Positions 1-64,000 of a DNA stretch of 64,000 bases are shown here, piece by piece. Position 1 is the first letter of the stretch. Each line of letters opens with the position of its first letter. The translations under genes were made by a program, and so were the position numbers. Location: NCBI GenBank assembly GCA_016214035.1, contig JACRPF010000004.1, positions 208,322 through 272,321 of the forward strand, given 5' to 3'. The notes below the pieces were generated by a model. The model saw only the letters and a list, made by a program, of their open reading frames with translations. It searched no databases and had not been told where the DNA came from. Source of the DNA: Spirochaetota bacterium (GTDB taxonomy: Bacteria > Spirochaetota > Brachyspiria > Brachyspirales > JACRPF01).

Positions 1-100
1 GCTGCGTAATCCCTCTCGACGTGTCCGTACACCGGTTTACGCAGTACGCATACCGTCTCGACCGGTACGTACACCGGAGCACGCACCACGTACGCCGGCA

Positions 101-197
101 TTTGTTGAACGTACACGAGTGTGCAGTTGATGGTGAGAATGTGCAAACCCTGTACGCTGGAATATCCTGAACGTCGGTCATCGTATGTTCAACAAAA
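101..197. repeat. Imperfect inverted repeat in the left intergenic region
   Basis: TTTGTTGAACGTAC at 101-114 is matched in inverse by GTATGTTCAACAAAA at 183-197. The arms have one mismatch over 14 positions and are separated by about 68 bases. No U-tract follows, so it is not an intrinsic terminator. It could be a protein-binding pair or chance. Confidence 0.4.
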
Positions 198-501
198 TCC
201 GGAACATGTACCGCACGAGAAAGCATGCCGAACGGCTGAACCGCAGCGAAGAATTCGTACACCGATGTATGCGGTGAAAAAACATTTTTTCCCGTCCTGT
301 ACGCCGGACCGATATCTATCAAAACTGCCGTGAACACCGGTACGGCCGGCATTTCGACATTATACGGGAGATCGCACACCGATGCCGCGGGTATACGCAC
401 CGCTCAAGCTATATTCTCAACGTTGTAAGCTGTTTTTTATGCCTTATGAACTACGCCACCTGAAAACGAAAACCGAACGATTGGCTCATCCCCTGTATGC
501 C

Positions 502-529
502 TTGACGAAGCGCACCGGTGTACTATACT
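502..529 (+). promoter_or_regulatory. Sigma70-type promoter, predicted leaderless start
   Basis: TTGACG (502-507), a 16-base spacer and TATACT (524-529) lie so close to the ATG at 537 that the transcript should begin at or next to the start codon. No Shine-Dalgarno sequence fits between them. Confidence 0.6.
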
Positions 530-536
530 GCTTCAT

Positions 537-2183
537 ATGAATAATCATTCATCAATATACTGCACATCACTGAACCAAAGGCACAATGCGGGGCTTACCG
601 TTATTGCTATCATCGCTGCCATAGGATTTATGACGTCCTCCGTTACCGCGCAGATAACCACATATCCGTGGCCGTCAGACGCCGGCATATCGGATACCTA
701 TCGTGTATTCATCCGCCTGGGCGGAGCGCCTGAGCAGGAAGTACAGGTACTAATATCGCACGCGTCGTCTAAGGGAGATTACCGGGCCAAGGAGCTTGAA
801 GGCCGGACGTTTTCCTTTGTGCCGCTCTCGTACGGTCCATCAGCGGGAGCACTCATGATACGGGCGGTGAAGCTCTTCGGCGATGGTGCGTCATCGGTGA
901 GCGTGCATCCGCGAAGTTACGGCATCACAACTACGTCTGCATCTGACGGGCGTGAGGCTGTATTTACGGTGAGCGCGGCATCCCGTTACTTTTCTGTACA
1001 TTTTGACGGCGCAGACAACAGAACACCGGCTGATCGATGGATCAAACACATGCTGTGCATCTTCATCGACCCGTTGGAGACCGACATCCCCGACCGCACG
1101 GCAGCCGGTGTCGTCGTATACGCTCCGGACATATCGTCCGATGTGCTCAAAGCCGCACGCACTATCTATTTTCCGCCGGGACTCCACAATCTGCGGAACT
1201 ACGGACGAGGAGGCATAATTAATGATGACGGACAGCTCATGCTGCAGGAAGGACAAGCGCTGTATCTTGCGGGCGGGGCATTCGTCGAAGGCATCATCGG
1301 CAATGCCGCCGAGCGGCAACCGGGACAGCGCGTCTACGGCCGCGGCGTACTGAGCGGGCGCCGGTATTTATGGAAAGACAATCCGGATCACCGCGGACCT
1401 GAGTACGGCCAGATACTCAAGATAGGGAATAAAGGGCGCGTCGAAGGTATAACCGTATGCGACTCGCCGCATCATGGTATCGTCGGCGGTACGACATCCA
1501 TCGCCAATTTAAAATTCTTCGGCTGGCACTGTAATAATGACGGCATCCGTGTCGGCAAAGGTTCAACGGTATTCAACAGCTTTATCCGTGCAGTTGACGA
1601 TCATTTTTACAATTTCAATATTCATGTGAGCAATGTCGTGCTCTGGGCGGGCCATAACGGGGCGATTCTCACCTACGGCTGGGGCGGTGCGGCCACGTAT
1701 AACGCCGGGGCGTCGCTCCTTGAAGACATAGACATCATTCACCCGGAATGGACGCAGCTTGGCAACAACAACGGGCTTGTGGCATCGCAGGTCAATCTCG
1801 ATTACCGCCCGTATGGATATGGCGGCAGAACGACCACGGTGCTTAAGAATATACGCATCGAAGGTACGGTGCCGGGTCTCCTTAACCTGAAACCGCTCAC
1901 GAAAGCCGGCGGTGAGCTGAATGCCAATCCGGTGGCGGCGGATAAAGTCGGCTATCTCGGCGATCTGCGCATCGAGAACGTCACGGTTGACGCACAGAAA
2001 GGTAAAAGCAGAATCAGGGGCGCCGCAAACGCATCACGCGACGGGAGCAAGACATTTTATATACAGAACATCAGCTGCAGCAATCTCCGCATCGGGACCA
2101 CAAGTATTACCGCCGAAACCAGCGTTGCGTTCTTCGATATCGAAACCGGCACCGTAAAAGACATTATATTCAGCGAACGATAA
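537..2183 (+). CDS. Secreted GH49-like beta-helix glycoside hydrolase (dextranase/isopullulanase family)
   Basis: 548 residues. An N-terminal hydrophobic stretch (about residues 20-38, ending in Ala-rich sequence before QITTYPWP) looks like a signal peptide, so the enzyme is probably exported. A beta-sandwich-like region comes first, then repeated short beta-strands of a right-handed parallel beta-helix. The motif NNDGI places Asp335, with Asp354-Asp355 (AVDDH) following 19 and 20 residues later. From memory this is the spacing of the catalytic Asp376/395/396 of Penicillium Dex49A, which supports family GH49 over GH28. The likely activity is endo-hydrolysis of an alpha-glucan such as dextran; the exact substrate cannot be read. 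It faces a second secreted glycosidase with only 10 bases between stop codons. The start is chosen because the promoter sits directly in front of it. Confidence 0.8.
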   Translation: MNNHSSIYCTSLNQRHNAGLTVIAIIAAIGFMTSSVTAQITTYPWPSDAGISDTYRVFIRLGGAPEQEVQVLISHASSKGDYRAKELEGRTFSFVPLSYGPSAGALMIRAVKLFGDGASSVSVHPRSYGITTTSASDGREAVFTVSAASRYFSVHFDGADNRTPADRWIKHMLCIFIDPLETDIPDRTAAGVVVYAPDISSDVLKAARTIYFPPGLHNLRNYGRGGIINDDGQLMLQEGQALYLAGGAFVEGIIGNAAERQPGQRVYGRGVLSGRRYLWKDNPDHRGPEYGQILKIGNKGRVEGITVCDSPHHGIVGGTTSIANLKFFGWHCNNDGIRVGKGSTVFNSFIRAVDDHFYNFNIHVSNVVLWAGHNGAILTYGWGGAATYNAGASLLEDIDIIHPEWTQLGNNNGLVASQVNLDYRPYGYGGRTTTVLKNIRIEGTVPGLLNLKPLTKAGGELNANPVAADKVGYLGDLRIENVTVDAQKGKSRIRGAANASRDGSKTFYIQNISCSNLRIGTTSITAETSVAFFDIETGTVKDIIFSER

Positions 2184-2193
2184 AGCCCCCCGC

Positions 2194-5100
2194 CTATCGC
2201 TCAACCGTTATCCCGATGACTATCGGGACGGCTTCAGCCTGAGCCGATACTACTTTAACCGATGTAACTTTTTTGTCCGGTGCGGTATTACTCCAGCATG
2301 TTACATACGCGCCAATCTTCATCCCGTTGGGTTTAGTGGTCTCTGCGACGATGCGTCCGTTCGATACAGGATTATTCCCTACCCAATCGGCGCATTCAGC
2401 GGCACCGTTGATGGGAAATCGGGCGACTGATCCATCCGCATACGTTATCACATATTCAAACTGTTTTCCGCTCTGTCCGCCCCACGCAGCCGCGTGAAGC
2501 ACATACATATTCCGCACACCGCTGCCGACAGGTATCTCCGGTGATTCCGCGGAAAAATACTTTATCGCGCCGGAAAGAACAATGCATGATTTTTCTTCAT
2601 TCTTTTCCGCATCGATAATCTGAAACGGCACGCCGGCGAACACCTGTCTGCCGACCGGAAATTCTCTGAAATCCATCGAGCCCTGATCGGTCCAGCCGCC
2701 TTTTTTATCACCGCTGGTCTCGTCGCGGAAACCCATGTTCACCGCTTTCGCAATATCGAGCGGCACGCATTTCGCAGTATCCGCCGGATACGGCGCGCGG
2801 GCATCCCGCGCCGCTTTTTCAACGGAGTCCTGCATCGCCTCAAGCTCGCGATCGAGCGGGGCGAGACGTTCTGCAAGCGCCTGCGCCGATAGCGCCGCAC
2901 GTTCACGTATCGCTCCGGCGGTAAGCGCCGTATCCGTGGTGTAATGCTGCTTCTCAGACGATACGGCAAGCAGCACGCGTTCCTGTGACGGAAGCGCGAC
3001 AGGAATACCGTCGGCGATCTCCGCGGTACTCCACGCGAGTTTTCCGGAAGGTGACGAAACGGGAATCATCTTCACCATGTCGGTCACATACACCGTACTG
3101 TCCTTGCGGCCTGCCGGATAGAATATACCGGATGCGGCGCGGCGGCCGTTCCAGTTGCAGAAGAAATACAGATCGATATTTTCACGACGTATCGCCTGTA
3201 TCTCGAGTTCCGGCAGCGCTTCGCCGTCATCGATTTTCATGCGCCATGGCCGCCGATAGCCGAGTTCCTGTAGCCGCTTGATAAGTTCCTGCGGCTGATC
3301 CTGACGCGACAGTTTATCCGATATCACCGCGATGTTTCTGCCGGACAGCCCGGAGCTGTTCTGTCCTTTTCCGTACGGATCGAACCGCAACGATCCTTCT
3401 CCGATGATCACCAGCCCGCCATTATCCGCAAACGCGCGCAGCGCCGCTGCCGTTTCGGGAAAACTGTACGCCGCATAGGGAACCGCGATGACTTTGAACC
3501 GCCCCGGCCCGCGCTCGACAAGTTCCTGCTCGGTGATGACGCCTACCGGAAGCTGGCGGCTGTTAAACGCGCTGTACCAGTTGAAGCAGTTCTGCTGATA
3601 ATCGAATTTCTGCGTATGACTCACCGAATGCGGCTGTCGCCAGACCGACGGAATGGAATAGAGAATACCGATATCCTGAACCGTTCGCGGATACGGCAGC
3701 GCGATCTCGGCGAGGCGGTCTATTTCGGCGGAAAAATCCTTAAACCCCTTCAGCGATTCCAATGGATAGGCGTATGGATTAAGCAGTGCGGGCGGATTTT
3801 TTTTGGTGGTCGCGCGCGCATCCTCCGCCGTCTTCCATCCGAAATCACGGCCGCCCTTCCACCAGCAGTAGACCTGAGAGCCTGAATAATTATGAAACAC
3901 TTCGAACCATAACAATGTGGAAAAATCGGCTCGCTGTGTCGGCACCACACCGAGTTCGCCGTGAGTCCGGCGCACATATGACTCCTGATTCATGACGGGC
4001 TTGTCGCCGGCGAATGCGCGTGCGAGATCGTAGTAGAACATGACCTCTACAGGCTTGGCGTTCATCACCTCGTCGAGATAGCCCACCTGTTTCGGACGGA
4101 CAAACGTACCGAAGGGCATGCCCCCCTCGGTGCCGAAAATATCGGCCGACTTCATGAGCTTGTGATAATCGATGCCGTTCTGTTCATACCAGAGCGATGC
4201 TACCGCTATCTCGATGTCGAAGTACACATCACTGCGCGGATCGACGCTTCGGATTGCCGCCTTGCCTTCGTTGAATATCTCAACAAATCGATCGCCGAGA
4301 AATTGCATCCAGTCCGCTTTCATCCCGCCGCCGCTCCATGGCGACAAGGCTTCGACATCACTGAACGAACGAATCGACGTATCGTTCCAAGCCCGCTGCA
4401 TCGCGCTGACATCGCCGCTGTACTTTTTCCTGAGCCATTCAGCGAACAATTGTTTATTGGCGGTGTGTTTGGAATGATACCACTGCACTTCATTAAAAAG
4501 CTCATATACCCAGGGATTCGAGTTACCATGATCGAGCCACCAGCGCGCCCCGTCGCGGAAGTAGGTGTTGTAGATATTCCGCCCGAGTTCGGTCTCGGGG
4601 ACATACGGCATAAAGCCGCCGTCATGACGCATGTCGGCCGGCTGCCCCGCACTCGCAATGCGCTTAGACAGATTATCCATCGTGAACAGATGCAGAAACG
4701 AATAATCGACGACAAGCGGAAGTCCGGCAATGCGTGAACGGAAGCGGGCTCGTTCATTCCAGTGGTCACGGTACGGTGAACCTAAAAGCTGATCTGCCTG
4801 CGCGGGAGTGAGCTGCAGTTCATCGAGACTATCGTTGGCCACGTGGCGGGCGTATGTCGGCACGTGATCAGTGTTGAATCCGAGTTTCGCAGAAATTTCT
4901 CTACTCATCATATCGGTAAAGATATCGTTCGATTCAAACGGAGGCTTCGTGTTGACTGCGTTGAATTCCCAGAAGTTGCATGTATCGTTCACTCCCAGCA
5001 TGAACACCGGTCTGCCGTTCTGATAAAAAGTCCCGTTCTTTATCACCGGACGCTTCCATTTATCAGCAACGGAAGGTTCCGTTTTTGCAGGCGCGGCAAG

Positions 5101-5667
5101 CTGCTCCACTGAAAGATCGCGTATTTCAAAATCGGAGTTCCATCCGCCGCCGAGTGCTATGCCGCCGGAGATAGGCTGATCTTTTACCATGAACATCTCT
5201 ATACCATTGACCGAGCAGCTCAACGTATCGCCGATTGCAGAAATATCGAACCGCAAAGGTGCTGCCGCATCGATGCGTTTCGCATAATCGACATTGGTGA
5301 GCGGCTCGCTTTTACCGGTCACCCGGTTCGCGGCGAGTCTCAGCTTCCCCTGATGCGGCGGCTCAAGCGTGAGTTTCAGATATACCGGATAGCGCATACC
5401 GACATACACGTCGAATTGCGAATATCCGCGGCGCGTCAGCGTGAACGTGACCCGGTAGTTTTTCCAGTCGTTCGTGAGCATACGGATGATCGGATTCGAT
5501 TTTTCTGACCGTATCGTCAGCGCATGGTCGGCGACGGTGAAACTGCCGCCCTCGGATGTCCATCGGGCGCCAAGAGCATTACCGTTAAATCTGTCCTGAA
5601 AAAGCGATGCGCCTGCTAGCGGCAGTGCGATAAGCGTGACAATTACGATTCGCAGAAACTGTGTCAT
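2194..5667 (-). CDS. Large secreted GH42/GH5-like clan-A glycosidase with lectin-like N-terminus
   Basis: 1157 residues. Signal peptide at 1-20 (MTQFLRIVIVTLIALPLAGA). Residues about 21-200 resemble a concanavalin-like/DUF1080 sandwich (LFQDRFNG, ending DLSVEQL). A TIM barrel follows from about 210, with the acid/base signature LFNEVQW (Glu393) and a candidate nucleophile in NQESYV (Glu562). That gives a clan GH-A fold; 'FAEWLRKKYSGD' recalls GH42 beta-galactosidases. A Rossmann-like beta-galactosidase trimerisation-type domain (about 690-800) and a C-terminal beta-sandwich follow. It probably trims a plant or algal polysaccharide outside the cytoplasm. The exact family and substrate cannot be settled without a profile search. 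Convergent with the GH49-like gene, suggesting a small polysaccharide-use locus. Confidence 0.75.
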   Translation of the reverse strand: MTQFLRIVIVTLIALPLAGASLFQDRFNGNALGARWTSEGGSFTVADHALTIRSEKSNPIIRMLTNDWKNYRVTFTLTRRGYSQFDVYVGMRYPVYLKLTLEPPHQGKLRLAANRVTGKSEPLTNVDYAKRIDAAAPLRFDISAIGDTLSCSVNGIEMFMVKDQPISGGIALGGGWNSDFEIRDLSVEQLAAPAKTEPSVADKWKRPVIKNGTFYQNGRPVFMLGVNDTCNFWEFNAVNTKPPFESNDIFTDMMSREISAKLGFNTDHVPTYARHVANDSLDELQLTPAQADQLLGSPYRDHWNERARFRSRIAGLPLVVDYSFLHLFTMDNLSKRIASAGQPADMRHDGGFMPYVPETELGRNIYNTYFRDGARWWLDHGNSNPWVYELFNEVQWYHSKHTANKQLFAEWLRKKYSGDVSAMQRAWNDTSIRSFSDVEALSPWSGGGMKADWMQFLGDRFVEIFNEGKAAIRSVDPRSDVYFDIEIAVASLWYEQNGIDYHKLMKSADIFGTEGGMPFGTFVRPKQVGYLDEVMNAKPVEVMFYYDLARAFAGDKPVMNQESYVRRTHGELGVVPTQRADFSTLLWFEVFHNYSGSQVYCWWKGGRDFGWKTAEDARATTKKNPPALLNPYAYPLESLKGFKDFSAEIDRLAEIALPYPRTVQDIGILYSIPSVWRQPHSVSHTQKFDYQQNCFNWYSAFNSRQLPVGVITEQELVERGPGRFKVIAVPYAAYSFPETAAALRAFADNGGLVIIGEGSLRFDPYGKGQNSSGLSGRNIAVISDKLSRQDQPQELIKRLQELGYRRPWRMKIDDGEALPELEIQAIRRENIDLYFFCNWNGRRAASGIFYPAGRKDSTVYVTDMVKMIPVSSPSGKLAWSTAEIADGIPVALPSQERVLLAVSSEKQHYTTDTALTAGAIRERAALSAQALAERLAPLDRELEAMQDSVEKAARDARAPYPADTAKCVPLDIAKAVNMGFRDETSGDKKGGWTDQGSMDFREFPVGRQVFAGVPFQIIDAEKNEEKSCIVLSGAIKYFSAESPEIPVGSGVRNMYVLHAAAWGGQSGKQFEYVITYADGSVARFPINGAAECADWVGNNPVSNGRIVAETTKPNGMKIGAYVTCWSNTAPDKKVTSVKVVSAQAEAVPIVIGITVER

Positions 5668-5816
5668 AGTATGTGTCCCGTGCAGTTGATAGCATTGCTC
5701 GATACGTTTCAGTATAGGGCATATCGAAAATTATTGCTTGGCGCATTTTAAGAAATATATGGCGTATCTTTATCAGGGGCAAACACTTACCGGAGGATAT
5801 TTTTCAGCATATATGC

Positions 5817-5844
5817 TTGACAAAATATGATTTCGCTGTATAGT
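5817..5844 (+). promoter_or_regulatory. Strong sigma70-type promoter of the rimP operon
   Basis: A perfect TTGACA (5817-5822), a 16-base spacer and TATAGT (5839-5844). Transcription should start near 5851, giving a leader of about 85 bases that contains the hairpin at 5878-5914. Confidence 0.75.
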
Positions 5845-5877
5845 AATCACTGTAGCATCACTCTTACTATAAAGATA

Positions 5878-5917
5878 GAAGAGAGACGTTCGCATCGAGC
5901 GAATGGCTCTCTTTTTT
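5878..5917 (+). terminator. Terminator-like hairpin in the rimP leader (possible attenuator)
   Basis: A stem of about 16 pairs (5878-5893 with 5899-5914, one A-G mismatch, two G-T pairs) closes a five-base loop, ATCGA. A run of six T (5912-5917) follows. It lies between the promoter and the rimP start with no gene upstream on this strand, so it can only act on rimP-nusA-infB itself. Leader attenuation fits, since NusA feeds back on its own operon in E. coli. Confidence 0.65.
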
Positions 5918-5935
5918 ATTTCATGGCGGGAGATC

Positions 5936-6460
5936 ATGGACGAAACACGCAACACGACGAACACGGATTCAGCCGGCGGCGATGAGGCGCGCTTTTTTCA
6001 TGATGTTGATGCACTGCTCGCGGCCGACGCGATGGCGCTCCTTGACCTGACGGCCAAGCGCACCAAGCACGGCAAGCGTGTAATCGCAACGATCTTTAAA
6101 CGCCCCACCGTATCGCATGACGACTGTGCACTCGCGACGAAGCGCATACAGGAAGTCCTCGCCTCGCACGGCGACGATCCGGATGCGTATACGATCACGG
6201 TCAGCTCGCCGGGATTATCGCGTATTCTGCGCACCGAGCGCGAGTATGCGCTCTTCACCGATGTGCCGGTGACCGTCATGCTGAACGAACTGGGCGCAAC
6301 GGCGTTCGGCGCGGACACGATAACGGGCATGAACAGAAAATACGCGGATGGCGCGGCGACGCTCGACGTTGACAACGGGGCGCGCACGGTCACCGTAGCA
6401 GGAACAATGATTCGCGCAATGAAGCTTTCATACGAGCTTAATAGCGACGACAAGGAGTAA
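5936..6460 (+). CDS. rimP: Ribosome maturation factor RimP
   Basis: 174 residues from the ATG at 5936, which has GGCGGGAG just upstream. An in-frame ATG at 5903 lies inside the terminator hairpin and was rejected. The family signature VSSPGLSR is clear near residue 85, followed by the SH3-like C-terminal domain. RimP binds the 30S precursor and is needed for its late maturation in the cytoplasm. It is the first gene of a tight operon, with nusA beginning three bases after its stop. The N-terminus is rich in Thr/Asn/Asp and probably disordered. Confidence 0.93.
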   Translation: MDETRNTTNTDSAGGDEARFFHDVDALLAADAMALLDLTAKRTKHGKRVIATIFKRPTVSHDDCALATKRIQEVLASHGDDPDAYTITVSSPGLSRILRTEREYALFTDVPVTVMLNELGATAFGADTITGMNRKYADGAATLDVDNGARTVTVAGTMIRAMKLSYELNSDDKE

Positions 6461-6463
6461 TGT

Positions 6464-7930
6464 ATGTTTGAGAATTTCGGCGAACACCTGGGGCAGCTTT
6501 CCGAGGAAAAGGAGATCAGCCGCGACCTTCTGAAAGAGGTTGTCCAGGAGACGATCACCAAAGCGCTGCAGAAAAAGTACGGCGAAGATATCACCTTTCA
6601 CATCGAATTCGATGAGAAGGATAATCCGGTCATCTACAAAGCGGTGACCGTGGTGGAAGAGGTCAAGGACGTCCGCAAGGAAATGTCGCTTGAAGAAGCC
6701 AAGAAGATCGTCGACGAGGTCGACATCGGCGAAGAGGTGTGGCTCATCCTCGACAGCGTGAAGGAGTTCGGCCGCATCGAGTCAAACATCGCGAAAACAA
6801 CGTTCTTCCAGAAAATCGGCGATCTCGAAAAAAACATCATCTATAACGAATTCAAACGCCGCGAAATGCAGCTTGTAAACGGCTATTTCCAGCGCGAATA
6901 CAAAGGCACTATTTACGTCAACCTCGGTAAAACCGAGGGCATTCTCCTCAAGCGCGACCAGTCGCCGCGCGAACACTACAACGTGGGTGACCGCATACGC
7001 GCATTCATCTACGAGGTCGACAACAGCCGCGCGGGTCATCCGGCCATCTATCTCACCCGCACGAAGCCGGATTTCATCAAGAAATTGTTCGAACTCGAAA
7101 TACCGGAAATCGCCGAGAATATCGTCGAGATAAAGGGCATCGTACGTCAGCCGGGCATCAAAACGAAGATCGCGGTAACGTCGCACAAATCCGAGGTTGA
7201 CCCGGTCGGCGCGTGCGTGGGTCAGAAGGGTGTACGCATCCAGGCCATCATCAAAGAGATCGAGGGCGAAAAGATCGATATCATCAAGTGGTCGAAGGAC
7301 GCACGCGAGTTCATCGCGAACGCCATTCAGCCGGCAAAAGCGACACGCGTCATCGTCACCGACTCGGCGAACTCAAAAGCGATGGTCATCGTCCCCGACG
7401 ATCAGCTCTCGCTCGCCATCGGCAAGGGCGGATTCAACATACGCATGACAGCCGAACTCGCCGGCTACAGCATCGACATCAAGACGGAGAGCAACATCAA
7501 GGAAGACCCGTCGCTCGTCGAGGGGCTCATGGCCGTCAGCACGATATTTTCGGATCAGGCGGACGAGGAAGAGGCGGCATCATTCGGCGAAGACCGCTCG
7601 AACCTGTACTCGCTCGAGGGTCTCGAGGATGGTGTCATCGAAGGGCTTATCGCCGGCGGAATCGACTCCATCGAAACGCTCTATCACCTGTCGCTTGAAG
7701 ACATCATGAAGAAGACCAAACTTCCGAAAGAGACCGTTACACGCATCGTCGCCATCCTCAAGGAGAGCGTCGAGGTCGTTGAAGACGGCGACACGCCGCG
7801 TCAGGCGTCGCGCATCGAGGAAGAGGTCGTTGAAGAGATCGAAATTTACGAATGCCCCAACTGCGGACATGAAGTCGCGAATAATGCGACCAAATGCTCT
7901 CATTGCGGTATTGAAATAAGTTTTGAATAG
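6464..7930 (+). CDS. nusA: Transcription factor NusA with extra C-terminal zinc ribbon
   Basis: 488 residues. In order: the N-terminal RNA-polymerase-binding domain (1-125), an S1 domain (about 130-200), KH1 with GQKG and KH2 with GKGG (about 215-345), and a helix-hairpin-helix region (about 380-440) like the E. coli acidic repeats. The last 27 residues add two CxxC pairs (Cys464/467 and Cys478/481), a rubredoxin-like zinc ribbon not part of standard NusA. NusA controls pausing, termination and antitermination. Its ribosome site, AAGGAG, overlaps the end of rimP. The tail could bind RNA, polymerase or a partner; this is inference. Confidence 0.95.
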   Translation: MFENFGEHLGQLSEEKEISRDLLKEVVQETITKALQKKYGEDITFHIEFDEKDNPVIYKAVTVVEEVKDVRKEMSLEEAKKIVDEVDIGEEVWLILDSVKEFGRIESNIAKTTFFQKIGDLEKNIIYNEFKRREMQLVNGYFQREYKGTIYVNLGKTEGILLKRDQSPREHYNVGDRIRAFIYEVDNSRAGHPAIYLTRTKPDFIKKLFELEIPEIAENIVEIKGIVRQPGIKTKIAVTSHKSEVDPVGACVGQKGVRIQAIIKEIEGEKIDIIKWSKDAREFIANAIQPAKATRVIVTDSANSKAMVIVPDDQLSLAIGKGGFNIRMTAELAGYSIDIKTESNIKEDPSLVEGLMAVSTIFSDQADEEEAASFGEDRSNLYSLEGLEDGVIEGLIAGGIDSIETLYHLSLEDIMKKTKLPKETVTRIVAILKESVEVVEDGDTPRQASRIEEEVVEEIEIYECPNCGHEVANNATKCSHCGIEISFE

Positions 7931-7957
7931 TGTAGTATAGATTGTAAGGAACAGCGA

Positions 7958-10240
7958 ATGGCACTCAGCCGCGAACAAGACAATACGACCCCTCCGGCAG
8001 CACAGCCGGCACATCAGCCGCCGAAGATCATCAAGCGGAAGAAAGATAAACCCGATGCGGTCCCGGAAGCTTCACAGTCCGGCGGTATAGCGCGGCGGAA
8101 AGTTGTCGTTAAGAAAAAAACGAAAATTATCATCGTCAAAGACCGCAAGCCCGAAACCGGGCAGCCTGCCGCGCAGCAGCATGCGGGAACACAGCCGGCA
8201 GCACAGCCGCGCCCGGCGGACGGCCACGCTCAGGCCGCACCGCGGCCGCAGCAGAAGATTGTACTGAAAAACGATACTGCCGCGCGTCCGGCAGTCGGTG
8301 CCGGAACACCACCGGCGAAACCGGGAGCTCCCACACATGGGCACGGCGCACGCAGCGGCGGCGGAGGCCGGCAGTGGGACAAACGCAGAGACTTCGTCTC
8401 CAGTAAAGATCGCGACAAAGCCATCCAGGAACAGCGCATACTTGAAAAGATAGCCCGTAAAAAGCGTCAGCAGGAAAGCAAGATGCTTTCCATTTCAAAG
8501 GAGATCGACATCCTCTCGACCATCAGCGTTGGCGATCTGGCGAAAAAGATGAATCTGCGCGCTTCGGATATCATATCGAAATTAATGACCATGGGTTCAA
8601 TGGTGCGTGTAAACGACCTTATCGATTCTGATACAGCCACGATACTCGCCAGCGAATACGGCTGTAAAGTCACGGTGGTATCTATCGCTGACGACACCGA
8701 GATCGTGGCAGAAACCGATAAAAGCGAAGACCTTGTACCGCGACCGCCGGTAGTGACCATCATGGGCCACGTCGACCATGGTAAAACATCGCTGCTTGAC
8801 AAGATACGTCAGACGAATGTCGTCGCCGGAGAAAGCGGCGGCATAACGCAGCATATCGGCGCATACAAGGTAAAAACCGCCACCGGCGGAACGGTCACTT
8901 TCATCGACACACCGGGCCACGCGGCATTCACCATGATGCGGTCGCGCGGAGCGAAAGTCACCGATATCGTCGTACTCGTCGTCGCCGCAAACGACGGCGT
9001 CATGCCGCAGACAATCGAAGCTATCAATCACGCGAAAGCCGCAAAAGTGCAGATCATCGTTGCGGTAAACAAAATAGACCTCCCCGACGCCGATCTTGAC
9101 AAGATTAAACGCCAGCTGTCGGAACATGAACTCATCGCCGAGGACTGGGGCGGACAGACGCTGTTCGCGTATGTCTCCGCAATGACCGGCCAGGGCGTAG
9201 ACAAACTGCTTGAGACAATACTCCTGCAGTCGGAAATCATGGAGCTGAAAGCCAACCCGAAACGCGCGGCCGTGGGCACCGTACTCGAGGCGTCACTTGA
9301 TGTCGGCCGCGGTTCTGTGGGCACCGTACTCGTGCAGAACGGGACGCTCCATGTGGGCGATCATTTCATCGCCGGAACACATGAGGGACGCGTACGCGCG
9401 ATGTTCGACGACCGCGGTGAACGCATCACCGAAGCACCGCCGTCGACACCGGTGGAAGTGCTCGGATTCGAGGACACGCCGGAAGCGGGCGACTCGCTCA
9501 ATGTCATGAGCGATGAAAAAGAAGTGCGCGCCATGGCTGAGCGCAGACGCCATCTCAAGCAGACTGAATCCGCGAAGGCAGTGGTCAAAGTCACACTCGA
9601 CAACCTCTTCGATCAGATAAAGGAAGGCGAAATCGCCGAATTCAAGGTTGTCATCCGCGCGGACGTGCAGGGTTCGGCCGAGGCGCTGAAGGAAGCGCTC
9701 ACCAAACTGTCAAACGAGAAACTTAAATTCGTATGCATTCAGGGCGCGGCGGGTGCAATCAATGAATCCGACGTGATGCTCGCCGAGACATCGAAAGCGA
9801 TGATCATCGCCTATCGGGTACGCCCGAGCGGCAAGATAAAATCGCTCGCCGAGAAGCTCGGTGTCGAGATCAAGAAGTTCGACATCATCTATGAAGCCAT
9901 CGAATTCATCGAAGCGGCCATGAAGGGTTCCATTGCCAAGGAAATGCGCGAAGTCGACACCGGCACGATTGAAGTGCGCAGCGTATTCAAGATATCGAAA
10001 ATCGGCACCATCGCCGGCTGTTATGTGACATCGGGAAAAATAGACCGCAACAACGGCATCCGTATCATCCGCGACGGGGTGCTCATCCACAAGGGCAAGA
10101 TCGCGTCGCTCAAGCGCTTCAAGGACGATGTGCGTGAAGTGCAGCAGGGCTTTGAATGCGGTCTGTCGGTGGAGAACTTCAATGACCTCAAGGAACTTGA
10201 CGTCATCGAAGCGTATACGATACAGGAATTCGCGGGTTAA
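7958..10240 (+). CDS. infB: Translation initiation factor IF-2
   Basis: 760 residues. The first 150 are Pro/Ala/Gln/Lys-rich low complexity with basic patches, the usual disordered IF-2 N-terminus. An IF2-N domain follows (about 175-230), then the G domain with GHVDHGKTS (G1), DTPGHAAF (G3) and NKID (G4). Domains II to IV complete the protein. IF-2 is a GTPase that places initiator tRNA on the 30S subunit. AAGGA precedes the start. Unusually, rbfA and truB do not follow; the operon ends here against the convergent cimA 11 bases away. Confidence 0.97.
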
Positions 10241-10251
10241 AAAAAACCTCG

Positions 10252-11796
10252 CTACTTCTTTTTTCCCTGTTCCGTCATCCGTGCCCGAAGCACGATATTC
10301 AGCATATTCTCAGTGGCAACTATCGCCGCTTTCATCTGGTCGCTGTCCACACCGCGGGTGATGAGATCGCCCTCCCACATTATCGTCGTCTCAACAAGCG
10401 CGTCGGTCTTGCCGCCCGGCGGGATGCGCACTTCATAATCGAGCAGGCGCGGTGTCTTTATTTTGAAACCGTCGAGTATCGACAGAAGCGCTTTCATGAA
10501 GGCGTCATAACCGCCGTCACCGGTGGCGCTGGCACAATACTCTTTGCCCTCATAGATAACCTTTATGGTCGCCGTCGGGGGAAGCCGCATGGCGGTTGAT
10601 ATGACACAGTCGCTGATGTCGATGATCGCATGCGTGGGGGTTTTCAGCACATCGGCGATGATATACGGAAGATCGTCGATGGTGATCATCTGCTTCTTGT
10701 CGCCCAGATCGATGACGCGCGCTAATACCGCGTCCTTCTGCTGCTGTGTGAGTTCGAGACCGAGTTTCGCGAGATTCATATCGAGGCTGGCCTTGCCGGC
10801 AAGTTTACCGAGTGCATAGGTCCTGCTCCGGTTGAAACGCTCCGGCGAAAGCTTCGTCACATAGAGATTGCCTTTCTTATCGCCGTCCGCGTGAATACCC
10901 GCAGTCTGCGTGAATACCGCGCTCCCGCTCACCGGCTTGTTCGCGGCGATGCGCCTGCCGCTGAATATCTCCACCATACGCGAGACCTGAGCAAGTTCGG
11001 CTTCATCCACACCGTGCGCTATTCCGGCGATGTCGCTGAGAACGACGACAGTCTCGTCAAGCGGGGCGTTGCCGGCGCGTTCACCGAGCCCATTGACAGT
11101 GACATGGAGTCCGCGTACTCCCGCCTGTACGGCGAAAAGCGCGTTGGCGGTGGCAAGCCCGTAGTCGTTATGGCCGTGGAAATCGAAATGCGTGTCCGGG
11201 TGTTTCGCGGTAAGCTCCCCGACGAATGACGCAACCTGATGCGGCGCGAGAAGACCGAGCGTATCCGCGAGCATGATGCGCTTTATGGGCATGGCGGCAA
11301 GCTGTTCGATGAACCAGCGCGCATAGGTATTATCTTCCATCATGCCGCCGGACCAGTCCTCCGGATAGCAGTTGCAGACGATGCCGTTCTTCGCGCAGTA
11401 TTCGAGCGTCTTCGCGATGTCGTTCACATGCTGTTCCGGCGTCTTTCTGAGCTGTCCTTCGAGGTGACGAAATGAGCCTTTGGTAAGCAGATTCATCACT
11501 TTGCAGCCGGCCTCGCCGAGCCAGTCAGCGCTTTTATTGATATTGCAGAAACCGAGCACTTCGACCCGGCCGAGCATACCGTTCTTTTCCGCCCATGATG
11601 TTATCATGCGTACGGCGTTCTTTTCGCCCTCGGAGACACCGGCGCTCGCTATCTCGATGCGGTCCACCTTTACGCGCTCAAGCAGTGTGCGTGCGACCGT
11701 AAGTTTTTCCTCGGCGGAGATGGAAACACCGTGTGTCTGCTCCCCGTCACGGAGCGTCGTGTCCATTATCTCGACAGTGCGTTTTTTCGTGTTCAT
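10252..11796 (-). CDS. cimA: (R)-citramalate synthase (Leptospira-type)
   Basis: 514 residues of the HMG-CoA-lyase-like/isopropylmalate synthase family. Visible motifs are DTTLRDGEQT at the N-terminus, HGHNDYGLA and the metal-binding NGLGERAGN, and a C-terminal LeuA allosteric domain ending in VRIPPGGKTDAL. Details such as INKSADWL, PEDWSGG and the PPGGKTDALVET tail match what I recall of the Leptospira citramalate synthase better than LeuA. It would condense pyruvate and acetyl-CoA to citramalate, the threonine-independent entry to isoleucine. leuB at 32559-33653 could serve the same route. The start overlaps the proS stop by ATGA, so the two are translationally coupled. LeuA is the alternative. 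Confidence 0.85.
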   Translation of the reverse strand: MNTKKRTVEIMDTTLRDGEQTHGVSISAEEKLTVARTLLERVKVDRIEIASAGVSEGEKNAVRMITSWAEKNGMLGRVEVLGFCNINKSADWLGEAGCKVMNLLTKGSFRHLEGQLRKTPEQHVNDIAKTLEYCAKNGIVCNCYPEDWSGGMMEDNTYARWFIEQLAAMPIKRIMLADTLGLLAPHQVASFVGELTAKHPDTHFDFHGHNDYGLATANALFAVQAGVRGLHVTVNGLGERAGNAPLDETVVVLSDIAGIAHGVDEAELAQVSRMVEIFSGRRIAANKPVSGSAVFTQTAGIHADGDKKGNLYVTKLSPERFNRSRTYALGKLAGKASLDMNLAKLGLELTQQQKDAVLARVIDLGDKKQMITIDDLPYIIADVLKTPTHAIIDISDCVISTAMRLPPTATIKVIYEGKEYCASATGDGGYDAFMKALLSILDGFKIKTPRLLDYEVRIPPGGKTDALVETTIMWEGDLITRGVDSDQMKAAIVATENMLNIVLRARMTEQGKKK

Positions 11797-13514
11797 GACA
11801 ATTCCTGAAATAGTTTTTTCCGTAATTCGAGCGTACGCGCGACGATATCCGCAACCGGCACGTCGGCCTTGTCCTTTTCGCGGCGGAGCTTCAGCTCAAC
11901 AGTACCCGCGGCAATACCGCGTTTTCCCACCGTAATGCGTATGGGAATACCGATAAGGTCGGCATCGTTGAATTTGACGCCCGGGCGTTCATTGCGGTCG
12001 TCCAGAAGCACATCGGCTCCCGCGGCACGCAATTCATTGTAAATACGCTCAGCGGCTTCCCTGATGGCACCATCAGTATCCAGAAGCGCGATGCTCACCT
12101 CGAACGGCGCAACGCTGATCGGGAACACTATCCCCTTCTCATCATGGTGCTGTTCGATGACCGCCGCAAGTGTACGGTTCACACCGATGCCGTAACAGCC
12201 CATGGTGGGCACGATGTCCTTGTTCGCCTCGTCAAGCACGGTAACCTTGAACGCCTCGGTATATTTTTTCCCGAGTTTGAACACATGTCCGAGCTCAAGC
12301 CCGCGATTTGACTTGAGTTTACCGCCGCACTGTATGCAATTATCACCGGCCTTCACCAGGCGGAGGTCGACGAATGCATCTGGCGTGAAATCGCGCGTGA
12401 GGTTCACGTTCGTCAGATGCGCATCATCCTCATTGGCGCCGGTAATGCCGTTGAACACGGTCTTTATCGAATTATCTGCGATGATCGGTATCTTCTTTTT
12501 CATGCCCACGGGGCCGGCAAATCCGGTTCGTGCACCGGTGATCTCGCGCACCGCCTTGTCGTCGGCCAACACCGGTGTCTCGCCGCCGAAATAGTTCGCA
12601 AGCTTTGTCTCATTCACATCAAGGTCACCGCGGATGAGGACGGCCGCATGGCTTTTGTCCTCGCGCTGATAGATGAGCGTTTTGATGAACTTTGACGCTT
12701 CGACCTTGAAAAACTCCTCAAGCGCCTTGATGGTTGATACGTTCGGAGTAGCCGCCTTTGCGACGGATTGTGCCGGCTCTTCACTGCGGTATTCGCTTTT
12801 GCACTCGGCCTTTTCGGCATTCGCGCGGTAATCGCAATCGGTGCAGGAGATTATCTCCTCCTCACCCACGTCGCAGAGAACCATGAACTCCTCGCTGCCG
12901 CTGCCGCCCATGGCGCCGGAATCGGCCTTCACCGACACGACATCAAGTCCTACGCGTTTGAATATCTTTCTATAGGTCTCGCTCATGGTGTTATATGTCG
13001 CGTCGAGCGATGCGTCGTCCGCATGGAACGAGTATGCGTCCTTCATAATGAACTCGCGTGAGCGCATCACACCGAAACGGGGACGAATCTCGTCACGGAA
13101 CTTTGTGTGTATCTGATATAAGTTTATCGGGAGCTGCCGGTATGAACGCACTTCGCGCCCCACAAGTTCCGTAAACGCCTCCTCGTGCGTGGCACCGAGC
13201 GCATGGTCGCTTCCATGACGGTCTTTCAGCCGGAAAAGCTCCTGACGGAAAATCTCCCAGCGCCCGCTCGGGGTAAGGAGTTCCTTCGGGAGCAGAATCG
13301 GAAATATGAATTCCTGTCCGCCAGCATTATTCATCTCCTCGCGGATGATGTTCGTTATCTTCTGGAGCGACCGCGTTCCCAGCGGCATATAGGTATATAA
13401 ACCGCTCGCGAGCATGCGTATCAGCGCCGCCCGGAGCATCAGTGAATGACTTGCTATCTGCGCTTCAGCGGGAGCTTCGCGCAATGTGGGGAATAACAGT
13501 GTACCGGCACGCAT
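11793..13514 (-). CDS. proS: Prolyl-tRNA synthetase
   Basis: 573 residues from MRAGTLLFPT at 13514, which has AAAGAGG just upstream; an 18-residue upstream extension has no ribosome site and was rejected. Bacterial-type ProRS with the class II motifs (motif 2 FRDEIRPRFGVMRSREF, motif 3 GCYGIGVNRTLAA). The YbaK-like editing insertion lies in the middle (about 225-400) and the anticodon-binding domain at the end. It charges tRNA-Pro. First gene of a two-gene operon with cimA. Confidence 0.96.
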   Translation of the reverse strand: MRAGTLLFPTLREAPAEAQIASHSLMLRAALIRMLASGLYTYMPLGTRSLQKITNIIREEMNNAGGQEFIFPILLPKELLTPSGRWEIFRQELFRLKDRHGSDHALGATHEEAFTELVGREVRSYRQLPINLYQIHTKFRDEIRPRFGVMRSREFIMKDAYSFHADDASLDATYNTMSETYRKIFKRVGLDVVSVKADSGAMGGSGSEEFMVLCDVGEEEIISCTDCDYRANAEKAECKSEYRSEEPAQSVAKAATPNVSTIKALEEFFKVEASKFIKTLIYQREDKSHAAVLIRGDLDVNETKLANYFGGETPVLADDKAVREITGARTGFAGPVGMKKKIPIIADNSIKTVFNGITGANEDDAHLTNVNLTRDFTPDAFVDLRLVKAGDNCIQCGGKLKSNRGLELGHVFKLGKKYTEAFKVTVLDEANKDIVPTMGCYGIGVNRTLAAVIEQHHDEKGIVFPISVAPFEVSIALLDTDGAIREAAERIYNELRAAGADVLLDDRNERPGVKFNDADLIGIPIRITVGKRGIAAGTVELKLRREKDKADVPVADIVARTLELRKKLFQELS

Positions 13515-13603
13515 AAAGCCTCTTTTTATTGATTTTTTCCATTGTATCAGTAAGACGCAAAAAAGCAATCAGAACTGAATTTGCTTACGAAAATGACCGA
13601 TGG

Positions 13604-13632
13604 TTGTAATGAAATCCAATACACTGTATAAT
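13604..13632 (+). promoter_or_regulatory. Sigma70-type promoter
   Basis: TTGTAA (13604-13609), a 17-base spacer and a perfect TATAAT (13627-13632). It should start transcripts near 13639 and serve the small membrane protein and the larB group. Confidence 0.7.
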
Positions 13633-13663
13633 GCGGTCAATTACACGCGAGAAGGAGTCCAGC

Positions 13664-13831
13664 ATGTCAAGAGTCGTAAAAACAGTGCTTATTTTTCTCC
13701 TCGGCATCGTTGTCATAGCCCTGGCGCTATTCATCGACCGTGCTGTTCACTCGAACGGGTTCATCGGCATCATCGGGCTTATTCTCGGCTGGGCCGTTGT
13801 CTGTTTCTTCGGCCTGTACCGGATGAATTGA
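13664..13831 (+). CDS. Small two-helix membrane protein
   Basis: 55 residues from the ATG at 13664, preceded by a good ribosome site (GAAGGAGT). A basic N-terminus (MSRVVK) leads into two hydrophobic segments, about residues 5-25 and 33-52, joined by a short polar loop. No family is recognised. It lies 13 bases before larB and shares its promoter, so it belongs to that transcription unit. Hypothetical, but the promoter, ribosome site and clean hairpin topology make it likely to be real. Confidence 0.7.
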   Translation: MSRVVKTVLIFLLGIVVIALALFIDRAVHSNGFIGIIGLILGWAVVCFFGLYRMN

Positions 13832-13844
13832 AGGGCACCATCAC

Positions 13845-14612
13845 ATGACGCCTGAACGCCTGCGTGCGCTGCTCGATGAGGTCGCCCGCGGCAAGGCGAC
13901 TCCGCAGAAGGCGTATGACATCATCAAAGACATACCGTTCGAGGACATCGGCATAGCGAACCTCGACCATCACCGGGTATTGCGCACTTCGCAGCCCGAG
14001 GTCATCTACGGCAAAAGCAAGACAATCGATGAACTGACACGCATCGCCAAAGCGATAATCGCCAAAATGAACAATCTGCTCATCACCCGTATCGACAAAA
14101 CAAAAGCCCGTGTGCTGCTGAAGCTGAGTAAAAAGCTCAGATACAACGAACGCGGAGAGATTATCGTGGGCGTTTTCGAGCCCGTAACAAAAGCGGGGCA
14201 TGTCGCGGTGGTGAGCGCGGGGACGTCGGACCGGTATGTGGTCGAGGAAGCGGCGGAAACACTCGCCATACTCGGCAACAACTGCTCGGTTGTCGTTGAC
14301 GTGGGCGTTGCCGGTATTCACCGCCTCTTCGCCCGAATCGACGCAATACGGAAAGCCAATGTCGTCATCGTCGTCGCCGGCATGGAAGGCGCGCTTGCGA
14401 GCGTCATCGGCGGACTGGTATCGGTTCCGGTGATAGCAGTCCCCACATCAGTGGGATACGGTTCCAATTTCGGCGGACTGTCGGCACTGCTCGGTATGCT
14501 CAACTCATGCTCGCCGAACGTCACGGTGGTCAACATCGACAACGGTTTCGCCGCCGCATACAGCGCGAGCATCATCAACCGGCGCATCGCCGCAACGGGG
14601 GATCAGCAATGA
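13845..14612 (+). CDS. larB: LarB, nickel-pincer cofactor biosynthesis (carboxylase/hydrolase of NaAD)
   Basis: 255 residues. The C-terminal half is a PurE-like fold with the LarB hallmarks SAGTSD, GMEGAL, PTSVGYGS and MLNSCSPNVTVVNIDNG, including the Cys that in LarB joins the substrate. LarB carboxylates the pyridinium ring of nicotinate adenine dinucleotide, the first step to the nickel-pincer nucleotide of lactate racemase (LarA) family enzymes. larC, larE and larA are not in the window. The next gene overlaps its stop by ATGA. The family is clear; which racemase-like enzyme it feeds is unknown. Confidence 0.9.
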   Translation: MTPERLRALLDEVARGKATPQKAYDIIKDIPFEDIGIANLDHHRVLRTSQPEVIYGKSKTIDELTRIAKAIIAKMNNLLITRIDKTKARVLLKLSKKLRYNERGEIIVGVFEPVTKAGHVAVVSAGTSDRYVVEEAAETLAILGNNCSVVVDVGVAGIHRLFARIDAIRKANVVIVVAGMEGALASVIGGLVSVPVIAVPTSVGYGSNFGGLSALLGMLNSCSPNVTVVNIDNGFAAAYSASIINRRIAATGDQQ

Positions 14613-15256
14613 ATACACGGGAACTGGACACCTATACCGCATCGCTCCAGCAGTGTTTCGGGAGTTCGCTTTTGTCGGTGGTGCTCTACGGCAGCGCCGT
14701 GAACAATCCCGACGACAGCGCGAATGCGAACGTGCTCGTGGTGCTCTCGGAATGTCCGCTCCTCACGCTCATGAAAGTGAAAAAAATAGCCGATATCGCC
14801 GCACGGGCGCGCATTGAAACACTTTTCTGGACCAAGGAAGAGATGAAGAACGCCGCGGACGTCTTTCCGCTCGAGTTCACCGAGATCACGGCATCACACC
14901 GTATACTCGCCGGGACGGACATCATCTCCGGCACGAAGGTCACGAAAACGAATATGCGCCATCAGATAGAATTCGAGCTCCGGACAAAGCTCCTGACGCT
15001 GCGCCGATCCTATCTCGACGCGGGCGGCAATGCCTCCCGTATGCGCGATGCACTTGCCGATGTGTCGCTCATCCACCTTTTCAAATACGCCATGAAACTC
15101 GCGAAGATAAGCGACCCGTCGATGATGGTGCCGCTGGAACGCTGCAGGGACCTCAAGCGCGGGAAAGTACATTTGTCGGCAAAAGCGCTGCACGTTCTTT
15201 TCAACGACATACACGAAGTGCTCTGCACGGTCATCCGGGCCGTGGACAATGCATAA
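14609..15256 (+). CDS. Degenerate nucleotidyltransferase-fold protein
   Basis: 215 residues from the ATG overlapping the larB stop. The N-terminus has the nucleotidyltransferase hallmark LYGSA (Gly28-Ser29). Where catalytic members have an Asp pair (as in SDxNxLxVL), this protein reads SANANVLVVL, so the metal-binding Asp is replaced. The C-terminal half is alpha-helical with many basic residues and resembles a HEPN-like bundle. Probably not a working transferase; it may bind a nucleotide or act as a scaffold. Position suggests a link to the following TPM protein, with which it overlaps by eight bases. Confidence 0.65.
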   Translation: MNTRELDTYTASLQQCFGSSLLSVVLYGSAVNNPDDSANANVLVVLSECPLLTLMKVKKIADIAARARIETLFWTKEEMKNAADVFPLEFTEITASHRILAGTDIISGTKVTKTNMRHQIEFELRTKLLTLRRSYLDAGGNASRMRDALADVSLIHLFKYAMKLAKISDPSMMVPLERCRDLKRGKVHLSAKALHVLFNDIHEVLCTVIRAVDNA

Positions 15257-16235
15257 CACGCCCATGCCGAAATCACTCCCCGCACTGCTCTCCGCGTTCA
15301 TCATACTGACAGCGGCGGCATTCCCGCTCCCGAAACCCACGGGTTATGTCAGCGACTATGCGAACGTCATCGATGATGCTTCCGAAAAAGAACTGCTGTC
15401 GATGATAACCGCCGTGGAAAGGGAAACGACGACCGAAATAGCCGTGGTGACCGTCCCGTCGCTTGAAGGTAAAACAAGCGCCGATTATGCGCAGGAACTT
15501 TTCACCGCGTGGGGCATCGGCAAGAAGCGTAAGGACAACGGCGTGCTCATGCTCATCGCGCCGAAGGAGCGGAAGGTCCGCATCGCCATCGGATACGGGC
15601 TTGAAGAAATCATTCCCGATGCAGCGGCCATGATCATTATCCGAAATGACATGATTGCCGCATTAAAGCGTGGTGAGTACAGCAAGGCAGCGCTCGCAGG
15701 AACGCGTTCCCTCATCATTCTTATCACCAGACATAACGCACAGACAAACACTTCATCATCGGCGACGGCGGACACCCGGTCCGAATCGCTGAACGATCTC
15801 TCCCCCGGTCTCGCTGCTGGTATGACCGCATTTTTCTCGCTCTTCGTCATCATCGGCTTTTTCATGATCGGCGCGGGGCTCGGTTCGCGCGTGGGCATGA
15901 ACATACTCTTCGGCGCCTTTTTCGGCGGCATGCCTTTCTTCATGGCTGTTGCCATGTTCTTCTTCTCCGGCCCCGTCATCCCGATAAAAATAGCGGCCAT
16001 GACATTTCTCACCGGCGTCGGTATAACGGGATTGGTCTTCGGCGTTCGCACCGGCAGAAAAAATCCGCAGGCATGGCGAAGCCTCAAAGGCCTTCATAAA
16101 AAGGGCTGGGAATGGAACGGCAACTGGCGTTCATCGGGTTCATCATCCGGCGGCGGATTCGGCGGAGGCTCATCGGGTGGAGGCAGTTTTGGCGGCGGTT
16201 CCTCCGGCGGCGGCGGAGCGGGCAGCAGTTTTTAA
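15249..16235 (+). CDS. TPM-domain (YgcG family) membrane protein with Gly/Ser-rich tail
   Basis: 328 residues. A signal-like hydrophobic N-terminus (about 8-25) precedes a TPM domain (about 30-165) with the usual GYVSDYANVID and DNGVLMLIAP...RIAIGYGLE. Two or three membrane helices lie at about 190-270, and a tail of GGGFGGGSSGGG repeats ends in SSF. TPM proteins are often paired with LemA. The domain has been called a phosphatase in plants, and in bacteria its role is unsettled. The active domain should face the periplasm. The alternative start at 15264 (MPKSLP) is possible. Confidence 0.85.
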   Translation: MHNTPMPKSLPALLSAFIILTAAAFPLPKPTGYVSDYANVIDDASEKELLSMITAVERETTTEIAVVTVPSLEGKTSADYAQELFTAWGIGKKRKDNGVLMLIAPKERKVRIAIGYGLEEIIPDAAAMIIIRNDMIAALKRGEYSKAALAGTRSLIILITRHNAQTNTSSSATADTRSESLNDLSPGLAAGMTAFFSLFVIIGFFMIGAGLGSRVGMNILFGAFFGGMPFFMAVAMFFFSGPVIPIKIAAMTFLTGVGITGLVFGVRTGRKNPQAWRSLKGLHKKGWEWNGNWRSSGSSSGGGFGGGSSGGGSFGGGSSGGGGAGSSF

Positions 16236-16270
16236 TACCCTGCAGACACCTAAAATAACTTATAATACCT

Positions 16271-16343
16271 GTCGAGGTACCTTTTTGTATCTTTGGGACG
16301 GACAGCGGGGCATACCTCGACGACGCTCAGGAATCATGCCCCG
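16271..16343. other. Predicted H-type pseudoknot between convergent genes
   Basis: Two interleaved inverted repeats: 16271-16279 pairs perfectly with 16313-16321 (9 bp), and 16306-16312 pairs perfectly with 16337-16343 (7 bp). The 5' arm of the second stem lies inside the loop of the first and abuts its 3' arm without a gap, which is the arrangement of an H-type pseudoknot. Loops are about 26 and 15 bases. It lies 36 bases after the TPM gene and 37 before the sulfatase stop, so either 3' UTR could carry it. Confidence 0.55.
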
Positions 16344-16379
16344 ATGTTAGTCTAAGTGCTTGCCGGTTTGAAGTACTGC

Positions 16380-18017
16380 CTACTTCCCCTTCGCTGCATT
16401 CGGCGGATTCTTCACATCCTGCCACCAGTCATACTCGATACGCCCCTCAGTCATTATCCGCGCATAAAGACGTTTCCTCAATTCATCACATGTCTTCTGA
16501 TATTCCGGCAGCCTGCCGAGATCACGCACCTCGCGCGGGTCTTTCGTTCTGTCAAAAAGCGACACATCGAGCTCGGCAAGCGACGCCGTTCCCATCCATG
16601 CTATGTCAGCCGGTTTTAGCACCGGACCTTTGAGCGGCTCCTTCCCCACCTGCATCTCGAACGACCACTCTTTCGTACGCAGCATCGCACGATGACCGTA
16701 GGTCTTCTTCTCGCTGATGACTTCGTTTCGTTCGGCCGTACCGCGGGCTATGTCCGCAAGGTCTTTACCGTCGAGATGGTTCGGAAGCGCAACGCCTGCC
16801 GCGGCAAGGAATGTGGGCGCAAGGTCGACAAGCTCGGCGAACGACGCGCATTTCTTCCCGCGCGGTATCCGCCCGTCCGACGATGCGACGATGAGCGGCA
16901 CATGCACCGACTCGTCGAAGAACGTGAACTTCTCCTGCATGCCGTGCTCGCCGAGCATGTTGCCGTGATCCGTGGTGAAGAGTATGAGCCAGGGACGCTT
17001 GCCGCTGTATGCCTTGAACGCGTCGATGATGCGCCCTATCTCGTAATCCGCGTATGCAGCCAGACCGTAGTAATCCGCGCGCAGTTTGCGTATCTCATCC
17101 TCTTTCATGCCGTGGACACGGAGATTGCTGTACGCCTGTTTCGTCTGAACACCGAATCCGTTTATTTCATCTTCGCTCACCTCGGGCAGCGGTATCTTCT
17201 TCGGATCGTAAAGCGTGTCATACGGCTTGGGCGGAAGCACCGGCGTATGCGGATAGATATAGGACATTCGCAGGAACAGCGGCTTATCCTTCGGCGCTTC
17301 GGTTGAAAGATATTCCATTGCGCGGCTGTTGAGTGTTGCGGAAAGCGTTTCTTCGGCGCTCACCGGATTCGTTCCGCCGATGATGAGTTTCTTGTCGGTA
17401 AGATATCGCCTGAGAACACCAAGCTCGCCTTCACGGTCGGCACCTTTGATGAGCGCCGAGGGATTTGCCTCCTCCTGAATGCCGTAACGCTTGATGGGCG
17501 TGATGTCTTTCGTGGGAAACGCGTTCAGATAGTTGAACCATTTCCCCGTGGGGTCATACGGCGCTTTTTTCGAGACAACGCGGTTGTGATGCTCCTTGCC
17601 GAAATTAACCACGTCGTAGCCGCCTTTGTGGAGGAGTTCGGTGAAAAACGGCACGGCGCCGTCGATATCCGGATGCGAGTTCTCAAAGGCATATACACCG
17701 GTGTTATGCGGATAACGCCCGGTGAGCATCGACATGCGCGACGCCACGCAGAGCGGGCTCTGACAGTACGCCTCGGTAAATACCGTACCTTCGGCGGCCA
17801 GCGCGTCAAGGCTCGGCGACTGCACCCACGAATTCTTTCCGTAAGCGCGTATCGTATCATAACGGTGTTCGTCGGTGATTATCCATAAAATATTCGGCCG
17901 TTCAGCCGATGCAGCAGCTTCGGCGCCAAAAACCCTTCCGCCGGCAAGCGCGAGTGCTGACATGCCCGCCGCTTTCAGGAATGAACGCCGGGAAACTGTC
18001 ATATGTTTACGGCTCAT
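16380..18017 (-). CDS. Exported sulfatase (formylglycine-dependent, family S1)
   Basis: 545 residues from the ATG at 18017, which has GGAGGT seven bases upstream. The N-terminus carries a twin-arginine signal (SRRSFLKAAG) and Ala-rich cleavage region. The metal site begins with ILWIITDEHRYD. The maturation motif is Cys90-Val-Ala-Ser-Arg94 followed by MSMLTGR. The CxAxR form is typical of sulfatases activated by the radical-SAM enzyme anSME and not by oxygen-dependent FGE, which fits anaerobic life. The later TTDHGNMLGEHG motif completes the active site. It should remove sulfate esters from a polysaccharide outside the cytoplasm; the substrate is unknown. A glycosidase and a hydroxyacid dehydrogenase lie upstream on the same strand. 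Confidence 0.92.
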   Translation of the reverse strand: MSRKHMTVSRRSFLKAAGMSALALAGGRVFGAEAAASAERPNILWIITDEHRYDTIRAYGKNSWVQSPSLDALAAEGTVFTEAYCQSPLCVASRMSMLTGRYPHNTGVYAFENSHPDIDGAVPFFTELLHKGGYDVVNFGKEHHNRVVSKKAPYDPTGKWFNYLNAFPTKDITPIKRYGIQEEANPSALIKGADREGELGVLRRYLTDKKLIIGGTNPVSAEETLSATLNSRAMEYLSTEAPKDKPLFLRMSYIYPHTPVLPPKPYDTLYDPKKIPLPEVSEDEINGFGVQTKQAYSNLRVHGMKEDEIRKLRADYYGLAAYADYEIGRIIDAFKAYSGKRPWLILFTTDHGNMLGEHGMQEKFTFFDESVHVPLIVASSDGRIPRGKKCASFAELVDLAPTFLAAAGVALPNHLDGKDLADIARGTAERNEVISEKKTYGHRAMLRTKEWSFEMQVGKEPLKGPVLKPADIAWMGTASLAELDVSLFDRTKDPREVRDLGRLPEYQKTCDELRKRLYARIMTEGRIEYDWWQDVKNPPNAAKGK

Positions 18018-18043
18018 CGTGCACCTCCGCAAGTGTCACTTAC

Positions 18044-18072
18044 AGTATACGCAATACCCGCCGTCTGTACAA
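18044..18072 (-). promoter_or_regulatory. Sulfatase promoter
   Basis: Read on the minus strand: TTGTAC (18067-18072), a 17-base spacer and TATACT (18044-18049). The predicted start near 18037 leaves a leader of about 20 bases holding GGAGGT. Confidence 0.65.
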
Positions 18073-18179
18073 TGTACCGGATGGCAGAAATGATGGACAG
18101 GATGGACAATAGACCAGAACACCACATTTATATTCTTAATAAACAATCTATTTTCAATTCCCAACGCGCGATTCGTGCA

Positions 18180-18350
18180 GGGGAAAAATGTGTTCCCTCG
18201 CGCCGCGTTCAAACACAACAACAAATAACTTTATAGCATCCAAACAATCACTATTTGAAGGTAAGCGCCACGATGGCGCGTATGTGACGAATCCGTCCAA
18301 GGATGGACGGCTGAGTCACACACGCGGCGCGAGGGAACATATTTTTCCCC
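18180..18350. repeat. 171-bp cloverleaf-like inverted-repeat element
   Basis: Arms 18180-18208 and 18322-18350 match over 29 positions with a single G-T pair. Inside, tightly packed, lie three more inverted repeats: 18209-18213 with 18254-18258 (A-rich loop), 18265-18270 with 18274-18279 (GCGCCA/TGGCGC), and 18283-18288 with 18315-18320, which encloses 18293-18298/18305-18310 (CCGTCC/GGACGG). Together this is a four-way junction. It fills half of the 335-base gap between the sulfatase and the dehydrogenase. No open frame, no target duplication and no U-tract are evident. A non-autonomous mobile element or a structured RNA are both possible; the rest of the gap (18073-18179) shows nothing else. 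Confidence 0.75.
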
Positions 18351-18367
18351 GAACAAAAACGCGCGAA

Positions 18368-19333
18368 CTACCCCCGCTGCTCCGGCACCATCACCACCCC
18401 TCCCATCCTCCCCTCACCGAACGCGACGACGCTTCTCACACATGCCTCAGCCATGCGCCGGTTGGCGGCATCGGTGTTCGAACCCACATGCGGCGTCAGC
18501 ACCACATTATCGAGCGTTCGGAGGTCATTACCGCCAACGGGCACATACGGCTCTGTGGTGAATACATCGATTCCCGCACAGGCAATACGATGCGCCGCGA
18601 GTGCATCGTACAGATCGCCTTCATTCACCAGTACACCGCGCGCGGTGTTTACGAATATAGCATCATTCCGCATGAGCGCAAGCTTCGATGCGTCGATGAA
18701 TCCTTTGTTCGTGTCGGTTACACCCATGGTAAGTGCCACAACGGCAGCGTCGTCGACTGCAGTCTTGAAATCCGTCGTATAAACATCAGTCAACGATGCA
18801 TCCTCCGCCGAAAGAGCCGGTTTTCTTCCATACGCAGTGATGCGCATCCCGAATCCGTGTTTCGCAATCTTTGCCAGCCGCTTCCCGATATTCCCGAAAC
18901 CAATGACCGCGAGTGTCTTACCCTCAAGCTCGATTCCTGAAACACCAGCCCACACGTTCTGCTTCATCTCGGCATGCTTATGTGCGATATGCCGCGCACA
19001 ATCCATGATGAGGCCCATCGTATGCTCGGCAACGGATGCGTCGAGCGTTCCGGGAGTATATGCCACGAACACGCCGCGTTCTTTGCATCGCGCCACCGGC
19101 ACCGCATTATAACCCACGCCGTAACGCATGATGAGCGACCCGGGCGCAATACTTTCAAAGAAATGTTCCGGATACTGATTCGCGCCGATGATGAACGCTT
19201 TCGCGCCGGTATCCCGCTGACACGCGAGCATACCGTCGATGTCGCTCAGGGCGAAACCGTGCATCGTAAGTCCCGACGTTTCGAATACCGCACGGCTGCG
19301 GTCGAGCAGGTCCTGCTGAATGATGACATGCAT
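18368..19333 (-). CDS. D-2-hydroxyacid dehydrogenase (phosphoglycerate dehydrogenase family)
   Basis: 321 residues. NAD-binding Rossmann motif GFGNIGKR (about 145-152), the substrate/NAD motif VNTARGVLVNE and the catalytic His in LTPHVGSNT near the end are all present. Length fits the short NAD-dependent D-isomer-specific 2-hydroxyacid dehydrogenases without ACT domain. It oxidises or reduces a 2-hydroxyacid in the cytoplasm; the substrate could be 3-phosphoglycerate, glycerate or a sugar-derived acid. Its place between a sulfatase and a putative glycosidase hints at sugar catabolism. The ribosome site sits in an inverted repeat (see 19342-19370). Confidence 0.88.
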   Translation of the reverse strand: MHVIIQQDLLDRSRAVFETSGLTMHGFALSDIDGMLACQRDTGAKAFIIGANQYPEHFFESIAPGSLIMRYGVGYNAVPVARCKERGVFVAYTPGTLDASVAEHTMGLIMDCARHIAHKHAEMKQNVWAGVSGIELEGKTLAVIGFGNIGKRLAKIAKHGFGMRITAYGRKPALSAEDASLTDVYTTDFKTAVDDAAVVALTMGVTDTNKGFIDASKLALMRNDAIFVNTARGVLVNEGDLYDALAAHRIACAGIDVFTTEPYVPVGGNDLRTLDNVVLTPHVGSNTDAANRRMAEACVRSVVAFGEGRMGGVVMVPEQRG

Positions 19334-19341
19334 AGATTAAT

Positions 19342-19370
19342 CTCCCGTCATAAAGATATACGAACGGGAG
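19342..19370 (-). promoter_or_regulatory. Inverted repeat covering the ribosome site of the dehydrogenase gene
   Basis: On the minus strand CTCCCGT (19364-19370) pairs perfectly with ACGGGAG (19342-19348) around a 15-base loop. The 3' arm contains the GGGAG ribosome site, nine bases before the ATG. It could hide the site in the RNA or be an operator in the DNA. Confidence 0.5.
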
Positions 19371-19437
19371 CATTCGTCAATGGCGAAAACGGATATCTGT
19401 TATCCGATACGGAAGTACGGGCTGTTGATAACCCGCG

Positions 19438-21417
19438 TTATTCTATGATCACCATCGCATGATGGTCAACGCGCTTGAGCGTAAACGTCATCTTTCCGTT
19501 CTCATACGTGAACGGCAGCGTACTCTCGCCGAAGAGCAGCACGGTTGCAGGTTTCTTCTCCATACGAAGCGATATCTTCACATCGTACAGAGGAATGATG
19601 TCTTCGATGACCTCAACACCGTTCTTCGTCCGTCCTTCACCGTCGCCGCCGCGCTTCACCGGCACCGCGTTGAGCACGTGCAGTATCGTTTTGTTTTCCT
19701 GTTTCATGATACTGACACGCGCCGTACTCGGTAGATTCGTCTCACACTGCAGCCCTTCCGGGAAAAGGAGCTTCACCGCATTCGTGAACAGCGTCCGGTA
19801 CAGGAGCTGCCCCACGGTGCGGTACATCGAGAATATCGGGTGTGCGAAATAGATTATATTTTTGTCGCGGACAACGGCCGGATAATCGGCGGGCTTCTCA
19901 TACGGCGTATGCTGGTGCGAACAGAAATGCGCGAAGTTCCGGTTGAAATACGGCTGCCATGCTTCGGCAAGGAGTTCCGTATGCTTTGCGTCAACACGCA
20001 TCGCCGTGTGATACGTTACGAAAGGGCTCGTCACGATGCCGTTTGCCACCGGGGCGAGCGCTTTGATATAATCGTTCTGCCATTCGCTTTCACCGCGCAC
20101 GCCGAGTTTCGTATCCACGAGGAATTTCGTCCGCTCGGCGTTCATGCCGCTCACATACGACATTATCAGCTTCCCGCCGCGCCGTAGAAACCGGTTGATC
20201 TTTCCGGCAAGTTCATCGTTCAGTATGATATCATCCGGCAATATGAGGAGCTTATACTTGCCGAGGTCCGCTTCCGTGTCGATGACATCGAACATGATGT
20301 GGCTTTCAAGGAGCATGCGCGCCGCGCCCTCGTCGCCCGCAAGGAGTTTCGAGTGATGGCTCACGCCGCCCTTCACCGCTTCGGCGCTCATGAACGCAAC
20401 TTCGCTTGCCGTCGTTGTATTATCGCAGAACTTTTCTTTTGCTTCCACTTCGGCGTACGCCGCACCGATGAGTTCATACGTGGGCATATCCATCTCGCCC
20501 GACGGATGCAGCTGATCGCCCACACTGCACTTCGCGCCGTTGGCTATCATCGCCGCGCCTTCATACCGCAGCGCATTGGGATGTTTGAATCCGCCGAACT
20601 CGCCCCACGTCGTATGGAATTTCCCCGTCATGCCGAGGAATTCCATGCCGGTGGTCACCGCATACCGCGCCGAGAGCGGAAAGTGATCATAGCCCCAGCC
20701 GCCGGTTGGAAGCGATTCAAGCTCAAGATGCGTCTGGAATGCGAGCACATCCTTCTTGCCACGCGTGATATGACCGCTGTTATGAAATAGCGGAATACCG
20801 GCACCGTGACGACGTACGGTTTTTGTGGTCTGTTCATAATATTTGTTGAGTACACCGATCTGGTATTTGGTGACATCGGCTTCATTCGCCGCGTCAAGTC
20901 CTTCGGCAATCATACCGCTCATACAGTATTCGCAATAACAGCGGCGGAGCCCGATGATATCGAGAAAAATGCCATCGGTTTTGAACATCGTGAGCACTTC
21001 GTCTATCTGTGCGCAGAGATAATCGAGATACGGCGAGTTGAAACAGAGCGCCTTGTATCCCGCCTGGAGCGGATTATGGGTGGCACCATTGACGTTCTTC
21101 ACCAGCCATTCGGGGTGTTTATGCGCCATCGCTTCGTCAAGGCCGGCGGAAAGATACACCGGGGTGTTCACGTCTATCTCATGCGCGGCGTCTATCATGA
21201 GCGGCAGGAGCGGCTTTTTGAGATGCGGATGCTTCACGCCCACTTCGGTGTCGTGATACGTGAGGCCGTGATGACATTTCGAGAACACGGTTATGGAGTT
21301 CACATGACCGGCACGGAGCGCTTTCTGAAACTGCTCTTTTGAGAACGATGCACCGACGTCCGGAATTAACTCGGATGTATGGAAATCAAGGTGTACCTGT
21401 CGGAACCTGAGTTTCAT
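19438..21417 (-). CDS. GHL6/GH151-like glycosidase (putative alpha-L-fucosidase type)
   Basis: 659 residues, no signal peptide, so probably cytoplasmic. An N-terminal TIM barrel (to about 340) resembles hypothetical glycosyl hydrolase 6 (HLDFHTSE at the N-terminus, NSITVFSKCHHG, and DGIFLDIIGLRRCYCEYC with its paired Cys). A Rossmann-like beta-galactosidase-trimerisation domain (about 350-520, with LILPDDIILND) and a C-terminal beta-sandwich follow. This layout is shared with GH151 alpha-L-fucosidases and with many uncharacterised proteins. With the sulfatase nearby, degradation of a sulfated fucan-like glycan is a reasonable guess, not more. AAGGAGC precedes the ATG. Confidence 0.7.
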   Translation of the reverse strand: MKLRFRQVHLDFHTSELIPDVGASFSKEQFQKALRAGHVNSITVFSKCHHGLTYHDTEVGVKHPHLKKPLLPLMIDAAHEIDVNTPVYLSAGLDEAMAHKHPEWLVKNVNGATHNPLQAGYKALCFNSPYLDYLCAQIDEVLTMFKTDGIFLDIIGLRRCYCEYCMSGMIAEGLDAANEADVTKYQIGVLNKYYEQTTKTVRRHGAGIPLFHNSGHITRGKKDVLAFQTHLELESLPTGGWGYDHFPLSARYAVTTGMEFLGMTGKFHTTWGEFGGFKHPNALRYEGAAMIANGAKCSVGDQLHPSGEMDMPTYELIGAAYAEVEAKEKFCDNTTTASEVAFMSAEAVKGGVSHHSKLLAGDEGAARMLLESHIMFDVIDTEADLGKYKLLILPDDIILNDELAGKINRFLRRGGKLIMSYVSGMNAERTKFLVDTKLGVRGESEWQNDYIKALAPVANGIVTSPFVTYHTAMRVDAKHTELLAEAWQPYFNRNFAHFCSHQHTPYEKPADYPAVVRDKNIIYFAHPIFSMYRTVGQLLYRTLFTNAVKLLFPEGLQCETNLPSTARVSIMKQENKTILHVLNAVPVKRGGDGEGRTKNGVEVIEDIIPLYDVKISLRMEKKPATVLLFGESTLPFTYENGKMTFTLKRVDHHAMVIIE

Positions 21418-21792
21418 GCCGTGCTCCTTATTACTTCACTATTTGGATGATGAACGGTAATATACCACTATGACCGGAAATGTACACGCTTATGATTGAC
21501 ATTTTCGTGGAGGAAATTGACTTAGCGCGGGACTATTCATGTAACCCAATAGCGTAGAATAGCAACATCCCATGAAAAATACGCGCATGGATGCGCGGAA
21601 TTTTGCATGTCTCCCGCGCTAACGCCTAGCGCCAGCGGTGCCGGATGCACCGCGAGAGCGACAGTAATTCTGAAAAGGCATGGCATTTCGCAGTCCTGCC
21701 ACCGCGAAAAGCATCAAAAAAATACTAATGAGCTTATGCAGACTACCCGATAAATTAAATACGTTAACCTGTAGTATGGGGAATAGCCCAGT
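21418..21792. other. Intergenic region with one copy of the 92-bp repeat
   Basis: 375 bases between divergent genes. The left end carries the ribosome site of the minus-strand glycosidase, and 21575-21666 is the palindromic repeat described next. From 21667 to 21792 I see only a weak AT-rich promoter-like stretch before the next ATG. Confidence 0.5.
21575..21666 (+). repeat. Dispersed 92-bp palindromic repeat, copy A
   Basis: Closely matches the reverse complement of 28047-28138 at both ends. Three internal inverted repeats: CGCGCAT/ATGCGCG (21582-21588, 21591-21597), GCGCTA/TAGCGC (21616-21621, 21627-21632) and GCGGTGC/GCACCGC (21635-21641, 21647-21653). The middle hairpin keeps its stem while its loop differs between copies. 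Confidence 0.8.
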
Positions 21793-22059
21793 ATGAACGA
21801 AACGATGCAAAAAGCATGCGCGCTCTTCTATGACGGCAGCGACGCCCCGAAGCTCACCGCTGCCGGGTCCGGAACGATAGCCGAAACAATACTCCGCATA
21901 GCGCGAGAGCACAATATTCCGGTGGTCAAGGACGCGGCCACCGCAGAGTCGCTTCTCACGCTTCCCGTGGGGAGCATGATACCGGTGTCCCTCTATGAAG
22001 CAGTGAGCATCATCCTCGCCTTTGTCTATTCACTGAAACGGACGGCACTGCATGAATAA
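21793..22059 (+). CDS. FlhB C-terminal-domain-like protein (FlhX type)
   Basis: 88 residues matching only the cytoplasmic C-terminal domain of FlhB/YscU export-gate proteins (AGSGTIAETILRIAREHNIPV, then LPVGSMIPVSLYEAVSIILAFVYSL). The NPTH autocleavage motif and the membrane part are absent. Such stand-alone proteins occur beside flagellar or export genes in many bacteria and can replace the FlhB C-terminus. It overlaps the following HD-GYP gene by eight bases, suggesting a link between flagellar export and that protein. Function here is inferred from the domain only. Confidence 0.8.
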   Translation: MNETMQKACALFYDGSDAPKLTAAGSGTIAETILRIAREHNIPVVKDAATAESLLTLPVGSMIPVSLYEAVSIILAFVYSLKRTALHE

Positions 22060-23209
22060 GATAAAAGCAAGCGACCTTACACCGAACCAGATTTACGAAA
22101 GCAATCTCTATCTGTCAAGCGGAAGTCTTTTCCTCGGGAAACACATCCCCGTTGAAGCAGAGGATATCAGCCGTCTCATCAAATGGCAGATCGATGAAGT
22201 ATACACCCACGACGACAAATCCGTGGTCGACAGCAAAGATCTTTCAAAAAGCTTCGAACGCTTCGTGAAAGACCGTGTCACGTTCGCCGGCATCTACGAC
22301 CGCTGCATCGCCACGGTGCGCGAACATTTCATGAATTTCCAGACGAACAATATCATGAGCCTCGGCAGGATGAAAGAGGTTGTGAACGAACTGTATTCCA
22401 TGGTCACGAAAAACCCCAACATCCTGCTCAACGTGCTCAATGCGAAAGAAGTGACACAGGAAAACAACTTTTTCATACGCTCGGTGGACGTTGCCGCGCT
22501 CTCGCTCATGATCGGCGTTTCCGTTGGACTCCCCGAGGAACGGCTTCGTACGCTCGGCATCGGCGCGCTCCTCTATGATATCGGCATGCTTAAGATGAAC
22601 TCGGCGCTGTTCAAGAAAGTGGGGAAATTCACCGCCGAAGAATTCCAGCAGATGAAAATGCACACCATTTTCGGATTCAAACTCCTCGTCCAGGTATTCC
22701 GCCTCGACCCCGAAGTGGGGCTTATCGCGGCCGAACATCACGAACAGGTTGACGGCAAGGGATATCCGCGCGGACTCAAGGGCGAAAAAATAAGCCAGTT
22801 CGCAAAGATCGTCGCCATCGCGCAGGCGTTCGAGGGCATCACGAAGAACGAGAACCGCCCCGACACCAAGAAGAGCCTGTATGAGGCGATGAAAATAATA
22901 CTACAGGAAGCGCCCACCCGGTACGACACTGACATGGTAAAGGTTTTTCTCTCGACGATGTCGCTCTATCCGGTGGGAAGCCTCGTCATACTCAACGACG
23001 GACGCAAGGCCATTGTGTTCATCCCCAATCCCGGGGTGCCGATGCGGCCGATCATCAAGATCATTTTCGACGAGAATGACAATTACCTGCAGGCCGGACC
23101 CATCATCAACCTGGTGGAGGAGAAATCGGTGTTCATCAAAGGCAGTGAAACGAACACCGTGCTTCTCGTGAAAGCGGCGAACGAGGTGTACACGCTGACG
23201 CATGAGTAA
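22052..23209 (+). CDS. HD-GYP-fold protein with degenerate metal site
   Basis: 385 residues. The N-terminal 120 residues are a helical sensor-like region of unknown type. The HD-GYP domain spans about 145-300 with a well-kept AAEHHEQVDGKGYPRGL motif. Residues that normally bind the two or three metals are lost: the HD dyad (usually HDIGK) reads YDIGM and the first His region reads RSVDVAALS. The C-terminal part is a beta-rich segment (SLYPVGSLVILNDGRKAIV), common in HD-GYP proteins. Cyclic-di-GMP hydrolysis is therefore doubtful; it may sense the nucleotide or work through contacts. It overlaps both neighbours by eight bases. Confidence 0.85.
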   Translation: MNKIKASDLTPNQIYESNLYLSSGSLFLGKHIPVEAEDISRLIKWQIDEVYTHDDKSVVDSKDLSKSFERFVKDRVTFAGIYDRCIATVREHFMNFQTNNIMSLGRMKEVVNELYSMVTKNPNILLNVLNAKEVTQENNFFIRSVDVAALSLMIGVSVGLPEERLRTLGIGALLYDIGMLKMNSALFKKVGKFTAEEFQQMKMHTIFGFKLLVQVFRLDPEVGLIAAEHHEQVDGKGYPRGLKGEKISQFAKIVAIAQAFEGITKNENRPDTKKSLYEAMKIILQEAPTRYDTDMVKVFLSTMSLYPVGSLVILNDGRKAIVFIPNPGVPMRPIIKIIFDENDNYLQAGPIINLVEEKSVFIKGSETNTVLLVKAANEVYTLTHE

Positions 23210-23558
23210 ACGCGACACCGGCATGACGGGCGAGAATATCGCCCTGGCGTTCCTTGAAGCGAACGGATTTTCGCTTCGCGAACGCAACTACCGGACGAGA
23301 CAGGGCGAGATAGACTTGGTAATGAGTAAAGGAGATACGATAGTGTTCGTTGAAGTGAAATACCGGCGTTCAAAGGCATTCGGAACCGCGGCGGAAGGCA
23401 TTACGCCGCGCAAGCGCGAACGGATAACGGCTGCGGCGAACGCGTATCTCGGAGCGCATGGACTGCCGCTGACTGCGGAAAGCATGTTCGCCGCGGTCAC
23501 TATCGACGAGTGCGGCGGGAACCGCACATTAGGTTTCATTGAGAATATTTTCGCGTAA
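23202..23558 (+). CDS. yraN: YraN family endonuclease-like protein (UPF0102)
   Basis: 118 residues. The family signature is complete: GENIALAFLEANGF, the Asp/Glu cluster RQGEIDLVM, and FVEVKYR, followed by GITPRKRERI. This is a restriction-endonuclease-like fold with the ExD-ExK type active site. The role is unsettled, with DNA processing or Holliday-junction links proposed. The start overlaps the preceding gene by eight bases. Confidence 0.92.
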   Translation: MSKRDTGMTGENIALAFLEANGFSLRERNYRTRQGEIDLVMSKGDTIVFVEVKYRRSKAFGTAAEGITPRKRERITAAANAYLGAHGLPLTAESMFAAVTIDECGGNRTLGFIENIFA

Positions 23559-23610
23559 GGAATGACGGCATGAGAGTGGCTTTACATATATCACCCAGAA
23601 GGCGCACATC

Positions 23611-23739
23611 ATGAAAACAGCGGTGCAGATCAACCCGAAAAAGATCAAGCGCCTCAAACGCATGATCAAAAATCAGCGCTACATCAACAATGCGCTGGAT
23701 AAGCTTGCCGTCGAACTGACCAGAATGTTCATCGACTGA
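23611..23739 (+). CDS. Small basic conserved-looking protein
   Basis: 42 residues (MKTAVQINPKKIKRLKRMIK...) with an AGAAGG ribosome site 10 bases upstream. It is Lys/Arg-rich in the first half, with an amphipathic helix in the second (INNALDKLAVELTRMFID). I have an impression of similar short proteins in spirochaetes near yraN, but no database was checked. It lies 52 bases after yraN on the same strand. Hypothetical. Confidence 0.6.
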   Translation: MKTAVQINPKKIKRLKRMIKNQRYINNALDKLAVELTRMFID

Positions 23740-23815
23740 CACCCTTATCGCAACATACTTCCGCACATCCATGTGCGTGTCTTTCATGAGTATCTGTTTT
23801 ATACTAGTTATTGTA

Positions 23816-23844
23816 TTGCGTGTATTTCCGCGCTGTGATATAAT
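23816..23844 (+). promoter_or_regulatory. Sigma70-type promoter, predicted leaderless start
   Basis: TTGCGT (23816-23821), a 17-base spacer and TATAAT (23839-23844) end six bases before the ATG at 23851. No Shine-Dalgarno sequence is present. Confidence 0.6.
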
Positions 23845-23850
23845 CCCTCC

Positions 23851-24999
23851 ATGAATCTTACCGCCATTGCAATCCTGTTCGCAGCCGCGCTCGTGCTGTC
23901 GATAATTCTTTATCTCCCGTCAAAAGGTCTGGCATTCGTCTTCGGCATCATCGACCATCCCGGTGAACGGAAAATCCATAAAAAACCCGTCCCGTACCTG
24001 GGCAGCCTCATGATATTCGGCGGTTTTGCGCTCGGGCTCTACCTCTACGGCGTCTATTTCAACGGCGCCGCGCATTTCAAACACACCACGCGTCTCGGCA
24101 TCGTCATCTCGCTCAGCGCGATGTTCCTCCTCGGCGTAGCCGACGACAAGTTCGACATCCCCGCGCTCTTCAAATTCTTTCTGCAGATCGCCGTCGCATC
24201 CATCCCCGTCTTTTTCGGCATCGGCATCGACCGCGTCACCAATCCGCTGGGCGGCGTGATAATGCTCCATCCCGTCGTAAGCCACATCGTCACCGTATTC
24301 TGGCTCGTCGCCCTCGCCAATGCGATGAATCTCATCGACGGCATGGACGGTCTTTGCTCCGGCGTCTCGGCGATATCGATCTTTTTCATCATGATAGTGT
24401 CATACCTCACCGGCAGCAATGTCATCTACCCGATGGCGGCGCTCCTCGGCGGCATTCTCGGTTATCTCATCTTCAATTTTCCGCCCGCGCGCATCTTCAT
24501 GGGGGATTCCGGCGCGCTCTTCATCGGCTATGCCATAGGCATCTTTTCGCTGGTCTCGAACATCAAGACGAGTTTCGCCATAACGCTGATGCTTCCGGTG
24601 GTGCTGCTCCTCGTGCCGATACTGGACACCTTGCTCGCCATCATCCGCCGCATGAAAAACGGGCAGCGGATATTCGGCGCCGACAAGAACCACCTTCACC
24701 ACCGTCTCCTGCTCCTCACCGGCAACCGTCCGCGCCGCGTACTCGCCATCATCTACACAACATGCGCACTGCTCGGCATCTTTTCACTGGTAACCTACGC
24801 ACTGCCGCGCGAGTTCACACCGCTCCTCCTCTTCATATTGTTCGAAAATATCGCGTTCGCCGTGTTTCTGCTCAATCTGTATGAAAAACGCCACGAAACC
24901 TATGACCGTTTCAAGCAATACGTAAAAAACACCGTATTCGGCGCCGCGCCGGATACACCAACGGAAGAACCGCATGGCAAAAAGAAAAAACGCAAATAA
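23851..24999 (+). CDS. Undecaprenyl-phosphate sugar-1-phosphate transferase (WecA/TagO family)
   Basis: 382 residues with about ten membrane helices. Family motifs are ERKIHKKPVPYLG near the N-terminus, the Asp pair in GVADDKFD, NLIDGMDGL, FMGDSGALFIG and the C-terminal NHLHHRLL. The enzyme moves a sugar-1-phosphate (usually GlcNAc) from UDP to undecaprenyl phosphate at the inner face of the membrane, starting surface-glycan synthesis. The last 50 residues are a basic cytoplasmic tail (HGKKKKRK). The queF start lies inside its 3' end. Confidence 0.92.
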   Translation: MNLTAIAILFAAALVLSIILYLPSKGLAFVFGIIDHPGERKIHKKPVPYLGSLMIFGGFALGLYLYGVYFNGAAHFKHTTRLGIVISLSAMFLLGVADDKFDIPALFKFFLQIAVASIPVFFGIGIDRVTNPLGGVIMLHPVVSHIVTVFWLVALANAMNLIDGMDGLCSGVSAISIFFIMIVSYLTGSNVIYPMAALLGGILGYLIFNFPPARIFMGDSGALFIGYAIGIFSLVSNIKTSFAITLMLPVVLLLVPILDTLLAIIRRMKNGQRIFGADKNHLHHRLLLLTGNRPRRVLAIIYTTCALLGIFSLVTYALPREFTPLLLFILFENIAFAVFLLNLYEKRHETYDRFKQYVKNTVFGAAPDTPTEEPHGKKKKRK

Positions 25000-25393
25000 A
25001 ATGCTATCGCTTCTCGGCGATAATATAACAGCATACCCCTCTTCCCCGGAAACGGCAAAGCTCGAGACATTTCCGAATCCGAATCCCGCACGGCCCTATG
25101 TCATCCATATTGTTTCGCCGGAATTCACCTCGCTCTGCCCCATCACAAAACAGCCGGATTTCGCCACCATCGAGATCACCTACATACCGCGGAAGCGCTG
25201 TATCGAATCGAAGGCGCTCAAGCTGTATCTCTTCTCATTCCGCAATACCGGCATGTTCTTCGAGGCGGTTACCAATAAAATACTCGACGACCTTGTGAAA
25301 GCCGTCGCTCCGCAATGGATGGAAGTACGCGGCATATTCAACAGACGCGGCGGCATCGACTTCACCGTAACGGCAGCGCATGGAAAAAAGTAG
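24974..25393 (+). CDS. queF: NADPH-dependent 7-cyano-7-deazaguanine reductase (QueF)
   Basis: 139 residues, short type I QueF. The catalytic Cys lies in FTSLCPITKQPDFA, and the NADPH-binding QueF motif is ESKALKLYLFSFRN. It reduces preQ0 to preQ1 in the cytoplasm for the queuosine modification of tRNA. Overlaps the preceding transferase by 26 bases and the next gene by 14. No other queuosine gene is here, apart from a distant QueG-like protein at 34990 that looks different in function. Confidence 0.93.
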   Translation: MAKRKNANKMLSLLGDNITAYPSSPETAKLETFPNPNPARPYVIHIVSPEFTSLCPITKQPDFATIEITYIPRKRCIESKALKLYLFSFRNTGMFFEAVTNKILDDLVKAVAPQWMEVRGIFNRRGGIDFTVTAAHGKK

Positions 25394-26099
25394 CGCGCTC
25401 TACGTCTGCGCAATCGATATCGGCAACAGGGGAGACAACACGGCGCGCGTTGTGGAGTGTGTCCGTAACGCCGATATCGTTTTTGTCGAAAGCTTCCGCG
25501 AGGGCGGCGCCTTTCTCGCGCACGCGGGCATACGCCGCGAGATGCTCGAGGTGAGCGAGCACAGCACCGAAAGCGAACTGAACACCTACATACAGCGTAT
25601 CGTCTCCGGAAAATTGACCGCCGCGATAATCAGCGACTGCGGCGCTCCGCTCGTCGAGGATCCGGGGCGCACCCTGGTACGGCTCGCGTATGCGCACGGC
25701 ATCCGCGTAATACCGCTGCCCGGCGCATCGTCACTGACGGCACTGCTCATGGCAACCCCGTTCCCGATAAAGCACTTCACGTATTACGGGCTTCTGCCGC
25801 GCGACAGGCCGGAACGGAACGCCGAATGCAGAAAGCTCGCGGCACTCCCCTACCCGGTGGTGCTGCTCGATACGCCGTACCGTTTCAATGACGTGCTTGC
25901 GGCCATCGGCGGCACATTTTCGCATCATCGCGAGATCGTCATCGGATTTGACCTGACCTCCGCTGCCGAGGAGATATTCTACGGCACGCTGGGCGATGCC
26001 GTCGGCAGATTCGGCGCCGTAAAGCAGAAAAAACGTGAATTCATCCTCGTGATAAACGCATCAGGCACCGCCACTGCGAAACCGCGGCAGAACGGCTGA
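25380..26099 (+). CDS. RsmI-like rRNA (cytidine-2'-O)-methyltransferase
   Basis: 239 residues of the tetrapyrrole-methylase fold: an N-terminal loop DIGNRGDNTAR like the TPIGNLGD of RsmI, then ISDCGAPLVEDPG and IPLPGASSLTALL, both close to RsmI motifs. It differs from classical RsmI at the usual EDTR motif, which reads ESFREGG, and it is about 40 residues shorter. Expected to methylate C1402 of 16S rRNA using SAM. A divergent subfamily with another RNA target cannot be excluded. Convergent with the next gene, stop to stop with no gap. Confidence 0.75.
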   Translation: MEKSSALYVCAIDIGNRGDNTARVVECVRNADIVFVESFREGGAFLAHAGIRREMLEVSEHSTESELNTYIQRIVSGKLTAAIISDCGAPLVEDPGRTLVRLAYAHGIRVIPLPGASSLTALLMATPFPIKHFTYYGLLPRDRPERNAECRKLAALPYPVVLLDTPYRFNDVLAAIGGTFSHHREIVIGFDLTSAAEEIFYGTLGDAVGRFGAVKQKKREFILVINASGTATAKPRQNG

Positions 26100-27089
26100 T
26101 TATTGTGCAAGCGGTTTTATTTTTTTGATGGTAAAGCGTATCGATATCTTTTTTCTGAACGCATAACGGATGACGCCGTAAAAAATACCAACACCGTAAA
26201 AAAAGTGTATGACAAAGAACAGCATCGGCATCATCGTCAGTATGTGGCGGGTCCGCAAGAGCGTTGCGCGCGTCAGAATGCTCGCGACTACCGCCAGGAG
26301 CGCCCAGAGCATGAGCGGTATGCAATAGAGCAGTTTGAATGACATCGCAACCGGGATGAACGGAACAGCCGCAAATGACGCAAGATACAGCACAAAGAAC
26401 GCCGGGATGAGAAACGTCGCATTCTGAATGCGCGGGGCATGTGCAAGCTGCTGAAATCTTCCCCGCCCGTAATTCAGAAGCATTTTTATAAATGACGCCA
26501 TTGTCGCGCGCGGACTGCGATGCACGATTATGTCAGGATGATAATAGAGTTTGTACCCCGCCACGCGCAGCCGGTCCATAAGCTCGTTCTCTTCATTCGG
26601 ATAAAAATCCTCTTTGAAAAGCCCCTCCTTCATGAGAACCGAACGCCGGACGAACAGATTGCAGAGGATAAGTTCGCGGTCCGTCGTTTCACGGATGCCG
26701 CCGCTGGTACGATACCGGTTCGCCACCGGTCCCGCGCCGAACGGTGAGGTAAGCGCCGCGCTGAACGCCTTCTGCAATGCGCTGTCCGAACTTTTCGCGA
26801 CGTTCGGACCGCCGATGACGGCAATCTTCGGATCGCGCGCGAAGAGCTCCACCGCATGCATGATATTGCCGGGCGTCACTTCGGAATCATTGTCGATGAA
26901 GTAGATGATATCGCCTTTGGCCTTTCTGATGCAGGCATTACGCTGCGCCGACGGTTGATTGCCGGAAACCCCGTAGATCTCGATGCATGCTTTCGGATAT
27001 TTCATCTTGGAAAGACGAGCCACGGTTCCGGCAATAGACTCATCCGGGCGATGCGGGATGATGATGGTGACCAATGGCTGCTTTTTCAC
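26100..27089 (-). CDS. Membrane-anchored family 2 glycosyltransferase
   Basis: 329 residues. The GT-A domain comes first: [11 protein letters not shown], the metal-binding [11 protein letters not shown], then [22 protein letters not shown], in which the EN(E)L stretch holds the catalytic base region. About four membrane helices follow (about 225-320). The order resembles ExoA- and cellulose-synthase-like enzymes that build polysaccharides at the membrane. The start overlaps the glyQ stop by four bases, an unusual partner that may simply reflect genome compaction. Acceptor and donor unknown. Confidence 0.87.
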
Positions 27090-27958
27090 TTTTTGATGAG
27101 CGGGAAACCCATGTCCTCGCGTTTTTTGATGTAGACAACCGCGACCTGCTTCATCATATCGCGCACACGGCCGATATATGTTGCACGCTCAGTCACGGAA
27201 ATGGCATTGCGCGCATCCAGCATATTGAACGCATGCGCGGCCTTGATGACCATGTCGTATGCGGGAAGCGCCAGTTTCTTTTCAAGACAGCGGGCGCATT
27301 CGGCCTCGTACTCGTTGAAATGCCTGAAATACATAGCGGTATCGGCTATCTCGAAATTGTACGCCGAATGCTCCATTTCGCCCTGCATGTGCACGTCGCC
27401 GTATTTCACACCATGACCCCATTCAATGTCCTTGAAGTGATTGACGTTCTGCAGATACATGCAGATGCGTTCGAGCCCGTAGGTAATCTCGCCTGATACC
27501 GGATGAAGTTCAAGTCCCGCCAGTCCCTGAAAATAGGTGAACTGCGTAATCTCCATGCCGTCAAGCCATACTTCCCAGCCGAGTCCCCATGCGCCGAGCG
27601 TGGGTGATTCCCAGTCGTCATGGACGAATCTGAGGTCATGCTCCTTAAGGTCCACACCGAGCGCGGTGAGGCTCTCAATATAGAGGTCCTGGATATTCTC
27701 AGGCGACGGCTTGAGCAGCACCTGGTACTGATAGTAGTGCTGCATGCGGTTCGGATTCTCGCCGTAACGTCCGTCGGTGGGACGGCGCGACGGCTCCACA
27801 TAGGCGGTGCGGTACGGTTCGGGGCCGAGTGCACGGAGCGCGGTGGCCGGATTATATGTCCCGGCGCCCACTTCCATGTCGTATCCCTGCTGCACGATGC
27901 AGCCCTTGGATGACCAGAATTGATTCAATCGCAGAATGAGTTCGGTGAACGTAAGCAT
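27086..27958 (-). CDS. glyQ: Glycyl-tRNA synthetase alpha subunit
   Basis: 290 residues, the expected length. Starts [15 protein letters not shown] and carries the conserved [23 protein letters not shown] and [19 protein letters not shown] stretches of the class II catalytic subunit. It needs the beta subunit (glyS), which is not next to it; instead a glycosyltransferase follows with a four-base overlap. A TATAAT at 27991-27996 (minus strand) and an AAGG ribosome site precede the ATG. Confidence 0.97.
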
Positions 27959-28046
27959 AATAAGACCTTATTCGTAGTTAGACAGTTCGCATTATACAAT
28001 ATCTTTTCATATTTTGCACCATACATACATTTCATTTCTCCCTACC

Positions 28047-28138
28047 TTATTATCGCTCTCGCGGTGCATCCGGCACCGCTGGCGCTAGCCAAGCGCGGAA
28101 GGCCTATAATGTCCCCGCGCATCCATGCGCGCATTTTT
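28047..28138 (-). repeat. Dispersed 92-bp palindromic repeat, copy B
   Basis: Inverted relative to copy A at 21575-21666, same length, with near-identical ends: the shared 3' part runs from TAGCGCCAGCGG through GCACCGCGAGAGCGA. The middle differs more. It keeps the three palindromes, with a different loop in the central one (GCGCT/AGCGC). It lies in the 255-base gap between glyQ and batE, where I see nothing else apart from the glyQ promoter. Confidence 0.8.
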
Positions 28139-28213
28139 GTTAATTGCCAGTTCCTCATTTCACTTGAATCGAGAAATATTTTCCGCGCGCGATAAGATAT
28201 ATCCGACTTCAAA

Positions 28214-28975
28214 TCAAATTTTCTCAATGTACTCGCGCTGTATCCAGCCCGCCATGCCGTTCTCAAGCACTATCTCAGCCCACCCGCCGCGGAGTGAACG
28301 TACGCTCACGGTGCTTCCGGCATGCAGTGTGAAGAGCGTGGTATATTCCGATCCGGTGCCGCTCATCACATTCGCCGATGCAGCGAGGACCACCGCTTCC
28401 TGCGTATTATATTCATGCTGGTATTTTATCACGAGCGACACGGCAAGCATCACCATGAACGCGGCCGCTACAGCGCCGACCGCAAGGAGTACACGGCGCG
28501 AAACATCGTTATCGAACGCGATGAAGAGCACTGCACAGGCGACAAGGACCGTGATGCAGATCAGCAGTACCACCGACATCGTCGAAAGTGAAAAATGATA
28601 GTAGAAAAAAAGCGCCATTTTCACAAGCGGATTGACCGCCGGTTTTTCTATGCGGTCTTTCACCAGTGTCTTCGCGAATGCTATGTTTGCCGCCACATCA
28701 GCATCGTCGGGATTCAACCGCGCCGCGCGGCTGTAATTGAGCACCGCCCGTCCGAGATCGTTCAGCCGGAAATAGGTGTTACCGAGATTGTAGAACACTT
28801 CGGCATCACGCACCCCTTTTGCGATAAGCGCGCTGTAGCCGTCGCGCGCGGCCTCGTATTTGCCTTTGGCGTACATTGCGTTCGCGCTGTTATATTCGGC
28901 GGCATCTTTTGTCACTGCGAACGTATGCGAGAGCAGCATCATCGCCAGGACCGGCAACAGTATAAAGCGTCTCAT
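28214..28975 (-). CDS. batE: BatE-like TPR and SH3 membrane protein
   Basis: 253 residues. Signal peptide (1-20), TPR repeats (about 27-100, with AEVFYNLGNTYFRLNDLGRAVLNYSRAARLNPDD), two membrane helices (about 125-180) and a bacterial SH3 domain at the end (about 190-253, GGWAEIVLENGMAGWIQREYIEKI). That is the BatE order. Bat proteins form a membrane complex with periplasmic domains; loss affects aerotolerance in Bacteroides, although not clearly in Leptospira. Its start overlaps the batD stop by four bases. Confidence 0.85.
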   Translation of the reverse strand: MRRFILLPVLAMMLLSHTFAVTKDAAEYNSANAMYAKGKYEAARDGYSALIAKGVRDAEVFYNLGNTYFRLNDLGRAVLNYSRAARLNPDDADVAANIAFAKTLVKDRIEKPAVNPLVKMALFFYYHFSLSTMSVVLLICITVLVACAVLFIAFDNDVSRRVLLAVGAVAAAFMVMLAVSLVIKYQHEYNTQEAVVLAASANVMSGTGSEYTTLFTLHAGSTVSVRSLRGGWAEIVLENGMAGWIQREYIEKI

Positions 28976-30741
28976 ATGACATCCTCAAGATCGTGTATCA
29001 GCGTTTCCGTTTCCTTATGAAGCCCGCTGCCGGAATCGGCGCCTCCGGGGGCATACCGCGCATAGCTGATGGTGTTGGCGTGTTCCCGCACGCGTTCGAT
29101 GATAGCCGGAGTAACCGACCGCTTCACCAGCTCGTTCTCTATATCGCTCATGAGCGATCCCTTGGGGATGACAAGACGGTCGGTGAGATACAAGAACAGC
29201 GCTTTTTCAAGCGCGCCGGCATATTCCTTGCTGTTTCCCGCGACATGATGCTCGAGCGCCTGCTTCAGATACCGCTGGGCCGTACGACGTGCATGCTTTT
29301 TCCGGCGATAGCCGTGGTCGGTCAGGAGGCGCACCTCTTCACGCTTGTAAATGATGAAACCGGCGAGTACCGCGACAAGAAAGATCAGATAGATATACGG
29401 AAGCGGCGTGAAAAACAGAAATCCGCTGTTCACTGCCATCGCCGTTTTATCCGGCTTGATATGACGGATATCATCGCCGAGTGAACGCACTTCATTGCGT
29501 GTGGCGGAAACCGGACCTTCCCCGGGCTCGCCTTTGAGCACACGCACCGACAGCGGGAGCGACCGTTTTGAAATATAGCGTTCCGCTGACGGATCGAAAT
29601 ATGATATCGTTACAGCGGGAATGGTGAGCACGCCTTCGAGCGCCGGCACGATGACATATTCTGCCGACTTCGCACCGGTAACCGCCGATATGGCGGCATA
29701 ATTTCGCTGCTGCTCCTTGGTCTCGAATACCTTCACGCTTGACGGAAGGTATTTTTTTATGTCGGGCATGACAATGGTCTTGGCGTTTCCCGACCCGCGA
29801 ATCTCCACACGTATCACAAAGGAATTGTTCGCCTTCACGCTTGCCGTATTCACGGATACGGAAATATCGAACGAGCCGATAGCACCGCAGAAATCGGCCG
29901 GAGCGCCCGCCGGAAGCGGAAGAACGGTTATCGTGATATCCTGCCCCCGCCGTACGATGCGCTGATCGAAAAAACCGGCGGCAACATCGAACGCGTATTC
30001 GTTCGCGCCGATATTCTTTGTTCCCGCGCTTACGGGAAACAATACATCGCTCTGAATGACAGCGGTATTGTACGTCGTTCCATTATGCTGCTTGTTCTTC
30101 GGCACCAGCGGATTATTCGTCACGTTCTCAACCCAGAACCCTTCGCGGTCACCCGCTTTCGCAAGACCGCCGCCGGATATACGCGGAATCGCGTACAGCT
30201 CATGATTGAGGAACAGCGCCTCATTTACATATACCGTTTTCTTTGATACGGTAGTCATGACAAAAACATCTTTTTCGGCAAGCTGACGCCGCCGCTGCGG
30301 AGCACCGCGGAATACCCGCTCGAATTCCTCAAACGGGTCCTGAGACGCCTGCGGCGCCGCCTGCCGCTGCGGAGCCGTTTTCGATACCGTTACCGTGACC
30401 GGTTCACTTTTAAATGTCTGCCCTTTCGCGTTGATGGTGACTTCCGGCAGAACGAGCGGTCCTTCCTTATGTGCGACCAGCGTGTAATGATAGGTTATGC
30501 TTTGCGAGAACTGCCCGTTGATTATCTGTACGCTCTGCGACATCGATGTGCCGACAACATCCACGCCTTCGATACGCGGAGGGTCGGGGCGGACATCGGT
30601 CCCGTCCACGACAATAGAATATGCGAACGGCTCATTGACGCCCACCGTTTTGGGGTTCGCATCGGCACGGATATTGACCTCGGCGGCGTAGACCGCGCAG
30701 CTTACTACGATAATCCCGACAATATTACCAATCTTTATCAA
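28972..30741 (-). CDS. batD: BatD, oxygen-tolerance-type surface protein
   Basis: 589 residues from a TTG at 30741, which has GGGAG eight bases upstream; an earlier TTG at 30756 lacks a ribosome site. Signal peptide, then the BatD repeat domains (about 20-400): VGVNEPFAYSIVVDG..., VTINAKGQTFKSEPVTVTV, and a second set beginning KDVFVMTTVSKKTVYVNEALFLNHELY. One membrane helix lies at about 440-465, and a cytoplasmic helical C-terminus follows. Large periplasmic part of the Bat complex. The start lies inside the end of the preceding gene (17-base overlap). Confidence 0.87.
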   Translation of the reverse strand: MIKIGNIVGIIVVSCAVYAAEVNIRADANPKTVGVNEPFAYSIVVDGTDVRPDPPRIEGVDVVGTSMSQSVQIINGQFSQSITYHYTLVAHKEGPLVLPEVTINAKGQTFKSEPVTVTVSKTAPQRQAAPQASQDPFEEFERVFRGAPQRRRQLAEKDVFVMTTVSKKTVYVNEALFLNHELYAIPRISGGGLAKAGDREGFWVENVTNNPLVPKNKQHNGTTYNTAVIQSDVLFPVSAGTKNIGANEYAFDVAAGFFDQRIVRRGQDITITVLPLPAGAPADFCGAIGSFDISVSVNTASVKANNSFVIRVEIRGSGNAKTIVMPDIKKYLPSSVKVFETKEQQRNYAAISAVTGAKSAEYVIVPALEGVLTIPAVTISYFDPSAERYISKRSLPLSVRVLKGEPGEGPVSATRNEVRSLGDDIRHIKPDKTAMAVNSGFLFFTPLPYIYLIFLVAVLAGFIIYKREEVRLLTDHGYRRKKHARRTAQRYLKQALEHHVAGNSKEYAGALEKALFLYLTDRLVIPKGSLMSDIENELVKRSVTPAIIERVREHANTISYARYAPGGADSGSGLHKETETLIHDLEDVI

Positions 30742-32431
30742 GGTTCGCTCCCGCAAACTGTTTCGTATTTTTCTTGTTTTTCATCTCTTCCTGCTGCTTC
30801 AGACGCATCGCATTGAGTATCTTTTCGGCTTCGTCCTTTGATATCTTCTTCGGCTTGCCTTCGTTCTTCGTCTCCTCTTCCCGCTGCGACTGCTTCGAAC
30901 TGTCGTTCTGCTTCTGTGATTTCTTTTTGTCCTGTTTGTCTTCGGTATCCTGTTTTTCCTGCTGCTTTTTCTGCACCGGCATCATCATGGCGAGTTCAAG
31001 CGCCTTTTTGGCATCAATATCATTCGGGTCAATGCGAAGCGCAGCCTTGTACGCCGCAATGGCTTTCTCGGGGTCTTTAGCGCTCAGATACGCGTTCCCG
31101 GCATTGTAATGCGCACCGGCTTTGAGCTTCCCCTGTTTTACCGCAAGCGCTTTTTCATATTCGGCGGCGGCTTTTTCAAACTGCCCGAGCCGGTACAGCG
31201 CATTGCCTACATTATAATCGAGTTCCGGTGTACCGGGATTGTCCGCACGCGACCGCTCATAGCGGCTCAGCGCGGCGTCAAAACGCTCTTTTTTCATCTG
31301 CCCGTTACCCTGATCCACTTCCCATTTCAGCAGCGGCGTTGCGGCAAAGGCATATCCGCAAAGAACGATAATGAACAGCGCAGTGGTTCCCGCACGCATG
31401 AAGAGCCTCCCGGCGAGATCAATACGGAATATTTTCCTCTCAGACAATAACAATTCAAGTATCAGGAGCGTCAAAATAAAAATGCAGAATATCTGAAACC
31501 GCTCTTCATACTGCTTCAACTGCTCCGCGCCGAAGGATTTACGCTCCATGCCGGTGATGCGCTGATATATCTCGTCAAGTCCGAGCTCGCCGGTTGTAGA
31601 ACGGAAATAGGCCCCGTCGGTGCGCTGTGCGACATCTTCGAGCAATGCGTCATCGGTGCGCGTCATGACCACACTGCCGCGCGCGTCCTTTTTATAACCG
31701 ATCACATTCCCGTTTGCATCGCGTACCGGGATGGGTTCACCGCGTTCGCTGCCGAGTCCGATGGTGAAAATGCGTATACCTTCACGCTTCGCCTCGTCGG
31801 CGGCCTTGCGCGCATCACTGCCGTGATCTTCACCGTCGGTGAGCAATATTAGTGCTTTATGTTTGTTCTCTCCGGCGACAAACGATTTCGTCGCAACCCG
31901 TATCGCATCGCCGATGCGTGTACCCTGATAGTTCATAAGCGACGGTTCGATGATGTTGACGAACAGCGAAAACGCCGTGTAATCGATGGTGAGCGGACAG
32001 GCGGTATAACTTGATCCGGCAAACAGTACAAGCCCCACGCGGTCGGCGGCGAGTTTCTCAACGAACGCGTTAATCTCGTACTTCGCGCGCTCAAGACGGC
32101 TCGGTTTGATGTCCTCGGCGAGCATGGACGTCGATGCATCGACTGCAAAGATGATATCGATGCCTTCCTGCTGGACCACCGCGTTTTTCGCCCCCCATTT
32201 CGGACGGGCGAGCGTTACGATCATGAAAAAGACCGCACCCACCAGCAGAAATGCCTTCACATACTGCATGGTCCGGCTCACATCGGCGGTAAGCGCAAGC
32301 CCGGCAGGCGGCGCCGAGAACAAACTCAGCAGTTTGCGTTTCCGGCGAAGACCGTATAACAGAAACAAAACCATAAGCGGGATGAACGCAAGACCGTAAA
32401 AATAATTGCTGTATTGAAAAAGCATCAGCAC
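30725..32431 (-). CDS. batB: BatB-BatC fusion: von Willebrand A domain plus TPR
   Basis: 568 residues. Two membrane helices near the N-terminus (about 10-28 and 55-75), then a vWA domain (about 85-285) with an intact metal-ion site, DASTSM (DxSxS), and the later ILLTDGED. A third membrane helix (about 310-330) leads to TPR repeats (about 370-490), as in BatC. A Lys/Gln/Glu-rich disordered tail ends in ANLDKDW. In Bacteroides, BatB and BatC are separate; here they are one chain. MoxR, the DUF58 protein and BatA, usual upstream partners, are missing; a promoter sits immediately upstream instead. Confidence 0.87.
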   Translation of the reverse strand: MLMLFQYSNYFYGLAFIPLMVLFLLYGLRRKRKLLSLFSAPPAGLALTADVSRTMQYVKAFLLVGAVFFMIVTLARPKWGAKNAVVQQEGIDIIFAVDASTSMLAEDIKPSRLERAKYEINAFVEKLAADRVGLVLFAGSSYTACPLTIDYTAFSLFVNIIEPSLMNYQGTRIGDAIRVATKSFVAGENKHKALILLTDGEDHGSDARKAADEAKREGIRIFTIGLGSERGEPIPVRDANGNVIGYKKDARGSVVMTRTDDALLEDVAQRTDGAYFRSTTGELGLDEIYQRITGMERKSFGAEQLKQYEERFQIFCIFILTLLILELLLSERKIFRIDLAGRLFMRAGTTALFIIVLCGYAFAATPLLKWEVDQGNGQMKKERFDAALSRYERSRADNPGTPELDYNVGNALYRLGQFEKAAAEYEKALAVKQGKLKAGAHYNAGNAYLSAKDPEKAIAAYKAALRIDPNDIDAKKALELAMMMPVQKKQQEKQDTEDKQDKKKSQKQNDSSKQSQREEETKNEGKPKKISKDEAEKILNAMRLKQQEEMKNKKNTKQFAGANLDKDW

Positions 32432-32491
32432 ACCCCGATGCGGCGCGTTATCGATAATACTGATGTAGGTTTAACAGCAAGCATGGCGGAT

Positions 32492-32520
32492 ATTATAGCG
32501 GGTTTTCAGGTATTTTTCAA
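32492..32520 (-). promoter_or_regulatory. Bat operon promoter
   Basis: On the minus strand: TTGAAA (32515-32520), a 17-base spacer and TATAAT (32492-32497). It predicts a start near 32485 and a leader of about 54 bases before the BatB/C gene. Confidence 0.75.
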
Positions 32521-32558
32521 TCAGCCTGCGGAGTATGCGTTACGAAAAGAAAAGTTGT

Positions 32559-33653
32559 TTATTCCGCTACGATATCCCGCACCCGGTCACCGAATTCCTT
32601 TGTGCCGAGGATGTACTCTTTTTTCGTTGATGCATCCGTAAGTTCCACCGTACGGTATCCATCGGTAAGCACCCGGGTAAGCGCGTTCCAGACAGCATTC
32701 GCCTCACGATCAAGGCCGAACGCTTTTTCAAGCATAAGCGCCACGCTTCCGATCATCGAATACGGATTGGCGATATTCTTTCCGGCGATATCGGGCGCTG
32801 AACCGTGTGCGGGTTCCACATACGTCTTTGCGGGGCCCACGCATGCCGACGGCATCAGTCCGAGCGAACCGAGAATACCGCCCGCCTGGTCGGTGAGTAT
32901 GTCGCCCTGCATGTTCTCAAACAGCATCACGCCGTTGTACTGGGCGGGATTTTTCACAAGCTGATACGCGGCATTATCGACAAGCACGGACTCGTATACG
33001 ACATCCGTATATTCCGCACGCACCGTGTCGACGATGGCGTTCCAGAACCGCGAGGTTGCAAGTACGTTCGCCTTATGCACGTTGGTGAGTTTTACTTTTC
33101 CCTTTCGAGCCTCGTTGAACGCCACACGGGCGATATCACGCACTTCATCGGCTGTATAGATGAGTTCATCGGATGAGTATTTCATCCCGGTGGCCGTTCC
33201 TTCCACTTTATCGCCGAAGTAAAGACCGCCGACAAGTTCGCGTATCATAAGGATATCAATGCCTTTGCCGATAATCTCGGGTTTGAGCGGAGACAGCGAC
33301 GCAAGCGACGCCGGCAGACGCACGGGGCGATAGTTCGCGAAGGTGTTATAGCGTTTTCGGAGCGGCAGTATCGCGCCTATTTCAGGGCGCATCTCCTGCG
33401 GAATTCGGTTCATCTCATTGACAGCCAGACCCACCGGTCCTTTCATGATGGCATCCGCACGGTCACAGACATCCTGCGCCTCTTTCGGAAACGGATTCCC
33501 GTGTGAGAAATATGCGCTCGCACCGAACGGCGCTTCCTCGCAATTGAATATATGACCGTATTTTTTGCCGACGGCATGAAGCACCTTCAACGCTTCCGCC
33601 ATTATCTCAGGTCCGATGCCGTCTCCCGTCAGTACTGCGATGTTCTTCGTCAT
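32559..33653 (-). CDS. leuB: 3-isopropylmalate dehydrogenase
   Basis: 364 residues. Start motif IAVLTGDGIGPEIM, the substrate-binding Arg cluster, and the LeuB signature NMQGDILTDQAGGILGSLGLMPSA followed by EPAHGSAPDIAGKN. It oxidises 3-isopropylmalate, and the same enzyme can act on 3-methylmalate in the citramalate route, which fits the presence of cimA. Cytoplasmic, NAD-dependent. It overlaps the preceding protease-like gene by four bases; leuC and leuD are not here. Confidence 0.95.
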   Translation of the reverse strand: MTKNIAVLTGDGIGPEIMAEALKVLHAVGKKYGHIFNCEEAPFGASAYFSHGNPFPKEAQDVCDRADAIMKGPVGLAVNEMNRIPQEMRPEIGAILPLRKRYNTFANYRPVRLPASLASLSPLKPEIIGKGIDILMIRELVGGLYFGDKVEGTATGMKYSSDELIYTADEVRDIARVAFNEARKGKVKLTNVHKANVLATSRFWNAIVDTVRAEYTDVVYESVLVDNAAYQLVKNPAQYNGVMLFENMQGDILTDQAGGILGSLGLMPSACVGPAKTYVEPAHGSAPDIAGKNIANPYSMIGSVALMLEKAFGLDREANAVWNALTRVLTDGYRTVELTDASTKKEYILGTKEFGDRVRDIVAE

Positions 33654-34105
33654 AATTCATTTCCTTGTACAATAAGTTCAAGCACACGCGCGGCATATCC
33701 GCGCATCGTTTCATCATCACCGTCACCGGTTATCCCGATTATCGCCGTCGTACAGCCGAGAGACGATTCGAGATACCGCAGAAACACCGTGAGCGGAAGC
33801 GCATGCGTCGAAAACGATATCCCGCCGATCTGGTCCTTGGACACCACGCGCACGCCATTATCTTCCCCGACCCCGGGCGACATTGCATCAACAATGACAA
33901 CACGAGCCGGTTTGAGCGGCCGTAGAACCCCGGAAAAATGCTCCGGAGTAACACCGCACTCAAAAACATGAATACCGCCGATAGCCTCCGCTTTCACCAG
34001 CGCCGCAAGCTCACGTGCGACAATAATGCCCGCACGGTCATGCGGTATCGTCTCATCGCCGACGCCGAGCACGGCGGTAACCGGTATCATTCTTTTATTC
34101 GTCAT
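33650..34105 (-). CDS. Hydrogenase-maturation-type endopeptidase (peptidase M52, HycI-like)
   Basis: 151 residues from MTNKRMIPV at 34105; an upstream in-frame start overlaps the promoter and was rejected. The fold motifs are LGVGDETIPHDRAG, VIVDAMSPG and STHALPL. These supply the acidic residue, Asp and His that bind nickel in HycI/HybD proteases. Family members clip the C-terminus of the large subunit of [NiFe] hydrogenases once nickel is in place. No hydrogenase lies in the window, and the stop overlaps the leuB start. It may serve a distant hydrogenase or have a new target. Confidence 0.8.
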   Translation of the reverse strand: MTNKRMIPVTAVLGVGDETIPHDRAGIIVARELAALVKAEAIGGIHVFECGVTPEHFSGVLRPLKPARVVIVDAMSPGVGEDNGVRVVSKDQIGGISFSTHALPLTVFLRYLESSLGCTTAIIGITGDGDDETMRGYAARVLELIVQGNEL

Positions 34106-34117
34106 ATGAGCCGGCCT

Positions 34118-34145
34118 ATAGTATGTCATGGCATATTCTTGTCAA
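34118..34145 (-). promoter_or_regulatory. Promoter of the protease-leuB operon
   Basis: On the minus strand: a perfect TTGACA (34140-34145), a 16-base spacer and TACTAT (34118-34123). The ATG at 34105 is 12 bases further, so the leader is only about five bases. Confidence 0.65.
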
Positions 34146-34177
34146 CAGAAAAAGCGGACGATGATGCACGCTGCCGG

Positions 34178-34233
34178 TTGACTTTCCGCCGATTCGGTAT
34201 TATATTATTATTGACCTTAGTCATTATTATTGA
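34178..34233 (+). promoter_or_regulatory. IclR-gene promoter with an 11-bp direct repeat
   Basis: TTGACT (34178-34183), a 17-base spacer and TATATT (34201-34206). ATTATTATTGA occurs at 34204-34214 and again at 34223-34233, two helical turns apart and covering the predicted start of transcription. That position suits an autoregulatory operator of the IclR protein; no proof. Confidence 0.55.
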
Positions 34234-34240
34234 GTACAAC

Positions 34241-34993
34241 ATGATACAAGTTCTGAAACGCTCATCCGATATTCTCCGGTATCTGGAACAGCACCGGAAT
34301 GCGGGCATGCAGGATATCGCCAAAGCGGTACGCATCAAATTCACAACCGCCTGCAATATCGTCCGCACGCTGGTTGACCTCGGCTGGGTGAGTAAACAGG
34401 GAACGACATACAGCATCGGACCGGCGCTCACCGCATTCGCGGAAAATGACGCGGCAAAAAATATGCTGACGCACATAGCGGAAGAGAGCGCCCGAACGCT
34501 TTCCCGGGATATCAACGAAGGTGTTGTTGTATCGATGCTTCATCACGGCGAAAAATACAATGTTGCGAAAATCGCCCCCGACCGTGAGATAGGCGTCAAT
34601 GAGAAATACTATTCGCAGGTGTCGCCGTACACGACCGCCGATGGGCGCCTGCTCCTCGCGTACGCCGATGAACACGCACGCAGCGCCATTATCGACAAGC
34701 ACGGTATGCCCGGTGAAAGCTGGAACGGCATTAAATCAAAAACCGCACTCTCCGCAGCGCTTGCCGATATCCGTACCTCCGGCATATCGATACGCAGTAC
34801 AGCTGAATCTGAAATATGCGGCATAGCACTGCCGATTATGAAACGTGACAGCGACATCTGGGGGGCACTCGGCGTTTTTGTGCCGGCAAGCCGTTTTGAT
34901 GCCGCCAGAGAAACAATCATCGCGGCAATGCAGACGACAGCCCGACGCATGTCGGAATTATTATCAAATACTACTCAGGGAGCAGCGTTATGA
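34241..34993 (+). CDS. IclR-family transcriptional regulator
   Basis: 250 residues from MIQVLKRSSDILRYLEQH; longer in-frame starts read through the promoter and were rejected. The N-terminal winged helix-turn-helix (about 1-60, MQDIAKAVRIKFTTACNIVRTLVDLGW) is followed by the IclR effector-binding GAF-like domain (about 75-245, with YTTADGRLLLAY and ISIRSTAESEICGIALPIM). Such proteins usually respond to a small organic acid. The stop overlaps the next start by ATGA, so it is coupled to the Fe-S protein and probably controls it. Confidence 0.88.
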   Translation: MIQVLKRSSDILRYLEQHRNAGMQDIAKAVRIKFTTACNIVRTLVDLGWVSKQGTTYSIGPALTAFAENDAAKNMLTHIAEESARTLSRDINEGVVVSMLHHGEKYNVAKIAPDREIGVNEKYYSQVSPYTTADGRLLLAYADEHARSAIIDKHGMPGESWNGIKSKTALSAALADIRTSGISIRSTAESEICGIALPIMKRDSDIWGALGVFVPASRFDAARETIIAAMQTTARRMSELLSNTTQGAAL

Positions 34994-35997
34994 ACATCAC
35001 GAAAAAGATCAAAGCAATGGCCAAGTCATACGGGGCGGACATCGTGGGCATCGCACCGATGAGCCGGTTCGAGGGAGCACCGCCGCAGATGGACCCGCGG
35101 CTCATCATGCCCGACGCGAAATCGTGCATCGCCGTGGGATTCCGGGTGTTCCGCGGATCGCTTCGCGGCATCGAGGAAGGCACATTCTTCAGCAATTATT
35201 CGGCAATGGGCTACGGCGGCATCACCTATCTCTACATGCCGATGACGGTCATCAATATCTGCAAAGTCATCGAGGACATGGGATATGAAGCGTTCCCGAT
35301 GGGGCATCAGAGTGACTGGCGCGCCATAGACAATGAGGGGAATCTCAAACAGAAGTACAGCAAACCTGTTGCGCCCGGCAAACCCGCACCGGACATCATG
35401 GTGCATCTGCGTCTCGGCGCCTACGTTGCCGGACTCGGCGAAATCGGTTTCAGTAAAATGCTCCTCACACCGGAATTCGGGCCGGCACTTCGCGTAGGAC
35501 TGATATTCACCGAGCTGGAACTGGACCCCGACCCCATTTATAACGGGCCGAAGCTCTGCAATAAATGCATGGCCTGTGTGAACCAGTGTCCGGGCAACTG
35601 CTTCAGCAAAACGAAAACAGTGAAAGTCACCGTAGCCGGTCACGAACTTGAATGGAGCGACCTCGACATGAGCGGCTGCGACTACGCGTTCCGCGGAGGC
35701 ACGAAAACAGAACCGGGCAAAAAAGGCTTTTACTATGACGGCCGTGAAGACACAAAACCGGGCTCACATTCGCCGTTTCTGAAAAAACCGAATAATCTCT
35801 ATAACACCGGACAGGCGATATGCGGATCACGCGGGTGCACGAGAGCATGTATCGACAGCATGGAAAAACGCGGAGTGCTCACCCACAAATTCAAGAAGCC
35901 GTTCAAACGCAGCAAGCCGTGGTCGGTGGACTGGTCGGATTACGAATCGCTTACCGGACAGAATGCAGCGAAAACATCAGCCAAAGAGACCGATTGA
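34990..35997 (+). CDS. QueG/reductive-dehalogenase-like 4Fe-4S protein
   Basis: 335 residues. The N-terminal half resembles the corrinoid-binding domain of epoxyqueuosine reductase and reductive dehalogenases (AKSYGADIVGIAPMSRFEGAP, VHLRLGAYVAGLGEIGFSKM). A classical cluster motif follows (CNKCMACVNQCPGNC, about residues 190-205) and a second Cys group near residue 280 (ICGSRGCTRAC). No HEAT repeats as in QueG and no Tat signal as in respiratory dehalogenases. It is probably a cytoplasmic corrinoid/iron-sulfur redox enzyme with an unknown small-molecule substrate, controlled by the coupled IclR regulator. Confidence 0.75.
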   Translation: MNITKKIKAMAKSYGADIVGIAPMSRFEGAPPQMDPRLIMPDAKSCIAVGFRVFRGSLRGIEEGTFFSNYSAMGYGGITYLYMPMTVINICKVIEDMGYEAFPMGHQSDWRAIDNEGNLKQKYSKPVAPGKPAPDIMVHLRLGAYVAGLGEIGFSKMLLTPEFGPALRVGLIFTELELDPDPIYNGPKLCNKCMACVNQCPGNCFSKTKTVKVTVAGHELEWSDLDMSGCDYAFRGGTKTEPGKKGFYYDGREDTKPGSHSPFLKKPNNLYNTGQAICGSRGCTRACIDSMEKRGVLTHKFKKPFKRSKPWSVDWSDYESLTGQNAAKTSAKETD

Positions 35998-36025
35998 CGC
36001 ACCGGCAGATATTGAGCGCCGTGAT

Positions 36026-36514
36026 TTATATAACCTTGTACGCCGTTCGCCGTATCGGCCGTTCCTTGAAGACATTCACATCGGGAGGATAACCGACGGC
36101 GACAATGGCCACCAGTTTGAACTCCGGCGGCATACCGCACGCCTCGCGGATACCGTCGGCATATTCCTTTTTATCGCCGGCTATCCAGCAGGAACCGAGA
36201 CCGAAATACCGGGCGGCGAGGAGCATATTCTCAGTCGCTGCGGCCCCGTCCTCAAGATAATATTTCGTGTCCTCTGAAAACACCAGTATACACACCGGTG
36301 CTGAAGCGATGAACTTCCCGTTCGTGGCAAGCCCGGCGATCGTGCTGCGCGTTGCGGCGTCCTTGACCGCAACAAAGTGCGTCGCCTGCACATTTCTTCC
36401 GGTGGGCGCGAGCTGACCCGCCTTCACGATGCGCGCGATGATATCATCCGAAACAGGGTCGGGCTTATAATTACGAATACTTCGACGCGTATACAGCATG
36501 GTTAATCCGTCCAT
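36026..36514 (-). CDS. Nitroreductase-family flavoprotein
   Basis: 162 residues. FMN-binding start LYTRRSIRNYKPDPV, then LAPTGRNVQATHF, the GAAATENMLLAARYFGLGSCWI helix and VAVGYPPD. A compact member of the NADH-dependent FMN oxidoreductases. Substrate cannot be told. A TATACT box and a GGAG ribosome site lie upstream on the minus strand. Convergent with the Fe-S protein gene, 28 bases away. Confidence 0.9.
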   Translation of the reverse strand: MDGLTMLYTRRSIRNYKPDPVSDDIIARIVKAGQLAPTGRNVQATHFVAVKDAATRSTIAGLATNGKFIASAPVCILVFSEDTKYYLEDGAAATENMLLAARYFGLGSCWIAGDKKEYADGIREACGMPPEFKLVAIVAVGYPPDVNVFKERPIRRTAYKVI

Positions 36515-36601
36515 AACAGCTCCGTTGACAAGTTGTTCGGTACAGTATACACGAGCGATTAATTTTTTCCAGCTCCCGATTTCAGCGGCCCATGTGATGA
36601 T

Positions 36602-36629
36602 TTGACAAAGCCGCTATTTGACATACTAT
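36602..36629 (+). promoter_or_regulatory. Promoter of the LacI-like sensor gene
   Basis: TTGACA (36602-36607), a 16-base spacer and TACTAT (36624-36629). A second TTGACA at 36618-36623 could be an overlapping promoter or part of an operator. Confidence 0.65.
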
Positions 36630-36666
36630 TATCAAAAATATTGACCGTGCGCGATGGAGAGCTGCT

Positions 36667-38343
36667 ATGAACGCTGAACGCACACGCAAACGACTCCTGT
36701 TCATCGCCGGCCGGGTTGACCGCGGCTATATGCTCACCATATTCAAGGGAATATCCGCCGCCGCCCGCGAGCGCGAAGCCGATATCTTCACCTTTGTCCC
36801 GCATGACGGCATCGTCACCTGTAACTGGAATGCCTATGCGCCTGTCATCGACCGTTCTCATTTCGACGGCGTCCTCATCCTTGCCACCACACTCACCATG
36901 CGTATCGGCAAGGAAAAAGTGCAGCAGGGGATTGTCAGTCATTACCGCCAGCTGCCTATCGTCAGCATATCCGCAAAACTGAACGATGTTCCGGCAGTGC
37001 TCGCCGACAGCAAAACCGGTGTTATAAACTCAATCGAACATCTGATTCAGGTGCATAAAAAAAAGCGTATTCTGTGCTTAAAAGGTCCTGCCAACAACGA
37101 TGAAGCGGCGATACGGCTGGAAGCGTATAAGGAAGCACTCGCCCGCAATAAGATCCCGTTCGATCCGGCGCTCGTCATCGACGGAGGTTTCAGCGCCTAT
37201 GTCACGAAAAAATCGATGCTGACGTTCTGTGACAATAAAAAGAATCCGTTTGACGCCATCGTCGCGGGCAATGACGGATCGGCGCTCGGCGCTTCGGAAT
37301 TCCTTTCCACCCGTCGTTCGCATCCGGGGCGTAATTACGCGCTCGTGGGATTTGACGATTCGGAGGACGCACGCTTTCATCACGTTCCGCTCTCCACGGT
37401 CCGTATGCCCATGATAGAAATGGGACGCGCGGCGGTTGACCTTCTTTTCACGCAGATGGAGGGCGGCAGCACTGCGGGTGATGTGATACTCCCGGCGGAA
37501 TTCGTCATACGGAAATCATGCGGCTGCTTTGATACCATACGCATGAAAAAAGTGACCGGAAGTTCCGTCCGTGAAACGACCGCCTGGAAACGCGCCACAC
37601 TCGCCGCGGCATTGGAAGCGCTGCCCCGTTCTGGACTCACCCTCACCACGCTTTCCGCCGGCCTTGAAGGTGCGCTTACCGTGCTGGTGGGTGGATTCAA
37701 GACCGCCGGTGAAGAGAAGATATTCCTTGAGACGATGTACGCGCTCCTGTCCGCCGAGGTCAGAGCGGGCGGTGATATCACCACGTGGTATGCGGGGCTG
37801 TCATCACTCGCCGAATCGGTCGCCAATGGACCGTTTACCGACCGCGCACGCGGCGTCGCGGAACGGCTCATCGCCCAGGTGAACTCCTATATCGCGGAAA
37901 AGCTCACCGTGCATCAGGCGGTCAGCGCGGCGGCGCTCAGAGCCGATGTCACCACCATCCGCTTTCTCAGCCGCGCATTGCAGGATAATAAGTTCAACGA
38001 GCACTTCACCAACGCACTCGCCACGCTCGGCATCACCCGCTGCGCCATCGCCCGGTTTGCGGCGCCGATAACCGACACCCTGCCGGAACACGCCACGCTG
38101 ATGGTGCGCTGGGACAAGACATCGGGCACCGCTGAATTCGAACAGAAAAAAATCACCGCACACTCATTCATCGACGCACTTCCCAATGCGTCGCGGCATG
38201 ACACCGCCGTGTTCCCGCTCGGCGATACTGACGGGTGGTTCGGCATCATCGCGCTGTCAATGGTCACCCGGGAACATCTGCTCTATGATCTTATCAACGA
38301 TGCGGTGACCGCAGTGCTGCGAAGGCTTTGCCGCGCGGTATAG
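36667..38343 (+). CDS. LacI-type sugar-sensor domain protein without DNA-binding head
   Basis: 558 residues. Residues about 8-285 are a periplasmic-binding-protein-like fold of the LacI/PurR class (LLFIAGRVDRGYMLTIFKGI, DAIVAGNDGSALGASEFL, YALVGFDDSEDARFHHVPLSTVRMP). There is no helix-turn-helix in front and no signal peptide, so it is cytoplasmic. A Cys pair (KSCGCFD) marks the end of the domain. The remaining 270 residues are mostly helical, with a GAF-like end (about 450-555), but no GGDEF, AraC or kinase motif. Similar sensors in spirochaetes often continue into GGDEF or AraC domains. Output is unknown. GGAGA precedes the ATG. Confidence 0.8.
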   Translation: MNAERTRKRLLFIAGRVDRGYMLTIFKGISAAAREREADIFTFVPHDGIVTCNWNAYAPVIDRSHFDGVLILATTLTMRIGKEKVQQGIVSHYRQLPIVSISAKLNDVPAVLADSKTGVINSIEHLIQVHKKKRILCLKGPANNDEAAIRLEAYKEALARNKIPFDPALVIDGGFSAYVTKKSMLTFCDNKKNPFDAIVAGNDGSALGASEFLSTRRSHPGRNYALVGFDDSEDARFHHVPLSTVRMPMIEMGRAAVDLLFTQMEGGSTAGDVILPAEFVIRKSCGCFDTIRMKKVTGSSVRETTAWKRATLAAALEALPRSGLTLTTLSAGLEGALTVLVGGFKTAGEEKIFLETMYALLSAEVRAGGDITTWYAGLSSLAESVANGPFTDRARGVAERLIAQVNSYIAEKLTVHQAVSAAALRADVTTIRFLSRALQDNKFNEHFTNALATLGITRCAIARFAAPITDTLPEHATLMVRWDKTSGTAEFEQKKITAHSFIDALPNASRHDTAVFPLGDTDGWFGIIALSMVTREHLLYDLINDAVTAVLRRLCRAV

Positions 38344-38358
38344 ATATAGAAAAAAGAA

Positions 38359-39564
38359 TTACGCGTTCATTCCCGCACAATACCCGGTGGAAAAGGCTAT
38401 CTGCAGATTATAACCGCCGCACAGCGCGTCGACATCGATTACCTCACCGGCGAAAAACAATCCCGGTATTTTTTTTGACATCATCGTGTGCGCATCTATC
38501 ATGGCAACGGCAACACCGCCGCCGGTAACCGTCGCCCGTTCTATGGGCATAAGTCCTGACACCGTAAGCCGCATCTGTTTCAGCAGCACCACAGCCCGTC
38601 GCCGTTCGTCGGCGGACAGCTCTCCTGCACGTTTTGTACCATCTATATCGCACAGCAGCACACATACGCGCGCCAGCATCTTCGGAAGCAGGATATCAAG
38701 CATATTTACAATCGTCCGTTTCGGCTGTTCAGCGCAGAGGTACATCAGCCGCTCTTCAAGCGCCGCCGGTGATTCGTCGGGAAAAACATCAATCGACAGC
38801 ACCGGCGTACGGCAGCGGTGAACGGAGGAGCTCGTATTCATTGCCGGTATTCCCGAAACGCCGTCATGCGTGAACACGATATCCCCCCGCTCGCGATACA
38901 TCCGTTTCGCGCCGTCGAAAAGCGTGACACCGGCATTTGACAGTGAAACGCCGGCGCATGAATACGGCCACGATTCCGCGGTACGAATTCCGGCGAGTGC
39001 GGCACGCGGCTTAACGATATCGTGACCGAACGACGCGGCAAACTCATACCCGTCGCCTGATGAACCGGTTGCCGGATATGACGCCCCGCCGCAGGCGATA
39101 ATGACCGATGCGCATTCATACGCTTTGTCCGTATGCACCATAAAACCATCGCCGATCTTTTCTATACGCTCCACACGCGCATTGTACCCGTACGCGGCGC
39201 CGCCCGTCGCACTCAGCAATGCATCGATGATATCTTTGGCATCGCCGTCTGCCGGAAGATAACGCCCGTCTTCATCAGCGGCAAGCACCACACCGTATCG
39301 CCCGAAGAATGCAATAAGGTCATCGTTGCTGAACGCATGCAGCACATTGTACAGAAACCGGCCGTTCGTCACCGTATGTTCCACGAACGACCGCATGTCG
39401 CCGGTGTGCGTGACATTGCATTTCCCGCCGCCGGTGATGAGCAGTTTGCATCCCGGACGCGTTTTCCGCTCCAGCACCAGCACACGTTTCCCGCGTGACA
39501 CGGCTGCATGCGCCGCCATAAGACCCGCAGCGCCTGCCCCGATGATGATAATGTCGTATTTCAT
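38359..39564 (-). CDS. YhiN/HI0933-family FAD-dependent oxidoreductase
   Basis: 401 residues from MKYDIIIIGAGAAG at 39564, which has a perfect GGAGGT upstream; a 28-residue extension reaching into rimO was rejected. FAD-binding GAGAAG at the start, the family signature GGGKCNVTHTGD (about 48-60), IIACGGASYPATGSSGDGYEFA in the middle and the closing FAGEVIDVDALCGGYNLQIAFSTG. Members bind FAD; reaction and substrate are not established. Divergent from rimO, with overlapping promoter regions. Confidence 0.92.
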   Translation of the reverse strand: MKYDIIIIGAGAAGLMAAHAAVSRGKRVLVLERKTRPGCKLLITGGGKCNVTHTGDMRSFVEHTVTNGRFLYNVLHAFSNDDLIAFFGRYGVVLAADEDGRYLPADGDAKDIIDALLSATGGAAYGYNARVERIEKIGDGFMVHTDKAYECASVIIACGGASYPATGSSGDGYEFAASFGHDIVKPRAALAGIRTAESWPYSCAGVSLSNAGVTLFDGAKRMYRERGDIVFTHDGVSGIPAMNTSSSVHRCRTPVLSIDVFPDESPAALEERLMYLCAEQPKRTIVNMLDILLPKMLARVCVLLCDIDGTKRAGELSADERRRAVVLLKQMRLTVSGLMPIERATVTGGGVAVAMIDAHTMMSKKIPGLFFAGEVIDVDALCGGYNLQIAFSTGYCAGMNA

Positions 39565-39611
39565 AGCGTACCTCCAGTATATACTATAATCCCGATTTTT
39601 GCCCCATCCGC

Positions 39612-39640
39612 TTGCGAACGGAGCGAAAGCGATATATGAT
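39612..39640 (+). promoter_or_regulatory. Sigma70-type promoter of rimO, predicted leaderless
   Basis: TTGCGA (39612-39617), a 17-base spacer and TATGAT (39635-39640), six bases before the ATG at 39647. No ribosome site fits in between. Confidence 0.55.
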
Positions 39641-39646
39641 GCATCC

Positions 39647-40969
39647 ATGTCAACAATCTACATTGAAACACTCGGCTGCGAAAAGAACACCGTCGACAGC
39701 GAAACGATAATCGGCATACTTGAGAACGCGGGACACACGTTCACCGTGTCGCCCGCCGAGGCGGACGTCATCATCGTGAACACCTGCGCGTTCATCAGCG
39801 ACGCGAAAAAGGAATCCATCGATAAGCTGTTCGACCTCACCGTATTCCGCCAGCACGGCAAATGCAAACGGCTCATCGCCACCGGCTGCATACCGCAGCG
39901 CTACCGCAACGACCTGACCGTCGCATTCCCCGAGGTCGACGCATTTGTCGGCACCAACCGGCTTACCGACATTCTCAGCGCCATCGACACCGGCGGTTTT
40001 TACGCCGTCGACGCGCCGAAACAGTATGAAGAATACAACGCACCACGCGTACACACCGGCGGCAAAGGCAGCGCGTTCGTACGCATCGCCGACGGCTGTT
40101 TTTCCACCTGCAGCTTCTGCGCCATACCGCTCATCAGGGGCGCCTACCGGAGCCGCACGATCGAGAACATCCTCGCCGAGGCCCGCGCATTCGCAGCCAT
40201 CGGCGTCAAAGAGATAAATCTCATCGCGCAGGAAACCACGTATTACGGCCAGGACATCTACGGCGAACGCTCACTTGCGCGCCTCCTCGGAGAGCTTAAC
40301 AGCATCGACGGCATACGCTGGATACGCGTGCTGTATCAGAACCCCGCGCTTCTTGACGCAAAGCTCCGCGACGCGTTCTTCTCGTTCGACCGCGTGCTTC
40401 CCTATTTCGATATACCGCTGCAGCATGTCAACAACGGCATACTCCGCGACATGCGCCGCGGCGGCTCACGTGATGATTTCGCCGCACTCATCGCTTCGCT
40501 TCGCACCGGGAATCCTGAAAGCGTCATACGAACATCCTTTATCACCGGCTTTCCCGGCGAAACGGATGAGGCATATGCTGAGCTCCTGGATTTCGTCAAT
40601 GAGATAAAGTTCGACCGTATGGGCATATTCGTGTATTCGGAAGAGGAAGGCACCGACGCTCTTTCCCTCGACCGGGAAAAAGTACCCGAGGAAACGGCGA
40701 AAATACGCCGCGAAGAGCTGATGACCGCGCAACTTTCCATATCCGACGAACGCCTTTCACGCTACAAAGGACAGACGCTTGATGTTCTTGTGGAAAAAGT
40801 TGATACCAAAGAGATAACCGGCCGTTCATGGCACAGTGCGCCGGAAGTCGACGGTTATGTGTATGTCACGATGAAGAAAGATTCGCCCGCGGCAGTTTCA
40901 CCGGGAGATATGATACGCGTCACGATTGACCACAATAACGAACACGATCTCTACGGGACGATTGCGTAA
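39647..40969 (+). CDS. rimO: Ribosomal protein S12 methylthiotransferase RimO
   Basis: 440 residues from MSTIYIETLGCEKNTVDSE; a start at 39599 would precede the promoter elements. The N-terminal MTTase domain has its three cluster Cys (Cys11, NTCAF, TGCIPQRY). The radical-SAM motif is CFSTCSFC (about 150), and a C-terminal TRAM-like domain ends the protein. GCEKNTVDSE favours RimO over MiaB. It adds a methylthio group to an Asp of S12. Convergent with the DUF2273 gene 10 bases on. Confidence 0.95.
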   Translation: MSTIYIETLGCEKNTVDSETIIGILENAGHTFTVSPAEADVIIVNTCAFISDAKKESIDKLFDLTVFRQHGKCKRLIATGCIPQRYRNDLTVAFPEVDAFVGTNRLTDILSAIDTGGFYAVDAPKQYEEYNAPRVHTGGKGSAFVRIADGCFSTCSFCAIPLIRGAYRSRTIENILAEARAFAAIGVKEINLIAQETTYYGQDIYGERSLARLLGELNSIDGIRWIRVLYQNPALLDAKLRDAFFSFDRVLPYFDIPLQHVNNGILRDMRRGGSRDDFAALIASLRTGNPESVIRTSFITGFPGETDEAYAELLDFVNEIKFDRMGIFVYSEEEGTDALSLDREKVPEETAKIRREELMTAQLSISDERLSRYKGQTLDVLVEKVDTKEITGRSWHSAPEVDGYVYVTMKKDSPAAVSPGDMIRVTIDHNNEHDLYGTIA

Positions 40970-40978
40970 CGCTGATTG

Positions 40979-41209
40979 TCAGCGATATTTATTGAAGATA
41001 AAACGGCGGATGAATGACCGGAATCCGCGGCCTTTGTCCCGGCGGTAGCCGAAGATATACAACGCGGCGGTTATGACAAAAATAAAGGCAAAACGCCAGA
41101 ACCCTATCGTCAGTATCAGGACCGATGACACAAGACCGATTGCCGCAAACACGCAGCGATTGGGATTATTAATCATCCACCGGCCGATTGCATTCACGAG
41201 GTCTCTCAT
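40979..41209 (-). CDS. DUF2273-like small membrane protein
   Basis: 76 residues from MRDLVNAIGRWMINNPNR at 41209. Two adjacent hydrophobic segments (about 19-57) are followed by a strongly basic tail (YRRDKGRGFRSFIRRFIF). Length, position and layout match the DUF2273 proteins found with Asp23 and AmaP. Last gene of the rpmE-to-DUF2273 run, starting four bases after the amaP stop. Probably a membrane partner of the Asp23 complex. Confidence 0.75.
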   Translation of the reverse strand: MRDLVNAIGRWMINNPNRCVFAAIGLVSSVLILTIGFWRFAFIFVITAALYIFGYRRDKGRGFRSFIRRFIFNKYR

Positions 41210-41213
41210 GATA

Positions 41214-41795
41214 TCACCGCACGCTTGGGGCTGACATCGACGAACGTTTGTCGATGCTTTCCACCGCAATTTCGATGTTCTTGATGTTGTCAACGCCGAT
41301 GCCGACCACGTCGATAAGACTGCGGCGGACATCGTCCTTGATCATATCGCCCGTCGAGGTGATGCTCCGGCGCGAACTCACGCCCACGCGAAGCGAGACC
41401 TGCAGGAGATGCCGGCGGTAGACGACCTTGGCCCTGGCCTCGATGACCTCGCTGTTCTCAAGCGCGATGCGGCGCACATGGTCGCGGATGGCATCAACCG
41501 AGACATGAATATAGCCCTTCTCATCCTGGATGGTGACATACGGGTCGCTCGCCATGATGTTCGAGAACAGCGTCATCACGCCGACGATGAACACCGCGAC
41601 AAAAATGACGCCCCAGAGCAGCGAGTAAACATTCGCCGCGAACACATATTCATTGATGAAGCCGTGCACACTGGCGACGACGTTCATCAGAACATGGCTG
41701 TTATAATACTGGCCGATAAGTCCTACGCCGAGACAGAAGATGAATAAATAGATGATTACCTTGAAAACAGACGAGATGATATTAATCGGATTCAT
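41214..41795 (-). CDS. amaP: AmaP-like alkaline-shock membrane anchor protein
   Basis: 193 residues from MNPINIISSVFKV at 41795, with AAGGAT upstream. Two membrane helices (about 5-25 and 50-80) precede a cytoplasmic domain resembling Asp23 itself (GYIHVSVDAIRDHVRRIALE...). In Staphylococcus AmaP tethers Asp23 to the membrane. Its start lies 14 bases inside the asp23 gene, and the three-gene set is intact. Confidence 0.85.
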   Translation of the reverse strand: MNPINIISSVFKVIIYLFIFCLGVGLIGQYYNSHVLMNVVASVHGFINEYVFAANVYSLLWGVIFVAVFIVGVMTLFSNIMASDPYVTIQDEKGYIHVSVDAIRDHVRRIALENSEVIEARAKVVYRRHLLQVSLRVGVSSRRSITSTGDMIKDDVRRSLIDVVGIGVDNIKNIEIAVESIDKRSSMSAPSVR

Positions 41796-42216
41796 GCAGA
41801 TATCCTTCCTTCTTGTTTTTCGCCACAACGCTTATGCCGTGCACGTTCACGTTCACTCGCGCCACGAATACGCCGGTCATCTCCTCAACGCGCTGTTTGA
41901 TCACACGCTGAAGCTCGGCGGCGACATCCTGCACCACGGTACCATACTGCACGATTATTGAAACGTCGATTTGAACGGCGTTGCGCTGTTCGGTCTCTTT
42001 GCCCACATTGCGTATGTAGATGCCTTCGGCAAGCTCGCCCTGGAGAAGTTTCGCGAAACCGTCCACGATGCCTTCGGTGAATGAGACGAATCCATTCACC
42101 TCGGCCGCCGCGTTCATGGTGATATCGGATATCACCTCGTTGGCTATGCGTACATCGCCGTCGGCCTCATGCGGAATGCCGGCATCATCATAAAACACGT
42201 TCCGATTACGCCACAT
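41782..42216 (-). CDS. Asp23/Gls24 family envelope stress protein
   Basis: 144 residues. Typical Asp23 features: VRIANEVISDITMNAAAEVNGF and the later VSIIVQYGTVVQDVAAELQRVIKQRVEEMTG. Known best from Firmicutes, where Asp23 coats the inner face of the membrane through AmaP and where the related YqhY gene lies beside accB-accC. The same linkage is seen here, one base after accC. Function in stress or fatty-acid supply is inferred from that context. Confidence 0.9.
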   Translation of the reverse strand: MWRNRNVFYDDAGIPHEADGDVRIANEVISDITMNAAAEVNGFVSFTEGIVDGFAKLLQGELAEGIYIRNVGKETEQRNAVQIDVSIIVQYGTVVQDVAAELQRVIKQRVEEMTGVFVARVNVNVHGISVVAKNKKEGYLHESD

Positions 42217-42217
42217 A

Positions 42218-43606
42218 TTACGCCCCTTTTCCCTTTGCGGGTTTCTTCTCCGGGGCTTTTTCTTTGAGGTTATGCTCTTCGAGGAATTTCGTGGTTACTT
42301 TGCCCTGCAGAAATACCGGGTGCTCCATTATCTTCTGATGAAACGGTATCGTCGTCGGTACGCCGGAAATGATGGCTTCCTCGAGAACGCGTTTCATGCG
42401 GCTGATTGCTTCCATTCGGTTCGCGCCGTGCACCAGGAATTTAGCGATGAGCGAATCGTAATGAGGAGGAATGCTGTAGTCAGAATAGACGTGACTATCG
42501 ATGCGCACGCCGAAACCGCCCGGGAAATGCACGCGTTTGATGGTGCCCGGCGAAGGACGGAAATCGTATTCCCAGTCCTCGGCGTTGATGCGGCATTCTA
42601 TGGCATGACCGCTTACCTTGATATCATCCTGCGTGTAGCGGAGCTTCTCGCCCATGGCAATGAGTATCTGCTCGCGCACGATGTCGACGCCCGTCACGAG
42701 TTCAGTGACCGGATGTTCAACCTGTACACGGGTGTTCATCTCCATGAAGTAGAAGCTGCCTTTATCATCGACGAGGAATTCGATGGTACCTGCGCCCTGA
42801 TAACCGGCGAGCTGGGCACCGCGCACGGCGGCTTCGCCCATCTTTTTCCGGAGTTCCGGCGTCATCACCGGCGACGGCGACTCTTCAAGGAGTTTCTGGT
42901 GGCGCCGCTGCAGCGAGCAGTCACGCTCGCCGAGATAAATGACATTGCCGTGTTCGTCGGCGAGAATCTGTATCTCGATATGCCGGGGATTCTCGATATA
43001 TTTTTCCATGTACACGTCGGGATTATTGAACCCGATCTTCGCTTCATGCTGCGCGATGGGAAGATACTGTCTGATCTCGGCGTCGCTGCGGCAGATGCGC
43101 ATGCCTTTACCGCCGCCGCCCGCAGTGGCCTTCAGAATGACCGGAAACCCGATCTCCTTAGCCATTGAGATTGCTTCTTCGGCATCTTTCAATATTCCGG
43201 TTCCCGGCGTCACCGGCACACCGGCTTTTTTCATCGTCTCGCGGGCGTTCGCCTTGTCGCCCATCTTGTTGATGACTTCGCGCGACGGCCCGATGAATTT
43301 TATATTATGTTCGCGGCAGATATCCGAGAACGACGCGTTCTCCGACAGAAAGCCGTAGCCGGGATGTATCGCATCGGCTCCGGTGATCTCGCATGCCGAG
43401 ATGATGCGCGGAATATTCAAATAACTTTCACGTGACGGCGCGGGCCCGATGCAGACATCCTGATCCGCAAAACGCGAGTGCAGTGATTCCTCGTCCGCCT
43501 GCGAATGCACCGCGACGGTCGGGATGCCGAGTTCCTTACACGCACGCACCACGCGAAGCGCAATCTCGCCGCGATTGGCTATGAGCACCTTGGTAATTTT
43601 TGCCAC
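42218..43606 (-). CDS. accC: Acetyl-CoA carboxylase, biotin carboxylase subunit
   Basis: 462 residues, standard length plus a Lys-rich tail. Biotin-carboxylase N-domain ([20 protein letters not shown]), ATP-grasp with Gly-rich [13 protein letters not shown], and the catalytic [14 protein letters not shown]. The basic C-terminus ([15 protein letters not shown]) is an addition. It carboxylates biotin on a carrier protein with ATP and bicarbonate. Its natural carrier would be the accB product 12 bases upstream, but that protein lacks the usual biotin Lys (see accB). Confidence 0.96.
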
Positions 43607-43618
43607 GACATGCCCCCT

Positions 43619-44089
43619 TTATTTCAGACGGAAAATCGGCTGGCCGTATTCGACCGCCTGCCCGTCTTCAACAAGAATCTCTACAATTTTCCCTTCAGCT
43701 TCGCTTCTGATCTCATGTTTTATCCCCATGAATTTCAGCGTACCCACCACCTGACCGGCGGTGACCATGTCGCGAAGTTTGACGAATGCATCGCTTTTCT
43801 CGTCCTTGGCGCGGAGAAATATTCCGACACCGGGAGAAATGACATCATGCGTGACCTCAACCGGCACCACTTCGACAGGCGCCGCAGCCGGAGCGGGTGC
43901 ATCCTTTGCAGGTTTCGCCTTGGGCGCCTTGGGTTTCACCGTCCGGATGATCTTGACATTGGCTTCACCGCGGGAAACGGAAATTTCCTCCACCGTGCTG
44001 CCGTCAAGCGCATCGATAAGCGCGTTGAGTTCAGCGACACCGATAGCGCCGCCCGATACAGTCTTCTTACTCTTTGACTCTTTCGACAT
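43619..44089 (-). CDS. accB: Biotin carboxyl carrier protein AccB lacking the canonical biotinyl lysine
   Basis: 156 residues in classical BCCP order: N-terminal helix (about 15-50), an Ala/Pro/Lys linker (about 52-75), then the biotinyl domain (about 80-156) with its thumb (ISPGVGIFLRAK) and final GQAVEYGQPIF. Where BCCPs read EAMK before a hydrophobic pair, this protein reads KFMGIKHEI: the acceptor Lys is Gly122 (GGG codon at 43724-43726). The nearest Lys, 124, is two residues along the hairpin. The frame is clean, so this is not a sequencing break. It may be a non-biotinylated regulator like plant BADC proteins, or a variant modified elsewhere. Its start lies inside the efp 3' end. Confidence 0.87.
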   Translation of the reverse strand: MSKESKSKKTVSGGAIGVAELNALIDALDGSTVEEISVSRGEANVKIIRTVKPKAPKAKPAKDAPAPAAAPVEVVPVEVTHDVISPGVGIFLRAKDEKSDAFVKLRDMVTAGQVVGTLKFMGIKHEIRSEAEGKIVEILVEDGQAVEYGQPIFRLK

Positions 44090-44633
44090 AGGTATTTGTC
44101 CTCGTATCTATACGCAATTTTTCGCCAATCTGAATGAATAACGGTACGTTGACCCTGAGACCCGTTTCAAGCGTTGCGGGTTTTGTTCCGCCCGACTGCG
44201 TATCGCCCTTGAATCCCGGCTCGGTATACGTCACCGCAAGCACCACATGCACCGGAAGACGCACCGCGATGACTTCGTCATCATAGAACTGGAGATCCGC
44301 TTCCATATTCTCAAGCAGATAATCCTTCGCGTCGCCGACGATAGTCTCGGGAACGGGAAGCTGGTCGTAATTATCGAGGATCATGAAAATATAGCCCTGC
44401 GTATCTTTATAAAGATACTGGGCTTTTTTAAATGATATTTCGGCAAGTTCAACCGAGTCTGTCGAGCTGTAGCTTTTTTCAAGCACATTGCCCGTTTTCA
44501 GGTTTTTCAGCTTCATGCGCACCTGGGCCTTGCGCTGCTGCTGCCGATGCAGTCCGGTCTCAAGAACCAGATAGAGTACATTATCGATAAGTAAGGTTTC
44601 GCCCTTGCGGACGTCGTTCGTTCCGACTGCCAT
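44067..44633 (-). CDS. efp: Elongation factor P with atypical tip loop
   Basis: 188 residues, all three OB-like domains present (KOW-like start, TETGLRVNVPLF and the C-terminal IDTRTNTYVERV). EF-P rescues ribosomes stalled at polyproline. The loop that carries the modified Lys34 or Arg32 (PGKGxAF in most) reads HRQQQRKAQV here: the tip position aligns with Gln33, with Arg34 and Lys35 next to it. Modification by EpmA or EarP would not be expected at the usual place. Lies between rpmE and accB, the common efp-accB-accC order, overlapping accB by 23 bases. Confidence 0.93.
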   Translation of the reverse strand: MAVGTNDVRKGETLLIDNVLYLVLETGLHRQQQRKAQVRMKLKNLKTGNVLEKSYSSTDSVELAEISFKKAQYLYKDTQGYIFMILDNYDQLPVPETIVGDAKDYLLENMEADLQFYDDEVIAVRLPVHVVLAVTYTEPGFKGDTQSGGTKPATLETGLRVNVPLFIQIGEKLRIDTRTNTYVERVKE

Positions 44634-44645
44634 CGATAACTCCCG

Positions 44646-44849
44646 TTACTGCTTTAAGCCGTAGCGTTTCTTGAAGCGGTCGATGCGTCCGCCCACGTCT
44701 GAGAGCTTCTGCTTACCGGTATAATGCGGGTGGCAGTTATAACAGATGTCAACGTGTATGCTCTTGAGCACCGATTTCACTTCAAATTTCGCGCCGCAGG
44801 CACAGGTGACCGGTGTTGTCACATAGGCCGGATGTATTTCTTTTTTCAT
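44646..44849 (-). CDS. rpmE: 50S ribosomal protein L31 (zinc-binding form)
   Basis: 67 residues. MKKEIHPAY start and the four zinc Cys (TCACG and ICYNC) identify the zinc-binding C+ type, with GKQKLSDVGGRIDRFKKRYG at the end. Component of the large subunit at the bridge to the 30S. A GGAG ribosome site and promoter lie just upstream. First gene of the seven-gene minus-strand run to DUF2273. Confidence 0.97.
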   Translation of the reverse strand: MKKEIHPAYVTTPVTCACGAKFEVKSVLKSIHVDICYNCHPHYTGKQKLSDVGGRIDRFKKRYGLKQ

Positions 44850-44895
44850 ATCATTACTCCGATCGCATTTTTTTGTTTCCTATAATGCGGGGGCT

Positions 44896-44924
44896 ATAGT
44901 ATCATACCCGAAAAAAAAAAGCAA
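44896..44924 (-). promoter_or_regulatory. Promoter of the rpmE-efp-acc run
   Basis: On the minus strand: TTGCTT (44919-44924), a 17-base spacer and TACTAT (44896-44901). The -35 box lies in the tail of the zwf terminator. Leader of about 40 bases. Confidence 0.45.
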
Positions 44925-44950
44925 CCGCAGCGCGTCATCAGGCTGCGATT
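44911..44950 (-). terminator. Intrinsic terminator after zwf
   Basis: On the minus strand a 9-pair stem (44942-44950 with 44923-44931, one G-T) with a 10-base loop, followed by two bases and ten T (44911-44920). It lies 55 bases after the zwf stop and separates it from rpmE. Confidence 0.8.
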
Positions 44951-45004
44951 ATGCTGTGATCCGGAAATTTTCAGAAATTCGCGCAAAAAAGACCATCCGC
45001 ACGG

Positions 45005-46495
45005 TTAGAGTTCGCAGAACGTACCGTCATTGGACAGGTTTCTGCACGGCTGACGCCATCCGCCATAGGAATTGGCAAGCTCTTCCGCTGCCGGCGGCCC
45101 CCACGTCCCTGCGGGATATCCGTACATCTTAACAGCGGGGTCGTTCCCCCACCGGTCGAGTACCGGTGTGATATACGCCCACGTAGCTTCGAGTGCATCC
45201 GCACGGAGATACAGCGTCTGATCGCCCTGCATGCAGTCGAGGAGGAGCCGTTCATATGCCTCAGGGAGTTCCGCACCGCCGAGATCGCTGTAATGAAAAT
45301 CCATATTCACCGTCTGCGCCGTAAAACCGGCGCCGGGCGTTTTCATAGCATACTTCAGGAGCAGCCCTTCGTCGGGCTGTATGCGCATGATAAGACGGTT
45401 GTTCATATCGGAAACATGCGCGATGCTGTTGAACAGTTTATGCGGCACCGGTTTGAAATAGATAACCACTTCGCTCACCCGCGACGGAAGCCGCTTCCCC
45501 GTACGCAGAAAAAACGGCACATCGTGCCAGCGCCAGTTGTCTATGTACATGGTCATGGCGGCAAACGTCTCGGTCCGCGAATCCCTGGCTACACCATGCT
45601 CTTCACGATATCCGGGCACATGCTTACCCGCAATCATCGCACCGGTGTATTGCGCACGAACCACCTGATCGATATCCGCTATCGGCCTGAGCGCCTGAAA
45701 TACGCGGAGCGACTCGTTGCGTATCGCCGAATCACTCGCTGACGACGGCGCTTCCATGGCAGCAAGCGCCGCCACCTGCATGAGATGGTTCTGCACCATG
45801 TCCCGCAATGCGCCCGCCCCTTCATAGTATCCGCCCCTGTTACCGACACCGGTCTGTTCCGCGGCGGTTATCTCAACGCGCTCGATGAAATTCCGGTTCC
45901 ACACAGGTTCAAAAATGGCGTTGCCGAATCGTGTGACCAATATGTTCTGCACCGTCTCTTTGCCGAGATAATGATCGATGCGGTATATCTGTTCTTCGCT
46001 GAAATAGCTCAAGAGTTCCCTGTTAAGTAATTTTGCCGACGTTAGATCATATCCAAACGGTTTCTCGACGACAATGCGTTTCCATGCGCCTTCTTTGCAG
46101 TTGAAGTTGAGCCCGACGGAAGCGATCCCTTTCACCACGGTGGTATACCATGACGGCGGTATGGACAGATAAAAGATACAATTGCAGTCGATACCGATCT
46201 TTTTTGCAAGCGCATCAAGTGCGGTTTTTAAACCGCCGTATGCACTGATGTCGCCGGTGTCCATTGTCAGATAGTGCAGCGCCGGGAGTATACGGCTGAG
46301 TTTATTATCCGCCGCGGCATTGAGTTTTTCACGGAAAGAATCGTCGGTCAAAGGTGTTCGGCCCACGCCGAGCACGGCAAATCGTTCAGGCAGAAACTTC
46401 GCCTCGGCCAGCCGTTCCAGCGCAGGTACGAGTTTCTTTTCGGCAAGATCTCCGGATGCTCCGAAAATAACGAGAATATGGTTATCGGTTTTCAT
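45005..46495 (-). CDS. zwf: Glucose-6-phosphate dehydrogenase
   Basis: 496 residues. NADP-binding GASGDLAEKKL at the N-terminus and the active-site signature RIDHYLGKETVQN in the first half; the C-terminal substrate domain is complete. It makes 6-phosphogluconolactone and NADPH, opening the oxidative pentose phosphate or Entner-Doudoroff route. pgl and gnd are not adjacent. Single-gene unit with its own terminator. Confidence 0.97.
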   Translation of the reverse strand: MKTDNHILVIFGASGDLAEKKLVPALERLAEAKFLPERFAVLGVGRTPLTDDSFREKLNAAADNKLSRILPALHYLTMDTGDISAYGGLKTALDALAKKIGIDCNCIFYLSIPPSWYTTVVKGIASVGLNFNCKEGAWKRIVVEKPFGYDLTSAKLLNRELLSYFSEEQIYRIDHYLGKETVQNILVTRFGNAIFEPVWNRNFIERVEITAAEQTGVGNRGGYYEGAGALRDMVQNHLMQVAALAAMEAPSSASDSAIRNESLRVFQALRPIADIDQVVRAQYTGAMIAGKHVPGYREEHGVARDSRTETFAAMTMYIDNWRWHDVPFFLRTGKRLPSRVSEVVIYFKPVPHKLFNSIAHVSDMNNRLIMRIQPDEGLLLKYAMKTPGAGFTAQTVNMDFHYSDLGGAELPEAYERLLLDCMQGDQTLYLRADALEATWAYITPVLDRWGNDPAVKMYGYPAGTWGPPAAEELANSYGGWRQPCRNLSNDGTFCEL

Positions 46496-46605
46496 GGCAG
46501 CAACTCACTGGTGACGAGACTTCTTCTTGGTATATTGTAATATAATTCTTTGAGAATAGAAACAACCGGGTTGGAGGATGCGCCATAATCTTGCCCGCAG
46601 CGCAA

Positions 46606-46634
46606 TTGCACATTCCCGGACAAGGCAATATACT
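46606..46634 (+). promoter_or_regulatory. Sigma70-type promoter
   Basis: TTGCAC (46606-46611), a 17-base spacer and TATACT (46629-46634), 41 bases before the ATG at 46675. Confidence 0.6.
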
Positions 46635-46674
46635 GTTACCTTCCGATATACAACGAAACCGGAAGCGAGGCACT

Positions 46675-47331
46675 ATGAACGCACGAAAACTGTACGCGGA
46701 AATGGAACGCCAGACCGGGCACTACAACGACGGCGGCATCATATGCGACAACGGAAAAAACATCACATCAATCGTATGCGAGATCGACTGGTATACGCTC
46801 TATACGATGATGGACGATACGCATACGCTGTACGTGGTGCATCATCCGGTAAGCGATTATGCGCTCGCATTCTGCGATACGAACAAAGACGAGGATGCCG
46901 ATGATATACGCGGCGAAGCGCAGAACTGGCTGCTTGAATTCCGCGCACGGGAACTCGGGATGAATCTCGCAGTTGCGCATACCATGGCGGATAAAATGCT
47001 TGAAGCGGAGTTATCAGATGCGATTGCCGGTATCCGCGGATACGCCCTGGTGCCCGCCATCGACGCATACTTCAACAGGTTTTTCAATCCGCATCCGGCG
47101 CTGGTGGTAAGCACGAAAGCGAAGCCGCTGCTTGCACGCCGGGCATCAGCGAAAGTGATGCTCGGGACTTACGGCTACGGCAAAACAAGAAAACCCGGCA
47201 TGGTCTTTATCGATGAGTGCTCTATGGAAGAAACGCCGTATTCCATATCCATTCCTCATTCACTGGTGGATGCAGCCGCAATGAAGTTATGGAAGCAGAG
47301 AGCGCTCAAAATTTGCGGCAGAAAAGTTTAG
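46675..47331 (+). CDS. Hypothetical protein, weakly NIF3-like
   Basis: 218 residues from MNARKLYAEMERQTG; a longer start at 46591 would include the promoter. The stretch GIICDNGKNITSIVCEIDWYT...LYVVHHPVSDYALAF recalls the N-terminal DNxG...HHP motif of NIF3/YqfO metal-binding proteins. The C-terminal metal motif of that family is not evident, so the match is weak. The rest is Ala-rich and helical with a basic C-terminus. No signal peptide or membrane segment. Stands alone with its own promoter. Confidence 0.55.
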   Translation: MNARKLYAEMERQTGHYNDGGIICDNGKNITSIVCEIDWYTLYTMMDDTHTLYVVHHPVSDYALAFCDTNKDEDADDIRGEAQNWLLEFRARELGMNLAVAHTMADKMLEAELSDAIAGIRGYALVPAIDAYFNRFFNPHPALVVSTKAKPLLARRASAKVMLGTYGYGKTRKPGMVFIDECSMEETPYSISIPHSLVDAAAMKLWKQRALKICGRKV

Positions 47332-47486
47332 CCGGGAAATGAGCCTGCCGCCGCTTCAGCGTCAGCACCGCTTCGTATTATTTCACGCGACGCAGTAAAA
47401 TATCCCGTCCCCACTTCCGGCGCAGCGGCAATCCCACCCCGGTCGATACCGGCGAGTATGCGCTTGAGCGAATAGTTCACTGTCAT
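47328..47486 (-). CDS. Possible small ORF after the toroid gene
   Basis: 52 residues (MTVNYSLKRILAGIDRGG...) whose ATG overlaps the stop of the upstream gene as ATGA, typical of coupled translation. No domain; Ala/Gly-rich. It could be the remnant of a longer gene or chance. Confidence 0.3.
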   Translation of the reverse strand: MTVNYSLKRILAGIDRGGIAAAPEVGTGYFTASREIIRSGADAEAAAGSFPG

Positions 47487-48538
47487 TTACCGCCGCGTTC
47501 ATACTTCTTCATCATATACGCTATCACTTTACCGCCAAGATCTCCCGCCTTTGCATCACCGCCAAGCATCTCCCAATAAAAAAGCGAATAGGCTACTTCC
47601 TCGAAATTGACGTCCTTTACATGACCGAGAAATTTCTCCTGCCCTTTGCCGGTACGGACATTATCATCAACACTGACAGCGCCGGTCTGTGAATCGATCC
47701 GCTCAATTTCCCATGCCATTGCCCGGGCGATTGAGTTCAGCATCAGCGGCTTCAGTTTTTCACCGGCATAGAGTGAACAGACCTGCATCTTCCAAACGGT
47801 AACCGCGTTATAACTCGTATCGGGGCCTTTGTTATCCGGATAGTACCCCTGCTCCGCCTGCATCCGCAGCGTTTCTCTGATGAATGCCTCACCGATATCG
47901 ATGAGTTCACGGTCGTTGAACAGAACGCCGAACGATTCGAACGCGAGCGCATCGAAGGCGAGGCGGTTGCAGAAATCGCGATCGGCGCTGAGTACTTCAT
48001 CCTTTATGGCGATGACATGCGCGAACCACCGTTTGATCTGATCTTTATATGCGAGCAGCTTCGGCAGATACGCGTCGGCATACGGCGAATCTTTCAGAAC
48101 AAGCGCGGCTTCACCAGCGGCGCCGATAAACATAGCCTCGCCGTAAATCTCCCTCGGCCCGATCTTTTTATTACCGGCCGCCGGACACTTGAACGTGCCG
48201 TCATTGTTCTGGTATGCAAACGGCATCGTGAGCGCTTTCACGCCGTTGTCAATCGCGACAGTGTCATCATTCGACACGCCGAACAGAACCAGCAGCAGCG
48301 CCGACCGCTGCGTAGCCACATCGGAGAACGCCTTCACATTCCGTCCGATACCGCCGGCGGATGACACTTTCATGCCGGGTATTTTAACGGCGAGATACGC
48401 CTGAAACGCTTTTGTTTTTACACAGGAAATCTGTTTCGGCGATCCGGCAGAAGACACCGGTTCCGCGGCGCGCAGGCAGATGACTGATAATACAAACATA
48501 AAAATGGCGTGGTGCCGTCTGAATATCGTTTTACTCAT
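47483..48538 (-). CDS. Secreted alpha/alpha-toroid protein, possible polysaccharide lyase or glycosidase
   Basis: 351 residues from the ATG at 48538 with GGAG upstream. Signal peptide of about 25 residues (MSKTIFRRHHAIFMFVLSVICLRAAEP). The body is helical with motifs seen in alpha/alpha-barrel carbohydrate enzymes: AYQNNDGTFKCPAAG, GEAMFIGAAGEAALVL, MQAEQGYYPDNKGPDTSYNAV. I cannot assign a family; pectate-lyase-like and heparinase-like toroids are both possible. No neighbours suggest a substrate. Confidence 0.65.
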   Translation of the reverse strand: MSKTIFRRHHAIFMFVLSVICLRAAEPVSSAGSPKQISCVKTKAFQAYLAVKIPGMKVSSAGGIGRNVKAFSDVATQRSALLLVLFGVSNDDTVAIDNGVKALTMPFAYQNNDGTFKCPAAGNKKIGPREIYGEAMFIGAAGEAALVLKDSPYADAYLPKLLAYKDQIKRWFAHVIAIKDEVLSADRDFCNRLAFDALAFESFGVLFNDRELIDIGEAFIRETLRMQAEQGYYPDNKGPDTSYNAVTVWKMQVCSLYAGEKLKPLMLNSIARAMAWEIERIDSQTGAVSVDDNVRTGKGQEKFLGHVKDVNFEEVAYSLFYWEMLGGDAKAGDLGGKVIAYMMKKYERGGK

Positions 48539-48556
48539 CGTCAATCTCCGTTGCAC

Positions 48557-48898
48557 TAGTATACAACGATTTTCGGATTCGTACAGAGCCGCTTTTCACA
48601 CAGGCTCATCCGCTTCGATATTCCGGATGTGATCCTATGCGGAATTATTCAGGAGCCGGATATTCAACTGATCCCTGAGTGATTTTGTATTCAAAATCTT
48701 ATCGAAGGGATCGGGCAGGACGGATTACTTATGATACAACACCGCATAATGAACCCGCGGCCAATGCGGAGCTCTTCCCGCAAACGTTGCGTTAATGGCC
48801 CGCCGTGATAAAATGAATTCCGGTCCGCACCGTTTCGTCCAACATCACCGTAGTGCTCGTGGGCAGGCGGCGTACAGATCTTTGCACCGGAGTAAGGA
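48557..48898. other. Gene-free region between divergent genes
   Basis: 342 bases. Contains a perfect small hairpin, GATTTTG/CAAAATC with a four-base loop (48681-48698), without a T-run. GGAGTAAGGA at the right end is the ribosome site of the next gene. I see no open frame worth reporting and no clear promoter. Confidence 0.5.
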
Positions 48899-49864
48899 AT
48901 GCATCGTGAAAAGATAGAATCATGGCGGCACAACCATGTGTTCAACATCGAGAAAAAAGCGATAGAAAAACGCACGCTCATCGTGGTGATCGTGACCTTC
49001 GTCACCATGGCCGCGGAAATATCGTTCGGCCTGATAACGAATTCAATGGCACTGCTCGCCGACGGCTGGCATATGGGAACTCACGCGCTGGCATTGGGGG
49101 TGTCGCTCTTCGCGTACATACTGGCGCGGCGGCATGCGCGTAACGCCGCATTCACTTTCGGCACCTGGAAGATAGAGATACTGGGCGCATACACGAGCGC
49201 CATCGTCCTCGGCATCGTCGGTGCAATCATGATCTTCTCGTCCGTTGAACGGCTGATACATCCGTTAAGCATCCAGTACTCGCAGGCATTGCTGGTGGCG
49301 GTACTGGGATTGGCTGTCAATCTTGCGTGCGCGATAATACTGAACGCAGGCGGGCATTCGCACGACCACAGCCACGGCCACGAACAACATGAACATCAAG
49401 ATGACCATGCCGACGAAGAGCATGCTCACCGAAAACACGACGACCTGAATTTCAAATCCGCGTATCTGCACGTCGTAGCCGATGCACTCACGTCAGTCCT
49501 GGCAATCGGGGCGCTTCTCGGCGCGAAGTATTTCACGTTCACCTGGCTCGATCCGTTCATGGGCCTTGTCGGCGCAGGGCTTATCATACGCTGGTCATAT
49601 TCATTATTAAAAGACACCGGCGGCATCCTGCTTGAACACGAAACGGATACGCTTCTCAGCGACGAGATCAGACACGCAATTGAATCCGACGGCGACTCAA
49701 AAGTAAGCGATCTGCACATTTGGAAAGTGGCCCAGCATAAATACGCATGCATCGTCTCGCTGGTCACATCAAAAAAACATACGACAGTGGACTATAAACT
49801 GCGGCTGAAGAAAGTCCATGAACTTGCGCATACAACGATTGAGATTAACAAGTACAGCGGCTGA
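48899..49864 (+). CDS. Cation diffusion facilitator, DmeF-like metal exporter
   Basis: 321 residues with six membrane helices. The N-terminal HNHVFNIEKKAIEKRT and the helix 2 motif ADGWHMGTHALALG are like DmeF (cobalt/nickel). A His-rich cytoplasmic loop (HSHDHSHGHEQHEHQDDH) lies between helices 4 and 5, the HVVADALTSV motif in helix 5 is the second half of the transport site, and a short C-terminal domain ends the protein. It exports divalent metal against protons. Nickel or cobalt is favoured by the DmeF-like motifs but not proven. Confidence 0.9.
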   Translation: MHREKIESWRHNHVFNIEKKAIEKRTLIVVIVTFVTMAAEISFGLITNSMALLADGWHMGTHALALGVSLFAYILARRHARNAAFTFGTWKIEILGAYTSAIVLGIVGAIMIFSSVERLIHPLSIQYSQALLVAVLGLAVNLACAIILNAGGHSHDHSHGHEQHEHQDDHADEEHAHRKHDDLNFKSAYLHVVADALTSVLAIGALLGAKYFTFTWLDPFMGLVGAGLIIRWSYSLLKDTGGILLEHETDTLLSDEIRHAIESDGDSKVSDLHIWKVAQHKYACIVSLVTSKKHTTVDYKLRLKKVHELAHTTIEINKYSG

Positions 49865-49901
49865 GCCGGGCTCATATTGATATCCATAAGGATGATGAAT
49901 C

Positions 49902-50279
49902 ATGAAAAAAGGATTTGAAACTATCGATGCATATTGTGCACAATTCCCGCCTGAAGTGCGGAAAATACTGCAGAACCTGCGATCGGTGATCAGGAAAGCC
50001 GCTCCGGACGCTGTGGAAAAGATCAGTTATCAGATGCCGGCTTTCACGCTGAACGGTGTTCTGGTTTATTTCGCCGCGTATAAAAACCATATCGGGTTCT
50101 ATCCCACCGGCAACGGCATACGGGCTTTTCAGAAAGAACTATCATCCTTTGAAACCTCCAAAGGGACGATACGTTTCCCCATCGATAAACCGCTGCCGAT
50201 AGCGCTTATAAAGAAGATCGTCAAGTACCGCGTTAAAGAGAATGCGGAAAAGGCCGTATTGAAAACACGGAAGAAATAG
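49902..50279 (+). CDS. DUF1801 (YdhG-like) protein
   Basis: 125 residues. Typical opening FETIDAYCAQFPPEVRKILQNLRSVIRKAAPDAVEKISYQMPAF and the YFAAYKNHIGFYPTG core. Small cytoplasmic alpha/beta proteins; the Bacillus relative Fra/YdhG is described as an iron chaperone, but for most members the role is unknown. A weak ribosome site (AAGGATGATGA) precedes the ATG. Confidence 0.88.
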   Translation: MKKGFETIDAYCAQFPPEVRKILQNLRSVIRKAAPDAVEKISYQMPAFTLNGVLVYFAAYKNHIGFYPTGNGIRAFQKELSSFETSKGTIRFPIDKPLPIALIKKIVKYRVKENAEKAVLKTRKK

Positions 50280-50365
50280 AGCCCGCTTTTTTCGCTCATC
50301 CAAACTCAAAATATACCGAAATTCTATGCAAAGGCGGTATTCCACACTTCCGCCGGGAGTTTGCC

Positions 50366-50866
50366 ATGATCGAAGATATCAAAAGACTTGAAGTCATCGT
50401 TGACCGGGAAATAGCCCTCTACAACGACATACTGGACTATGAACGGAAAAAGATCGGAGTCATCGTCGATAATCATCTGCAGGATCTCGACCTTTACTGC
50501 ACCTATCAGACAAAACTCTTACAGAAGGTCAAGGAATTCGCCGCCCAGCGTTCGGAATGCATCGACGCACTTGCGAAGCGCCATTTCCCGCATCTCATCG
50601 GCACAATGACGCTTAAGGACATCGTTCAGCGCGTGCCGCTGGCATATACGTTCTCACTCGCTGAAAAGCGGCTTGAGTTGAACGCGATAATCTACCGGCT
50701 TCGCGGTATGAACAGACTTGTGCCGTCGCTCCTGGAACAGGGCATGGAGATATTCCGCAATACCAAGGATATGCTCAGCAAAAGCAAAAAAATCGGCTAC
50801 AACAATAAGGGCATCGAAGAAGTGTTCCGCGGGAAGCTGTCGATGCTGGTCAATAAACACGCGTAA
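50366..50866 (+). CDS. flgN: FlgN-like flagellar export chaperone
   Basis: 166 residues, almost entirely alpha-helical, with FlgN-like N-terminal repeats (LEVIVDREIALYNDILDYERKKIGVIVDNHLQDLD). FlgN binds the hook-filament junction proteins FlgK and FlgL before export. It sits 32 bases upstream of flgK on the same strand, which is the main support. Sequence similarity in this family is always low. Confidence 0.8.
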   Translation: MIEDIKRLEVIVDREIALYNDILDYERKKIGVIVDNHLQDLDLYCTYQTKLLQKVKEFAAQRSECIDALAKRHFPHLIGTMTLKDIVQRVPLAYTFSLAEKRLELNAIIYRLRGMNRLVPSLLEQGMEIFRNTKDMLSKSKKIGYNNKGIEEVFRGKLSMLVNKHA

Positions 50867-50898
50867 GCGCAGACGAAGGATTCCACGAGGAGATAATT

Positions 50899-52806
50899 AT
50901 GGAAAGTTCATTTATGGGCATTGAGATGAGCAAGCGCGCCCTGCAGCAGTTTCAGACTGCGCTCAGCACCACGGGACACAATATCTCGAACGTGAGCACG
51001 GAAGGATATTCGCGACAGCGCGTCGTCATGCGCACGCTCGACCCGCTCTATGAACCGTCACTTAACCGCCCGGAAAAGGCGGGACAGCTCGGTCAGGGTA
51101 TGGAGATCACCGATATTCAGCGCGTACGCGACGAGTTCATCGACAAGCGCATCAACTTCGAGAAAAGCTCGCTCGGCTACTGGCAGATGCGCGACAATTA
51201 TCTCACGCAGATGGAAGCGGTGCACAACGAACCCTCCGCGCTCAACCTGAGAAGCGATCTTGACGCATTCTGGGTGGGCTGGCAGGAAGTGGCGAACAAT
51301 CCGTCGGAAATGGCGTCACGGAGCGCACTCGTTGAAAAATCACAGCGCGTTGCGACCAGCGTCAATCATATTTACGACCAGTTCAAGGATCTCCGCGACA
51401 ATGCGAACCTCCTCATCGAGACCAAGGTGCGGCGCATCAATGAGATAGCGCACTCGCTGCGAGACTTCAATGAACGCATCCTGAAATCGCAGGCGATGGG
51501 CGACAACCCGAACGACCTCCTCGACAAGCGCGACCTGCTCATCGAAGAGCTTTCCACGCTGGCTGACGTAAGCGTGGCGAACAAGGACCCCGACGAGACG
51601 ATAATCTACATCGGCTCACGGCATCTTGTGCAGGGAGAACTGGTGTCCGAACTTGAAACGGTGCGCGATGCCGCCAACGGCGGCTATTTCGGCGTACGCT
51701 GGAAGATAGACGGCGTCGACACGAAGTTCAACGGCGGCGAGATGAAAGGCCTCCTCGAAATACGCGACAAAGACCTCGTCCATTCGCTTAACATGGTGAA
51801 CTCTTTCGCACAGAATCTTTCCGACGCGGTGAACGCGGTGCATCGCAACGGCTTCGGACTCAACCAAGCCACCGGCATCGACTTTTTCAAATCAAAACCG
51901 CTCCCCAACTCCGCCACCGGCGCATATGATCTCAACGGCGACGGCACACTGGACCACACGGTTCTATTCCGTGTAACGGGTATCAACAAACTCAATCCGA
52001 AAGACGCGGTGGGTGTAAGCGGCGTCATGACGTTCGATAATGTAAAGCGTGACGGCGCGCGCGTGACGATAGATTATAAACCGGAAGACACTGTCGAGAC
52101 GGTCATGCAGCGCATCAATAATTCCAACGCAAACGTGACCGCATCGCTCGATGACGCGGGAAAGCTTGCGGTCAAGGCCCGCGTGTTCGACGATTACAGC
52201 CGCCCGAATTTCGTCATCACGCATCTTGAGGACAGCGGAGAATTCCTCGCCGGCATCTCCGGTGTACTGAAAGAAGCACAGAATGCCGGTGCGTATGACT
52301 GGAATACCATGGATGCGGCAAAAACCATCCGAGGCGACGGGCGTTTCATCGCGACGACACCGCTCGATAACCCGGCGGCATATCTCGCGGTGAATGATGT
52401 AATCAAGAACGATATGAATTACATCGCCGCGGCGAAAGGCATTGACACGAAGGGCACCGGTACAGCCGACAAAACGCACGGAGCCGGAGATAATTCGAAC
52501 GCCTTATCCATTGCCTCGCTGCGTTTCAAAGAGGTCATGGTCGACTCAAAGGCGACGTTCAACGATTATTATGCCGGCATCGTGGCCGACCTCGGCGCGA
52601 AAGCGGAGACCTCAAACGTTGAACTTCAGAAAGGGAACGCCGTCATGGATCACCTGGGAAAGATACGTCAATCGGTGTCGGGAGTGAACCTCGACGAAGA
52701 AATGGCTCAGATGGTTGCGTATCAGCATGGTTACAATGCCGCAGCGCGTGTAATATCGATGATGGACAAGCTGCTTGAAACGGTAATCACGAGAATGGGT
52801 GTTTAA
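50899..52806 (+). CDS. flgK: Flagellar hook-associated protein 1 (FlgK)
   Basis: 635 residues. The N-terminal rod/hook motif SALSTTGHNISNVSTEGYSRQR-type is present at about residues 20-40, and the C-terminal coiled-coil ends MVAYQHGYNAAARVISMMDKLLETVI, as expected. The variable middle forms the exposed domains. FlgK is the first junction protein between hook and filament; in spirochaetes this lies in the periplasm. flgL, which usually follows, is absent. An AGGAG site precedes the ATG. Confidence 0.95.
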   Translation: MESSFMGIEMSKRALQQFQTALSTTGHNISNVSTEGYSRQRVVMRTLDPLYEPSLNRPEKAGQLGQGMEITDIQRVRDEFIDKRINFEKSSLGYWQMRDNYLTQMEAVHNEPSALNLRSDLDAFWVGWQEVANNPSEMASRSALVEKSQRVATSVNHIYDQFKDLRDNANLLIETKVRRINEIAHSLRDFNERILKSQAMGDNPNDLLDKRDLLIEELSTLADVSVANKDPDETIIYIGSRHLVQGELVSELETVRDAANGGYFGVRWKIDGVDTKFNGGEMKGLLEIRDKDLVHSLNMVNSFAQNLSDAVNAVHRNGFGLNQATGIDFFKSKPLPNSATGAYDLNGDGTLDHTVLFRVTGINKLNPKDAVGVSGVMTFDNVKRDGARVTIDYKPEDTVETVMQRINNSNANVTASLDDAGKLAVKARVFDDYSRPNFVITHLEDSGEFLAGISGVLKEAQNAGAYDWNTMDAAKTIRGDGRFIATTPLDNPAAYLAVNDVIKNDMNYIAAAKGIDTKGTGTADKTHGAGDNSNALSIASLRFKEVMVDSKATFNDYYAGIVADLGAKAETSNVELQKGNAVMDHLGKIRQSVSGVNLDEEMAQMVAYQHGYNAAARVISMMDKLLETVITRMGV

Positions 52807-52854
52807 AACACGGGCTGATATTGTAATTGAATTCAGTTTGTAAGGATGGACGAT

Positions 52855-52956
52855 ATGTTATCAAAACGAATCTTAAGAAAACGCGGGCTTGAGCAGAACA
52901 TCAAGATACACACACTGGGCAAAGTGCTTCGCGAGTATGTGTATCGAAGCGCATAA
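52855..52956 (+). CDS. Small basic ORF after flgK
   Basis: 33 residues (MLSKRILRKRGLEQNIKIHTLG...) with a fair ribosome site (TAAGGA) 11 bases before the ATG. Net charge strongly positive, no Cys, no membrane segment. It takes the place normally held by flgL. A genuine short protein or a chance frame cannot be separated from one sequence. Confidence 0.4.
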   Translation: MLSKRILRKRGLEQNIKIHTLGKVLREYVYRSA

Positions 52957-53014
52957 CGCGAAACGTATCCCGCACAATGATTCATCTCGTCATTTTACCC
53001 GATAAGGAATTGCC

Positions 53015-53146
53015 ATGAGACAAGTGCCATTGCGTGACGGCTGCTTTCAGGACATCGGAACGAAAGTATTCAGGGTTGAATGCGCCTGCACGCGTGAACA
53101 GTACCGTAAGTGCAAACAAACCGATTGTATTCGAAAAATGATATAG
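53015..53146 (+). CDS. Small Cys-rich ORF before rfbA
   Basis: 43 residues with AAGGA eight bases before the ATG. Five Cys spaced C-x12-C-x-C-x7-C-x4-C in a basic background ([20 protein letters not shown]). It could bind a metal ion or form disulfides. It ends 16 bases before rfbA, and the rfbA ribosome site begins right after its stop, so the two may be co-translated. No family recognised. Confidence 0.45.
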
Positions 53147-53162
53147 AACAGGAGTGCATCAG

Positions 53163-54044
53163 ATGAAAGGCATCATTCTCGCCGGCGGCAGCGGCACAAG
53201 GCTCTATCCGCTCACCATAGCGACATCGAAACAGATACTCCCGGTTTTCGATAAACCGATGATATATTATCCGCTCTCCGTGCTCATGCTCGCCGACATC
53301 CGCGACATTCTGATAATCTCAACGCCGCGCGATATTCATCTCTATCAGGACCTTTTCGGCAACGGCAATGACATCGGACTTCGCATCGAGTATGCGGTGC
53401 AGGAACGTCCGGACGGCATTTCACAGGCGTTCATCATCGGTGAAAAGTTCATCGGTAATTCTCCGTGCGCGCTCATACTCGGCGATAATATTTTCTACGG
53501 CTACGGGCTTTCCGAGAAACTCCTCCACGCGGGAAAGCTCACCGACGGCGCCGTGGTATTCGGCTATTACGTAAGCGACCCTGAACGCTACGGCGTTGTG
53601 GAATTCGACAGGAACGGAAAAGCGGTGAGCATTGAGGAAAAACCGAAACACCCGAAATCGAATTACGCGGTCACCGGCTTATATTTTTATGACGCAGATG
53701 TTGTCACAATGGCAAAGTCACTGAAACCCTCGCCGCGCGGGGAATATGAGATTACCGACCTCAATCGTAGGTATCTTGAAAAGGGAAACCTTACCGTGGA
53801 AATGCTCGGCCGCGGCATGGCATGGCTTGACACCGGCACACATGAAAGTCTTCTTGAGGCAGGCAATTTCGTCGAGACAATCGAGCACCGGCAGGGCTTG
53901 AAAATCGCCTGTATCGAAGAGATCGCGTATCGACGGAAATTCATCACTAAAGATGCGCTCCTGAAACGGGCGGAACTGTATTCAAAAAATCAGTATGGCG
54001 AATATCTGAAACGGATTGCGACAAGCGAAACACCGGACGAGTAA
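53163..54044 (+). CDS. rfbA: Glucose-1-phosphate thymidylyltransferase
   Basis: 293 residues from [16 protein letters not shown] at 53163, with ACAGGAG upstream; a GTG at 53154 was rejected because it overlaps that site. Nucleotide-binding GGSGTRL, the [11 protein letters not shown] loop, the catalytic Asp in LGDNIFYG and [13 protein letters not shown] are all present. It joins dTTP and glucose 1-phosphate to give dTDP-glucose for dTDP-rhamnose and similar sugars. rfbB, rfbC and rfbD are not adjacent. Convergent with the glycosyltransferase fusion, nine bases apart. Confidence 0.95.
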
Positions 54045-54053
54045 TACGCGGCG

Positions 54054-55808
54054 TTATCCGCGTTTATACTTCGCCCTTCGCACTTCCTTCAGAAACTGTT
54101 TCAATCGCGGAAACCTGTTGAGTGTTCTCCGTGCTAATGAATCACATCGGGCAATAAAACCGCGACGCCGGACAACCGGAACTGCCGGCGCACCTGACGC
54201 TTGTGCTGCTGTTATAAATTCTTTAATCAGATACCATTCCGAACTGCTTATGCCGTTTGAAAGCCATGCATCGAACGATGCCGGAATAATTGACATGCAT
54301 TCAATGGTACCGCGCGGACAGGTGTGATACCCGGTACGATGCGCACTTCGGTGATAACAACCGATGCAGAAAATATCGGAAACGATCGGCTCTGTTTGCG
54401 AGAAATCCATGATGCGGCTGACCGGAGCTGTTGCCCCGAAAAAGATTGCTGAACGTTTCCCGAGATATTGCGCGATGTGAAACGGCCCGGAATCGATGCC
54501 GACAAAAATATCAGCGGCATTGATAAGCGCGACCAATCCCCGAATATCCGTTATGTCGATGAATGAATGATCCGCCGCCGGTATTTTGGGGATATTTCTG
54601 CCTGCCTCAACAACAATGTAGCCCTGCAGTTTGAGCCGCGCAACCGCCTGAGCCGCAGTTTCCGGACGCAGTGAACGGCCTTCCCATTCAAGCCGTTCAA
54701 GAAACAGATTCACCACGGCAAGTTTTCTGCCGTCAGCGCTCAACGACGCGCGGTATTCACGGCTTTGCACTTCTTCATCCGGTGACAGCGTCAGTCGTAC
54801 CGCCGGGTCCGCCGTCACATGCGCTTTGTCGGCGATGCTCTTCCAGAGCGGCATGCGCCGCTGATAGTCGACATCATGAAGGACGATGATACGGTCGCAT
54901 GAGCCTTCGGCAATACGCACATCATCGGGGTGTGATGCGGCTTTTATTTCATCGAAACATTTCTCGTGGCGGAACAGATCGGGATAGGTGGTGTAGAAGG
55001 TGATGCGCGATGCCGCATACCGTTTTCGAATTGCGTGAAGCGCCGGCAGCGCATTGAGCGCATCGCCGAAACCGTTGGATACGAACACTACCGCGACGGC
55101 TCCGGTGAACTTCCGCGTTGCCAGATAATTACCCCACTTCTCGATAAAAATACGCTGATTCCGCTCCTGTGTCGCCTTAAGAAATCCCGCGTCCACCAGT
55201 GCACTTGTCTGCCCGCCGACATGAGCGTATTTCATATCCACATGCGCGATTGAATATCCGCGCTGACGCCAATGAAGGGAAAGATCGCTATCCTCAAAAT
55301 AGGCGAATTCCATCTCCGGCGAGAACAGCCCCTCCTTCGCAAGCGCCGTACGCATCAGCATGCAGGACGCTTCGACATAATCCGGCATGCCGGTTCCGGC
55401 TACGCTGCCGTGACCGTCTCCGTCAAGATAGCATGGTGTGTTTGTCAGACCCACGAGAGCCGTCTTCGGGTCACGTTCCAGTGCCGCCGCAAGTTTCTTC
55501 AGAAAGTCCTTCTCGTACATGAAAATGTCGTTATTAAGGACGACGAAATAGTCACCGGACGCATGCGCAAGGTTATGATTATGCGCGAAGCCGAATCCGC
55601 GGTTCATATCCGACAGAAACACCTTCTTGTGCGGCATTGACTGCTTCCGGAGATACTCCCTTGTCCCGTCAGTCGAGTTATTATCAAAAAACAGAACCTC
55701 ATACGGCTCATCACCGGTATTCTTCATAATACAATCGACGCATTGCTTTGTCAGCTCGATGTTGTTGAAAAGCGCTATCGATATGGAATAACGGACGTTG
55801 CTTGTCAT
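54054..55808 (-). CDS. GT2-GT9 fusion glycosyltransferase
   Basis: 584 residues from MTSNVRYSISIALFNN at 55808; a GTG nine bases earlier lies in the promoter. Residues 1-230 are a GT-A family 2 domain (FFDNNSTDGTREYL, FVVLNNDIFM, MEFAYFEDSDLSLHWRQRGY). Residues about 240-520 resemble family 9 heptosyltransferases (FVSNGFGDALNALPALHAIRKRY, FVGIDSGPFHIAQYLGKRSAIFFG). The last 60 are basic. One chain could add two sugars in sequence to a surface glycan. Family 9 suggests a heptose or related donor; no lipid A genes are here. Confidence 0.85.
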   Translation of the reverse strand: MTSNVRYSISIALFNNIELTKQCVDCIMKNTGDEPYEVLFFDNNSTDGTREYLRKQSMPHKKVFLSDMNRGFGFAHNHNLAHASGDYFVVLNNDIFMYEKDFLKKLAAALERDPKTALVGLTNTPCYLDGDGHGSVAGTGMPDYVEASCMLMRTALAKEGLFSPEMEFAYFEDSDLSLHWRQRGYSIAHVDMKYAHVGGQTSALVDAGFLKATQERNQRIFIEKWGNYLATRKFTGAVAVVFVSNGFGDALNALPALHAIRKRYAASRITFYTTYPDLFRHEKCFDEIKAASHPDDVRIAEGSCDRIIVLHDVDYQRRMPLWKSIADKAHVTADPAVRLTLSPDEEVQSREYRASLSADGRKLAVVNLFLERLEWEGRSLRPETAAQAVARLKLQGYIVVEAGRNIPKIPAADHSFIDITDIRGLVALINAADIFVGIDSGPFHIAQYLGKRSAIFFGATAPVSRIMDFSQTEPIVSDIFCIGCYHRSAHRTGYHTCPRGTIECMSIIPASFDAWLSNGISSSEWYLIKEFITAAQASGAPAVPVVRRRGFIARCDSLARRTLNRFPRLKQFLKEVRRAKYKRG

Positions 55809-55815
55809 GGGCACC

Positions 55816-55843
55816 ACTATAGTATACCTTCGTATTTTTGCAA
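55816..55843 (-). promoter_or_regulatory. Promoter of the GT2-GT9 gene, predicted leaderless
   Basis: On the minus strand: TTGCAA (55838-55843), a 16-base spacer and TATAGT (55816-55821), seven bases before the ATG at 55808. No ribosome site fits. Confidence 0.55.
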
Positions 55844-55885
55844 TATAATATTGAAGAATACGTCATTATAGACAGTGCCATTCTA

Positions 55886-55913
55886 TTGACTTTTCAGCCT
55901 CTCGGAGTAGAAT
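55886..55913 (+). promoter_or_regulatory. Promoter of the NlpC/P60-like gene
   Basis: TTGACT (55886-55891), a 16-base spacer and TAGAAT (55908-55913). The leader before the ATG at 55971 is about 50 bases and shows no good ribosome site. Confidence 0.55.
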
Positions 55914-55970
55914 GAATACATATTATTTACGAGTTGACCTTTGGGAAAAAATAAGTACATTGTAACACCT

Positions 55971-56690
55971 ATGAAAATCTTCATCATTCTGCTTTCGACC
56001 GTGCTGGCGCTCAATGCCCAGAACTATGCCAATGACCCCTCATTCCAGCGGGAACTGGACGCCAAGGGACGTAAGATATCGAAAGACGAGGAAATGCTCG
56101 TCCGTATCGATATCACCAACTGGGCCTTTAAGGTCAAGGCGATGAATCCCGCATATCAGGCCCGTCTTGCGCTTCCCCATCCCCGGACCAAAGAACAGTT
56201 GTCATATTCAATTGACTGTTCCGGACTCGTGGCCGCCGTGTACACCACCGCGAACGTCAGTGTATTCGAGAAACAGGCCAAAATACTTACCGGCCCTACC
56301 GGTGTGAAAATCATTTATGATACGCTCAAGGGCTTCAATAAAGTATACCGGCGCACTCGTCCGCGGACAGGAGATATCGTTTTCTTCAACAACACATGGG
56401 ATATGAACGGCAACGGGAAAGTAGATGATCTCCTCACACACGCAGGCATCGTCCTTGACACCGACGGCATGGGTGTTATCCGCTTCATGCACAGTTATTC
56501 CAAGGGTGTGTCGATCAGCTACGCGAACCTCTACTACAAAGACAAATATATGAAAGAGGGCCGCGAGTTCAACACGTTTCTGCGCCGTAAATACCCGACA
56601 GACGCGTCCAACACGCCGTATCTGGCAGGGGAAATGATATACGCATTCGGTACTGTATTTGATATCCCTGAGAACGGCGAGGAATTCTGA
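55971..56690 (+). CDS. Secreted NlpC/P60-like cell-wall hydrolase with calcium-type loop
   Basis: 239 residues from MKIFIILLSTVLALNAQ at 55971, a clear signal peptide; a TTG 30 bases earlier is less likely. The catalytic Cys is in SIDCSGLVAAVY and the His in LLTHAGIVLD, the usual order for NlpC/P60 endopeptidases. Between them lies DMNGNGKVDD, an EF-hand-like DxNxNGxxDD loop just before the His. This suggests calcium-dependent folding or activity. It should cut peptidoglycan stem peptides in the periplasm. Followed 45 bases later by ftsH. Confidence 0.82.
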   Translation: MKIFIILLSTVLALNAQNYANDPSFQRELDAKGRKISKDEEMLVRIDITNWAFKVKAMNPAYQARLALPHPRTKEQLSYSIDCSGLVAAVYTTANVSVFEKQAKILTGPTGVKIIYDTLKGFNKVYRRTRPRTGDIVFFNNTWDMNGNGKVDDLLTHAGIVLDTDGMGVIRFMHSYSKGVSISYANLYYKDKYMKEGREFNTFLRRKYPTDASNTPYLAGEMIYAFGTVFDIPENGEEF

Positions 56691-56735
56691 TACGTTTTCC
56701 TCCCGCATCCCGCACCACTATAATCGGAGTATGAA

Positions 56736-58778
56736 ATGAACGGCACGTCGAATAACAAAAACAAAAAAAACCCGCTCAAACGCGGCCAGCTTCCCGGCAA
56801 CGACGGCAGCGGCGGCGGACAGATACTGATACTGCTCGTCATCCTCGTGGCGCTTCTGTGGTTCGTCATGCAGTTTTTCAGGACATCGCAGACCGAAGTG
56901 CGCACCTGGACGTATTCGCAGTTCATTGAAAACGTGACGAATAACAAAGTCGCCGAAGCGAAGATCGTTGACAACGATGTCACCGGCACTTATACCGAAA
57001 CGCTCAACGGCGCGACCACGAACTTCGCGTTCAAGACCTATATCCCGTACCAGGACCCGGCATTGTTAACGCTTCTCTCCGGGCACCGTGTGAAATTCAG
57101 CGGTGAACAGAAAAAGGTAGACTGGTTCGGCATGTTCCTGATAAACATCCTCCCCTTCCTTGTGCTCGCATTCGTGTTCTGGTTCTTCATGTTCCGTAAT
57201 TTGCAGGGCGCCAATAATAAAGCGATGACGTTCGGCAAGAGCCGCGCGCGTCAGCTGCGCAAAGAGGACGTGAACGTCACGTTCAAGGATGTCGAGGGTT
57301 GCGAGGAAGCGAAGGTTGAGCTTCAGGAAGTCATCGAGTTTCTGAAAGACCCCGCGCGTTTTACCAAACTCGGCGCAAAGATACCGAAGGGCGTGCTCCT
57401 AGTCGGACCTCCGGGCACCGGAAAAACTCTGCTTGCCAAAGCGGTTGCCGGCGAAGCGAACGTCCCGTTCTTCAGCATGAGCGGCAGCGAATTCGTGGAG
57501 ATGTTTGTCGGCGTCGGCGCAAGCCGCGTACGCGACATGTTCGAGACGGGCAAGCGCAACGCCCCGTGCATCATGTTCATCGACGAGCTTGACGCGGTGG
57601 GCCGCACGCGCGGCGCCGGTTACGGCGGCGGGCACGACGAACGCGAGCAGACGCTCAACCAGATGCTCGTTGAAATGGACGGCTTCAGCACACAGCTCGG
57701 CGTCATCATCCTTGCCGCGACCAACCGCCCCGACGTACTCGACCCGGCGCTCCTCCGTGCGGGACGCTTCGACCGGCAGGTTGTGGTCGATATACCCGAC
57801 GTCAAGGGCCGCGAAGGAATACTCCGCATTCATGCGGCGAAGGTTCAGATGGAGCCCGATGTTGACCTCAAGATCATCGCCCGTTCGACACCGGGATTCT
57901 CCGGCGCCGATCTTGCAAACGTCATTAATGAGGGTGCGCTTCTCGCCGCACGCCGCAATAAAAAAGCTGTCGGCATCGCCGAACTTGAGGAAGCGAAAGA
58001 CAAGGTCCTCATGGGGCCCGAACGCAGAAGCCTTGTCATCAGCGAGACCGAGAAACGCAATACCGCCTATCACGAATCGGGACACACACTCGTCGCCATC
58101 TATATGAAAGAGGACGCCGATGCGCTGCACAAGGTGACCATCATCCCGCGCGGACGTTCACTGGGATCCACGTGGAAACTCCCCACCGACGGCCGCTATA
58201 CCGCTGATTCGCAGAAAATTCTCGCCGAGATAGCCATGCTCATGGGCGGACGCGCCGCGGAAGAGCTTATCTTCAAGACCTATACGACCGGCGCTTCGAA
58301 TGACATCGAACGAGCGACGGAGCTTGCCCGCAAAATGGTCTGTGAATGGGGTATGAGCAGACTCGGCCCGCTCACCTACGGCCAGAAAGAGATGCCGATA
58401 TTCCTCGGCAAAGAAATCGCGCGGCACAAGGATTACAGCGAAGCAACCGCGCAGAAGATCGACGCCGAAATCAATTTCATCATTTTGCAGCAGTACGCGA
58501 TATCGAAAAAGATCATTACCGACCATACGGATCAGCTTGAGCTGCTCGCGCAGGCGCTTCTGGAACGCGAAGTGCTCGGTATTGACGACATTGAAAAACT
58601 GCTTAAGATGAACATCCGCAAGGAAGAGGAAAAGCTTGCCTATGTATCAAAAGGCTATGCCGATACACATGAAGCGATGAACGCCCCCGCTGCCGCGCCC
58701 GCGACTGCCGAATCACCGACTCCGGCAGCACCCAAAAAACCGCGCCGTAAAAAGGAGGCGCCGGGAGGTAAACAATGA
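56736..58778 (+). CDS. ftsH: ATP-dependent zinc metalloprotease FtsH
   Basis: 680 residues. Two membrane helices (about 28-46 and 132-152) flank a periplasmic domain. The AAA module has Walker A GPPGTGKT, Walker [12 protein letters not shown] and the second region of homology ([20 protein letters not shown]). The protease site is HESGH, with the third zinc ligand in the later helical domain. The C-terminal tail is Ala/Pro/Lys-rich and disordered. FtsH degrades membrane and short-lived regulatory proteins. Its stop overlaps the next start by ATGA. Confidence 0.97.
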
Positions 58779-59356
58779 ACCGTCTCGCGGAATTTATACG
58801 CTCGTTGTTCACGGACATTCGTACCAACGCAGCCAAACGTAACCGCGCTGTTCTCTTCGTTGTCTATGTTCTTGCCGCCTTCATTATACTTGTCATCGGC
58901 GCATATCGTATCGCCTTTTCGCCCTATGAATCACGGAAACTGTATTTCTATGACAGCGGCACCGGAAAGACGGCATCCGAGCGTCAGCAGGTGCTGCGCG
59001 ACACCAACAGTCTTGCCCGCATCAAACGGGCCGTGGAAGCGATACGCAACGGCCCGGTTCGCCCGCAGCTGATGCGCCTCGTTCCGTACGAAGCGAACGT
59101 CAAGAACATCTTTGTCACGAAAGAAGGGATGCTCATCATCGATTTCGACGAGAACTTCTTCCTGCATATCGAGGATGGACGCGCAGTCCTCACCATTGAG
59201 AGCATACTGCGGACGGTGTTCGCCAATTTCGGCTTCATACGGGAAGTACGTATCGTCGTAAATGAACATCCCATTGGAACACTGGACGGCGTGGTGAACC
59301 TCTCACGCGCATTCACCCGTGAAGACCTGCACAAGCAGCCGTTCAGAAAAAAGTGA
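58775..59356 (+). CDS. GerMN-domain membrane protein
   Basis: 193 residues. A basic N-terminus (NAAKRNRA), one membrane helix (about 25-47), then an extracytoplasmic GerMN domain (about 50-180: IKRAVEAIRNGPVRPQLMRLVPYEANVKNIFVTKEGMLIIDFDENF). GerMN was named from the spore germination protein GerM but is widespread, perhaps binding cell wall or lipid. Coupled to ftsH by a four-base overlap. Confidence 0.85.
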   Translation: MNRLAEFIRSLFTDIRTNAAKRNRAVLFVVYVLAAFIILVIGAYRIAFSPYESRKLYFYDSGTGKTASERQQVLRDTNSLARIKRAVEAIRNGPVRPQLMRLVPYEANVKNIFVTKEGMLIIDFDENFFLHIEDGRAVLTIESILRTVFANFGFIREVRIVVNEHPIGTLDGVVNLSRAFTREDLHKQPFRKK

Positions 59357-59390
59357 ACGCGGTTCTGGACCGGTGGAGTAACGAAAGCAC

Positions 59391-59594
59391 ATGCGCTATA
59401 TGAATCTCGGATTCGAATTCGCGGCTGTGCTGCTGCTTTTTGTCTGCGGCGGTTATTTTGTCGATAAAAAGTTCGGCATGCTTCCCGCATGCACGATTGC
59501 CGGCAGTGTGCTCGGTTTTGCCGCAGCCATGTATCTCATCATCCGCCAGGCGCGGAACATAGGACGTGATAATGAACAACACAAGAAACCATAA
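59391..59594 (+). CDS. atpZ: AtpZ/AtpI-family small membrane protein
   Basis: 67 residues. Two hydrophobic helices separated by the polar GYFVDKKFGMLP typical of ATPase gene-1 (AtpZ) proteins, and an Arg-rich tail. These help assembly or magnesium/calcium transport of the F-type ATP synthase and normally head the atp operon. Here the next gene overlaps by 23 bases and the operon stops after it. Confidence 0.8.
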   Translation: MRYMNLGFEFAAVLLLFVCGGYFVDKKFGMLPACTIAGSVLGFAAAMYLIIRQARNIGRDNEQHKKP

Positions 59595-59964
59595 AACGAC
59601 AGTGTTTTCAGCGATATTCGCTGCGGCATTGATTACCACTATTATCAGCGCCTGTACCGCTTTCAGCGCACACCGCTGGGCGGTCATCACCGGATCTATC
59701 TATACTGCCGTACTCGTCGTTGTCATGTATATACTGAAACTGCGCACGGTAACCAGCGACCCGCAGACGGCGTTCTTTCTTCTCTTTGCGAGCGTCTTCG
59801 TGAACCTCCTGTCCGCGTTCATGCTAATGGCGCTGGGAGGCGCTTTAAAACTCACCCTCACCCCGCTCCTGCTCACGTTTGTCGCACTCTACCCGGCATT
59901 CTATATTTTCATGTCATTTTATGTTTTCGGCGACTTGAAGCGTGCCGCACCTGAACGACACTAG
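59572..59964 (+). CDS. AtpI-like small membrane protein
   Basis: 130 residues from MNNTRNHKTTVFSAIF at 59572, with AGGACGTG upstream. Four hydrophobic segments fill most of the protein, as in ATP synthase subunit I. Sequence conservation in this family is low, so the call relies on the preceding atpZ. atpB, which should follow, is replaced by an unrelated nucleoside hydrolase. Confidence 0.6.
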   Translation: MNNTRNHKTTVFSAIFAAALITTIISACTAFSAHRWAVITGSIYTAVLVVVMYILKLRTVTSDPQTAFFLLFASVFVNLLSAFMLMALGGALKLTLTPLLLTFVALYPAFYIFMSFYVFGDLKRAAPERH

Positions 59965-60028
59965 CGGCTGTTAAACATCGTTCTCCATAGGTAACCGGTC
60001 GAAAAGTACAAAACGGGCATTGTGTCCA

Positions 60029-60057
60029 TTGTCATCCGGTCCGACAGGCAGTATACT
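60029..60057 (+). promoter_or_regulatory. Promoter of the nucleoside hydrolase gene
   Basis: TTGTCA (60029-60034), a 17-base spacer and TATACT (60052-60057). It predicts a leader of about 22 bases holding AAGGAG. Confidence 0.65.
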
Positions 60058-60085
60058 ATTGCTGACCGAAAACAAGGAGAAAACG

Positions 60086-61021
60086 ATGAAACCCATACCC
60101 GTGATACTCGACACCGATATCGGCGACGATATCGACGACGCATACGCACTATCGCTTATACTGCGGTCACCGGAACTGAAGCTCCTTGGCGTTACCACCG
60201 TGTTCGGCAACAGCATAGCCCGTGCACGTCAGGCGCAGACGGTACTATCACTCGCCGGACGAGACGACATCCCCGTTGCAGCGGGAAACGGCGCGGTACT
60301 CTCCACCTATCAGGCGGCATGGCCGAAACCGAACAGACATGAGGGCAAACCGTTCTCGCAGCCGGCATATCATCTGGTCGCCGATATACGGCCGAGCCAG
60401 GATAAAACATGCCTTCCCGCCGATAAACTCCCCGCGCTTGACAAACGGCACGGCGTTGATTTTCTCATCGAGACCATCATGGCCGGCGACGGCGACATCA
60501 TACCGATAGCAATCGGCGCGTTCACGAACATTGCCATGGCGATCATAAAAGAACCGCGGCTCATCATGAAACTTCCGCGCATCGTGGTCATGGGCGGTAC
60601 GTTCGACCGGCTGTATGCCGAATGGAATATCCGCTGTGATCCCGCCGCCGCCGCCATCGTCGCCGAAAGCGGCATCCCGATGGTGTGGACGGGGCTTGAT
60701 GTCACGACGAAATGCGTTTTTAACGATGCCGATCTCGAACGGCTGAACACGGCAGCAAGCCCAATCGCCCGGAATCTTTCCGCGGCAACGAAAGCATGGG
60801 GCGGGAAATATCCCACACTGCATGATCCGCTTGCCGTAGAAACGATATTCAAACCCGATATCGTCTCCGTCAAACGCGGAACAGTAACCGTTTCGCAGAA
60901 CCGGGACGCGACCAATGCCTTCACGACGTTCAAAGAGGACGCGAACGGACAACACGAAATCTGCGTATCGGTGCAGGCGCGCGAGGCGATAGCGATATGG
61001 CTTGATCGCGTATTGGCGTGA
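60086..61021 (+). CDS. Inosine-uridine-preferring nucleoside hydrolase family protein
   Basis: 311 residues from MKPIPVILDTDIGDDIDDAYAL at 60086, with AAGGAG upstream. The calcium-binding DTDIGDDIDD motif is intact, as is the later RIVVMGGTF and the Asp in LHDPLAVE. It cleaves the N-glycosidic bond of ribonucleosides to give ribose and base. Ribokinase follows directly, so the pair forms a salvage route. Base preference cannot be read with certainty. Confidence 0.93.
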   Translation: MKPIPVILDTDIGDDIDDAYALSLILRSPELKLLGVTTVFGNSIARARQAQTVLSLAGRDDIPVAAGNGAVLSTYQAAWPKPNRHEGKPFSQPAYHLVADIRPSQDKTCLPADKLPALDKRHGVDFLIETIMAGDGDIIPIAIGAFTNIAMAIIKEPRLIMKLPRIVVMGGTFDRLYAEWNIRCDPAAAAIVAESGIPMVWTGLDVTTKCVFNDADLERLNTAASPIARNLSAATKAWGGKYPTLHDPLAVETIFKPDIVSVKRGTVTVSQNRDATNAFTTFKEDANGQHEICVSVQAREAIAIWLDRVLA

Positions 61022-61041
61022 ACGACATTTCATGATATAGT
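61013..61041 (+). promoter_or_regulatory. Promoter of the ribokinase gene, predicted leaderless
   Basis: TTGGCG (61013-61018), a 17-base spacer and TATAGT (61036-61041), six bases before the ATG at 61048. The -35 box is inside the end of the hydrolase gene. Confidence 0.55.
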
Positions 61042-61047
61042 ACGGCC

Positions 61048-61926
61048 ATGGTACTTAACTTCGGATCTGTCAATATCGATTACGTCTATGCGGTTGACCA
61101 CTTTGTCAGACCCGGTGAGACGACAGCGAGCACGGGACGCGCTGTCACGCTCGGGGGCAAAGGAGCGAATCAGAGCATCGCGCTCGCATATGCCGGTGCT
61201 GATGTGCATCATGCGGGAAAGATCGGCGCCGACGGCGAACCGTACAAGGCAATGCTCAACGACGCCGGTGTCAATACCGGACTCCTCTGTACCTCACCGG
61301 AGCCGACGGGACACGCTGTCATTCAGGTGAACAGCATCGGGGAAAACGCCATCATACTGCACGCGGGCGCGAACGCCGATATCACCATGGATGAAGTGGA
61401 CCGCGCGCTTGAGCGTTTTCACAGGAACGACATCCTGCTGCTGCAGAACGAGATCAACGATATTCCGCACATCATGGAAAAAGCCGCGCTGCGCGGGCTT
61501 CATATTTTTTTCAATGCGGCGCCGTATGCCCCCGCGGTGAACGATTATCCGCTGCATCTTGTCGATACGCTCATCGTCAATGAAACGGAGGCGGGCGGCA
61601 TTACCGGAAAGCGCGAACCGGACGACATCATTGCAGCCGTTGCGGCACACTATCCGGACACCGCGCTGCTCCTGACGCTCGGGTCGCGCGGTTCTATCTA
61701 CGCGCGTGGCGCTGTCAGGGCGTATGAGCCCGCGCGCAAGGTAACCGTGGCGTACACGACAGCCGCGGGAGATACATTCATCGGATATTTCATCGCCGCG
61801 CTTGAAGCGAACCTCTCCGTCACCGACGGCCTGAAACGTGCGACGATAGCCGCCGGTATATCCGTCACCCGCAAAGGCGCTTCCGTTTCTATTCCGCGAA
61901 AGCAGGAAGTCGATGCGAACTCCTGA
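61048..61926 (+). CDS. rbsK: Ribokinase (PfkB family)
   Basis: 292 residues. Sugar-binding GGKGANQSIA and NETEAGGITG, and the anion-hole/catalytic motif TTAAGDTFIGY (usual form TGAGDT). It phosphorylates ribose to ribose 5-phosphate, feeding nucleotide synthesis and the pentose phosphate pathway. Its place just after the nucleoside hydrolase supports ribose over other sugars. No rbs transporter nearby. Confidence 0.92.
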   Translation: MVLNFGSVNIDYVYAVDHFVRPGETTASTGRAVTLGGKGANQSIALAYAGADVHHAGKIGADGEPYKAMLNDAGVNTGLLCTSPEPTGHAVIQVNSIGENAIILHAGANADITMDEVDRALERFHRNDILLLQNEINDIPHIMEKAALRGLHIFFNAAPYAPAVNDYPLHLVDTLIVNETEAGGITGKREPDDIIAAVAAHYPDTALLLTLGSRGSIYARGAVRAYEPARKVTVAYTTAAGDTFIGYFIAALEANLSVTDGLKRATIAAGISVTRKGASVSIPRKQEVDANS

Positions 61927-61931
61927 CAGAC

Positions 61932-61952
61932 GCAATCCCGCGATTGCATTTT
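61932..61952 (+). terminator. Weak terminator-like hairpin after rbsK
   Basis: GCAATC (61932-61937) and GATTGC (61942-61947) form a six-pair stem with a four-base loop, followed by ATTTT. Short, so only a possible terminator. Confidence 0.4.
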
Positions 61953-61978
61953 AACGCTGTTCATTATACATTTTCATC

Positions 61979-62599
61979 ATGAAATCAATTCACCTCGCAA
62001 TGATCGTTGTCGCATCTGCGCTGTGCCTTGCGGCGGATCCCGTCGCTGACGCCGTGGCGCTCTATGAAGCGAAACGCTATCCGGAAGCAGCCGCACTGCT
62101 CGAAAAAACAATCGCCGAAAGCCCCGGTATCCGTATGGATGCCTACGTCCATCTGCTTAAATGCTATTCGTATCTGTTCGATTATACCGCCATGCTCCGC
62201 GTAAGCCGCCAGGCGCTGCGCATCAGCCGCAAGCAGTATGAGGTCTTTTATTTCAAAAGCTACGCGCATTATTACCGCGGGGAATACGACGCGGCATTCG
62301 AGGAAATACAGAAGGCCATCGCGCTTAACAGCGAAAACGCATTCCTCTATAATTTCCTCGGGCTTATCCACCTGAAAAAAAACGAGCTCCCGCCCGCTGC
62401 CGCCGCGTTCGCCAGCGCCACGCAGCGCGCCTCATGGAATCCGATATACCAGAACAACGCCGGCGACGTGTATGCACTCCAGGGCAATTATCAGAAAGCG
62501 TATGAAGCGTATCTTAAAGCCGCGTCCCTCGACCCCGAGAGCAAAACAACCGCGCGTTCGAATGCCGCACGGCTTGCGGGGCTTCTGAAAAAGCAATGA
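61979..62599 (+). CDS. Exported TPR protein
   Basis: 206 residues. Signal peptide (MKSIHLAMIVVASALCLAADP); the Cys is not in a standard lipobox. About five tetratricopeptide repeats fill the rest (YEAKRYPEAAALLEKTI, YRGEYDAAFEEIQKAIALN, LQGNYQKAYEAYLKAASLDPE). Such proteins usually hold other envelope proteins together. No partner is suggested by neighbours. Confidence 0.85.
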   Translation: MKSIHLAMIVVASALCLAADPVADAVALYEAKRYPEAAALLEKTIAESPGIRMDAYVHLLKCYSYLFDYTAMLRVSRQALRISRKQYEVFYFKSYAHYYRGEYDAAFEEIQKAIALNSENAFLYNFLGLIHLKKNELPPAAAAFASATQRASWNPIYQNNAGDVYALQGNYQKAYEAYLKAASLDPESKTTARSNAARLAGLLKKQ

Positions 62600-62603
62600 C
62601 CGG

Positions 62604-63476
62604 CTATTGGACGTTCTTCAATTTCTTAACAGCAGTAACTTCATTACCGGGTTCGTTATACCGGAATTCATCGAAATAGCTCCGCGCAAGTGCGATACTG
62701 TGACCGCCCGCGGCATCATCCCCGCGGTCAATTGCAGTGAACATAGCGCGCCAGTCGAACCCCGGACCGTTGTCGGCAATCGTAATGCATACCGCATCAT
62801 TGCCGAGCACATACCGTGCGGTAACCGGTTTGCGTTTGCCTGAAGCACGCGCACGGTCGATGAGCTGGGCGAGCGTATCGCTTTCATAGGCTGTCATTAT
62901 CTGAGCACTGGTGAGACCCAACGCGCCGTACAGCAGCGCATTCTCCAGAAGATTGTGTACACAATAGCGGAATATATGCTGCCCGTCTATGCGCGCGGGC
63001 AATGCGTAGGTCATATGCCGGACCAGTGAAATCAAACGGGCAAGGTCGTCCGGCACCGCGAACGTACGCTCCTCTGCCAACAGGAATTCATTTTCTTTTG
63101 TCTTACTTTCCAGCGCGGCAACCGTTTTAAACGTCTTGTTGCATACGAACCGCAGCCGATGAAGTTCTATGGGCATGCAGATGAAATTACAGACGCCAAG
63201 ACGGAACAGCTCCGGAAGTTCAGACATATATTCCTGCGGACAATAGATGACCGCGCAGGGCTGTGAACCGTTCACCGCGATTCGTTTCAAAAGCTTCTGC
63301 AGACGCACACGTTCGTCCGCGCAGGACACGATCAGAAATGACGGCTGCGCGGCATACGCATCCATAAGCTCATCGTCATTACGTACCGTGGCGACATCGA
63401 ATCCCCACGAGCTGAGCGTGACGCCGATCATCGTACGCTGCGCGTCGTCCGTATCGTAGAGTATGATGCGCTTCAT
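62604..63476 (-). CDS. Pseudo-receiver plus histidine-kinase-type ATPase domain protein
   Basis: 290 residues. Residues 1-120 fold like a response-regulator receiver (IILYDTDDAQRTMIGVTL) but the phospho-acceptor Asp is Ser51 (FLIVSCAD). Residues about 150-285 are a GHKL ATPase: N-box HNLLENALLYG, G1-box ITIADNGPGFDW, short G2 region GGHSIALARSYF. There is no DHp helix with a phospho-His. The order resembles anti-sigma-factor or phosphatase-type regulators and not a full kinase. Possible partner unknown. Starts four bases after the lon stop on the same strand. Confidence 0.75.
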   Translation of the reverse strand: MKRIILYDTDDAQRTMIGVTLSSWGFDVATVRNDDELMDAYAAQPSFLIVSCADERVRLQKLLKRIAVNGSQPCAVIYCPQEYMSELPELFRLGVCNFICMPIELHRLRFVCNKTFKTVAALESKTKENEFLLAEERTFAVPDDLARLISLVRHMTYALPARIDGQHIFRYCVHNLLENALLYGALGLTSAQIMTAYESDTLAQLIDRARASGKRKPVTARYVLGNDAVCITIADNGPGFDWRAMFTAIDRGDDAAGGHSIALARSYFDEFRYNEPGNEVTAVKKLKNVQ

Positions 63477-63479
63477 CGG

Positions 63480-64000
63480 TCAGCGGAACACTGCTTTGAT
63501 GACTTCGGGGTACGCCTCCACCGGGATGAACGTTATGCCTTTCTTGATGTATGAAGGAATCTCTTCGAGGTCCTTCTCGTTGAGCTTCGGGATGACGATA
63601 CGCCGGATGAAATTCGTCCGTTTTGCGGCGATGACCTTTTCCTTCAGCCCGCCGATGGGAAGCACTTTCCCGGTAAGCGACAGTTCACCGGTCATGGCTA
63701 TATCGTCACGCACCTTTTTACCCGTCGCCAGCGAGAACATCGCCGTTGCCATGGTGATTCCGGCGGACGGCCCGTCCTTCGGTGTCGCGCCCGCGGGAAT
63801 ATGCAGGTGCAGCATATTATCCTCGAAGAATTCCTCGCTCACTTTATAACTGGTGGCGATGCTGCGCACATAGCTATAGGCGATCTTGGCGGACTCCACC
63901 ATCACCTCGCCCATACGGCCGGTGAGATTGATATTCCCCTGTTGCTTCTTGCTCGGCGCCATGATGCACTCGATGGTCAGGGTAGACCCTCCGAGTTCAG
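63480..64000 (-). CDS. lon: Lon protease, C-terminal part (cut by the window edge)
   Basis: The last 172 residues or so of Lon; the gene continues past the right edge. Seen are GGSTLTIECIM, LTGRMGEVMVESAKIAYSYVRS, the catalytic Ser in PKDGPSAGITMATA and the catalytic Lys in GGLKEKVIAAKR. This is the S16 protease domain of the ATP-dependent Lon. Cytoplasmic quality-control protease. The stop is followed by the pseudo-receiver gene. Confidence 0.95.
   Translation of the reverse strand, partial: ELGGSTLTIECIMAPSKKQQGNINLTGRMGEVMVESAKIAYSYVRSIATSYKVSEEFFEDNMLHLHIPAGATPKDGPSAGITMATAMFSLATGKKVRDDIAMTGELSLTGKVLPIGGLKEKVIAAKRTNFIRRIVIPKLNEKDLEEIPSYIKKGITFIPVEAYPEVIKAVFR

Follow-up and report, generated by a model that had tools for sequence, protein, structure and literature searches.

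CsrB, CsrC and the RsmX/Y/Z small RNAs (sRNAs) sequester the translational regulator CsrA; they come from few genes, each of which offers many GGA sites in hairpin loops. MITEs and bcr1-type structured repeats are short, dispersed sequences with inverted ends and a conserved fold. The closest described class to the locus analyzed here is TwoAYGGAY (RF01731), which the available part of its source lists from human gut, gamma-Proteobacteria and Clostridiales (Weinberg 2010, PMC2864571). The accessible excerpts of a second paper report tandem G.A pairs for this class and a match to the CsrA-binding motif, and propose CsrA binding (PMC4333381). Excerpts of two others describe CsrB as a CsrA sponge (PMC7657543) and FliW as a CsrA antagonist in several phyla, with FliW a likely antagonist in Leptospira, where an ncRNA is linked to CsrA (PMC8668096). 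Within the available portions of six papers on TwoAYGGAY or AYGGAY (PMC11701678, PMC4333381, PMC2864571, PMC7657543, PMC12510878, PMC8668096), we found no multi-copy expansion, and a literature search on bcr1-like repeats returned nothing relevant. Here, we compare with these systems an inverted-repeat element from a 64,000-nucleotide stretch of a Spirochaetota genome (hereafter “the window”).

Structure of the window element

The outer stem, with 29 positions and one G-T pair, can be read directly from the sequence exactly as a first-pass annotation of the window had described it (Table 1). The MFE of the element is -91.6 kcal/mol, compared to -45.8 +/- 4.4 in 200 dinucleotide shuffles (z -10.3), none of which reached it. 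Inside this stem, three hairpins had been drawn, packed into a compact four-way junction or cloverleaf. Two of these stand, including the one with a two-part stem, while the third, 5' of the others, corresponds in the window MFE to a weak 5-pair stem that is missing from the centroid. Across 31 genomic copies with the same interior (type A, see below), this segment is of constant length (55-59 nt, 56 nt in the window), folds at the level of its shuffles (mean z -0.01), and yields zero consensus pairs in RNAalifold. In the window element, the outer stem therefore encloses two hairpins preceded by a long stretch without pairing, and the cloverleaf falls with the third hairpin.

The extent originally assigned, 18180-18350, is exact for the stem but too narrow for the conserved unit, which continues to a CGCGCG foot on either side. 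Between foot and outer stem sits a G.A/A.G step. In most type-A copies, both the foot and hairpin 3 allow such steps to be drawn, with non-canonical contacts assumed. No T-run occurs 3' of the window stem.

Table 1 Features of the window element, in window coordinates (R1, covariance model built from copies in the same genome).
Feature	Position	Strand	Basis
Whole type-A element, structured RNA core from foot to foot	18165..18365	+	R1 match, 198.2 bits
5' foot CGCGCG, partner of 18360-18365	18165..18170	+	Sequence; kept in copies
Outer stem, 5' arm	18180..18208	+	Sequence, fold, covariation
Variable segment without conserved fold	18209..18264	+	Comparison of 31 copies
Hairpin 2, loop ACGAT	18265..18279	+	Sequence, fold, copies
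Hairpin 3, two-part stem, internal loop GAAT/CTGA	18284..18319	+	Sequence, fold, copies
Hairpin 3 terminal loop AAGGAT (fits ANGGAN)	18299-18304	+	Sequence, fold, copies
Outer stem, 3' arm	18322..18350	+	Sequence, fold, covariation
3' foot CGCGCG	18360..18365	+	Sequence
C-rich, G-poor tail, possible Rho loading region	18366..18440	+	Composition

Copies and interior types

BLASTN of the element against its own genome (5.2 Mb, 22 contigs) returned 21 distinct places plus 5 rows of palindrome self-matching; the element is thus multi-copy, which disposes of the concern, raised in the first-pass annotation, that it might occur only once. A covariance model (R1) was built from an alignment of 20 of these 21 places, leaving out L018 because of an insertion. 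With this model, we identified at least 31 type-A copies (110-198 bits) and lower-scoring places besides, these counts being lower bounds, with 150 of 2556 R1 candidates scored. The 29 lower-scoring places that were extracted comprise 23 of type B, 5 of type C and 1 truncated type A, classified by eye according to their interiors; an Rfam search added three more of type C, bringing this type to at least 8. Overall, types A, B and C combine common outer ends with different interiors across at least about 62 loci. Common to them are a GCGCG foot, a GNGA(A)GG step with CCGARC, and a stem beginning near GGGGAGAAATGTSTTTC. Among the copies listed, the step is present on each side in all 5 of type C and in 22 of the 23 of type B. 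Since even the closest of 465 pairs among the 31 type-A copies is only 85.6% identical, none of these copies is recent.

In type B, as seen in L065, L066, L074, L077 and others of the 23 places, the interior consists of one very long hairpin that includes a G.A step (TTTCGAGAAAT with ATTTCGAGAAA) and encloses a conserved CTGTTTGAGCA ... ATGCGAGTT; this type has no conserved GGA hairpin loop. In a few type B copies, the stem reads as a ribosome-binding site followed by ATG and a short open frame (MSFEKSANLFEQ...). A small protein gene was considered for this type and rejected, the frame from the stem ATG being open in some copies and lost in most. One locus (L025, 3556-4224) holds elements in the row B, B, A, where the two nearly identical B copies represent a local tandem duplication. 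At two others, another, terminator-like hairpin holding TTGTCAAGTCCCCCGGGACTAGTTTT either follows the leader (L096, 3039-3330) or is fused to the 3' stem (L071, 2947-3052), and is a possible fourth interior.

Comparison with relatives, as proposed in the first-pass annotation, was unrewarding: BLASTN of the element found no match in 60 of them, and none in plasmids and phages. The exact hairpin 3 pattern was absent from genome_contigs and viral_contigs, sets that may omit the element's own genome. Across 296 genomes of the phylum (8 candidates scored in each), R1 recovered the own genome and one weak match in G146 (E 8e-4, 60 nt), which was discarded on inspection as a lone hairpin, and a separate R1 search of a genome from the same family (G001) gave none. 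So far, the type-A variant is present only in this genome among those searched.

Selection on fold and strand

Next, we evaluated covariation between the type-A copies. Aligned with MAFFT without structural information, the copies pair in 95.6% of 860 cells, and 21 of 43 pairs changed on both sides (compensatory change), so that the covariance check suggested in the first-pass annotation came out positive. For all five covariation measures, 0 of 500 shuffles reach the observed value; slid controls pair at 35-53%, over which the tested structure is favored in that it came from these same sequences. When the 31 copies are aligned to the model, 95.5% of cells are paired and 28 of 43 pairs show two-sided change, in an alignment that leans towards structure. 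Stems have a mean identity of 78% and the hairpin positions without a partner one of 82%, compared to 41% for the variable segment, where composition alone would give 29%. Since dead copies that had drifted like the variable segment would lose pairs, we infer that individual copies are, or until lately were, under selection.

The excess of G-U over A-C cells (51 vs 14) indicates that plus-strand RNA is the conserved entity; with the dominant G-U pair removed, it amounts to 35 vs 14 (p 0.004, for cells that are not independent). Predicted hairpin loops also differ between strands. GGA occurs in 43 of 103 such loops in type A and in 14 of 16 in type C. Shuffles give 11.7 and 2.9, respectively, and the reverse strand has 1 of 110 and 0 of 16.

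GGA loops and relation to TwoAYGGAY

The loop of hairpin 3 is ANGGAN in 30 of the 31 type-A copies (the exception being L088). In hairpin 2, the loop reads ACGA(T/G/A) in 21 copies, AGGAT in 7 and ANGGAT in 2, and the remaining copy has an expanded loop, i.e., GGA is found there in 9 copies and in the expanded one. Most type-A copies have one GGA loop; L018 and L073 have more, with added ANGGAN hairpins, and a relic (C10:304060) has the two-hairpin module of L073. Outside the usual chassis, a non-coding stretch (L095, 2940-3130; C13:128913) with at least three ANGGAN hairpins (ATGGAT, ATGGAT, ACGGAG) looks like a multi-site CsrA-type RNA.

Type A resembles TwoAYGGAY in that a long outer stem encloses two neighboring hairpins whose loops are of the GGA type, and its drawable G.A/A.G steps may correspond to the tandem G.A noted for the class above. 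Unlike in TwoAYGGAY, AYGGAY does not occupy both terminal loops: these are ACGAT and AAGGAT in the window, and across type A mostly ACGAT in loop 2 and ANGGAN in loop 3. Further differences are the 55-59 nt variable segment 5' of the hairpins, the dozens of copies, the GC foot, and the C-rich tail. Rfam gave no match at E <= 1 in window positions 17900-18600, and the top type-A copy scored 23.9 bits against RF01731, under the gathering cut-off of 43 bits. Three of the 8 type C copies lie above this cut-off (52.3, 51.5 and 45.8 bits) and five at 35.5-40.6 bits, while 14 control genomes had no RF01731 match. Because types A and C share the foot, the stem, the two-hairpin plan, and partly the leader, we place type A beside TwoAYGGAY, as a TwoAYGGAY-like variant and not a member of the class. 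The first-pass guess of an “unnamed structured RNA” was therefore nearly right: the RNA is well supported by covariation, the preference of G-U over A-C, and GGA loops on one strand, but “unnamed” does not hold given sister copies that pass the TwoAYGGAY cut-off.

An RF01731 search over 392 genomes found matches in 4 and missed the own genome, so that its filter must lose true copies. With fuller scoring, 6 of 19 genomes had matches, 5 of the 19 above the cut-off, in a hand-chosen set that includes the 4 positives of the larger run and gives no frequency estimate. Of the five foreign loci inspected, two (L099 and L100) resemble genuine TwoAYGGAY RNAs, and L103 carries a pair of ACGGAT hairpins; L101 and L102 have no such GGA pair on the reported strand. 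At L100, in another genome of the phylum, the TwoAYGGAY RNA (around 1420-1700) is flanked by an inverted repeat (ACTTGACTGACTTTT / AAAAGTCAGTCAAGT), hence palindromic surroundings are not special to the genome of the window.

Genomic surroundings

For 35 copies (31 type A and 4 of the 8 type C), neighbor genes occur in all four orientations (11, 9, 8 and 7 copies), which a cis-regulatory leader would not show. A crude gene call overlaps the element in 7 of these 35 copies, probably as a result of equating genes with longest open frames.

Sequence 3' of the foot is mostly unalignable but special in composition: its first 25 nt contain 50% C and 16% G, a bias that fades by 75 nt whatever the direction of the next gene. 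The C-over-G skew is positive after all 31 type-A copies (mean 0.25) and at 28 of the 29 lower-scoring R1 places (mean 0.24). In the controls, where some genes adjoin elements, it amounts to 0.08 at 331 antisense gene ends and to 0.00 in 281 upstream stretches. A C-rich tail is absent after the ordinary stop codons of 138 genes with room downstream. In the window, the skew reaches +0.52 in the first 50 nt, and the tail overlaps the end of a convergent dehydrogenase gene. This composition suggests that a plus-strand transcript may end here in a Rho-dependent manner; alternatively, the C-rich tail may reflect a preference in insertion.

Upstream, a leader with CAACGGCGTTCGAGCG, found at 25 places in the genome with at most 1 mismatch, accompanies copies of all types. 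Its core precedes 19 of the 31 copies of type A, and the leader was seen with 6 of 23 copies of type B and 2 of 5 of type C; the window copy is not preceded by it. A sigma-70 promoter was sought both within the leader and farther 5' and was dropped, as scores equaled those of shuffles. At least 8 copies have a longer upstream block in common. This block (GATTCGACTGCG ... CGCCCCTATTCTCCAGCTCCTTTCCCCG hairpin ... CTCTTTTTT) was seen upstream of the leader in L011, L013, L014, L017, L019, L021, L023, L027 and L060, and at L013 (4300-4480) tandem repeats of ~21 bp (GATGCGTGACCGCCCCACGGG) lie immediately upstream of the long unit.

Candidate function and rival explanations

The type-A family may represent dispersed small RNAs that titrate CsrA through GGA loops. 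This is the most likely of the readings considered here, one with putative transcription, Rho termination, CsrA binding, and spread of copies, and we consider it evenly poised between right and wrong. The window element would then be one of about 31 diverged genes for a ~200-nt structured sRNA of the TwoAYGGAY kind, encoded on the plus strand. Its long outer stem, closed by the GC foot and the G.A/A.G step, would hold two hairpins whose loops display a GGA-type motif, ANGGAN in hairpin 3 and a looser A(C/G)GA in hairpin 2. CsrA would bind these loops, many dispersed copies would jointly draw it off mRNAs, and Rho would end the transcript at the C-rich tail, without a T-run. The genome has csrA (C11:207312-207467, 84.4 bits for a cut-off of 27), with fliW adjacent. 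In favor of this reading are the covarying fold, the G-U excess, the enrichment of GGA in type-A and type-C loops with ANGGAN kept in loop 3, the added ANGGAN hairpins of L018 and L073, the type C copies above the TwoAYGGAY cut-off, the csrA-fliW pair, and the C-rich tail. Given that csrA is present in 19 of 19 genomes checked, 6 of which have TwoAYGGAY matches, its presence is a precondition that discriminates nothing.

The family shares with CsrB/CsrC/RsmX/Y/Z the GGA motif in hairpin loops, a csrA gene in the genome, and, in some copies, several ANGGAN hairpins. It differs from them in its numerous scattered genes, each of which offers one or two sites, its very long closing stem, and a CsrA binding that is so far predicted. 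With ACGA instead of GGA in loop 2 of 21 of the 31 copies, most copies have one good site, which counts against CsrA titration, known CsrA sponges offering several. Further points against it are that type B has the same ends and no conserved GGA loop, that FliW already antagonizes CsrA elsewhere, that no sigma-70 promoter was found, and that the window copy lacks an Rfam match. We only tentatively extend CsrA titration to a modular small-RNA chassis, in which foot, outer stem, C-rich Rho-type tail, and partly one leader would carry at least three swappable interiors at about 62 loci, about 39 of these (A + C) forming a distributed CsrA sponge of many one- or two-site RNAs.

The main rival, which we hold to be rather unlikely, is a non-autonomous mobile element: foot and stem would be ends recognized in trans by a putative enzyme, interiors would be passengers, and the fold would be kept because mobilization needs a folded RNA or single-stranded DNA. 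One kind of end around three interiors in so many dispersed, intergenic copies, in all four orientations, is consistent with this, as are a leader and a longer upstream block that travel with some copies, and a C-rich tail that could reflect a target preference. With MITEs and bcr1-type repeats, type A has in common that it is short, dispersed and folded in a conserved way, with terminal inverted repeats and, as in MITEs, many copies. Unlike these, it has no near-identical recent copies among the 465 pairs compared; a target duplication was not seen by eye, at ends whose 5' boundary varies between copies and gives no defined pair to compare. It also displays strand-specific RNA signatures. Hairpin loops are conserved like stems, which ends alone would not need, and the preference of G-U over A-C argues against a DNA-only constraint. 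The tolerance of G-U over A-C, together with strand-specific loops and conserved G.A steps, makes a DNA-level feature without RNA product, e.g., a cruciform protein-binding site, hard to credit, even though perfect long arms in multiple intergenic copies would suit one.

The elements could also be 3'-end elements of their neighbors, i.e., mRNA stabilizers or two-way terminators on the strand of the convergent gene, given that a convergent stop codon is often found no more than about 40 bp from the foot (14 of the 18 copies with a convergent downstream gene, and 2 bp in the window). However, in the remaining 17 of the 35 copies the next gene is co-directional, convergent gaps are short anyway in this genome, the reverse-strand loops are without the motif, the G-U bias lies on the plus strand, and no T-run follows the stem, leaving this explanation very improbable. 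Finally, a structured sRNA could bind a protein other than CsrA or act without one, e.g., through GGA loops pairing with other RNAs. Every type, even type B without GGA loops, conserves the foot and the G.A steps, so that the chassis itself may be what is read, and ACGA in the loop of hairpin 2 is conserved in its own right. Yet loop 3 is degenerate precisely at the N positions of ANGGAN, and the extra hairpins repeat this motif; we judge a non-CsrA sRNA improbable.

Implications

TwoAYGGAY has no demonstrated function in the available parts of the literature examined, and an expanded variant of this poorly understood RNA class is new. Its dozens of diverged paralogues provide natural variation in the loops on which the CsrA proposal rests, making that proposal directly testable. 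If CsrA titration is true, the family would be a sponge built from scattered gene copies, and one bacterial RNA scaffold would carry several payloads. If the family turns out to be mobile, strong selection would be maintaining an RNA fold in an element that has not transposed recently.

Follow-up and report, generated by a model that had tools for sequence, protein, structure and literature searches.

What can a BCCP do once the lysine that accepts biotin has been lost from it, and its gene stands in an operon with the only biotin carboxylase found in the genome? This question is raised by one gene, hereafter the Lys-less accB, located in a window of 64,000 nucleotides (the whole stretch of DNA analysed) from a Spirochaetota bacterium (assembly GCA_016214035.1, contig JACRPF010000004.1). 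The features needed to follow the argument are listed below, with positions counted from the first nucleotide of the window.

42218..43606, minus strand: accC, biotin carboxylase, the sole one found in the source genome (TIGR00514, 746 bits)
43619..44089, minus strand: Lys-less accB, a Lys-less BCCP paralogue of 156 aa (open reading frame, profile searches and AlphaFold2 model), composed of an N-terminal helix (residues 18-29), a hairpin (35-48) and a biotinyl barrel (81-156)
43646..43651, minus strand: codons 147-148 of the Lys-less accB (Glu-Tyr), a pair retained by Lys-less copies and gone from unlinked EAMK copies
43724..43726, minus strand: codon 122 of the Lys-less accB (GGG, Gly), the biotinyl-lysine position (sequence and alignment)
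44067..44633, minus strand: efp, elongation factor P, overlapping the start of the Lys-less accB; the order efp, Lys-less accB, accC is common to many relatives

The biotin-accepting lysine of the E-A-M-K motif is absent from the encoded protein, which reads KFMGIKHEI where BCCPs read EAMKMMNEI or similar. The replacement of EAMK by KFMG (residues 119-122), as reported in the initial annotation, is read directly in the sequence, the GGG of codon 122 being the complement of CCC at 43724-43726 (surrounding sequence: GTLKFMGIKHEI). The same annotation described a well-preserved biotinyl domain, which agrees with a Pfam Biotin_lipoyl match of 46.6 bits, above the cut-off of 22.1, and with an intact barrel in an AlphaFold2 model built with 12 family rows. 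In this model, the barrel reached a pLDDT of about 90 or more, and superposed on E. coli BCCP (4hr7_G) at 0.7 Å over 76 columns and on Arabidopsis BCCP1 (9a87) at 0.9 Å. Both the biotinyl barrel fold and the N-terminal domain of BCCP are thus present, the helix and hairpin of the latter being modelled with a pLDDT of about 75. The protein shares with E. coli AccB (TIGR00531) its length of 156 residues, its N-terminal helix and hairpin, its barrel and an efp-accB-accC type of position, but it differs by the missing biotin lysine and by a score under the curated cut-off, the BCCP equivalog TIGR00531 of NCBIfam giving 82.3 bits over the whole protein for a threshold of 115.2.

As the sole catalytic residue is gone, a decaying pseudogene or a sequencing error had to be considered. 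We give this explanation practically no credit: reading frames are open in 30 genomes with dN/dS values of 0.06-0.18, which rules out decay, and a base error at 43724-43729 is ruled out by the loss of the lysine in at least 29 other genomes. These figures come from the BCCP-like genes and neighbourhoods that we read in 52 of the 393 genomes of the same phylum (presumably Spirochaetota), 30 of which encode a Lys-less BCCP, i.e. at least 30 in the phylum. The biotin-lysine site is occupied by Gly in 23 of these proteins, His in three, Asn in three and Gln in one; one of them (L199, in G070) reads EAMH, having lost only the lysine of the motif, and may represent an intermediate stage or a loss of its own. 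In comparisons of congeneric species, the dN/dS of the Lys-less gene ranged from 0.06 to 0.12, and reached 0.18 between the source and its family member; values for the EAMK copy (see below) fall in the same range, several dS estimates being near saturation. Judged from these substitution rates, the Lys-less gene is under purifying selection. The accC-linked copy of the other 22 genomes has kept its lysine, as EAMK or ESMK; for these genomes the best match was read, and additional unlinked copies may exist there.

The gene could also be maintained as a carrier using another attachment residue (Lys124 or another lysine) or another prosthetic group. The source protein does have Lys124, which the initial annotation had put forward as a possible new attachment site, and Lys104 occurs in 24/30 Lys-less members. 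However, attachment at Lys124 is not supported by the alignment, where this residue is found in just 3 of the 30, and Lys104 lies outside the hairpin and is also present in 24 of 25 unlinked EAMK copies, which makes a carrier of this kind very improbable.

Biotin is more readily assigned to a second protein of the same genome. The second accB with EAMK and the biotin ligase, both proposed at the outset as genes to look for, were both found: a 167-aa BCCP (EAMKMMNEL; 151.3 bits, passing the BCCP cut-off) is encoded on the same 368-kb contig, 138 kb from the Lys-less accB, and the genome holds one biotin protein ligase, one biotin carboxylase (the accC adjoining the Lys-less accB) and two separate carboxyltransferase genes resembling accA and accD. 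The EAMK gene is solitary, with a class I tRNA synthetase and a short-chain dehydrogenase as neighbours in the source genome, mutS in G043, and an aminotransferase and a methyltransferase in G089. Across the phylum, 26 of the 30 Lys-less genomes were found to encode an EAMK copy at a distance from accC; the other four (G042, G052, G070 and G120) are 80-86% complete and yielded no unlinked EAMK copy. A dedicated EAMK search in the incomplete G040, G042, G070 and G052 found one in G040 only, at a contig edge. A single accC was present in 17 of the 19 genomes where any accC was found. The initial reading, in which the acc operon encodes a BCCP mimic and the true BCCP is encoded at another locus, is thus supported, and extended to a phylum-wide pattern; its qualification as regulatory is less compelling, an assembly role fitting no worse.

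The two copies are old paralogues according to their phylogeny, computed without the four motif columns. Grouping the two copies of the source lineage together, as expected from a recent duplication, was rejected (p-AU 0.012). The unlinked EAMK copies, with the exception of one long row, are set apart from all else by a 97/96 branch, and constraining all 25 of them together was not rejected (p-AU 0.53). All 30 Lys-less rows fall on the same side of one weakly supported branch (69/76), with one origin in 65% of bootstraps, and include a well-supported core of 19 rows to which the source belongs (95/94).

Comparison of the paralogues further indicates that each lost what the other retains, and this reciprocal loss is evident from residue counts, which describe related sequences rather than independent events. 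The biotin lysine is found in none of the 30 Lys-less proteins, in all 25 unlinked EAMK proteins and in all 23 accC-linked EAMK proteins. Conversely, Tyr/Phe148 is kept in 30/30 Lys-less, 0/25 unlinked EAMK and 22/23 accC-linked EAMK proteins, and Glu147 in 26/30, 1/25 and 22/23, respectively. The aligned position of E. coli BCCP carries Glu-Phe, and the Glu-Tyr of the 12/12 outgroup sequences follows by construction, because the pattern of the GTDB scan contained VEY. Lys-less copies are also changed at Pro97 (kept in 1/30), Tyr92 (5/30) and Gly106 (7/30). A tight turn would readily accommodate the Gly or Asn found at the lysine site of 26 of the 30 proteins, in agreement with a fold that would have been kept for the predicted binding. 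A literature search for E119K or E147K mutants of BCCP returned none.

The genomic context suggests with what this fold might bind. L31, efp, the Lys-less accB, accC, asp23 and one further gene follow each other on the minus strand; the end of efp and the start of the Lys-less accB overlap by 23 bases, and 12 bases separate the end of the latter from accC. As the Lys-less accB starts within efp and stops so close ahead of accC, its co-expression with accC is likely from the gene arrangement. The Lys-less gene adjoins accC in 24 of the 30 genomes, mostly as efp, Lys-less accB, accC, and lies near a contig end in G063. In five genomes of family f29 it stands apart from accC; these BCCPs (L203, L214, L217, L218 and L220) read EVLG or ESLG, and each genome has an EAMK copy elsewhere. 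Directly after accC, at 41214-42216, the window holds an Asp23-family gene and the further gene, probably AmaP-like, as does G001.

E. coli AccB is reported to act on the transcription of its own operon, and the N-terminal part of the Lys-less protein could similarly act on that of efp, Lys-less accB and accC, the barrel being conserved because the protein must fold or dimerise. Such regulation would be in line with the operon position and with the retained helix and hairpin of the N-terminus, but we regard it as improbable, since the barrel is conserved like the rest, with specific residues kept (Tyr/Phe148 in 30/30), and Pfam shows no DNA-binding domain in the protein.

Our preferred reading, which we consider probable, is that the Lys-less protein acts, in the manner of BADC, as a non-catalytic subunit: bound to AccC, it would help to assemble or regulate acetyl-CoA carboxylase, the biotin being carried by the unlinked copy; we infer both the binding and its effect. 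The protein would dock on AccC through its retained N-terminal helix and hairpin, with the Glu-[Tyr/Phe] part of the barrel perhaps adding a putative contact, and would form part of the biotin carboxylase subcomplex together with the unlinked EAMK BCCP, the latter being the one that would carry carboxybiotin to AccA/AccD. The dose of Lys-less relative to EAMK protein would then determine the efficiency of enzyme assembly or the speed of the reaction, so that the Lys-less protein would work like plant BADC. A structural use of a BCCP segment is known from Chloroflexus aurantiacus BC1, where a BCCP hairpin forms a barrel that bridges a pair of biotin carboxylase dimers and that full activity requires (PMC11077971), which indicates that part of a BCCP can serve biotin carboxylase assembly apart from biotin. 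The BCCP of BC1 is, unlike the Lys-less protein, fused to the biotin carboxylase and biotinylated; that the two hairpins correspond is our own reading rather than the result of a computed alignment.

In plants, BADC proteins are devoid of the biotin motif and interact with both BC and BCCP; opinions are divided on whether they inhibit the enzyme or promote its assembly (PMC11926652). According to the earliest of these models, reviewed in the same paper, a Lys-less protein would displace the EAMK BCCP from AccC and lower the flux. Having the same fold, a retained N-terminal part and a gene encoded together with accC, the bacterial protein could be such a competitive inhibitor, but this appears unlikely: produced with every AccC it would be a wasteful brake, and its EAMK partners have lost Tyr/Phe148, a loss that no competitor need cause. 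An assembly partner is somewhat likelier than a pure inhibitor, because the Lys-less protein is encoded with AccC and its EAMK partner is devoid of Tyr/Phe148 in every genome read. Three observations count against the subunit reading, namely the alteration in Lys-less copies of the thumb region, linked by plant BADC work to the BADC contact on BCCP, the distance from accC in the five f29 genomes, and the weak support for a single Lys-less origin. More tentatively, one BCCP may have been split by complementary loss, one copy keeping the BC docking and the operon position and the other the biotin, into an obligate mixed assembly of BADC type and independent origin; we see this as possible, albeit doubtful.

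Compared by description with Arabidopsis BADC1-3, the Lys-less protein shares a BCCP fold without biotin motif, the co-occurrence with a normal BCCP in one organism (here by sequence) and the proposed status of non-catalytic subunit of a heteromeric acetyl-CoA carboxylase. By contrast, BADC are plastid proteins of nuclear genes, whereas the Lys-less accB is a bacterial-chromosome gene in an operon with accC, and it is paired with an EAMK partner that lost Tyr/Phe148. Its origin is likely independent of plant BADC, since the tree places the Lys-less rows within bacterial BCCPs. BADC was described in 2025 as unique to the plant enzyme (PMC11926652), and our search of the open-access literature found no report of a bacterial Lys-less BCCP. 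Lys-less relatives were also sought in other phyla with the GTDB scan, whose best 80 loci all carried EAMK; this is weak evidence, given the VEY in the pattern and the restriction to the top matches. A 2011 survey of biotin carboxylases examined three spirochaetes and reported an acetyl-CoA carboxylase in none of them (PMC3199775).

For genome annotation, these results caution against labelling the operon copy as the working BCCP in these genomes. The inhibitor or assembly role of BADC being disputed, a bacterial pair present in many genomes offers an independent test in a simpler system. Other arrangements of these domains were also observed: a short BCCP-like protein with EVMK (L057) adjoins a second accC in G052, and in G042 an 861-aa frame (C297:175-2580) combines biotin carboxylase C-terminal and biotinyl domains, in addition to a separate accC.
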